Origin: a virus
DNA: 26,526 bases
IMG/VR virus record: IMGVR_UViG_3300045074_000017
Span: 1 to 26,526 of that record
Direction: 5' to 3' (one strand)
Positions 1 through 26,526 of the stretch are shown here, piece after piece. A model generated the notes under the pieces. That model had not been told where the DNA came from. It saw only the letters and a program-made list of their open reading frames with translations, and searched no databases. The translations under genes were made by a program, and so were the position numbers. Position 1 is the stretch's first letter. Each line of letters starts with the position of its first letter.

Positions 1-127
1 AAGCGTCCCTGGGCGGCTCTCACAAACCGGAAACGATTTTTTAGCAGATTATGGAACTTTAACGGAGACAGAATGTTCTTCGCTGGAACCTTTTCCCCTT
101 CGCACCAGCTCAAGTAAGCGGAATACA
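1..127. repeat. Terminal direct repeat, left copy (circle closure)
   Basis: Bases 1-127 are identical to 26400-26526, the last 127 bases of the window. The repeat lies inside the primase-helicase reading frame, which continues in frame through either copy. This is what an assembler leaves when it closes a circular or circularly permuted molecule; 127 is also a common maximum assembly k-mer length. The unique circle is therefore 26,399 bp. A physical 127-bp terminal repeat is less likely because the repeat sits inside a gene. Confidence 0.97.
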
Positions 128-2102
128 GGTCGCTTCCTTTCACCCTGCCAAAAGGGTCTTCGAGCAGGCAGTCGTCCACGAAGTCAGCCAAGACGTCCGA
201 GTCCTTCTGATAAGCTTTCACGAGCTCGGTTAGCGGCTCCTGTTTAGGAAGTCCTAGCTCATACCAATCTTTGGCTCCTTCCACGAGCCAGGTAAGAATT
301 CCCGGAGCTTCCTGCAGTAACTTGTCCTTCAGGCGCAGGTCAATTTGGTCAGGCGGAATCTCGTTCGTAAAAGGGAAAAGCACTAAGCGTCGCCAGAAGC
401 CTTGGGACGAGTCATGAACGTCAGGTTTGCGGTTGACGCTTAACCAAATCTTGCAAATTGGTTCAAACTCAAAAAAATCCCTATACATCTTACGGGCGGT
501 TACTCTCTCCCCTCCTACTAGCCCTTTGAGCCTGGCCTCGTTTAAGCGGCTAGCGCTTCCCGCTTCGGAAGCGGTCACAAACCGTTTCCCCGCTAACATA
601 GCCACGTCTGATGAGGGGGCGCCGGTGTATGACAAAGTCGCCTCAAAAGTGGTAAAGGGAACATTCACCCCATAGCCGGCAAGCACGTCCAATATTACTG
701 CTAGTAAAGTGCTTTTCCCATTCGCCCCTCGCCCCCAAAGCATGAAAAAGACCTGCTCTTCACTGTTGCCAGTAACGGAATACCCCAAGCTCCGCTTCAA
801 CAGCTTCTCAAAATACCGCTTATCTTCTTCCCCTTCCTGGCTGAAAAGCCCCTCTACGAACGCTTCCCACTTAGGGGCACGAGCGGTGGGATCGTAGCCC
901 ACAGAAGTCTTACAAGTCACCCAATAGTCGGAGCTAGGGGGCGTAAATTCACCCGACCGCAAGTCTACCCAGCCGTTGCTGGTAACTAGGATGTGTTTGT
1001 CGTCTTTGTAAGCGAAATTCCCCACGGCCATAAACCCTCGAACCAGCTTTTCTATCGCAAAGACCCGATGAGCAGTTTCCAGACGGATAACTTGCTTTTG
1101 CATAGGTGCATCTACGACTTCCCGAAGTCGTTGGACGAATTGAGCTACTACCACTGCTAGAGAAGAGTCTGGAACCGCTTCCCAAAATAAACCGTTCCAG
1201 TGATACCACCCTACAGCTTCACTCCAGCGGTAAGATGAGTAATACGTCGCAAAGGCTCTAGCGATTTCGACCTCCGTCAGAACTACAAAAGGAAAGGTTC
1301 GCAGAAAAGCAGTTAAAGGGTCTTCAGAAGAAACCCGCACTGTGACTTCTTCAAAAGCGAGCTCGGAAACAGTCCTTCTCATCTGAAGCCAGTTCGTGAT
1401 ATCAAAGCCCGGAAGGGTTACTCCTAATGCTTGCCAGCTTACTAGCTTCACAGACTTGGCAACTTCAACGAGGTTGTCGGCTACTTGCCGGGCGTGACGT
1501 AAGCCTACCTCGTCGTTATCGGGAACCACGATGCAGTTCCGATTAGCTAGGAAGCGGCTATACTGGCTTTTCCACTTCCCCGCGCCGCCCGGATTGCAAG
1601 TTGCAACTTCTCCAATTTGACGCAGGCTTTCTACGTCCTTTTCGCCTTCTACTATCCATATAGGCTTTTCCGGAGGCGCTTTTACAACTTCAGGCAAGTT
1701 ATAAAGCGTCCACAAAGACGAAATGCCTTTATACTGATACCTCCCTTTTGCCGGGCGCCTTTGAAAAAATCTTTTTCCTTTCAGGCGAATAACTTCAAAC
1801 AAAAGCTCCCCGTCGGGAGTCGTGTAAGGATATACCGCCTCTATGTCCTGGACATCCGCCTTTGTGGGCGTGAAGCGACGAGGCTTGAGCAAGACTCCTA
1901 GCCGGGCATAAGCCGCCACTACGTCTTCATAAGAACACCCGGCAAAGCAGTGAAGCAGAGCTTCCCCGTCAGGAGTTGCGGTTACCTTCAGCGACGGCAC
2001 TTTGTCGTCGTGAGCGGGGCATGTGGTCAACACCCCACCCGAGATTGACTTCACAGGGCGTGATAAGCGCTGTAAAGTTTGCAAAAGGACTTCGTATTTC
2101 AT
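1..2102 (-). CDS. Phage primase-helicase (CHC2 zinc finger + Toprim + P4/D5-type helicase), continues across the circle junction
   Basis: Leftward gene starting at ATG 2100-2102 with a GGGAGGG ribosome site. It reads open to base 1 and, on the closed circle, continues to a TGA at 26357-26359, giving 714 residues. Residues 28-56 form a CHC2-type zinc finger (C28, H31, C52, C56). A Toprim domain follows, with the EGEKD motif at 152-156 and DND at 195-197. The C-terminal half is a superfamily 3 helicase of the P4/D5 type: Walker A GRGANGKST at 457-465, an NRKP sensor at 557-560 and arginine-finger-like RR at 571-572. By family knowledge it synthesises RNA primers and unwinds DNA at the phage origin. 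It is the only recognisable replication initiator, and no polymerase is present. It has its own promoter and terminator. Because it runs off the window edge, simple ORF calling misses it. Confidence 0.93.
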   Translation of the reverse strand, partial: MKYEVLLQTLQRLSRPVKSISGGVLTTCPAHDDKVPSLKVTATPDGEALLHCFAGCSYEDVVAAYARLGVLLKPRRFTPTKADVQDIEAVYPYTTPDGELLFEVIRLKGKRFFQRRPAKGRYQYKGISSLWTLYNLPEVVKAPPEKPIWIVEGEKDVESLRQIGEVATCNPGGAGKWKSQYSRFLANRNCIVVPDNDEVGLRHARQVADNLVEVAKSVKLVSWQALGVTLPGFDITNWLQMRRTVSELAFEEVTVRVSSEDPLTAFLRTFPFVVLTEVEIARAFATYYSSYRWSEAVGWYHWNGLFWEAVPDSSLAVVVAQFVQRLREVVDAPMQKQVIRLETAHRVFAIEKLVRGFMAVGNFAYKDDKHILVTSNGWVDLRSGEFTPPSSDYWVTCKTSVGYDPTARAPKWEAFVEGLFSQEGEEDKRYFEKLLKRSLGYSVTGNSEEQVFFMLWGRGANGKSTLLAVILDVLAGYGVNVPFTTFEATLSYTGAPSSDVAMLAGKRFVTASEAGSASRLNEARLKGLVGGERVTARKMYRDFFEFEPICKIWLSVNRKPDVHDSSQGFWRRLVLFPFTNEIPPDQIDLRLKDKLLQEAPGILTWLVEGAKDWYELGLPKQEPLTELVKAYQKDSDVLADFVDDCLLEDPFGRVKGSDLYSAYLSWCEGEKVPAKNILSPLKFHNLLKNRFRFVRAAQGR

Positions 2103-2113
2103 ATAACCCTCCC

Positions 2114-2131
2114 AGGTATGATAGGTATGAT
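2114..2131. promoter_or_regulatory. Tandem 9-bp repeat at the primase transcription start (operator candidate)
   Basis: AGGTATGAT occurs twice head to tail (2114-2122 and 2123-2131). The pair lies between the -10 box at 2138-2143 and the primase start codon, so it covers the expected transcription start. A protein bound here would block primase transcription. The HTH protein encoded at 22275-22484 is one possible binder, but that link is a guess. Confidence 0.4.
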
Positions 2132-2137
2132 AAGTCC

Positions 2138-2166
2138 AGCATACTACAAAGTGAGGTGAAAGTCAA
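2138..2166 (-). promoter_or_regulatory. Sigma70/SigA-type promoter for the primase-helicase
   Basis: On the minus strand there is a -35 TTGACT (2161-2166), exactly 17 nt of spacer, and a -10 TATGCT (2138-2143). Transcription would begin near 2131 and the start codon follows about 30 nt later. Match to the housekeeping consensus is good but not perfect. Confidence 0.7.
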
Positions 2167-2219
2167 GACTTCGTGAAGGGAAAAAGAGGGGGGGATTTTG
2201 TTTTTTTACCCTCCCCTTT

Positions 2220-2242
2220 TCCAGTTTTCCTGGAGTTTTTTT
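2220..2242 (+). terminator. Weak hairpin with T-run (possible terminator)
   Basis: Arms TCCAG (2220-2224) and CTGGA (2230-2234) enclose a 5-nt loop, and seven T residues follow after one G. This is the form of a small intrinsic terminator for rightward transcripts. No rightward gene precedes it, so it would only matter if an antisense or small RNA runs rightward out of the primase gene. The five-pair stem is short. Confidence 0.3.
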
Positions 2243-2256
2243 AGCCAAACTGAAAA

Positions 2257-2272
2257 TGTGATGTTTTTCACA
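2257..2272. promoter_or_regulatory. CRP/FNR-family-like palindrome TGTGA-N6-TCACA
   Basis: The sequence contains TGTGA, six bases (TGTTTT), then TCACA, which is the exact core consensus of CRP/FNR-family binding sites, with flanking A-rich sequence. It sits about 90 bp upstream of the primase promoter. A chance match is possible and no such regulator is encoded here, so a host factor would have to bind. Confidence 0.3.
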
Positions 2273-2655
2273 AATGCCCTAGATTTAGTTTTTAGCCAGA
2301 TTAAAACTCCCACACACAGTGTGCGAGTTTGACTTGACAGCGTCACCTTTTGCACTGACTTTTTCCTAGCTAACTATTTGAAAATGAACGAGAAATGCTA
2401 ATTTAAGGGGTTTTTTTACCAAAAAAATGAATTTAAAAAAAACCTTGTAAAAAGCGAAAAAACGCTAAAATTATACAAAGAACAATAAGGAAAGTCGAAA
2501 GTGAGCACTAAACGAGTTTTCCCTTATTTTTCAAGCATTTAGCCCAAAAATCGCTAGTGCTCGGAGTGCCGACGTATTGCAAAATCTAGACAATATGTGT
2601 GGATTTTGAGCGGTTTTACCCCTTTCAGACCCGTCCGGAGGGGTGGTTTGAGCAT

Positions 2656-2676
2656 TTAGTGTCAGGTTGACACTAA
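2656..2676. promoter_or_regulatory. Perfect 9-bp inverted repeat TTAGTGTCA-GGT-TGACACTAA
   Basis: Two perfect 9-bp arms separated by 3 nt, typical of a dimeric repressor or activator operator. Related half-sites lie nearby (GAGCACTA at 2503-2510, TAGTGCTC at 2555-2562). It is about 210 bp upstream of the first late gene and just upstream of the weak promoter candidate at 2726-2754, so control of late transcription is a plausible role. Confidence 0.5.
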
Positions 2677-2762
2677 TTCCCATTTTTTCATGCCCATTAA
2701 AAAAAATCTGGGGATTCGGAGGGACTTGCAAGTGATTTCCCTTTGTTTTATCCTTCAGGGCA

Positions 2763-2890
2763 TGAAGTTAGAAGTTGTTCCTACGACGACTTGCCAACAG
2801 CAGTCATCGAACCGCCTGTTGGCCATACCGCTTTGCGCAAGTTGCATGAACGAGCGCTGGAAAAAGATTAGGGGGCGGGGATATGGGTAA
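2763..2890 (+). CDS. Possible 42-residue small protein ahead of the packaging genes
   Basis: Open frame from ATG 2763 to TAA 2888-2890, overlapping the next gene start by 8 nt, so translational coupling is possible. The protein is basic at its C terminus and has a short Cys-x2-Cys pair. I recognise no family. There is no clear ribosome site, only a GGG-containing stretch, and an upstream ATG at 2690 is in the same frame. The weak promoter candidate at 2726-2754 would start its RNA right at this ATG. It may be only the leader of the packaging operon. Confidence 0.2.
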
Positions 2891-3251
2891 GGGCAAGTCG
2901 TATTTGCCGGCCAAATTCACAGGTGTTGTTCGTAAGTTCCTTAACGAACCGGCGAGCAAGGTAGACGCTTTTAACAGCTTGTCGCAGTCAATGGGCTTTA
3001 CTTACGAACCAAAAATTTATGAGGTGTTTATTGCCCACCTGCTCTTCTCGGCTTTAACGAGGCAGGACGTAAGCCTGCTTTTGAATATTATTGGCAGACT
3101 TGACCAAGACGAGCAGGAGAAGGGAATCCCGATCGACGAAGACCGTCTACGGGCGATGCTAGCCAGGCACGTCCGTCCGGTAAGTTGTCAAGAAGCTATT
3201 GACAAAAAAAAGGATGACCCCAGTGGCGACGACAATGGGAAAGCCGATTAA
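2883..3251 (+). CDS. Probable terminase small subunit (122 aa)
   Basis: First sizeable gene of the rightward operon, overlapping the large terminase by several tens of bases. A small, mostly helical, charged protein in this position is usually the small terminase subunit, which recognises phage DNA and loads it on the large subunit. The sequence has a basic N terminus (GKGKS), a helical core with Leu-rich stretches around residues 50-75 and an acidic/Lys-rich tail. I see no unambiguous HTH signature, so the call rests on position and size. The ribosome site is a weak G-rich stretch, so the gene may rely on coupling from the short frame upstream. Confidence 0.5.
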   Translation: MGKGKSYLPAKFTGVVRKFLNEPASKVDAFNSLSQSMGFTYEPKIYEVFIAHLLFSALTRQDVSLLLNIIGRLDQDEQEKGIPIDEDRLRAMLARHVRPVSCQEAIDKKKDDPSGDDNGKAD

Positions 3252-4632
3252 CCTGTTGGCTGTAGCGACCGCTTTGGCTAAAGCTCACTGCCTTGACACC
3301 GGGCTTTTGCTCATTCCGATCTACGAAGCGGCTCCTTTTCACGAAACCATTGCCGATAAGTTAGAGGAAGCGATAATCCGAGGGCGGGGGCGGGTGATAG
3401 TCAACCTGCCCCCACGTCACGGGAAGAGTGAGCTGATAAGCCGGGTGCTACCCGCCTGGTATTTAGGGCGTTCTCCTAATAGAAACGTTATTTGCGTTTC
3501 CCATACCTTGGAGCTTGCTCGGACTTTTTCCCGTCGAGCGAAGAGTCTAGTCGATAACCCTTACTACCAACTCACCTTTGGGGTGGCTCTAGACAAGTCC
3601 GAAGGAGCGGCGGCTCACAACTGGGGCTTAACAAACGGGAGCCGCTTTTTAGCGGCAGGGGTCGGAGGCGCTATTACAGGATATGGCGCTGATCTACTAA
3701 TAATTGACGACCCTATAAAGGACTCCGTCCAGGCGCAATCGGCAACTTATCGTGAACGCCTCAAAGATTGGTTCCGGGAAGTAGCTTTGCCTAGACTAAC
3801 ACCTACGGGAACCGTAATCGTCGTCATGACTAGGTGGCACTTTGATGACCTTACAGGCTGGCTGTTAAGGGACTGTTCTTCAGATTCTCGTGGCGACAAG
3901 TGGGAGCTTTTGCGTTTCCCGGCAATTCAGGACACGGAAGGGAATCCTCTAGACCCACGACCTATCGGGGCGCCTTTGTGGGCAAGTCGATTTGACAAAG
4001 CAAAGCTCGACCAAATAGAACAAGCCATCGGAACCAGCGCTTTTGCCGGGCTTTATCAACAAATTCCGGCTTTACCTCGAGGGCAGGTCTTTGATATCGA
4101 ACACTTTCGCCAGGACTTTGAGCTCGACAATCCTCCTGCTTTTCAGAGGCTTGTGGCTTCCTGGGACACAGCTTACGAGGCTCACGCTCGAGCGGACTAT
4201 TCCGTAGGGACAGTATGGGGGGACACCGGTCAGGATTATTGTCTCGTTGACCTAGTTCGGGGTAGGTGGAAGTTTCCGGAACTCAAAAGGCAAATTTTTT
4301 CTCTTGCAAAGAAGCACAATTGTGCTATTATACTTGTCGAAGCAAGCGCCTCGGGCAAGGACGTCGTAGCCGAACTCCAGGCTACTAGCGACCTCCCGAT
4401 AATAGGGGTTGAGGTTGGCAAAGGGGACAAGGTGGCAAGAGCCAGCGCTATTACCGGACGAATTGAGGCAGGGCGGGTTAGGCTCCCGAAGTATGCGCCC
4501 TGGCTTCAGACCTTTTTGAAAGAGGTCAGGGAGTTTCCTGCTGGTGAGCACGATGACATCGTAGATAGTATGGTTCAGGCGATTCGTTGGCTGACCCGAT
4601 ATTCGTCGACGACGCCTGTTATAGGACTATGA
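3199..4632 (+). CDS. terL: Terminase large subunit (DNA packaging ATPase-nuclease)
   Basis: About 477 residues, normal for TerL. The N-terminal ATPase has the Walker A variant PPRHGKSE (residues 71-78 from the TTG start), Walker B LLIIDD (166-171) and the motif TRWHFDD near 211. The C-terminal RNase H-fold nuclease shows D323 (SWDTA), E381 (ILVEAS) and the HDDIVDSM motif (D452, D453, D456). It pumps DNA into the prohead through the portal and cuts concatemers. The start is uncertain: TTG 3199, ATG 3214 and ATG 3235 are all in frame and none has a well-spaced ribosome site. All overlap the preceding gene, which suggests coupled translation. The stop overlaps the portal start as ATGA. Confidence 0.95.
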   Translation: MTKKRMTPVATTMGKPINLLAVATALAKAHCLDTGLLLIPIYEAAPFHETIADKLEEAIIRGRGRVIVNLPPRHGKSELISRVLPAWYLGRSPNRNVICVSHTLELARTFSRRAKSLVDNPYYQLTFGVALDKSEGAAAHNWGLTNGSRFLAAGVGGAITGYGADLLIIDDPIKDSVQAQSATYRERLKDWFREVALPRLTPTGTVIVVMTRWHFDDLTGWLLRDCSSDSRGDKWELLRFPAIQDTEGNPLDPRPIGAPLWASRFDKAKLDQIEQAIGTSAFAGLYQQIPALPRGQVFDIEHFRQDFELDNPPAFQRLVASWDTAYEAHARADYSVGTVWGDTGQDYCLVDLVRGRWKFPELKRQIFSLAKKHNCAIILVEASASGKDVVAELQATSDLPIIGVEVGKGDKVARASAITGRIEAGRVRLPKYAPWLQTFLKEVREFPAGEHDDIVDSMVQAIRWLTRYSSTTPVIGL

Positions 4633-5852
4633 GCATGGGGCTTTTTGACAAATTCCGCAAAAAAACAGAACAAAAAACACTAATCGCCTCCGAGGCGCTA
4701 TTGGCCATCGGCGGGGGCGAAGATAGGTTTGCTGACTTTTCTCGAGAAGGATACGAGGCCTGCTCGACGGTCTATCGGTGTGTGAACTTGATAGGTCAAG
4801 CACTAGCCAGCCTCGAATTCGTAGTGGTAGACACTACAACAAATGAAGCGATACCGAACCATCCTTTGTTAAATCTACTTCGCCGTCCTCAAGAGTGGTT
4901 AGATTGCAACCTAGGGTACGTTTGGACTTTGTCGATGCTACTTGGTGGGCAAGCTTTTGTCTGGGGCAACGGGGCGGGTGAAACTCTGGAACTTGTTCCG
5001 ATCCCCCCCACAGAGATAACCCCTCGTTGGGGCACCCGATGGGGAGAAATTATCGGCTTTGATTGGACGAAGTATGGTAAATTCCTCCCACCCGACGAAG
5101 TCCTTTATTCATACTTCCCTCACCCACGAGACTATACGAAGCCTCTAGCGCCCCTCAAAGCCGCCGCTAGGGAAGTGGATGTGTCCAACGAGGCGATGAG
5201 GTGGAACCTGTCGCTTCTGCTTAATTCCCAAAAGCCTCCTTACTGGATTGGGATTGAGAAGGGTGCCGACTTTTCTCTGACTGACGAACAACTACGAGAT
5301 ATCAAACGTCAGCTCCGAGAAGATTACGGTGGCGCCCGTAATGTAGGGAAGGTTCTCGTTCTTAACCGACCCGGGCTACGTCTTGAGCAATACGGGTGGT
5401 CACCGCAGGAAATGGACTGGCTCCGAGGTGTTGAGAAGGCGGACGTGAGGATAGCGAATGTTTTTAATATCCCTCCGGAACTAGTTGGTGGGCAAAAGAC
5501 TTACGAGAACTTTCGAATTGCTAACCGAGTCTTCTGGGAATCGGCGGTGATTCCCTTGGCCAAGCGGTTTTGCGACGAGCTTACATACTGGAATCTTTTA
5601 AAGCTTTACCCGACCTGCAAACTGACCTGCGACTGGGGGAAAATTCCAGCGCTTCAAGAGGATGAAGATTCACTCATTGCCCGCTTGGTGAAGCTCGTTG
5701 AAGCTGGGATCATCACCCGGAACGAAGCACGACAGGCTTTGCGATTGCCTAGAATCGACGACCCAGCGGCAGATTCACTGACTGTCCCGTCAAACGTAAT
5801 CCCTCTAGCTATGGCTGGAGAAGCGGAGGCAACACATGAAGAGCAGATATAG
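4629..5852 (+). CDS. Portal protein, HK97 family (407 aa)
   Basis: Start chosen at ATG 4629, which overlaps the TerL stop as ATGA; a TTG at 4587 is in frame but would overlap TerL by 46 nt. The N terminus MGLFDKFRKK is typical of HK97-type portals. The C-terminal half has the family pattern of a membrane- or DNA-facing crown: an NIPPELVGG segment followed by an ENFRIANRVFWESAV helix. Twelve copies form the ring at one capsid vertex through which TerL pumps DNA and to which the connectors bind. Length is normal for the family. The last 17 nt overlap the next gene. Confidence 0.92.
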   Translation: MSMGLFDKFRKKTEQKTLIASEALLAIGGGEDRFADFSREGYEACSTVYRCVNLIGQALASLEFVVVDTTTNEAIPNHPLLNLLRRPQEWLDCNLGYVWTLSMLLGGQAFVWGNGAGETLELVPIPPTEITPRWGTRWGEIIGFDWTKYGKFLPPDEVLYSYFPHPRDYTKPLAPLKAAAREVDVSNEAMRWNLSLLLNSQKPPYWIGIEKGADFSLTDEQLRDIKRQLREDYGGARNVGKVLVLNRPGLRLEQYGWSPQEMDWLRGVEKADVRIANVFNIPPELVGGQKTYENFRIANRVFWESAVIPLAKRFCDELTYWNLLKLYPTCKLTCDWGKIPALQEDEDSLIARLVKLVEAGIITRNEARQALRLPRIDDPAADSLTVPSNVIPLAMAGEAEATHEEQI

Positions 5853-6669
5853 AATGCCTCCAGTATTGGTTCTCAAGCGACTCCTTCGCCGCTGGGACGG
5901 AACTTTACAAAAGAGTCTGTTAGACTTGTTCGACAAGTGGCGAATAACCTTACCCGTTCGAGAAGTCTATAACAACGGTGGTGCGACCATTAAATTGCTG
6001 ACCACTTGGAGGAACGAAGGGATTAGCTGGTATCAGAGCCACCTGCCGATTTGGGCATGGCTCCAGCGCCAAGCTGTTAAGAACACTTCCTGGGCAAAAG
6101 CTGATACTTTAGGCCAAGTGCTTTATCAAGATTGGATTGACTCGAGGAGCGTAGTCATTGGGGAGCTTTTAGCAAACGTAAACGCTGAAGTGATTGGTGA
6201 AGTTCTACGCACCTGGAGCGAGGCAAGTTGGACAAAGCTACAATCGGAATTGAGGGCTTCTATCGGCTTACAGCCTCGGCAATACCGTGCCTTTGTTCGT
6301 CAAGCAGAGAAGCTGGTAAAGCGCTACGGTGAGGAAAAAGCTCTCAAGTATATCGAAAAGCTTTATATGCGAAAGCTCCGTTACAGAGCGAACCTTATCG
6401 CCCGCACGGAAATGCGAATGGCTATTACTGACGCTCAAATGGCCGATATCGGCGAGAAGCTCCGATACGGGCTTCTCCCCCCTGACGTCGAGAAGCGTTG
6501 GTCGACGAGGGGGGATGATAAAGTCTGTTCCAAATGTCAACTTAACGAAGCGGCAGGTTGGATTCCTTACAATGCGTCTTTTCCCACCGGAGCTGGTTCT
6601 CCGTCAGACTCTCACCCTGGGTGCCATTGTGGGATTCAGTTCCGAAGTCGGTCAAGTCGGTTTTATTAA
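5836..6669 (+). CDS. MuF/SPP1 gp7-like minor head protein (277 aa)
   Basis: ATG 5836 has a GGAGG seven bases upstream, inside the portal gene. The C-terminal third shows the phage head morphogenesis (Mu gpF-like) signature: an ARTE motif in an alpha-helical stretch, then a Cys-x2-Cys pair (C231, C234) and a closing HPGCHC motif (H260, C263, C265) that probably binds metal. Proteins of this family are minor capsid components attached to the portal, often ejected with DNA or needed for infectivity. The N-terminal 120 residues are helical with no domain I recognise. There is no added toxin domain of the kind some MuF proteins carry. Confidence 0.88.
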   Translation: MKSRYRMPPVLVLKRLLRRWDGTLQKSLLDLFDKWRITLPVREVYNNGGATIKLLTTWRNEGISWYQSHLPIWAWLQRQAVKNTSWAKADTLGQVLYQDWIDSRSVVIGELLANVNAEVIGEVLRTWSEASWTKLQSELRASIGLQPRQYRAFVRQAEKLVKRYGEEKALKYIEKLYMRKLRYRANLIARTEMRMAITDAQMADIGEKLRYGLLPPDVEKRWSTRGDDKVCSKCQLNEAAGWIPYNASFPTGAGSPSDSHPGCHCGIQFRSRSSRFY

Positions 6670-6695
6670 GCTTAACCTAATAGGAGGGTTAAAAA

Positions 6696-7754
6696 ATGTA
6701 TTATAAGACTTTAACGTTAAAAGCAGATATCGGCGATGAAGCAGATTACTGGAAGGTCGAAGGTTATGCGGCAATCTTCGATAAAGTTGATCGTCACCTC
6801 GATAGGATTGAGCCGGGAGCTTTTAGCAAGTCTTTGGAAACGCACGGCGGGGTTCTGCCCCTGCTTTGGCTTCATAACTTCGATTATGTGCTCGGCGATG
6901 CTAAGGCTGTAGAAGACAGAAAGGGGCTCCGAATAGAAGGCCGAATGTTGAAAAGTATCCCGAAAGCGCAGGAAGTATATTCGCTTGTCAGGGCGGGCGT
7001 GGTAAGCGCCATGAGCTTTGGATACGTCCCGATAAAGACGACTTTTGACGGCAAGCATCGTCTGATCAAAGAGGTCGACATCCGAGAAGTATCCTTGACG
7101 CCTCGGTCAATAGCGGCGAACCCGGGGACGGAAGCTTCCGTAAAGCAACTGGCGTTAAGCGTGCTTTCTGGACCTGCCGCTTATAAAGCGGTGAAGGTCA
7201 GCGATACAGGCGAAGCTGACCGATGGTATTCGTTCAAAAGCGGGGTTGTGATAGGAATTCATGGGGGCTCGACTTCAGAAGTGCTTTTCCCTGATACATG
7301 GTCGGACGACCATGTAGCCGGCTGGCTCGAGAAGAGCGACCTGGACTTACTGGCATATGGAATCACGGCTTTTGCTATAAAGGCGGCTACAGCCTTCGAG
7401 GACTTGCCCTTGGCGGAACGAGATCGTCCCTGGGACGCTGATGGAGCTCGTCGGCGCTTAGCCGAGTGGGCGAAGCGTGGCGATGAAATAGACTTTACCA
7501 GATACCGCAAAGGATTTTTCTGGTATGATAGTGAAAAGCCGGAACTGTTGGGGAGTTACAAACTTCCCTTCGCGGATGTTATTAGCGGAACCTTAAAGGC
7601 GGTTCCTAGAGGCATAATGGCGGCGGCGGCGGCGATTCAGGGGGCACGAGGCGGGGTCGATATCCCCCGTCAAGACGTTCCGGCAGTTAAAAGACACATC
7701 GAACGTTACTATCGGAAGATGGATTTAACGCCGCCATGGGGGCAAGAAGAGTGA
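6696..7754 (+). CDS. HK97-type prohead protease (U35) with a long extra C-terminal domain (352 aa)
   Basis: A TAGGAGGG site precedes ATG 6696. Residues 1-150 are a U35 prohead protease: EGYAAIFD near 22-29, the LLWLH histidine (H60), the AMSFGY serine (S107) and EVSLTP (131-136) followed by ANPGTEA. It would cleave the scaffold portion of the capsid protein during maturation. U35 proteases are usually about 180-230 residues. Here a further ~190 residues follow, with a second conserved-looking unit around 225-345 rich in charged residues, then an Ala-rich helix and a GARGGVDIP motif. I have seen similar units in other siphovirus head proteins but cannot name a function. The capsid gene follows after 93 nt. 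Confidence 0.88.
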   Translation: MYYKTLTLKADIGDEADYWKVEGYAAIFDKVDRHLDRIEPGAFSKSLETHGGVLPLLWLHNFDYVLGDAKAVEDRKGLRIEGRMLKSIPKAQEVYSLVRAGVVSAMSFGYVPIKTTFDGKHRLIKEVDIREVSLTPRSIAANPGTEASVKQLALSVLSGPAAYKAVKVSDTGEADRWYSFKSGVVIGIHGGSTSEVLFPDTWSDDHVAGWLEKSDLDLLAYGITAFAIKAATAFEDLPLAERDRPWDADGARRRLAEWAKRGDEIDFTRYRKGFFWYDSEKPELLGSYKLPFADVISGTLKAVPRGIMAAAAAIQGARGGVDIPRQDVPAVKRHIERYYRKMDLTPPWGQEE

Positions 7755-7847
7755 AAAAGGAGGGGTTGCTATGGGTTAGATAAAAGCTTATCAAAAGTTT
7801 CGTTTTTGTGTAAAGGAAAGTTTGACAAAAAATAGAAGGAGGTAAAC
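7755..7847 (+). promoter_or_regulatory. Capsid gene leader with a two-codon minigene and small hairpin
   Basis: After the protease stop there is a strong ribosome site AAGGAGGGG (7757-7765), then five bases later ATG GGT TAG (7771-7779), a complete two-codon frame. A GATAA/TTATC hairpin with a 4-nt loop (7779-7792) follows, then a second strong site, AAGGAGG, that belongs to the capsid ATG at 7848. The first site serves no longer gene. It could be a regulatory minigene or the remains of a lost gene. Confidence 0.45.
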
Positions 7848-9089
7848 ATGGAAGAGCTCAAGGAACTGTTTGAAACCCTACAAAAAGACTGGCACGTATA
7901 TAAGTCTGAAATAAAAGCGTTTGAGGAATCAGGACGACAAACCGCTGGGCGTTTGGCGGAGCTTGACCAAAAGTTGGAAAAGATAGAGGCCCAGCTCCAA
8001 AAGACCGAAGACCTTATCAACAAAGTCCGTTCGGAAAAGCAGGAGTTGGAAGCGCAGGTGGTGAAGCTGTCTCGACCGGTAGTAGAGAATACTTCAAAAT
8101 ACCTGTGCAAAGCGCTCGAGCTCGAGGCAACTCGTCCTGACGCTCAAGAACGGAAAGTGGCTTTTTGGCGGGCGCTATACGAGCCCGACCGAATGCCTTC
8201 AGAACAAAAAGCTCTGACTCTAAAAGACCCCGAAGCTGGAGGATATCTGGCTCCACCTGACTTTGTGAACGAATTGATAAAGGGCGTAATCGAAAGTGCT
8301 CCTGTTCTCGACTTAGCTAGAGTTCGGTTAACGGCAAGTGGGCAGATGGTAATCACTCGTAGATCAGGCACCATTACCGCAGTTCGACGGGGGGAGCTGG
8401 AATCCAAGTCGGAGACGACAGGACTAGCTTATGCTAGTGAGGCAATCACACTTCCTGAAGTTTACTGCTATCAGAACGTGTCCGTTCAGCTTCTCGAAGA
8501 TGCCGCTTTCAATCTGGAAGCAGAATTGTACGATGAGTTCCGGACGGCAATTGCGGCGAAGCTGTCTTCGGAATTTGTTAGCGGGCTTGGGCCGTCGAAT
8601 AATCAGATGGAGGGGCTTCTTACCAACTCAAGCGTCCAGAGCGTCATTAGTGGAAGCGCTTCTGCTTTGACCGCTGACGGCCTGATAACCCTAGTTGAAA
8701 GCCTTCCTGCCGCTTATAAGGCAAACGCTAAGATGCTCTTGAACCGGTCGACTCTAGCCGCTTGCCGTAAGCTTCAAGACACGGCAGGGACTTTCGTATG
8801 GGCGCCCGGAACTTACGGCCGTAATGACGCCGACCAGCCTACTCTTGCCGGCGTCCCTTACGTCGTTTGCGCTCACATGCCGAACGTTGGGAGTGGAGCT
8901 TATCCTATCGTAGTCGGCGACTTCAAACGAGGTTACTTGATAGGGATGAAAGCTCAACTTGCCATTAAGCGGCTTGAAGATTCCACGCTTGACCAAGCAG
9001 GTTATGTCGCCTTCTCTGGACGTATGCGGGTTGGCGGCGGTGTGGTTCTTCCCGAAGCAATCTTGAAGCAGGTTGTGTCAGCTTCATAA
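7848..9089 (+). CDS. Major capsid protein, HK97 fold, with N-terminal scaffold (delta) domain
   Basis: 413 residues from ATG 7848 with an ideal AAGGAGG site. Residues 1 to about 90 are a charged coiled coil (heptads of Leu with Glu/Lys), the delta domain that acts as built-in scaffold and is removed by the protease encoded just upstream. The rest is the HK97 fold of the phage_capsid family: LKDPEAGGYLAPPDFVNELI (about residues 124-143) matches the N-arm, SVQLLEDAAF the E-loop/spine region, and SGRMRVGGGVVLPEAI the C-terminal P-domain strand. No separate scaffold gene is seen, consistent with the fusion. It should be the most abundant structural protein. Confidence 0.95.
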   Translation: MEELKELFETLQKDWHVYKSEIKAFEESGRQTAGRLAELDQKLEKIEAQLQKTEDLINKVRSEKQELEAQVVKLSRPVVENTSKYLCKALELEATRPDAQERKVAFWRALYEPDRMPSEQKALTLKDPEAGGYLAPPDFVNELIKGVIESAPVLDLARVRLTASGQMVITRRSGTITAVRRGELESKSETTGLAYASEAITLPEVYCYQNVSVQLLEDAAFNLEAELYDEFRTAIAAKLSSEFVSGLGPSNNQMEGLLTNSSVQSVISGSASALTADGLITLVESLPAAYKANAKMLLNRSTLAACRKLQDTAGTFVWAPGTYGRNDADQPTLAGVPYVVCAHMPNVGSGAYPIVVGDFKRGYLIGMKAQLAIKRLEDSTLDQAGYVAFSGRMRVGGGVVLPEAILKQVVSAS

Positions 9090-9108
9090 CAAGGATGGAG
9101 GTGAAAGC

Positions 9109-9528
9109 ATGTTTCTAATAGGGAGTCTATTCAGCGACTTAAAAGCCACCGGGGCGATGACTAGCAACGCTCCGATTGCGGTCTTTTCTGCCGATGGCAC
9201 CGCCACAGGCGCTACGATCGACTGTCTGGGATATGACAGGGTTCTGCTGACGTTCTTCTCGGGCACCCTGACCACGGGCACGTTCACCTGGGGGATTTAC
9301 CATGGCGCCTCTTCAGACATGAGCGACGAAGCGGCGGTAAGTTCAACAGACATAAAAGGCACGATTCCAGCGTGGGCGGCGACGGACGACAACGCTGTAA
9401 CGACTGTTGAGGTCATTTGCCGGAAGCGCTACCTACGAGTCAAGTGCGTGGGGGCTAGCACAGCGGTAGGGACTGTCGGTTGCGTAGCTTTGCGTGCGGC
9501 GCCTGCTCATGCGCCTGTGACCACGTGA
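9109..9528 (+). CDS. Probable capsid decoration or head-associated structural protein (139 aa)
   Basis: The start is set at ATG 9109, which has GGAGGTG six bases upstream; a GTG at 9073 would overlap the capsid gene. The protein is small, Thr/Ala/Gly-rich and almost entirely beta-strand by pattern, with an N-terminal motif suggesting surface beta structure. Its place directly after the capsid gene is where decoration (cement) proteins are often encoded. Three cysteines are spread through the chain (about 43, 104 and 111 from this start). I do not recognise the exact family, so the role is inferred from position and composition. Confidence 0.5.
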   Translation: MFLIGSLFSDLKATGAMTSNAPIAVFSADGTATGATIDCLGYDRVLLTFFSGTLTTGTFTWGIYHGASSDMSDEAAVSSTDIKGTIPAWAATDDNAVTTVEVICRKRYLRVKCVGASTAVGTVGCVALRAAPAHAPVTT

Positions 9529-9542
9529 GGGGATGGCTAGTA

Positions 9543-9569
9543 TCGAGGGGAGCTTCGGCTCCCCCTCGA
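9543..9569 (+). promoter_or_regulatory. UUCG-capped 11-bp RNA hairpin after the capsid/decoration genes
   Basis: Arms at 9543-9553 and 9558-9569 pair over 11 bp with a single bulged C, closed by a C(TTCG)G tetraloop, one of the most stable RNA loops known. No T-run follows, so it is not a standard intrinsic terminator. It falls in the gap between the decoration gene and the best start (9587) of the connector gene. It could protect the capsid mRNA 3' end or slow translation of the downstream gene. Confidence 0.75.
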
Positions 9570-9586
9570 ATAATGACGAGGCGCTT

Positions 9587-10195
9587 ATGGGCTTACCTGT
9601 TTCTCTGGACATGGTAAAAGTCGCTCTAGGGCTTGACTTGACTAACGACACCTACGACGACTTATTAACCGCTATTATTAACGGTGTGGCGAAGGACTTT
9701 GAGAAGCTTTCCGGACGGCAGATAGCGATTGGCGCTGTTGAGGAGATTCTTGACCTCGACCGAGGTCAAGTTACGATTTACTTGAAAGCCTATCCCGTGG
9801 TCGTGAGTGACGAGCAGACCTTTTCGTTGTGGCTGTCTCCTTCTAGAACCTTTGACGACTCGTCACTAGTAGACCCGTCTAACTATTACGTTGAGAAGTC
9901 CAGCGGGATTATTATCCTTACGAATTACCTAACCGGAACCGCAACGGCAAAGGTCTCTTATTATGCCGGCATGGCGGTTCTAGAAGAGCCAGAAGTAGGA
10001 CAGGAGTTCTGGACTTTGTATCCTGACGTTGCTCAAGCCATTATTCACGACACGATAATAGAATATCGGAAACTCTCTACGCTAGGAATTGCTTCTCAAC
10101 ACGTGAGCAGTGATGCCGTTACTCCTTTGCCCCTGTTTGACCGAAGTCCGCTTTTCAAGCGAATCGCCGCTCAATACGGAAGGGTCAGGCTGTAA
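9587..10195 (+). CDS. Head-tail connector (gp6/gp15-like adaptor, 202 aa)
   Basis: The start ATG 9587 is preferred: GAGG lies five bases upstream and the protein then begins GLPVSLDMVKVALGLD, which matches how adaptor-family proteins begin, followed by DDLLTAIINGVAKDFEKLSGRQ. ATG 9533 is in frame but would put a very stable hairpin inside its first codons and add a Ser/Asn-rich extension. Family proteins of this kind dock on the portal and extend the channel. The C-terminal part has the helix DVAQAIIHDTIIEYRKLST typical of the family. It ends TAATG, coupled to the next gene. Confidence 0.75.
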   Translation: MGLPVSLDMVKVALGLDLTNDTYDDLLTAIINGVAKDFEKLSGRQIAIGAVEEILDLDRGQVTIYLKAYPVVVSDEQTFSLWLSPSRTFDDSSLVDPSNYYVEKSSGIIILTNYLTGTATAKVSYYAGMAVLEEPEVGQEFWTLYPDVAQAIIHDTIIEYRKLSTLGIASQHVSSDAVTPLPLFDRSPLFKRIAAQYGRVRL

Positions 10196-10608
10196 TGAGT
10201 TTTGTAATCGAAGCGAGCGTTCACGTCAAAGTCCCTCCGAGGGACTTCAGGGGGCGGTTCTTCGCCGAACTAACTCGTGAATGGAATGCGGACATTCTGG
10301 CTTTTCGAGCTTTTATGCAAGACAGACATTTATCCGGGGGGACTACAGCAGACAGGCTGGCTCGTAGGTCGAGTAATCTTTATAACTCCTTGACTCACAG
10401 CACGGAAGTAGTAGGGGATGAGATAAAAGCTCGAATCGGCTTCCTAGCCGCAGTCAAAGGCTATGCGCTGGTTCATGAATATGGGAGTGCTCTTCGTAAC
10501 ATTCCCCCTCGTATGAATATGCGGGCGGAGTGGTCTCGAATCGAGCCCTACTTTGCCGATCGCACCAGAGCGGTCGTAGGAGGAATTTTCGACAGTGACG
10601 CTTCGTGA
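10195..10608 (+). CDS. Head closure / HK97 gp10-like tail component (137 aa)
   Basis: Starts within the TAATG overlap with the preceding adaptor. The central segment with DRLARRSSNLYNSL, then AAVKGYALVHEYG and IPPRMNMRAEW resembles the HK97 gp10 / Mu virion morphogenesis group: a tail-side connector or completion protein. Size is right for the class. Gene order (adaptor, this, tail terminator) supports a neck role. The next gene begins inside its last codons. Confidence 0.65.
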   Translation: MSFVIEASVHVKVPPRDFRGRFFAELTREWNADILAFRAFMQDRHLSGGTTADRLARRSSNLYNSLTHSTEVVGDEIKARIGFLAAVKGYALVHEYGSALRNIPPRMNMRAEWSRIEPYFADRTRAVVGGIFDSDAS

Positions 10609-11530
10609 CACTATTTTGCAAGCCTTTCAATCGGCGCTCGAAAAGGCGTGCACCTCGGGCTGGTCGGTCAGTCTGGACAATGGGGTGAGTTTGACCAAGT
10701 TCCTCGGCCTAGGCTTTCCTGCCGGAGAAATGGCTACGACGAGGAATCGGTTCCTTACCGGCGGTGGCGGGGCAACGGTCTGGTGCGAAGATGTCAGCTT
10801 TAACGTCAATTTTGCGTATAAGCTCCCAAATACGATCGACATGTCGGACGGAGTGAAAGCGTTGATTTACATCCAGTCGGTCGACTTGCTGAAAGACAGA
10901 GAAGACCTCCAATATAGCTTTTACGTTGGGACGGTGCAAGATAGCAACTACGGCTTTTTCTTTAAAACCAAAAGTCAATTAAAAGCGGGCTGGCAGGAAG
11001 TCAGCTGGACTGCCGACGACCCGCAGAAAATCGAGGGTGGGACGGTCGACTGGACACAGGTGGAATATGCTTTTTGCGAATTCAGGCTTGACAATGAGCA
11101 AACCCCTTTCACATATGACTTACTAGTCGTAGACAGCATATCGAGCTATGACTACCGCCCTTTGCTGGAGAAGGTATATCCTTACCACTCTATCCCGGCG
11201 ACTGTTCCTTACCAAACTTACGGCGCTTTTGGAGTCTTAACCGAGACTTGGAACAGTCTATATCCCCCTCTGACCACTAATCGCTTGACGCTTAGTGTTG
11301 ACTTGTGCAAGAGGAACGCCGCAAGCGCCGAAACGTTGGATAGCTTAGCTCAACTAGTTAGCGGAGCTCATCAGGCGCTGTTATCCGACCCGATTCTTAA
11401 CGGGTTAGTAGACTCCGTCCAATTCCGTGAAACGTCGTTTTCTGTCAAACCTGGGGCTACCTGGGGTATAGCTACAGTCTTGGTTGATATTACTTATTCG
11501 ACCTTGTTTAGCCAACCAAGCTTGAGGTAG
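10595..11530 (+). CDS. Tail terminator-like protein with an apparent jelly-roll insertion (311 aa)
   Basis: GTG start at 10595, with AGGAGG about ten bases upstream inside the preceding gene. Residues 1-20 and 190-311 read like a small tail terminator/completion protein: an amphipathic N-terminal helix, a VPYQTYG strand, LTLSVDL, then ETLDSLAQLVSGAHQAL and a C-terminal strand VLVDITY. Between them, residues ~22-183 look like a beta jelly roll of the carbohydrate-binding type (GGGGATVWCED, GVKALIYIQS, LKAGWQEVSW, FTYDLLVVDSIS). Without the insert the protein would be about 150 residues, the usual size. By position it caps the tail tube at the neck, and the insert may bind surface sugars. The domain reading is from pattern only. 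Confidence 0.55.
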   Translation: MTLRDTILQAFQSALEKACTSGWSVSLDNGVSLTKFLGLGFPAGEMATTRNRFLTGGGGATVWCEDVSFNVNFAYKLPNTIDMSDGVKALIYIQSVDLLKDREDLQYSFYVGTVQDSNYGFFFKTKSQLKAGWQEVSWTADDPQKIEGGTVDWTQVEYAFCEFRLDNEQTPFTYDLLVVDSISSYDYRPLLEKVYPYHSIPATVPYQTYGAFGVLTETWNSLYPPLTTNRLTLSVDLCKRNAASAETLDSLAQLVSGAHQALLSDPILNGLVDSVQFRETSFSVKPGATWGIATVLVDITYSTLFSQPSLR

Positions 11531-11537
11531 GTAGGGC

Positions 11538-11978
11538 ATGACTGGAGAAGAATATCAGGAGATAAAGGCGGCTGTAAAGGACGTAGTTCTAGCCGCTCTA
11601 CCTAGTGAGGTTAAAGGGGTCTTTCTCGACAATGCTCTGGTTAGCGGGGAGGCGACTTTTCCTGCGGTCTACGTCGACTTTCTCGGGGCTGATATCAGAG
11701 ACTCGGCAATTTCCCTACGTCATGCCGTTGAGGAGTGGTTCATCAAATGCCGACTTGTAGTTGCCGCTAACGCTTATGCTTGGGGGCTAGAGAATCTGGA
11801 AAACGCCGCCTTAACCTTGAGCAAGGCTCTGCTATCCGACCGCACACTAGGGGGGCTAGTTAATGATATAGTGAGAACAGCTTGGGAACCACAACTCGGC
11901 GTCAAGGGGCACGACACTCAAGTGATAGGTGTTGGTGTAACTTTAACCATTAAAAAACTTTGTCAGGAGGTAATATGA
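11538..11978 (+). CDS. Second tail-completion-like protein (146 aa)
   Basis: Follows the preceding gene after 7 nt with a GGTAGG-type ribosome site. Its layout is the same as the outer parts of the preceding protein: N-terminal helix, a FPAVYVDFLG strand, a long helix LENLENAALTLSKALL, then DRTLGGLVNDI and a C-terminal strand VIGVGVTLTI. The DRTLGGLVNDI stretch parallels DPILNGLVDSV in the neighbour, so the two may be paralogues. One would be the tail terminator and the other a tail-completion or neck protein. Which is which cannot be settled by reading. Confidence 0.55.
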   Translation: MTGEEYQEIKAAVKDVVLAALPSEVKGVFLDNALVSGEATFPAVYVDFLGADIRDSAISLRHAVEEWFIKCRLVVAANAYAWGLENLENAALTLSKALLSDRTLGGLVNDIVRTAWEPQLGVKGHDTQVIGVGVTLTIKKLCQEVI

Positions 11979-11979
11979 C

Positions 11980-13212
11980 ATGCCGACCAGATACTTAGGG
12001 ATAGGAATAGAATCCACATACGGGACGCAGGCAGATCCGCTGTTCTTCGTAACTCATGCGCAATCGACGCTGGATACGCCGAAGAAGTCGCTTTTGCTAC
12101 GTCCCACGGGGCTCGGACGAGTGGACGTAGGTGTCGATCTAGGGGCTTATATCCCAGAAGGGGGGATCGAGCTCGTTGCCGACCCTGCTATCATGCCTGT
12201 TTTCTGGTATCTTGTGCTGGGTGGTGACCCTAGCACAAATTCATCGTCTGTGAGCCCTAAAAGCGAATCTGCGCCGTCAAACTCGTCGGGGGTGATTTCC
12301 AAGACCTTGTCGTATCTTCCGGTCGTTCCTGGGTCTTTTACGCTTAAATTAACGGACACCCTTGTGGCTCAAGACGACGGCTTTGGGAAGATTGAAGAGG
12401 TTGGTTCGTCAGGAATTACTGGGACAATTGACTATTCCACAGGCGCTTTGAGATGCACCGGTGCTTCTCCTTCGCAGACGTATACCGCTTATTATTCAGC
12501 AGGGACTTATGTCCATACTATCAGCTTGGACACTGAACTATTAGAAATGCCTAGCGCCACTTTGTATGTCGGGAAGGATGTGTTCGAACACATCTTTCTA
12601 GGGGCTTGTTTCACAAGCTTCACTCTTGAAGCAGAACGGGACTACATCACCGTCAGTATGGACGTTGCCGCTCAAAAAGACCTGCAAGACACTATAAAAA
12701 CCACTTCGGAAGTGCTGGCACTGACTCCGCAGTCCTACCCCTGCGCCTTTCATGCGGCGGCTTTCAAGCTAGGAACCTATGGAAGCACCTTAAACGACAT
12801 GTCGGCAAGCGTGGAAAAACTGACTCTTAATCTAGACCTAGGCGCTGACGCAGAAGGAGGCGTCACTATCGGGAGTCGCTTCCCTAGAAGAATCTGGACG
12901 GGGGAAACGGAAATAACTCTTGAACTAACACTTGTCTTCAGCGACACCACCATGCTCGAAGCGTTTTGGGGATCGTCGAGCGGAGCGGGAAGCACGCTAC
13001 CCACAGAATTTGCCGGGCAGATTATTGTTACCGGAAATAATCTAGGCTCCTTTACCATTTCCTTACCCAGGCTAATAATCGAAAGCTCAAAGCTTCAACC
13101 CAAAGGGCGGGATCGTCTATCACAAGAAATCACCGCACGGGTCTTGCTGGATAAGGCGACTTCCAAGATTCTGGAAGTCGAAAACTCATCGGTTTACGAT
13201 CCGTTTGCATGA
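11980..13212 (+). CDS. Major tail tube protein with inserted beta domain (410 aa)
   Basis: ATG 11980 with AGGAGG nine bases upstream. The N terminus (RYLGIGIESTYGTQADP) and the motif LGRVDVGVDLGAYIPEGGIEL resemble the phage tail-tube family in which a beta-barrel subunit stacks as hexameric rings. It lies between tail terminator and assembly chaperone, the expected place. A Ser-rich linker (residues ~83-105) is followed by an insert (~114-172) with a PGSF...DDGFG...GTIDYSTGAL pattern that I know as a small beta domain added to many phage structural proteins. At 410 residues it is longer than most tube proteins, which the insert largely explains. Confidence 0.75.
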   Translation: MPTRYLGIGIESTYGTQADPLFFVTHAQSTLDTPKKSLLLRPTGLGRVDVGVDLGAYIPEGGIELVADPAIMPVFWYLVLGGDPSTNSSSVSPKSESAPSNSSGVISKTLSYLPVVPGSFTLKLTDTLVAQDDGFGKIEEVGSSGITGTIDYSTGALRCTGASPSQTYTAYYSAGTYVHTISLDTELLEMPSATLYVGKDVFEHIFLGACFTSFTLEAERDYITVSMDVAAQKDLQDTIKTTSEVLALTPQSYPCAFHAAAFKLGTYGSTLNDMSASVEKLTLNLDLGADAEGGVTIGSRFPRRIWTGETEITLELTLVFSDTTMLEAFWGSSSGAGSTLPTEFAGQIIVTGNNLGSFTISLPRLIIESSKLQPKGRDRLSQEITARVLLDKATSKILEVENSSVYDPFA

Positions 13213-13230
13213 TGAAGGGGAGGTGATAGT

Positions 13231-13671
13231 TTGGAAATTCCTACCATAGCAAACTTGGTAGTTAATGGGAAGCGAGCGGTTGTTGAGGTCGAAGTCGATG
13301 GAACCACTTATCAAATCCGCCCTCTGACAATCGGTGAACGAGCGCAGATAAAAGCGCTCTCCGGTCGAGCGCTGGGGCTGAAAGTCAACACCGGGACGCT
13401 GGCAACGGAAGTCGAAGTAAACACTGAAGAACTTTTAAAAGCTACCGAACTACAAAACGTGCATATTCTAGCCGCTGGACTGTCGGTAGAGAAGCAGTTG
13501 ACCAGCGACGAAGTTTCTACGTGGCTCCTGCCCGGGAAAGTAGTCCAAAAGCTCGTAGAAGAAATCTTGCGGATTTCGGAGCTCTCCATCGACGACATTG
13601 CCCCCTTTCGTCTTTTCGGAGCTGGGGCAACAGCTAGGACTGCTGATAGTCAGTCAGGCGGTAAAGATTGA
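13231..13671 (+). CDS. Tail assembly chaperone, G-type (146 aa)
   Basis: A TTG start at 13231 with an ideal GGGGAGGTGA site six bases upstream; no ATG or GTG is available in frame nearby. The protein begins with beta strands (VEVDGTTYQIRPLTIGERAQI) and continues helical, the pattern of G-type tail chaperones that coat the tape measure while the tube assembles around it. It is followed by a T-type extension in another frame and then the tape measure gene, the standard arrangement. The C-terminal 20 residues are Gly/Ala/Ser-rich and probably disordered. Confidence 0.75.
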   Translation: MEIPTIANLVVNGKRAVVEVEVDGTTYQIRPLTIGERAQIKALSGRALGLKVNTGTLATEVEVNTEELLKATELQNVHILAAGLSVEKQLTSDEVSTWLLPGKVVQKLVEEILRISELSIDDIAPFRLFGAGATARTADSQSGGKD

Positions 13672-13765
13672 TGACTGGTCAAGCTTAACCGCCGCTCAAA
13701 TTGCCTTTTTTGAAAAAGTCTACGACCTCCAAGCCGAAGCGATTCGGAAGGCGTCAAGGAAATGA
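13628..13765 (+). CDS. T-type extension of the tail chaperone, probably made by ribosomal frameshift
   Basis: In the +1 (equivalently -2) frame relative to the G gene, a continuous open frame runs from just after a TAG near 13545 to TGA 13763-13765, which overlaps the tape measure start as ATGA. Past the G stop it still encodes a clearly protein-like helical segment: IDDWSSLTAAQIAFFEKVYD and then LQAEAIRKASRK. It has no well-placed start codon or ribosome site. The usual solution in siphoviruses is a programmed frameshift giving a G-T fusion. GGGGCAA at 13624-13630 lies in the overlap, and both +1 and -2 shifts there lead to the same downstream codon. The coordinates given are for the part after that putative site. 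Confidence 0.6.
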   Translation, partial: QQLGLLIVSQAVKIDDWSSLTAAQIAFFEKVYDLQAEAIRKASRK

Positions 13766-15903
13766 GCGTTTATCAAACCGTAATCGAGATAATCGGTCGA
13801 GACCAAGCTTCCGCTGAAGTTGCCAAGCTGGCAGAGAACATCGGCAAAATGGCGGCGGCGGTAAGGAAGTCCGTTTCCGACGCTGCTTCGTCATTTCGGG
13901 AACTTGGGGAAAAAGTCTCTGATGCGGGGAAGCAGATTACCTCGTTTGGCAAGAGCTGGTCATTAAATATCAGCGCCCCTATCTTTGCGATAGGCGGAGC
14001 TATTGCAAAGTTTTCCGGCGACTTTGAAGCTGGCATGAACAGAGTAGCGGCGGTCTCCGGAGCGACGGAAGCGGAGTTAGAGCAATTAAAAGCTCAGGCA
14101 ATTGACCTCGGCGCCAAGACGGTCTTTTCCGCCAGCCAAGCCACAGAGGGCATGAGACTCCTAGCCACGGCAGGCTTCAACGTAAATGAAATCATGGCGG
14201 CGACGCCTGGCGTCATGCAACTAGCCGCCGCCGGAGCTGTCGACCTGTCTACAGCGGCAGACATTGCCGCTTCTACGCTTCGGGCTTTTGGGCTTCAAGC
14301 TTCGGAAATACAGCGGGTCAACGATGTCCTGACAAAAACATTTGTAAGCACCAATACAAATATCGTCGGTCTTGGCGAATCAATGAAGTATGTTGCCCCT
14401 GTAGCGGCGGCTATGGGGATCTCACTCGAATCTACGGCGGCGGCGATAGGTGTCTTGGGTAATGCTGGTTTTCAAGGGTCGATGGCGGGAACGATTTTAC
14501 GGAATGTGTTAGCGGACATCACCACTTCCATCACCCCTACTGGCGAAGCGCTCAATTCTACTGGGGAAAAGATGCAGGCTTTGGGCTTGAACTTCTACGA
14601 TTCGTCAGGAAAAGTGAAAGACTTCGCCGGGATAGTAGCTGAATTACAAGAAAAAGGCGTGTCTGCCGCACAGATCATGGACATGTTCGGCGAAAGAGCG
14701 GGTCCCGGACTTGTAGCGCTTGTCTCACAAGGTAGTGAAGCTTTAACCACTCTAACCGGAAGGCTTGAAGAAGCGGGAGGGACAGCTCAAGAGATCGCCG
14801 ATAAGCAGATGGAAGGATTTCGGGGGCAACTAGAACAGCTCAAAGGGGCTCTCGAAAGTTTAGCGATAAAGATCGGCGAATCCGGAGTGCTCAAAGACCT
14901 GACCAAGTTTGTTGAAAAGATGACAAGCTTTGTGGAAAAACTCAATCAGACCAATCCCGAACTTCTCAAGATGATTCTCTATGTCGGGCTCGTAGTAGCC
15001 GCTATGGGGCCTGCGATAATAATCGTTGGAAAAGTCACCACCGCTATCGGCGGTCTAATGACCGCAGTTGGATGGATAATCGGACATTTAGGCGGCTTGA
15101 GCTCTGTTCTAGCTGTAGCCGGGTCCGCCTTATCGGCAATTGGGGAAGTAGTTCTAGGAATTGTTGCGGCGGCAATTACTCCCTTTGGACTAGCGTTAGG
15201 GGCTCTCATAGCCTCAATGGCGCTACTGGGGTATACCATCAGCAAGCACTGGGACGATATAAAGTATGAGTTTTCAGAAGCTTGGAAAAGCATCAAAGCC
15301 TGGCTCAAGGACGCTGTTGAGACCGTGAAAGGCTGGGGCGAAGCCATCGGCGAGAAAATTTCTGAAACCCTATCACGAGCCTGGGACTGGGTCAAGGAAA
15401 AGTTCCAGGCGATGATAGACTGGGTCAAAGGGCTCGGCAAGCGAATGTGGGAAGCGGGGAAGGAGCTTTGGGAACAGTTCACAGACGGAATCAAGGCTGT
15501 CTTTGAAAAACCGATCGAACTGGTCAAGGAAGGACTCGCCAAAATCCGGGACATGCTTCCGTTTTCCCCCGCTAAGGAGGGGCCGCTTGTGACCTTGCGT
15601 GAAGGCGGGGCGGGAATAATGAATGAAGTCGCCGCCGGAATCGAAGAAGGAAGCGCGGCTCCCGTAACAGCGGCTTGGAAGACTCTAGCCACGATAAATA
15701 GTATGTTAAGTGAATGGATGGCCGCCCCACAGTTCGGCGGAACAGCCGCCATGCTGACTAGACTCCCTATGACCTCTCAAGCGTCAGCACCGATCAACAA
15801 TATCACACTTAACGTTAATGGACCGCTCATGGGCAACGAAGCTGACGCCCGACTTTTAGCTCGTCAGATTTCCCAATACACCTCTACGGAGGCTCGACGA
15901 TGA
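13762..15903 (+). CDS. Tape measure protein (713 aa)
   Basis: Starts in the ATGA overlap with the T frame. Residues ~30-370 are Ala/Gln/Glu-rich helices matching the TP901-type tape measure core: FSGDFEAGMNRVAAVSGAT, then LGAKTVFSASQATEGMRLLA and a repeated GISLESTAAAIGVLGNAGF unit. Residues 404-493 hold several hydrophobic, membrane-spanning-like segments, followed by amphipathic Trp-rich helices (~500-600). Family members set tail length and help DNA cross the membrane. At about 1.5 Angstrom per residue the length predicts a tail near 107 nm. A 257-codon antisense frame here is a composition shadow. Confidence 0.94.
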   Translation: MSVYQTVIEIIGRDQASAEVAKLAENIGKMAAAVRKSVSDAASSFRELGEKVSDAGKQITSFGKSWSLNISAPIFAIGGAIAKFSGDFEAGMNRVAAVSGATEAELEQLKAQAIDLGAKTVFSASQATEGMRLLATAGFNVNEIMAATPGVMQLAAAGAVDLSTAADIAASTLRAFGLQASEIQRVNDVLTKTFVSTNTNIVGLGESMKYVAPVAAAMGISLESTAAAIGVLGNAGFQGSMAGTILRNVLADITTSITPTGEALNSTGEKMQALGLNFYDSSGKVKDFAGIVAELQEKGVSAAQIMDMFGERAGPGLVALVSQGSEALTTLTGRLEEAGGTAQEIADKQMEGFRGQLEQLKGALESLAIKIGESGVLKDLTKFVEKMTSFVEKLNQTNPELLKMILYVGLVVAAMGPAIIIVGKVTTAIGGLMTAVGWIIGHLGGLSSVLAVAGSALSAIGEVVLGIVAAAITPFGLALGALIASMALLGYTISKHWDDIKYEFSEAWKSIKAWLKDAVETVKGWGEAIGEKISETLSRAWDWVKEKFQAMIDWVKGLGKRMWEAGKELWEQFTDGIKAVFEKPIELVKEGLAKIRDMLPFSPAKEGPLVTLREGGAGIMNEVAAGIEEGSAAPVTAAWKTLATINSMLSEWMAAPQFGGTAAMLTRLPMTSQASAPINNITLNVNGPLMGNEADARLLARQISQYTSTEARR

Positions 15904-18900
15904 AGCCGCTCGTAGAGCTCCTCCACCTAGTCTCTGCTGGCGGGTCGGTAGTCTACTCTCAAGACGCCGGCGGCGGGCAAATGGACTGGGGGACATTGGA
16001 AGATAGTCAATTCTACGAACTCTGGTCGGAAAGTAACCAAGCATACTATGGATATGCCCCCGGCTCGTCTGGCGGAGTTCTCTTAGGCATGGAATTCGTT
16101 CCGACTTCAGAAAATTGTAGCGGAAAAGTTACCCGAATTTCCTACCGAATCGCCCGAAGCTCAACTCTAGGCGTTGACGGCAAGCTTTTTCTGATGCTTT
16201 TTAAAGAAGACGAAGACAACACTTATATTGGAACATCGTTAAATTATTATTCGATTAACGAGCTATCTACTGACTGGCAGTGGCTCGACTGGGAATTTGA
16301 CATTGAGTTGACACTTGACGAACCTTATCTCGTGTTCCTTGCCGTTCAGAACGAGGGGCAAGACATGAATTCGGTTACGAATGTAGCCGTTCTGGGGTCT
16401 TCAGTCGACTTAACTAATCTAGATAGGTATACTTTTTCATGCCACGCTCAAACTCGTGGACCTAACTCGTCTTTGCCGGGACTTTACCTCACTTTGAAGT
16501 ACGGCTCGGACGTAGTCGCCAGCGAAACCGCTTGGTCAAGCGTTAACTTGACCTATGACAACGATCAAATTTTTGCTAGCTTTTATAAACCTGACGCCTC
16601 GTTAACCTTTGACAAACTTTGCCTTACTGCCAATAGGGACACGGAGGTCTACAGCGGTCAGCTACAGGGCGTCGTGGTTGATAAGATGGGAATGATAATC
16701 GCTTCCAGCACTAACGTGATATCAGTTACCGAGCTGGCTTATGGGCCGGACTGGAGCGACATCGAATTCATCTTTGATCCCCCTGTCGTCTTACCGCCAG
16801 ACACTTGGCAACGGTTAGGAGTAAAAGTTATCAACGTTAATCGTGCACCATATAATTATGTGCGCCTTCGCACCAATTACGAGCCGTATACTAAGTCGTG
16901 CAATGTTCATAACTTTTCCCCTGGAATCGTTTATGCAACTTATGGCGAAAAGGAGCTCTTCTACCGAGCTTATCACACTCCTAATTGGGGGCTTATCGGC
17001 TTGTCGCAAAACTTCACGCCTGACAAAACGGGCTTTCTAAAGTCTGTCAAGGTTTACTTGACAAAATATGGGCAACCAAGCGACGGAGTTAGATGTAAGA
17101 TTGAAGACGCAAGCGGCGAGGTTATGGCAATCAGCACCCTAGTTAATTTTGCCGAAGGGGAGGTCACTTTTCCTTTCAATCTCCCCGTAGGGCAAGGAGA
17201 AACCTACAAGATCGTAGTTTATAGGGCGTCGGAACGAGGTTCTCGAGCTCACTACTGGCTTGCGGACTGGTCCCCCGTGCCGGCAACTAGCGGAGCTTTT
17301 GGGAGCCTTTACGCCCTATTCGCCGGCGGAGACACTTCTCTGCTTGAAGGAACTTTGCGAACGGAAGTTGTTGTCGACCAAGTTTACCTGGAAGGGATCG
17401 ATATCACCGATTATGCGAGCAGGATTACAATTGATGTCGGACGGGGAAGCTTCGGACAAAGCAAAAAAGGTGTGGCGGACATCTTAATCCGAGACCCGGA
17501 CGGCGCTTTTTCGCTAACTAACGGGGACAGTCCTCTATACGGGCTTTTTGACTTGAGAAGCAAAATAAAAATTTCTTTACTGACCGATGACTTAATAAAA
17601 ATCCCCCTCTTTACTGGATACGTTACGTCCTTCAAGCCTCGCTTCACAAGGGGGATCCCCGCAAAGAACATTTACCTAGAAGACGCCTTTTTTGACCTGG
17701 AAGCTACAAGCATCACCTTATCAGCAGAAGCCGGGAAAACGGCAAGTCAGATCGTAGAGCAGGTTTTGTTAGCCGCCGGCTGGCATTTAGGGCTCTATGA
17801 AATCGAAAGTGCTACCGACGAGCCCGCTCTCGGAGCGGCAAGCTGGGAAGACGAAAGTGCCCTGGCGATTCTTAATCAGCTTGTAGAAAGCGGCTTCCAC
17901 GCCCATTATATCACCGCTGACGGAAAGTATAAGTTTGTTCTTAACAAAACTGTCAACTTGCCAACGCTGGCTCCTTTAACGCTAAATCTAGATGAGTCAC
18001 TTGACGGACAAGCGGAGATTACTTATACACTCAAGGAACTGGTTAACAGAGTTGTGGTCTGGTATTCCGACGAAAATTATGTCGAAGTCAACGATACCAC
18101 TTCTCAAGGTAAGTATGGAGTCTTTTCGTTAGAAATCGACAATCCTCTAGTAGCTACAGCGAGCTACGCCAACGAACTAGCCGAATACGTCCTCTCACTT
18201 TACAAGAGCCCCGTAGCTCAAGTGAAGTATAGGACTGCGGACGCTAGGCTGATTTCCCAATTGAGTTTAGGACAGACCGTGATTATAAAGTCCGACAAGC
18301 TCCGCCTAAATGCTCAAGCGGCAATAGCGAACATCACATATAACATCGAAGGACCCCTGGTAGAAGCAGAGGTTTCTTTTACCCCCTACGGGGATATCGT
18401 TGACTTATCCGACTACTTTGACTACGAGCCTCAAACGGGTAAAGAATGGCTGACGGCAGACGACTCGTGGCAAGCAGTTTCGCAAACCTTTGTGGTAAAG
18501 CGTGAAGGGACGCCCGTCAGGTCTGCTTTGCTGGAAGTTAACTTGTTGGCCAAGAATTCTCTAAAGGGGACGGAGTTTGTCAAAGCAGACATCTTTGAAG
18601 TTGACGAAAACTCTCTGCCAACTGGGGATTCTTTAGGGTCGTCAACGGAGCTTACTGTTTCTTCGGCGCCTGACGGGAGGAACTTAAAGTTTACTTTTCC
18701 TTCAGAAAGCCGCCCGGTTTTGGAAGCCGGCTCCAGGTATGCGGTGACTTTTCCTACTCCACTTACCCCTGACGTAGAACAGCCTGTCCCTTATTGGACG
18801 AACGGGAAAGGCTCTGCCGGACTTCCTAGAGCCTTTTCCGAACTTTTCACGCCGCAGGTGACTGCAGTTTACGTGCGCTTCACGGCGGCTAGTAGTAAGC

Positions 18901-19925
18901 TGGTAAAAGTGTTCTTACCGGCAATCGTTTTTTGGAACCTTACTAGTCAGCTGACTTGCAAGATCTACACTGTTGATGAAAGCGGTCAACCCGGGACGCT
19001 AGTGGGGAATCTTAACTCTGTTCAATGGAGTGGAACGGGCACCTTCCCTATCTTCTCAACACCTAGCCCCATCACTTTGACGTCGGGAAGTGACTACTTT
19101 GCTCAAGTGTCGATACCGATGCTATACGATAAGGCGGACGTTAGCAATTTGCAAACGACTTCTTATAACTTGCAGAGCCTGCATTATGGCTTGAAAGGAA
19201 TCGGCTTTCGTCTGCTTCTCACCAGCTCTAGCTACTTGCCAGTAACTATCCGGCAAAAGGTCTATCCGGCGGGATTTTTCAACGCTTCAACAGAGCTTGA
19301 AAGCATAAGGTTTTTCTCAAACTCCTCGTCGGCTTTCCCCAGCGGGACGGTTTGTAAGATTTACCTTGACGATGAGGGACAGCCGGGAACGTTGTTAGGG
19401 ACGGCAAACCTGACTTATTCTGGATTTGTGCTAGGAGCGTATTGTTATACCGCTTCATTTTCCCCGACCATATCAATAACCACTACACAGCCTTATTGGG
19501 TTGTGATTTACTCGGCGAACGGCTTCGGAACCGAAAGTTCGTTTCTTGGCCCCCAAGCAGGCACAGGCGATTCATGGGGGGTCTTTACTGCTACCGATTC
19601 TTGGCTAGCTAAGTCCGGAGTGCTTGGCTTTAGGAATCAAATCGGACTTGCCTATTCCTATATCGGTGTTACGGTCTGCCCTTATGACCCCATCGCCCCC
19701 GCAAATACGCTCCGGCTGAAAGGCAGTAGCGTAGAAGAAACAGGATATCACCTTCCCCTTCAGGCATTTTACAGCGAGGAGCCACTTATCAATACTTGGA
19801 GCATATGGGGAGGAGCAACTTTAGGGGACGAAGTAGCCGGCTATCTGACCGATTCCGGTTGGACGGCACTTTCTGGCAAAAGCTTTTGGTTGAAAGTTCT
19901 AGCTAAAGAGGTTGAAGAAACATGA
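15900..19925 (+). CDS. Tail hub / adhesin with about six carbohydrate-binding-like modules (1341 aa)
   Basis: ATGA overlap with the tape measure. Residues ~492-834 look like a tail hub (baseplate gp27-like): a start VYLEGIDITDYAS, then ADILIRDPDGAF and a long beta-rich part ending in an EAEVSFTPYG strand. On both sides lie repeated beta-sandwich modules, roughly at 60-155, 220-325, 366-445, 857-960, 983-1080 and 1129-1215. The last two share a CKIY..DE..GQPGTL.G motif, and several contain a Q-[ST]-F-like opening and a YxVxxxxP-like close. Such modules resemble sugar-binding or choice-of-anchor R domains. It probably forms the tail tip and reads the host surface. No separate tail fibre gene exists, so this is the likely receptor-binding protein. 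Confidence 0.8.
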   Translation: MKPLVELLHLVSAGGSVVYSQDAGGGQMDWGTLEDSQFYELWSESNQAYYGYAPGSSGGVLLGMEFVPTSENCSGKVTRISYRIARSSTLGVDGKLFLMLFKEDEDNTYIGTSLNYYSINELSTDWQWLDWEFDIELTLDEPYLVFLAVQNEGQDMNSVTNVAVLGSSVDLTNLDRYTFSCHAQTRGPNSSLPGLYLTLKYGSDVVASETAWSSVNLTYDNDQIFASFYKPDASLTFDKLCLTANRDTEVYSGQLQGVVVDKMGMIIASSTNVISVTELAYGPDWSDIEFIFDPPVVLPPDTWQRLGVKVINVNRAPYNYVRLRTNYEPYTKSCNVHNFSPGIVYATYGEKELFYRAYHTPNWGLIGLSQNFTPDKTGFLKSVKVYLTKYGQPSDGVRCKIEDASGEVMAISTLVNFAEGEVTFPFNLPVGQGETYKIVVYRASERGSRAHYWLADWSPVPATSGAFGSLYALFAGGDTSLLEGTLRTEVVVDQVYLEGIDITDYASRITIDVGRGSFGQSKKGVADILIRDPDGAFSLTNGDSPLYGLFDLRSKIKISLLTDDLIKIPLFTGYVTSFKPRFTRGIPAKNIYLEDAFFDLEATSITLSAEAGKTASQIVEQVLLAAGWHLGLYEIESATDEPALGAASWEDESALAILNQLVESGFHAHYITADGKYKFVLNKTVNLPTLAPLTLNLDESLDGQAEITYTLKELVNRVVVWYSDENYVEVNDTTSQGKYGVFSLEIDNPLVATASYANELAEYVLSLYKSPVAQVKYRTADARLISQLSLGQTVIIKSDKLRLNAQAAIANITYNIEGPLVEAEVSFTPYGDIVDLSDYFDYEPQTGKEWLTADDSWQAVSQTFVVKREGTPVRSALLEVNLLAKNSLKGTEFVKADIFEVDENSLPTGDSLGSSTELTVSSAPDGRNLKFTFPSESRPVLEAGSRYAVTFPTPLTPDVEQPVPYWTNGKGSAGLPRAFSELFTPQVTAVYVRFTAASSKLVKVFLPAIVFWNLTSQLTCKIYTVDESGQPGTLVGNLNSVQWSGTGTFPIFSTPSPITLTSGSDYFAQVSIPMLYDKADVSNLQTTSYNLQSLHYGLKGIGFRLLLTSSSYLPVTIRQKVYPAGFFNASTELESIRFFSNSSSAFPSGTVCKIYLDDEGQPGTLLGTANLTYSGFVLGAYCYTASFSPTISITTTQPYWVVIYSANGFGTESSFLGPQAGTGDSWGVFTATDSWLAKSGVLGFRNQIGLAYSYIGVTVCPYDPIAPANTLRLKGSSVEETGYHLPLQAFYSEEPLINTWSIWGGATLGDEVAGYLTDSGWTALSGKSFWLKVLAKEVEET

Positions 19926-20143
19926 CCGAGGAACTTTTTGTCAAGTTGGCGAACTTCGCAGTGGTTGCGGCTTTGATCGGGATCTTATATCGCCTTGTTC
20001 AAGACGATTTAACCCGCTTACGAAACGAAAAAGTCGACCAGCGGGTTTGTGTTGAAAGGCACTTGCACCTAGAAGAGCTCTTATCGGAAATTAAGGCGAC
20101 TTTAAAAGCGCTGAACGAAAAGATAGACAAGTGGGAGGAGTGA
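19922..20143 (+). CDS. Small membrane protein with coiled coil, lysis cassette (73 aa)
   Basis: ATGA overlap with the hub gene. A single hydrophobic segment (residues ~8-25) is followed by a charged coiled coil with Leu heptads to the C terminus. There is one Cys (C41). This topology occurs in phage holin-like, XhlA/BhlA-type or spanin-like proteins, and it lies directly before the endolysin. It could be the holin, an antiholin or an anchor for the tail tip. I cannot choose between these from sequence. Confidence 0.5.
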   Translation: MTEELFVKLANFAVVAALIGILYRLVQDDLTRLRNEKVDQRVCVERHLHLEELLSEIKATLKALNEKIDKWEE

Positions 20144-20147
20144 AAAA

Positions 20148-20663
20148 ATGCCGACAATAGACTTAAAGCCTATCAAGCTGATTTACTATGCCGACGGACG
20201 CAAAGGAAAGTCCGACAAGAGGACTTTCTGGTTGAACATTGACGTCGTTGAATCTTTTGCCGAAGTCGTCGCTAAGTGGGAAGAGCAGGGTGGACGCTTT
20301 TGGGTTACGGAGTGCTTGAGAACTATTGAGACACAAAGGCGGTTAAAAGCGAAGAAACCAACTCTAGCTCAAGCTCCCGGCTGGAGCCTGCACGGTCACG
20401 GCAGAGCTGTAGATTTTGACGTCCGCAGTATCGGCGGGGAAAAGGAACTGCTTCGCTTTTACGAACACTTGGCCAAGTGGGGCTGGTATACGATATACAA
20501 TTCTCCTGGCAAGCCTCTGGTCTACCGTCCTCGTGAGGCGTGGCATGTTCAGAGAACCGACCCGCCCGGCTTATCAGCTAAAGAATATCTGACTAGGTGG
20601 GCAAAAGCGCACGGAGGGCTTGACGCTCTGCTGAAAATAAGCTATCATAAAATTTCAAGTTAA
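20148..20663 (+). CDS. Endolysin, M15/VanY-like zinc peptidase (171 aa)
   Basis: ATG 20148 with GGAGGAG upstream. The motif SLHGHGRAVD is the SxHxxGxAxD zinc site (H82, D89), and the EAWH motif supplies E130 and the third zinc ligand H133. This is the D-Ala-D-Ala carboxypeptidase / L-Ala-D-Glu peptidase class, which cuts peptidoglycan peptides. There is no signal peptide, so it needs a holin to reach the wall. There is no separate wall-binding domain; the N-terminal 30 residues and the C-terminal 30 residues are short and basic. A Gram-positive or pseudomurein-free bacterial wall is a reasonable target. Confidence 0.9.
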   Translation: MPTIDLKPIKLIYYADGRKGKSDKRTFWLNIDVVESFAEVVAKWEEQGGRFWVTECLRTIETQRRLKAKKPTLAQAPGWSLHGHGRAVDFDVRSIGGEKELLRFYEHLAKWGWYTIYNSPGKPLVYRPREAWHVQRTDPPGLSAKEYLTRWAKAHGGLDALLKISYHKISS

Positions 20664-20679
20664 GCGATAGGAGGGAAAC

Positions 20680-20898
20680 ATGACTGAAATCCAGAGTTCG
20701 ACGGAAGAGCTGGTTCAAGCTTTACGAGAAGCAGGTTTCGTAGTCAGCGGCGCAAAGCTCGAGAAAGCGCTCCGAATTATGACGACGTGCGGGAATAGCT
20801 TGGATGGTCTGCTTCAAAAGCTTCAGGAAGCGGGGGAAACACAAAAGGAAAAAGTCCTATTATTGCTATTACTATTAGCCTTTTTAAGCGGGGAATAA
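20680..20898 (+). CDS. Small protein with C-terminal Leu-rich hydrophobic tail (72 aa)
   Basis: ATAGGAGGG site precedes ATG 20680. Residues 1-50 are a helical, soluble-looking domain (ELVQALREAGFVVSGAKLEKAL) with a DGLLQKLQEAG helix. Residues ~59-69 are seven Leu in a row plus AFL, a short hydrophobic C-terminal anchor. The position between endolysin and holin suggests a role in lysis control (antiholin or accessory). I recognise no family. Confidence 0.5.
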   Translation: MTEIQSSTEELVQALREAGFVVSGAKLEKALRIMTTCGNSLDGLLQKLQEAGETQKEKVLLLLLLLAFLSGE

Positions 20899-20900
20899 CT

Positions 20901-21170
20901 ATGAGCTCAAAAAACGTAAAAGTCAGGTGGGGAAAGCTGATATCACGTAAGTTTATCGCCGCTTTGCTAGCTGTAGTGATTCCGATCATCAATGCGGCGG
21001 CTGGGGCCCCGTTAGATACCAACGAGCTGATAGCGGCCATTGCGGCGCTCATATCTTATATCTTCGTCGAAGGGGTCGTCGACTACAAAGGCGTCGCTTC
21101 AACCGGTCAGCTTCAGCAAATTTTACAAGAAATAACTGAAGCCTTAAGCCAAATAAAAAGGTCTCGTTAG
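20901..21170 (+). CDS. Holin-like protein with two membrane segments (89 aa)
   Basis: Two hydrophobic segments at about residues 18-34 and 43-58, separated by a short turn (GAPLDTNE), with a basic N terminus and a charged, basic C terminus. This is the topology of small two-span phage holins, which open the membrane for the endolysin. It sits at the end of the late operon after the M15 endolysin. The start ATG 20901 has a GGGGAA site. The C terminus has a Gln/Glu-rich helix and ends in Lys-Arg-Ser-Arg. Confidence 0.78.
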   Translation: MSSKNVKVRWGKLISRKFIAALLAVVIPIINAAAGAPLDTNELIAAIAALISYIFVEGVVDYKGVASTGQLQQILQEITEALSQIKRSR

Positions 21171-21195
21171 GCGTCCTTTTCTTCTCCTTTCTCCA

Positions 21196-21223
21196 GCGGC
21201 CGGGTTCCCTCCCGCCCGGCCGC
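21196..21223. terminator. GC-rich hairpin at the convergent junction
   Basis: Perfect 9-bp arms GCGGCCGGG (21196-21204) and CCCGGCCGC (21215-21223) with a 10-nt loop, 26 nt after the holin-like gene stop and 17 nt from the end of the leftward operon. Neither side has an immediate T-run, so it lacks one part of a classic intrinsic terminator. It may act from both directions as a barrier against colliding transcription or as an mRNA 3'-end stabiliser. Confidence 0.55.
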
Positions 21224-21239
21224 CGTCCTCCTGTTCTAA

Positions 21240-21473
21240 TTAACTTTTCTTACTGTATTCATCACTCCCCTTTGACGGGGAGCTGTCTGCTTGGAACTTT
21301 AGAGCCAGTCCCGTAGCCTTTAGCGCCTCAAGCGCTTGCTCGAAGCACGAGTCGCAAAGACTCCCTGACCCTAGCCAATGTCCAGGTTCGTAAAGTAGGA
21401 CAAAGCCTAAAGTTACCTTTTTGGGGTTCAGCGCCAACCCCCCGCACTTGTCACATTTTTTGTAAGTCTCCAC
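21240..21473 (-). CDS. Small zinc-ribbon-like protein (77 aa)
   Basis: GTG start (21471-21473) with an AAAGGAG site. Two Cys-x2-Cys pairs, CDKCGG near the N terminus (C7, C10) and LCDSC (~40-43), are about 30 residues apart, as in zinc ribbons. The C terminus is Ser/Lys-rich. It is the last gene of the leftward operon and overlaps the preceding gene by 23 nt. A small zinc ribbon could bind nucleic acid or a host polymerase, but there is no direct evidence for a role. Confidence 0.6.
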   Translation of the reverse strand: METYKKCDKCGGLALNPKKVTLGFVLLYEPGHWLGSGSLCDSCFEQALEALKATGLALKFQADSSPSKGSDEYSKKS

Positions 21474-21660
21474 CGTCGTCTCCTTTCCATGCGTGACACC
21501 GCTTTGCCCACAAGCGCAGGCATCGAGTCTTTAACCCGCTTGGACAAGCGGCGCAGTAGTTGGTGTCCTCTGCTTCGCTTACTGTTTTTCCACAGGGCAT
21601 GATTAATGCCCTGATGTCTGCTTCGCTCATTTCCGATAAGTCAGCTTGAGATAGTCTCAT
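21451..21660 (-). CDS. Cys-rich miniprotein of unknown function (69 aa)
   Basis: ATG 21658-21660 with a GGGGGAAGG-type site. Five Cys (PCGK; YCAACP; TRCLRLW; KRCHAW) and an aromatic-rich patch in the second half suggest a metal-binding or disulfide-rich fold. The N terminus is acidic and helical. It overlaps both neighbours, so it is translated as part of the operon. No family recognised. Confidence 0.55.
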   Translation of the reverse strand: MRLSQADLSEMSEADIRALIMPCGKTVSEAEDTNYCAACPSGLKTRCLRLWAKRCHAWKGDDGGDLQKM

Positions 21661-21910
21661 AGTCCTTCCCCCTTTTCACCAGCCAGTCATATAGACTGAC
21701 GGTAAGAGCCCGCAAATCCCTTTCCAAACCGTCAGGGATCGGTTGTCGGGCTTCACGAGCCATTTGCAGATAATTCAGGGCGTCGACCAGCTCCGCTAAA
21801 GCCTCAAGCATAAGGTCCCGGGAATTTGTAGCAGGGTCGAAAGTTCCGTATTTCCCTAGCCCTAGTTTGAACCGAGCTTCTTGAAGCTTCCTCACTGCTT
21901 TTTCGCTCAT
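21641..21910 (-). CDS. MazG-like all-alpha protein, possible nucleotide pyrophosphohydrolase (89 aa)
   Basis: AAGGAGGGG precedes ATG 21908-21910. The core KYGTFD, then RDLMLEALAELVDALNYLQMA, matches the pattern in small phage MazG-like proteins: acidic residues E36, E40 and D43 on one helix would bind Mg. Such enzymes hydrolyse (d)NTPs and may adjust the nucleotide pool or lower alarmone levels. The protein is short, and only one acidic helix is clear; the second EExxD helix of full MazG is missing or degenerate. The start overlaps the end of the nuclease gene by 4 nt. Confidence 0.5.
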   Translation of the reverse strand: MSEKAVRKLQEARFKLGLGKYGTFDPATNSRDLMLEALAELVDALNYLQMAREARQPIPDGLERDLRALTVSLYDWLVKRGKDYETISS

Positions 21911-22272
21911 GACACCCCTCCTTCAGCCCTAAACCATGTCAATACAGTGTCCCTGGTCAAGGGGAAGGTGTTCGGATACCTATACCAGCATTCCCCGCTT
22001 TCAGTCCAGACACAAAGCCAAACGGGGACACTGGTCGGCAAAGTCGACAAGAAACCTCTCTGACTAGGCCGGAGTAGTTTCCAGGGTGCTTGAGGGGGGC
22101 TTTTCAGCTTCTTTCTTTCCTTGCATTCCACCCAAACGGAAAGCCCGTTTGGGAGAATTATGAGAAGGTCAAAGATTCCGGAGGCTTGAAAAGCGCCTCC
22201 ATGGGTCTTGAGCACCCAATAACCTTCTCGACGCAGGAATGTCTGCAGATTGCGAACCTTACGACTTTCCAT
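21907..22272 (-). CDS. PD-(D/E)XK nuclease, VRR-NUC / resolvase-like (121 aa)
   Basis: AGAGGAGG site before ATG 22270-22272. The motif GAFQASGIFDLLIIL gives the aspartate D35 and VWVECKERKK gives E49 and K51, a D-x13-E-x-K PD-(D/E)XK active site. RPSQRGFLSTL downstream resembles the Q-containing helix of VRR-NUC nucleases. Small stand-alone proteins of this kind in phages are thought to cut branched or flap DNA during replication or packaging. It lies in the early operon with a helicase, so recombination or replication repair is the likely context. Confidence 0.72.
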   Translation of the reverse strand: MESRKVRNLQTFLRREGYWVLKTHGGAFQASGIFDLLIILPNGLSVWVECKERKKLKSPPQAPWKLLRPSQRGFLSTLPTSVPVWLCVWTESGECWYRYPNTFPLTRDTVLTWFRAEGGVS

Positions 22273-22274
22273 AC

Positions 22275-22484
22275 TTATCCTCCTCTCTTTAGCAAAGCGT
22301 CAACATCGGACTTTAGAAGCCGATATCTGGCTTTTTTGCGGTTAGGAAACAATTTGCTGGCTGGCAAAGTCCCGGCTTCTATGAGCCTGTAGACCATCTG
22401 CTCGGAAATTCGCAGATATTCTGCGGCTTCTCTGACCGTTAGTAGTTCGGGCGCTTTTACTGTCTGCCTTTTTTCTCTTCTCAT
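22275..22484 (-). CDS. HTH DNA-binding protein, excisionase/MerR-like (69 aa)
   Basis: Starts in the TGATG overlap with the gene before, with a GGAGGGG site. The sequence LTVREAAEYLRISEQMVYRL followed by IEAGTLPA and a basic wing (NRKKARYRL) is the HTH_17 winged-helix pattern. Excisionases and small phage regulators share it. As no integrase is present, a regulator of the phage promoters, for example the repeats at 2114-2131 or the palindrome at 2656-2676, is more likely than an excisionase. The specific target is a guess. Confidence 0.8.
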   Translation of the reverse strand: MRREKRQTVKAPELLTVREAAEYLRISEQMVYRLIEAGTLPASKLFPNRKKARYRLLKSDVDALLKRGG

Positions 22485-23218
22485 CAGCTCCCCTCCTCGT
22501 GGTAAGTGCCGTTACTTCCCACTATGTCCGGCATGTCCGCCAAAGTAATTCCGATCTGCAAGCCCGACAAGGCCTCTGCCATAGCTCTGACTGCAGTTTG
22601 TTGCTCCGTGCTTAACGGAGCGACGAAGTCAAATGTCACCTGCGAATAGACTATCCCTGTTGAGCTTTTAGTATGTATTAAACCAAACCGAGTTACCGCC
22701 TCCTTGACCGTCAGCCCCTTCTCAATCAACTGTAATCGATATCGGGAAAAGTTTGCCAACGAGGTAGGCGGCAGTATAAGAATCCTAGGGAGGATGCTTC
22801 CCTCTCTAGCTATAGCTAGGAGTTGAATTTGTTTACACGCTTGACCCCGCCCCTGAAGGGCAGAGCCAAAGCGGCTGAAAGGGCACTTCGCACAGCGCCC
22901 TTTGAGTCCGACTACCAGGTCAAGCGAATAGCAGTCAGGGGGTCTCGACTCGCCCGTGAACCCCCCTTCCCAGTAAGTCCTCATCGGCTTGGAATACACT
23001 ATAATTCCTTCAAAGGTCGGCAAGTATTCCCCCTCGTCAAGAGTCCATACCGTAGTCCCTGCGGCGGGGACTTTAATCTTGCCCAAAGCCCCCCAGGGAA
23101 TAGGCTCGTGGGCGAACTCTTCCTGAAGCAGGCTTATTGCCTTTTCCAAGATCACAGCGGCAAGAGACGCCTCCTGCCGCACCGCTATAGAGCCGTTGCT
23201 TTCTTTAGACTCTTTCAT
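22484..23218 (-). CDS. Conserved-looking phage protein with a four-cysteine cluster (244 aa)
   Basis: ATG 23216-23218 with GGAGGGAGG, overlapping the gene before by ATGA. The N-terminal part is helical, the middle has C96 (PPDCYS), C109-x2-C112 (CAKCPF) and C128 (GQACK), probably a zinc site, followed by a LPPTSLANFSRY segment. I recall similar PPxC...CxxCP...C...LPPTSL proteins in other phages of this type near helicases and recombination genes, sometimes suggested to bind ssDNA. That role is unproven. Its place after the helicase and before the nuclease fits a replication or recombination task. Confidence 0.5.
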   Translation of the reverse strand: MKESKESNGSIAVRQEASLAAVILEKAISLLQEEFAHEPIPWGALGKIKVPAAGTTVWTLDEGEYLPTFEGIIVYSKPMRTYWEGGFTGESRPPDCYSLDLVVGLKGRCAKCPFSRFGSALQGRGQACKQIQLLAIAREGSILPRILILPPTSLANFSRYRLQLIEKGLTVKEAVTRFGLIHTKSSTGIVYSQVTFDFVAPLSTEQQTAVRAMAEALSGLQIGITLADMPDIVGSNGTYHEEGS

Positions 23219-23427
23219 GATAAATCCTCCCTCCTTTGGTCTAATTCTCTCTGCTCACGGAGCAAAGCTTCAAAGGCTACCTCTGCCGAATCTATCGTTA
23301 TTAGCAGATAGTGGCAAGCGCTAGGAGCTACCCCTTCCAGCAACCTTTGTGCTTCACGCAAGCGCCCCAGAGCTCCTTCCAGCATATAGCCGGCGGTTAC
23401 GATTTTCTCTTCACTAGTCATTCTCAT
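23215..23427 (-). CDS. Small helical protein of unknown function (70 aa)
   Basis: AAAGGAGG site before ATG 23425-23427. The protein is predicted almost wholly alpha-helical and strongly charged, with one Cys. It overlaps the previous gene by 14 nt and ends in an ATGA overlap with the four-cysteine protein. No family recognised. Its size and place suggest an accessory of the neighbouring replication proteins. Confidence 0.5.
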   Translation of the reverse strand: MRMTSEEKIVTAGYMLEGALGRLREAQRLLEGVAPSACHYLLITIDSAEVAFEALLREQRELDQRREDLS

Positions 23428-23866
23428 CTGTTCTTCCTCCTTTGTGTCTAACGGTTATTTTTTTACTAAGGACATGCCCTATTCCAGGCACATCCTTGCC
23501 CTTGGTCAAGGACGCAAGGGTCAACCATTGGATTATAAGCTCACCTCCTTTCCGAACAAACGTATCAATTTCCTCGGGGGTCAGATTGCTTAACCTAACC
23601 CCCACTTTCCCCATTTTTTCTGGGGGGCAATTGTTTTTTAGCCACTCCCAGGCTTGAAAGTGGTCTTTTATCGACGGGATAAAGACGGGGCGCACCGATA
23701 AAGTCACCCCGTCAGCCGTCGTGACCGACCTCATCCCCTCCGAGGTCAGTTCGTCAAAGATGATTTCGGCGAGGGAATTCTTCTCCCGCCCTACCTCTTC
23801 CAGCTCTTTCTTGAGCTGGGCTTCTCTGTCGACTAATTCCAAATACCTGCTTATCAGCTCTTCCAT
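23414..23866 (-). CDS. Phage protein with N-terminal coiled coil (150 aa)
   Basis: Start chosen at ATG 23864-23866, which forms TAATG with the helicase stop and has an AAGGAGAAG site; an upstream in-frame start would extend 26 codons into the helicase gene. Residues 1-45 are a charged coiled coil (a run of EL, KKELEE). The rest has a pattern I know from many phage early proteins of unknown function: a GVTLSVRP strand, then an AWEWLKNNCPPEKM helix and a LTPEEIDTFV segment. Unlike a Gam protein it is short. No enzyme motif is seen. Confidence 0.6.
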   Translation of the reverse strand: MEELISRYLELVDREAQLKKELEEVGREKNSLAEIIFDELTSEGMRSVTTADGVTLSVRPVFIPSIKDHFQAWEWLKNNCPPEKMGKVGVRLSNLTPEEIDTFVRKGGELIIQWLTLASLTKGKDVPGIGHVLSKKITVRHKGGRTDEND

Positions 23867-25197
23867 TATTCTTCTCCTTTCTCTTGCAGTTCCTGCAGGA
23901 CTTCGTAAATGGTTTCCTGCAAAGTTCGTTTTGCCTTCAAGCACCGCAAAATCTTTTGTTCAACGGTGCCAGCAAGGTACAAAACGGACACTTCTACAGT
24001 CCTAGTCGCCCCCTGCCGGTGAGACCTGGCTATAGCTTGCTGGTATAGTGCTAGGTCATCGGTTAAATCGAAAAAGATTTGCCGAGGGGCAAATTGCAAG
24101 TTCAAACCAATCCCCCCTACCCGGGGATTGACGACTAGGATTCCTGCTTTTTTGTCCAAGAACCTCGAAACCCTTTCATGTGATGTTCCTTCAACGACGG
24201 GGAACCCCTTTTCAAGCAGATAGCGAGGAAGGGAACTTTGTATCGCTTGCCATTCAACCCAGATAATCGTGGGCACTTCAGACGCCTCTAAGAGCTCTAC
24301 TAGCGCCCGGGTCTTAGTTAGGCGGTCAACGGGGATCAGAACTTCAGCGCTTTGCTCGACGCTTCCAAATGCGCTGTGATAAACGATCCCGTCGCACGCG
24401 GTTCGTAAGCCGGCTAGAATTTTACTGGCCGTTAAAAACGAAATGAAAGCGTTCTGCGGGCTATTTATGCGATGTTCTCGAACGATTTGATTGTAAAACC
24501 CCCTTTCTTCATCTGAAGGGGGGAGGGGGCATTCCTCAAGAACAAGGGGCAGGTTCATACCCACTTGTTCTCGGGTAATGATGAGCGTATAAGGGGAAAC
24601 CCTTGCCAGGATTTCCCTTTCTGCGCCCGGCTTTGGGGCGCAGATTTCGTTAAAGTGCCCTACAGTGAAGTATTTGTTCTTAAAAGCCCACCACGACTCC
24701 GGCCATACCCCTAGAGGCTTATAAACCCCGTAGGTATCAGCCAAAGAGTTTGTGATAGGCGTCCCCGATAAGACGTAGACCCGCCCTGCCCTTTTTGAAA
24801 GGGCAAAGGCGGATTTTGTTCTTTGCGCCGTCCAATTTTTGACAAATTGTGCTTCGTCAAAAATTAGAACTGGAATGTGGGTGGTGCAAAGCCTGGCAAA
24901 CTCTGCCAGGCGGGAATATGGGACTATGAGCCAGTCAGATTGACTCATAGCCCATGCCTGCAGTTGCAGGGTTCTCTTATTCCCCGTGAAAAGCCGAGGA
25001 GGGGCATACCCCCACTTTGCCGCCTCGGCTTCCCACGTCAATAGGGTTGTCAGAGGGGCGACAACTACCCCCCTAGTCCCAGCTAATAGCTCCAGCCCGA
25101 CACGGGTCTTTCCTAGCCCAGTGGCCAAGAATAACGCCGCTCGGGCTCTAGCCCGGGCGAAGTCCACCGCCCGGGCTTGCCATGGTTGCAAGCTCAT
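23866..25197 (-). CDS. SNF2-type superfamily 2 helicase (443 aa)
   Basis: ATG 25195-25197. It has the helicase motifs in order: Q-motif-like QPWQ (4-7), Walker A GLGKT (27-31), motif Ia PLTTLLTW (48-55), DEAQ (114-117), SGTP (144-147) and motif VI QQAIARSHRQGATR (386-399). The SHRQG form of motif VI is the SNF2/RapA type. The length, about 440-450 residues, is that of the compact phage SNF2 helicases that often lie in early operons. It would remodel or unwind DNA, possibly during replication or recombination. It is preceded by an intrinsic terminator only 22 nt upstream. Confidence 0.92.
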   Translation of the reverse strand: MSLQPWQARAVDFARARARAALFLATGLGKTRVGLELLAGTRGVVVAPLTTLLTWEAEAAKWGYAPPRLFTGNKRTLQLQAWAMSQSDWLIVPYSRLAEFARLCTTHIPVLIFDEAQFVKNWTAQRTKSAFALSKRAGRVYVLSGTPITNSLADTYGVYKPLGVWPESWWAFKNKYFTVGHFNEICAPKPGAEREILARVSPYTLIITREQVGMNLPLVLEECPLPPSDEERGFYNQIVREHRINSPQNAFISFLTASKILAGLRTACDGIVYHSAFGSVEQSAEVLIPVDRLTKTRALVELLEASEVPTIIWVEWQAIQSSLPRYLLEKGFPVVEGTSHERVSRFLDKKAGILVVNPRVGGIGLNLQFAPRQIFFDLTDDLALYQQAIARSHRQGATRTVEVSVLYLAGTVEQKILRCLKAKRTLQETIYEVLQELQEKGEE

Positions 25198-25218
25198 TTT
25201 TTTACCCTTTCGTCTTTC

Positions 25219-25250
25219 AAAAAAAAGGACGAGGAATTATTCCTCGTCCT
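25219..25250 (-). terminator. Intrinsic terminator inside the early operon, overlapping coding sequence
   Basis: On the minus strand, 12-bp complementary arms (AGGACGAGGAAT at 25226-25237 and its complement at 25239-25250) are followed by eight T residues (25219-25226 on the plus strand as A). This is a textbook Rho-independent terminator. It overlaps the last codons (Glu/Asp-rich) and the TAA of the preceding gene. The SNF2 helicase starts 22 nt further on with no room for a promoter, so most transcripts should stop here unless read-through or antitermination occurs. Confidence 0.85.
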
Positions 25251-25446
25251 CATCCTCAATGACTAGATAATTTACTTTAGCATCTTCTGAACACTCATCA
25301 CAAACAAGCAAGCATCTTGCTTGCCGGTCGAGTCCATACTTCGAGCCCAGGCGGGCTCGGAGCTCCTGTATTGTTTCCGCTAATTCGAGGAGCCGTGAAA
25401 GCTCCTCAAATTCCTTTTCGCCTAGTTTGTAAACTCTTTTTCTCAT
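25237..25446 (-). CDS. Small acidic-tailed protein with CDEC motif (69 aa; longer start possible)
   Basis: Start chosen at ATG 25444-25446, which has an AAAGGAG site. An in-frame ATG at 25582-25584 overlaps the preceding stop as ATGA and would give 115 residues, adding 46 that are nearly all Lys, Glu, Arg and Gly and are translated from the polypyrimidine tract. The core has a helical segment LEEL-like (ELSRLLELAETIQELRARLG), a CLLVCDECSED motif and an acidic end (EDEDEE). Its acidic C-terminal codons double as half of a terminator stem. No family recognised. Confidence 0.55.
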   Translation of the reverse strand: MRKRVYKLGEKEFEELSRLLELAETIQELRARLGSKYGLDRQARCLLVCDECSEDAKVNYLVIEDEDEE

Positions 25447-25573
25447 TTTCTTCTCCTTTCTCGTTTTTTTGTTTTTTGTTTTTTTGTTTTCTTGTTTTCC
25501 TCTCTTTTCTCCCTTTTCTCCCTTTTCCTCTCTCTCTTTTTCTTTTTTTTCTCTCCACCCCCCTTTTCTCCTC
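25447..25573. repeat. 127-nt polypyrimidine tract with periodic G
   Basis: Nearly pure C/T on the plus strand with only five G and one A. The G bases are at 25463, 25471, 25478, 25486 and 25494, spaced 8, 7, 8 and 8 nt by runs of T. A second part has repeated CCCTTTTCT units. On the coding (minus) strand it is a purine-only leader of the 25237-25446 gene rich in AGGAG-like sites. It could melt or form triplex DNA, or act as an A-rich mRNA leader. Confidence 0.8.
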
Positions 25574-25580
25574 GAGCCCC

Positions 25581-26066
25581 TCATGGGCGGGTGAGGAATC
25601 TAAAAGTGAATATGCCGTCCACAAACCGCAGAAGCTTTTCCGCTTCTGCGTATTGTTTCCTTTTCCTTTCTTGTTGCCGCCAAACTTTCCTAAGCTCTTT
25701 TACCCTCTCGAGATCGTCGACGAGGTCGTCGACGTCCTCGAGTCCTATGAAAATCTCTTCGCTCCAGCGCCCCGACATCATAATGTGATGCCATTCATAC
25801 CCTCGAGGAGCATTCACCCCCCCCTGTAGCGCCTCGTCCTTCAGCAACCTAGGGATGCGAAGCCCTAGCAGGCTGACCGGGAACCGGCCGCTCGCTATAG
25901 CCTCTTTCCCCCGGGTTGACAAGATGCGACCGCCAGTTTGAGCGGCGAACCAGCTCGCCACTCTTTCCATGGCGGACGCCCCCGGAATCCTCGGCTCGGA
26001 GTTCAGAGAAACTATCAACTCCCTAATTCTGCTCTCGATGTCCTCTTTTTTACTTTTTGCCGTCAT
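25581..26066 (-). CDS. First gene of the early operon, unknown function (161 aa)
   Basis: ATG 26064-26066 with AGGAGGAG, about 29 nt after the expected start of transcription from the strong promoter at 26102-26129. It is the first and probably most expressed early protein. The N terminus is charged and helical, then an AMERVASWFAAQTGGRILST stretch, a RGYEWHHIMMSGRW segment and a coiled-coil region (VDDLVDDLERVKEL). The EWHH does not match HNH nuclease spacing. The position is typical of host takeover proteins, but that is inference. Length is intact and no frameshift is seen. Confidence 0.6.
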   Translation of the reverse strand: MTAKSKKEDIESRIRELIVSLNSEPRIPGASAMERVASWFAAQTGGRILSTRGKEAIASGRFPVSLLGLRIPRLLKDEALQGGVNAPRGYEWHHIMMSGRWSEEIFIGLEDVDDLVDDLERVKELRKVWRQQERKRKQYAEAEKLLRFVDGIFTFRFLTRP

Positions 26067-26101
26067 TTTTTCTCCTCCTCTCTTCGTCCGTTCTATTATA
26101 T

Positions 26102-26129
26102 ATTATAACATATTATTTTAGTTTGTCAA
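26102..26129 (-). promoter_or_regulatory. Near-perfect consensus promoter for the early operon
   Basis: On the minus strand: -35 TTGACA (26124-26129), 16-nt spacer and -10 TATAAT (26102-26107), both identical to consensus. The -10 is extended (TGT before TATAAT). Transcription would start near 26095, about 30 nt before the first early gene. This should be active as soon as phage DNA enters the cell. Confidence 0.9.
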
Positions 26130-26245
26130 TCCCCCCAGCGATTTTTTTTCATTTTTTTTGATTTTTCGACGTAAATGGTTGAAAAATAAAGGAAAAATTT
26201 TTTTATTTTTTTTCATTTTTTTTCTGCGGCGCCCCAAAAAACGAG
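26130..26245. other. AT-rich gap with exact 19-bp repeat (candidate origin)
   Basis: A-T8-C-A-T8 occurs exactly twice (26141-26159 and 26205-26223, 64 bp apart), with further A/T runs between. There is no gene. The long T-runs would bend and melt easily, and it is next to the replication gene's terminator and the early promoter. This makes it a reasonable origin candidate, though the region 2103-2762 is an alternative. The 26224-26245 end contains a GGCGCC block and an A-run. Confidence 0.35.
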
Positions 26246-26281
26246 AAAAAAACGGCGCTGTCAAGGAAAATCTGACAGTGC
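26246..26281 (-). terminator. Intrinsic terminator of the primase-helicase transcript
   Basis: On the minus strand, GCACTGTCA and TGACAGCGC pair over eight of nine positions around a 9-nt loop (26255-26281), and after two bases a run of seven T follows (A on the plus strand at 26246-26252). It is about 75 nt after the primase stop at 26357. It would end the primase transcript before the early promoter. Confidence 0.7.
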
Positions 26282-26356
26282 TCTCGCTCTAATCTTGTCG
26301 AGCCCACCCTGACAGCCAGTAGCTATGTTTCTTGTCAAGGGCGGATTTACAAACAG
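26282..26356. other. Short gap after the primase stop
   Basis: This 75-nt spacer follows the primase stop and precedes its terminator. It repeats TGTCA/TGACA words (for example CTGACAG near 26314 and TTGTCAAG near 26332). There is no reading frame of note and no clear promoter. Confidence 0.5.
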
Positions 26357-26526
26357 TCAGAGCAGGCTCTCACGACCCTTCAGCCCCACTCCCAGATAAA
26401 AGCGTCCCTGGGCGGCTCTCACAAACCGGAAACGATTTTTTAGCAGATTATGGAACTTTAACGGAGACAGAATGTTCTTCGCTGGAACCTTTTCCCCTTC
26501 GCACCAGCTCAAGTAAGCGGAATACA
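26357..26526 (-). CDS. 3' end of the primase-helicase gene (second piece)
   Basis: Minus-strand continuation of the gene at 1-2102. Bases 26400-26526 repeat the codons at 1-127, and 26357-26399 add the last 14 codons and a TGA stop. The reading frame is preserved across the join, which independently supports circularity. The protein ends with Gly-Arg-Glu-Ser-Leu-Leu. Confidence 0.9.
   Translation of the reverse strand, partial: YSAYLSWCEGEKVPAKNILSPLKFHNLLKNRFRFVRAAQGRFYLGVGLKGRESLL
26400..26526. repeat. Terminal direct repeat, right copy
   Basis: Exact second copy of bases 1-127. It carries the same stretch of primase-helicase codons on the minus strand and should be removed when the circle is closed. 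Confidence 0.97.

Follow-up and report, generated by a model that had tools for sequence, protein, structure and literature searches.

A putative intrinsic terminator that overlaps a stop codon between co-directional phage genes

Why would a phage carry a strong transcription terminator in a gap of 39 nt between two co-directional genes? This question is raised by a viral sequence of 26,526 nt (IMG/VR record IMGVR_UViG_3300045074_000017; "the window" is this whole stretch), in which a hairpin with a T-run lies on the minus strand at the end of a small gene and just before the gene for an SNF2-type helicase. A first-pass annotation of the window had suggested that the terminator ends a two-gene immediate-early unit and that an early protein might switch it off. 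We asked whether the terminator is likely to be real and how it could act.

The gene setting

The first and last 127 nt of the window are identical (1-127 and 26400-26526), as is typical of circular assembly overlap, so the contig represents a phage genome that is either circular, with a length of 26,399 bp and an end repeat of 127 nt, or terminally redundant. The plus strand carries the structural genes, with the terminase at 3199 and an HK97-type capsid at 7848 (TIGR01554, 9.1e-79). The minus strand encodes a P4-family primase, whose gene spans the contig ends, followed by two small genes that we call g1 and g2, the SNF2-type helicase, and about eight small genes. Both g1 (25581-26066, 161 amino acids, ribosome site GGAGGAG) and g2 (25237-25446, 69 amino acids, ribosome site AAGGAG) are ORFans, and the g2 protein ends with VIEDEDEE. 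The helicase gene (23866-25197; PF00176, 3.2e-12; phrog_62, 2.3e-77) is the first one behind the terminator. The close-set genes beyond it (21240-23868), which were identified as open reading frames and by profile matches, include a DUF7307-like gene, an ORF, phrog_23155, HTH_17, a nuclease-like phrog_93 gene, and further ORFs. These genes probably share the helicase transcript.

The best-scoring promoter of the minus strand is a consensus sigma-70 promoter at 26129-26102, just upstream of g1 (TTGACA-16-TATAAT with a TG before the -10 element; 12/12 match). Between the end of the primase gene and this promoter is a weak terminator-like hairpin (26278-26252, minus strand; CTGTCA/TGACAG and then, past a short gap, T7). 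Since the primase unit ends in such a weak hairpin, its transcription could reach the g1-g2 region and feed it as well. We also noticed an element of about 35 nt, TTATTTTTCAAnCATTTAnnnCnAAAAATC, that is present twice: one copy is upstream of the early promoter (26159-26190, minus strand), and the other lies where the primase and terminase genes diverge (2518-2550, plus strand). A third copy was not seen in the window. This element is possibly an operator or part of an origin.

The hairpin at the end of g2

On the minus strand, GAGGACGAGGAA (25251-25240) is followed by a TAA loop (25239-25237), TTCCTCGTCC (25236-25227), and eight Ts (25226-25219), so that the whole terminator (25251-25219) reads GAGGACGAGGAA-TAA-TTCCTCGTCC-TTTTTTTT. 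The gene end, the stop codon, and the terminator are packed within 33 nt: g2 ends with GAG GAC GAG GAA TAA (Glu-Asp-Glu-Glu-stop), which runs directly into TTCCTCGTCC and the Ts. With an offset of -15 nt, the stem starts ahead of the point where the g2 stop codon ends. Its core has 10 Watson-Crick pairs, 6 of them G-C, and a predicted stability of -18.4 kcal/mol. The first-pass annotation described a 12-bp stem and eight Ts; the hairpin and the Ts are as described, but 12 pairs are reached only by counting two of the Ts twice, in A-U and G-U end pairs. It had also stated that the stem encodes the acidic C terminus of g2, which is true of the 5' arm (Glu-Asp-Glu-Glu). The loop is the stop codon of g2, and the 3' arm is non-coding. 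The proposed double constraint on this sequence was not established, as only one arm is coding, the other is free to follow the codons, and no homologue of g2 was found for comparison.

By stability, this is the top hairpin with a T-run on the minus strand. In 150 shuffles that preserved dinucleotide content, hairpins that match it in stability and have a T-run of this kind arose at a mean of 0.033 per strand. The 111-nt context of the terminator has a folding z-score of -3.1, and the pair probabilities in the core are mostly 0.93-1.0. The element is also one-directional: when the plus strand is read, TCATCC and not a T-run comes after the stem. A score of the d'Aubenton-Carafa type was +40 to +53 for this terminator versus -57 to -27 for the hairpin at the end of the primase gene. 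Based on its sequence, we classify the element at 25219-25251 as a real intrinsic (Rho-independent) terminator, and we infer that it terminates transcription in vivo.

As had been noted, the terminator follows the second early gene and lies close before the helicase gene, whose ATG at 25197 is 21 nt past the last T. The spacer (25198-25218) holds the ribosome site of the helicase gene (AAAGGG), and when we scanned these 21 nt we found no promoter that fits, which bears out the earlier statement that there is none between. Two weak promoter-like sites, at 25303 and 25265, overlap the end of g2. The second of these (25265-25236) has a 9/12 match, with TAGTCA as the -35 element and AATAAT as the -10 element at the hairpin loop. 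Among all such sites of the minus strand, these two have ranks 53 and 66, which is the background level, so a separate promoter for the helicase gene is unlikely.

Terminators at stop codons and in short gaps

We surveyed 400 kb from each of two Bacillota-type genomes and 300 kb from E. coli K-12, with the same simple gene caller and the same terminator rule throughout (a hairpin of -10 kcal/mol or below, with at least 6 T in 8). (We label genomes G098 and G286 "Bacillota" because they were taken from the same phylum as the MAG behind locus L129, which is titled Firmicutes bacterium.) In the two Bacillota-type genomes, the stem overlapped the stop codon for 4 of 30 and 8 of 40 gene-end terminators (12/70 together). 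The corresponding counts were 0/25 for E. coli K-12, 1/6 for Lysinibacillus stretches, 1/16 for Thioalkalivibrio, and 3/39 for other phage and viral loci. One of those three is at the integrase gene of the Thermoanaerobacterium phage THSA-485A. Stop-overlapping terminators are thus ordinary in Bacillota-like hosts. This agrees with reports that B. subtilis has terminators a few nucleotides past stop codons because transcription outruns translation (PMC7858274), and that in E. coli the ribosome almost fully represses the lambda tR2 terminator when a stop codon lies within a few bp, with activity regained at distances above about 30 bp (PMC4824070).

A terminator inside a tight co-directional gap is rarer, but not special. 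Within co-directional gaps of at most 100 nt, we found terminators in 9 of 886 phage or viral cases (about 1%), 4 of 333 from Bacillota stretches, and 5 of 212 from gammaproteobacteria. The terminator between g2 and the helicase gene is among the stronger examples.

The likely host

The host is probably Bacillota-like. Strong GGAGG-type ribosome sites and a TTGACA/TATAAT promoter speak against a host from the Bacteroidota. The order of the helicase and phrog_23155 genes is kept in eight element loci of Bacillota type and likewise in two annotated phages, one of Thermoanaerobacterium and one of Faecalibacterium. The closest relatives of the terminase are in genomes of Kapabacteria and Ignavibacteria, at 42-43% identity. 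Hosts with runaway transcription have been suggested to have purine-rich genes (PMC13323073). The coding purine bias of the window is 0.52-0.55, which is under that of one sampled Bacillota genome (0.565) and over that of the other (0.500), so it does not identify a host of this kind.

The phrog_23155 protein (22484-23218, minus strand) is encoded 0.6-2.2 kb downstream of the SNF2 helicase in the window and in loci L145-L152, and it is also near an SNF2 helicase in the two annotated phages. Judging from this gene order, the two appear to form a conserved pair within a replication module; the phrog_23155 protein has no assigned role.

Some of the Bacillota-type elements (L145, L146, and L150) have terminators upstream of the helicase gene, but these are not at the junction with it and are not homologous to the terminator in the window. 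L146 and L150, which are from two different Bacillota-type genomes, share a 36-nt hairpin of identical sequence (L146:7393-7428 and L150:10754-10789; -27 kcal/mol). It has a T-rich tail and precedes the SNF2 match by about 0.9 kb.

How the terminator might act

We propose, with moderate confidence, that this is a leaky terminator inside an operon, which would hold g1 and g2 at high levels and the replication genes at low levels. RNA polymerase would start at the promoter at 26129-26102 and transcribe g1 and g2. While the T-run is being synthesized, the hairpin GGACGAGGAA/TTCCTCGTCC would form, and most polymerases would release. The released mRNA would retain the full stop codon of g2 and about 18 nt more, so it should be translated normally. 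A minority of polymerases would read through into the helicase gene and the replication genes behind it. The two small first proteins would then be made in large numbers, and the helicase and its neighbors in small numbers. A compact genome, and a probably Bacillota-like host that tolerates terminators at such places, may explain why the stop codon forms the loop. We favor a leaky terminator because it requires no further component and agrees with the anatomy: the strongest hairpin with a T-run coincides exactly with the end of a gene and is oriented in a single direction. On the other side, a very efficient stop would leave about nine genes short of transcript if read-through were not adequate. 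Conservation does not add support, as no relative of g2 was found. A non-stop mRNA of the arfA type was also considered and is ruled out, as polymerase would be released only after it has passed the stop codon.

The best rival to a leaky terminator is that a ribosome relieves termination, which would apply if the host couples translation to transcription. A ribosome that ends g2 translation on the TAA in the loop would cover the arms and block the hairpin, so that the helicase gene is transcribed, and termination would occur only when translation of g2 lags or is repressed. The 5' arm and the stop codon are within a ribosome footprint, g2 has a strong ribosome site and an open purine leader, and the near-stop repression of lambda tR2 in E. 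coli (PMC4824070) is a precedent. Nevertheless, we think that this is unlikely, because stop-overlapping terminators were absent from our E. coli sample and were common in Bacillota, where polymerase outruns ribosomes (PMC7858274), and because no alternative structure was better than chance. (A switch in which the 3' arm hides the ribosome site of the helicase gene had a stability of just -7.7 kcal/mol, which was matched by 62% of shuffles.) The stronger form of this idea, that the terminator is a sensor of g2 translation and that a ribosome on the TAA melts the hairpin and thereby licenses the helicase and replication genes, seems improbable to us. If it were true, then a small early protein's own translation would gate the replication module.

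The phage might instead control the terminator by processive antitermination, with g1, g2, another early product, or a leader RNA overriding it later in infection. A strong terminator that precedes about nine genes, two ORFan early proteins without an assigned role, and an odd 134-nt polypurine leader upstream could all be explained this way. We consider it quite unlikely, as no gene of the unit, g1 and g2 included, matched N-, Q-, or NusG/LoaP-like proteins or other antiterminators in Pfam, PHROG, or NCBIfam, and no RNA family from Rfam was matched. Also, with a single strong terminator in the unit, there would be little work for a processive system. The earlier suggestion of an antitermination switch run by an early protein therefore finds no counterpart among the families we searched, and a dedicated switch is not required, because low-level read-through needs none. 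The terminator does divide g1 and g2 from the genes from SNF2 onward, and it lies downstream of the best promoter, but to call these two genes an immediate-early unit is an assumption. Another view is that the terminator fully closes the g1-g2 unit and that a promoter overlapping the end of g2 serves the helicase gene, for instance the site at 25265 with a start near 25229. Either this site or the one at 25303 would spare the helicase gene's ribosome site, but with both at background level and far weaker than the g1 promoter, we find this quite improbable. Finally, the hairpin could be due to chance, or it could stabilize the 3' end of the mRNA without terminating transcription. Given how few such hairpins are expected by chance, the exact placement at the gene end, and the eight Ts right after the stem, this is extremely improbable.

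Under the leaky terminator that we prefer, this would be an ordinary element, while if read-through is controlled by translation or by the phage, it would be a small regulatory switch. In any case, it is a clean site where the levels of early versus replication genes could be set.

Relation to known systems

The terminator between g2 and the helicase gene is a known kind of element, an ordinary device packed neatly into a small space. In filamentous phages (fd/M13), a central terminator between genes VIII and III of the coat-protein operon sets gene dosage. By analogy, each of the two terminators separates a small gene from a gene downstream of it in one unit, and read-through would set the ratio. 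The coat-protein operon is unrelated to the unit studied here.

Rho-independent terminators that lie at stop codons or overlap them have been described for runaway-transcription hosts (Johnson et al. 2020, as related in PMC7858274). They share with our element a stem that begins before or at the stop codon, a G+C stem, a short loop, and a T-run. Those terminators are at operon ends, whereas ours lies between co-directional genes 39 nt apart, in a phage whose host is predicted. Terminators that are repressed by ribosomes (lambda tR2 constructs, PMC4824070, and pyrBI-type attenuation) also have a stop codon within a ribosome's reach of the hairpin, but these are tested constructs in a coupled host. 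The phage antitermination systems (lambda N/Q, put RNA, and LoaP) have in common with our phage a terminator ahead of later genes, but we found neither a protein nor an RNA element of those systems here.

g1, g2, and the polypurine leader

We did not identify any relatives of g1 in Pfam, PHROG, NCBIfam, phages, or viral contigs, or any meaningful match to PDB sequences, and its single-sequence structure model was too poor to use (pLDDT 40). No relatives of g2 were found either. The structure model for g2 has a pLDDT of 80, and a fold search with it gave no confident match (none with E below 0.1). Viral contigs gave no relative of g1, g2, the helicase, or the phrog_23155 protein that was close enough for a conservation test, and the exact terminator hairpin was not present in any of these contigs. 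A search of phages and plasmids gave no DNA match.

Base composition at 25446-25580 (minus strand) marks the 134-nt polypurine leader of g2 (25447-25580), which is 93% purine. A stretch of 111 nt without T (25446-25556) is mostly in this leader; the next longest on the strand is 42 nt. Because it has no T, the leader stays open in frame with g2, and g2 could have a Lys/Glu/Arg-rich extension of 46 amino acids that starts at an ATG overlapping the stop codon of g1 (ATGA). The internal start with its own ribosome site looks more likely than this extended start. Within the codons of g1, there is a perfect 9-bp inverted repeat, CGCAGAAGC...GCTTCTGCG, at 25627-25650, which resembles a terminator only on the antisense strand.
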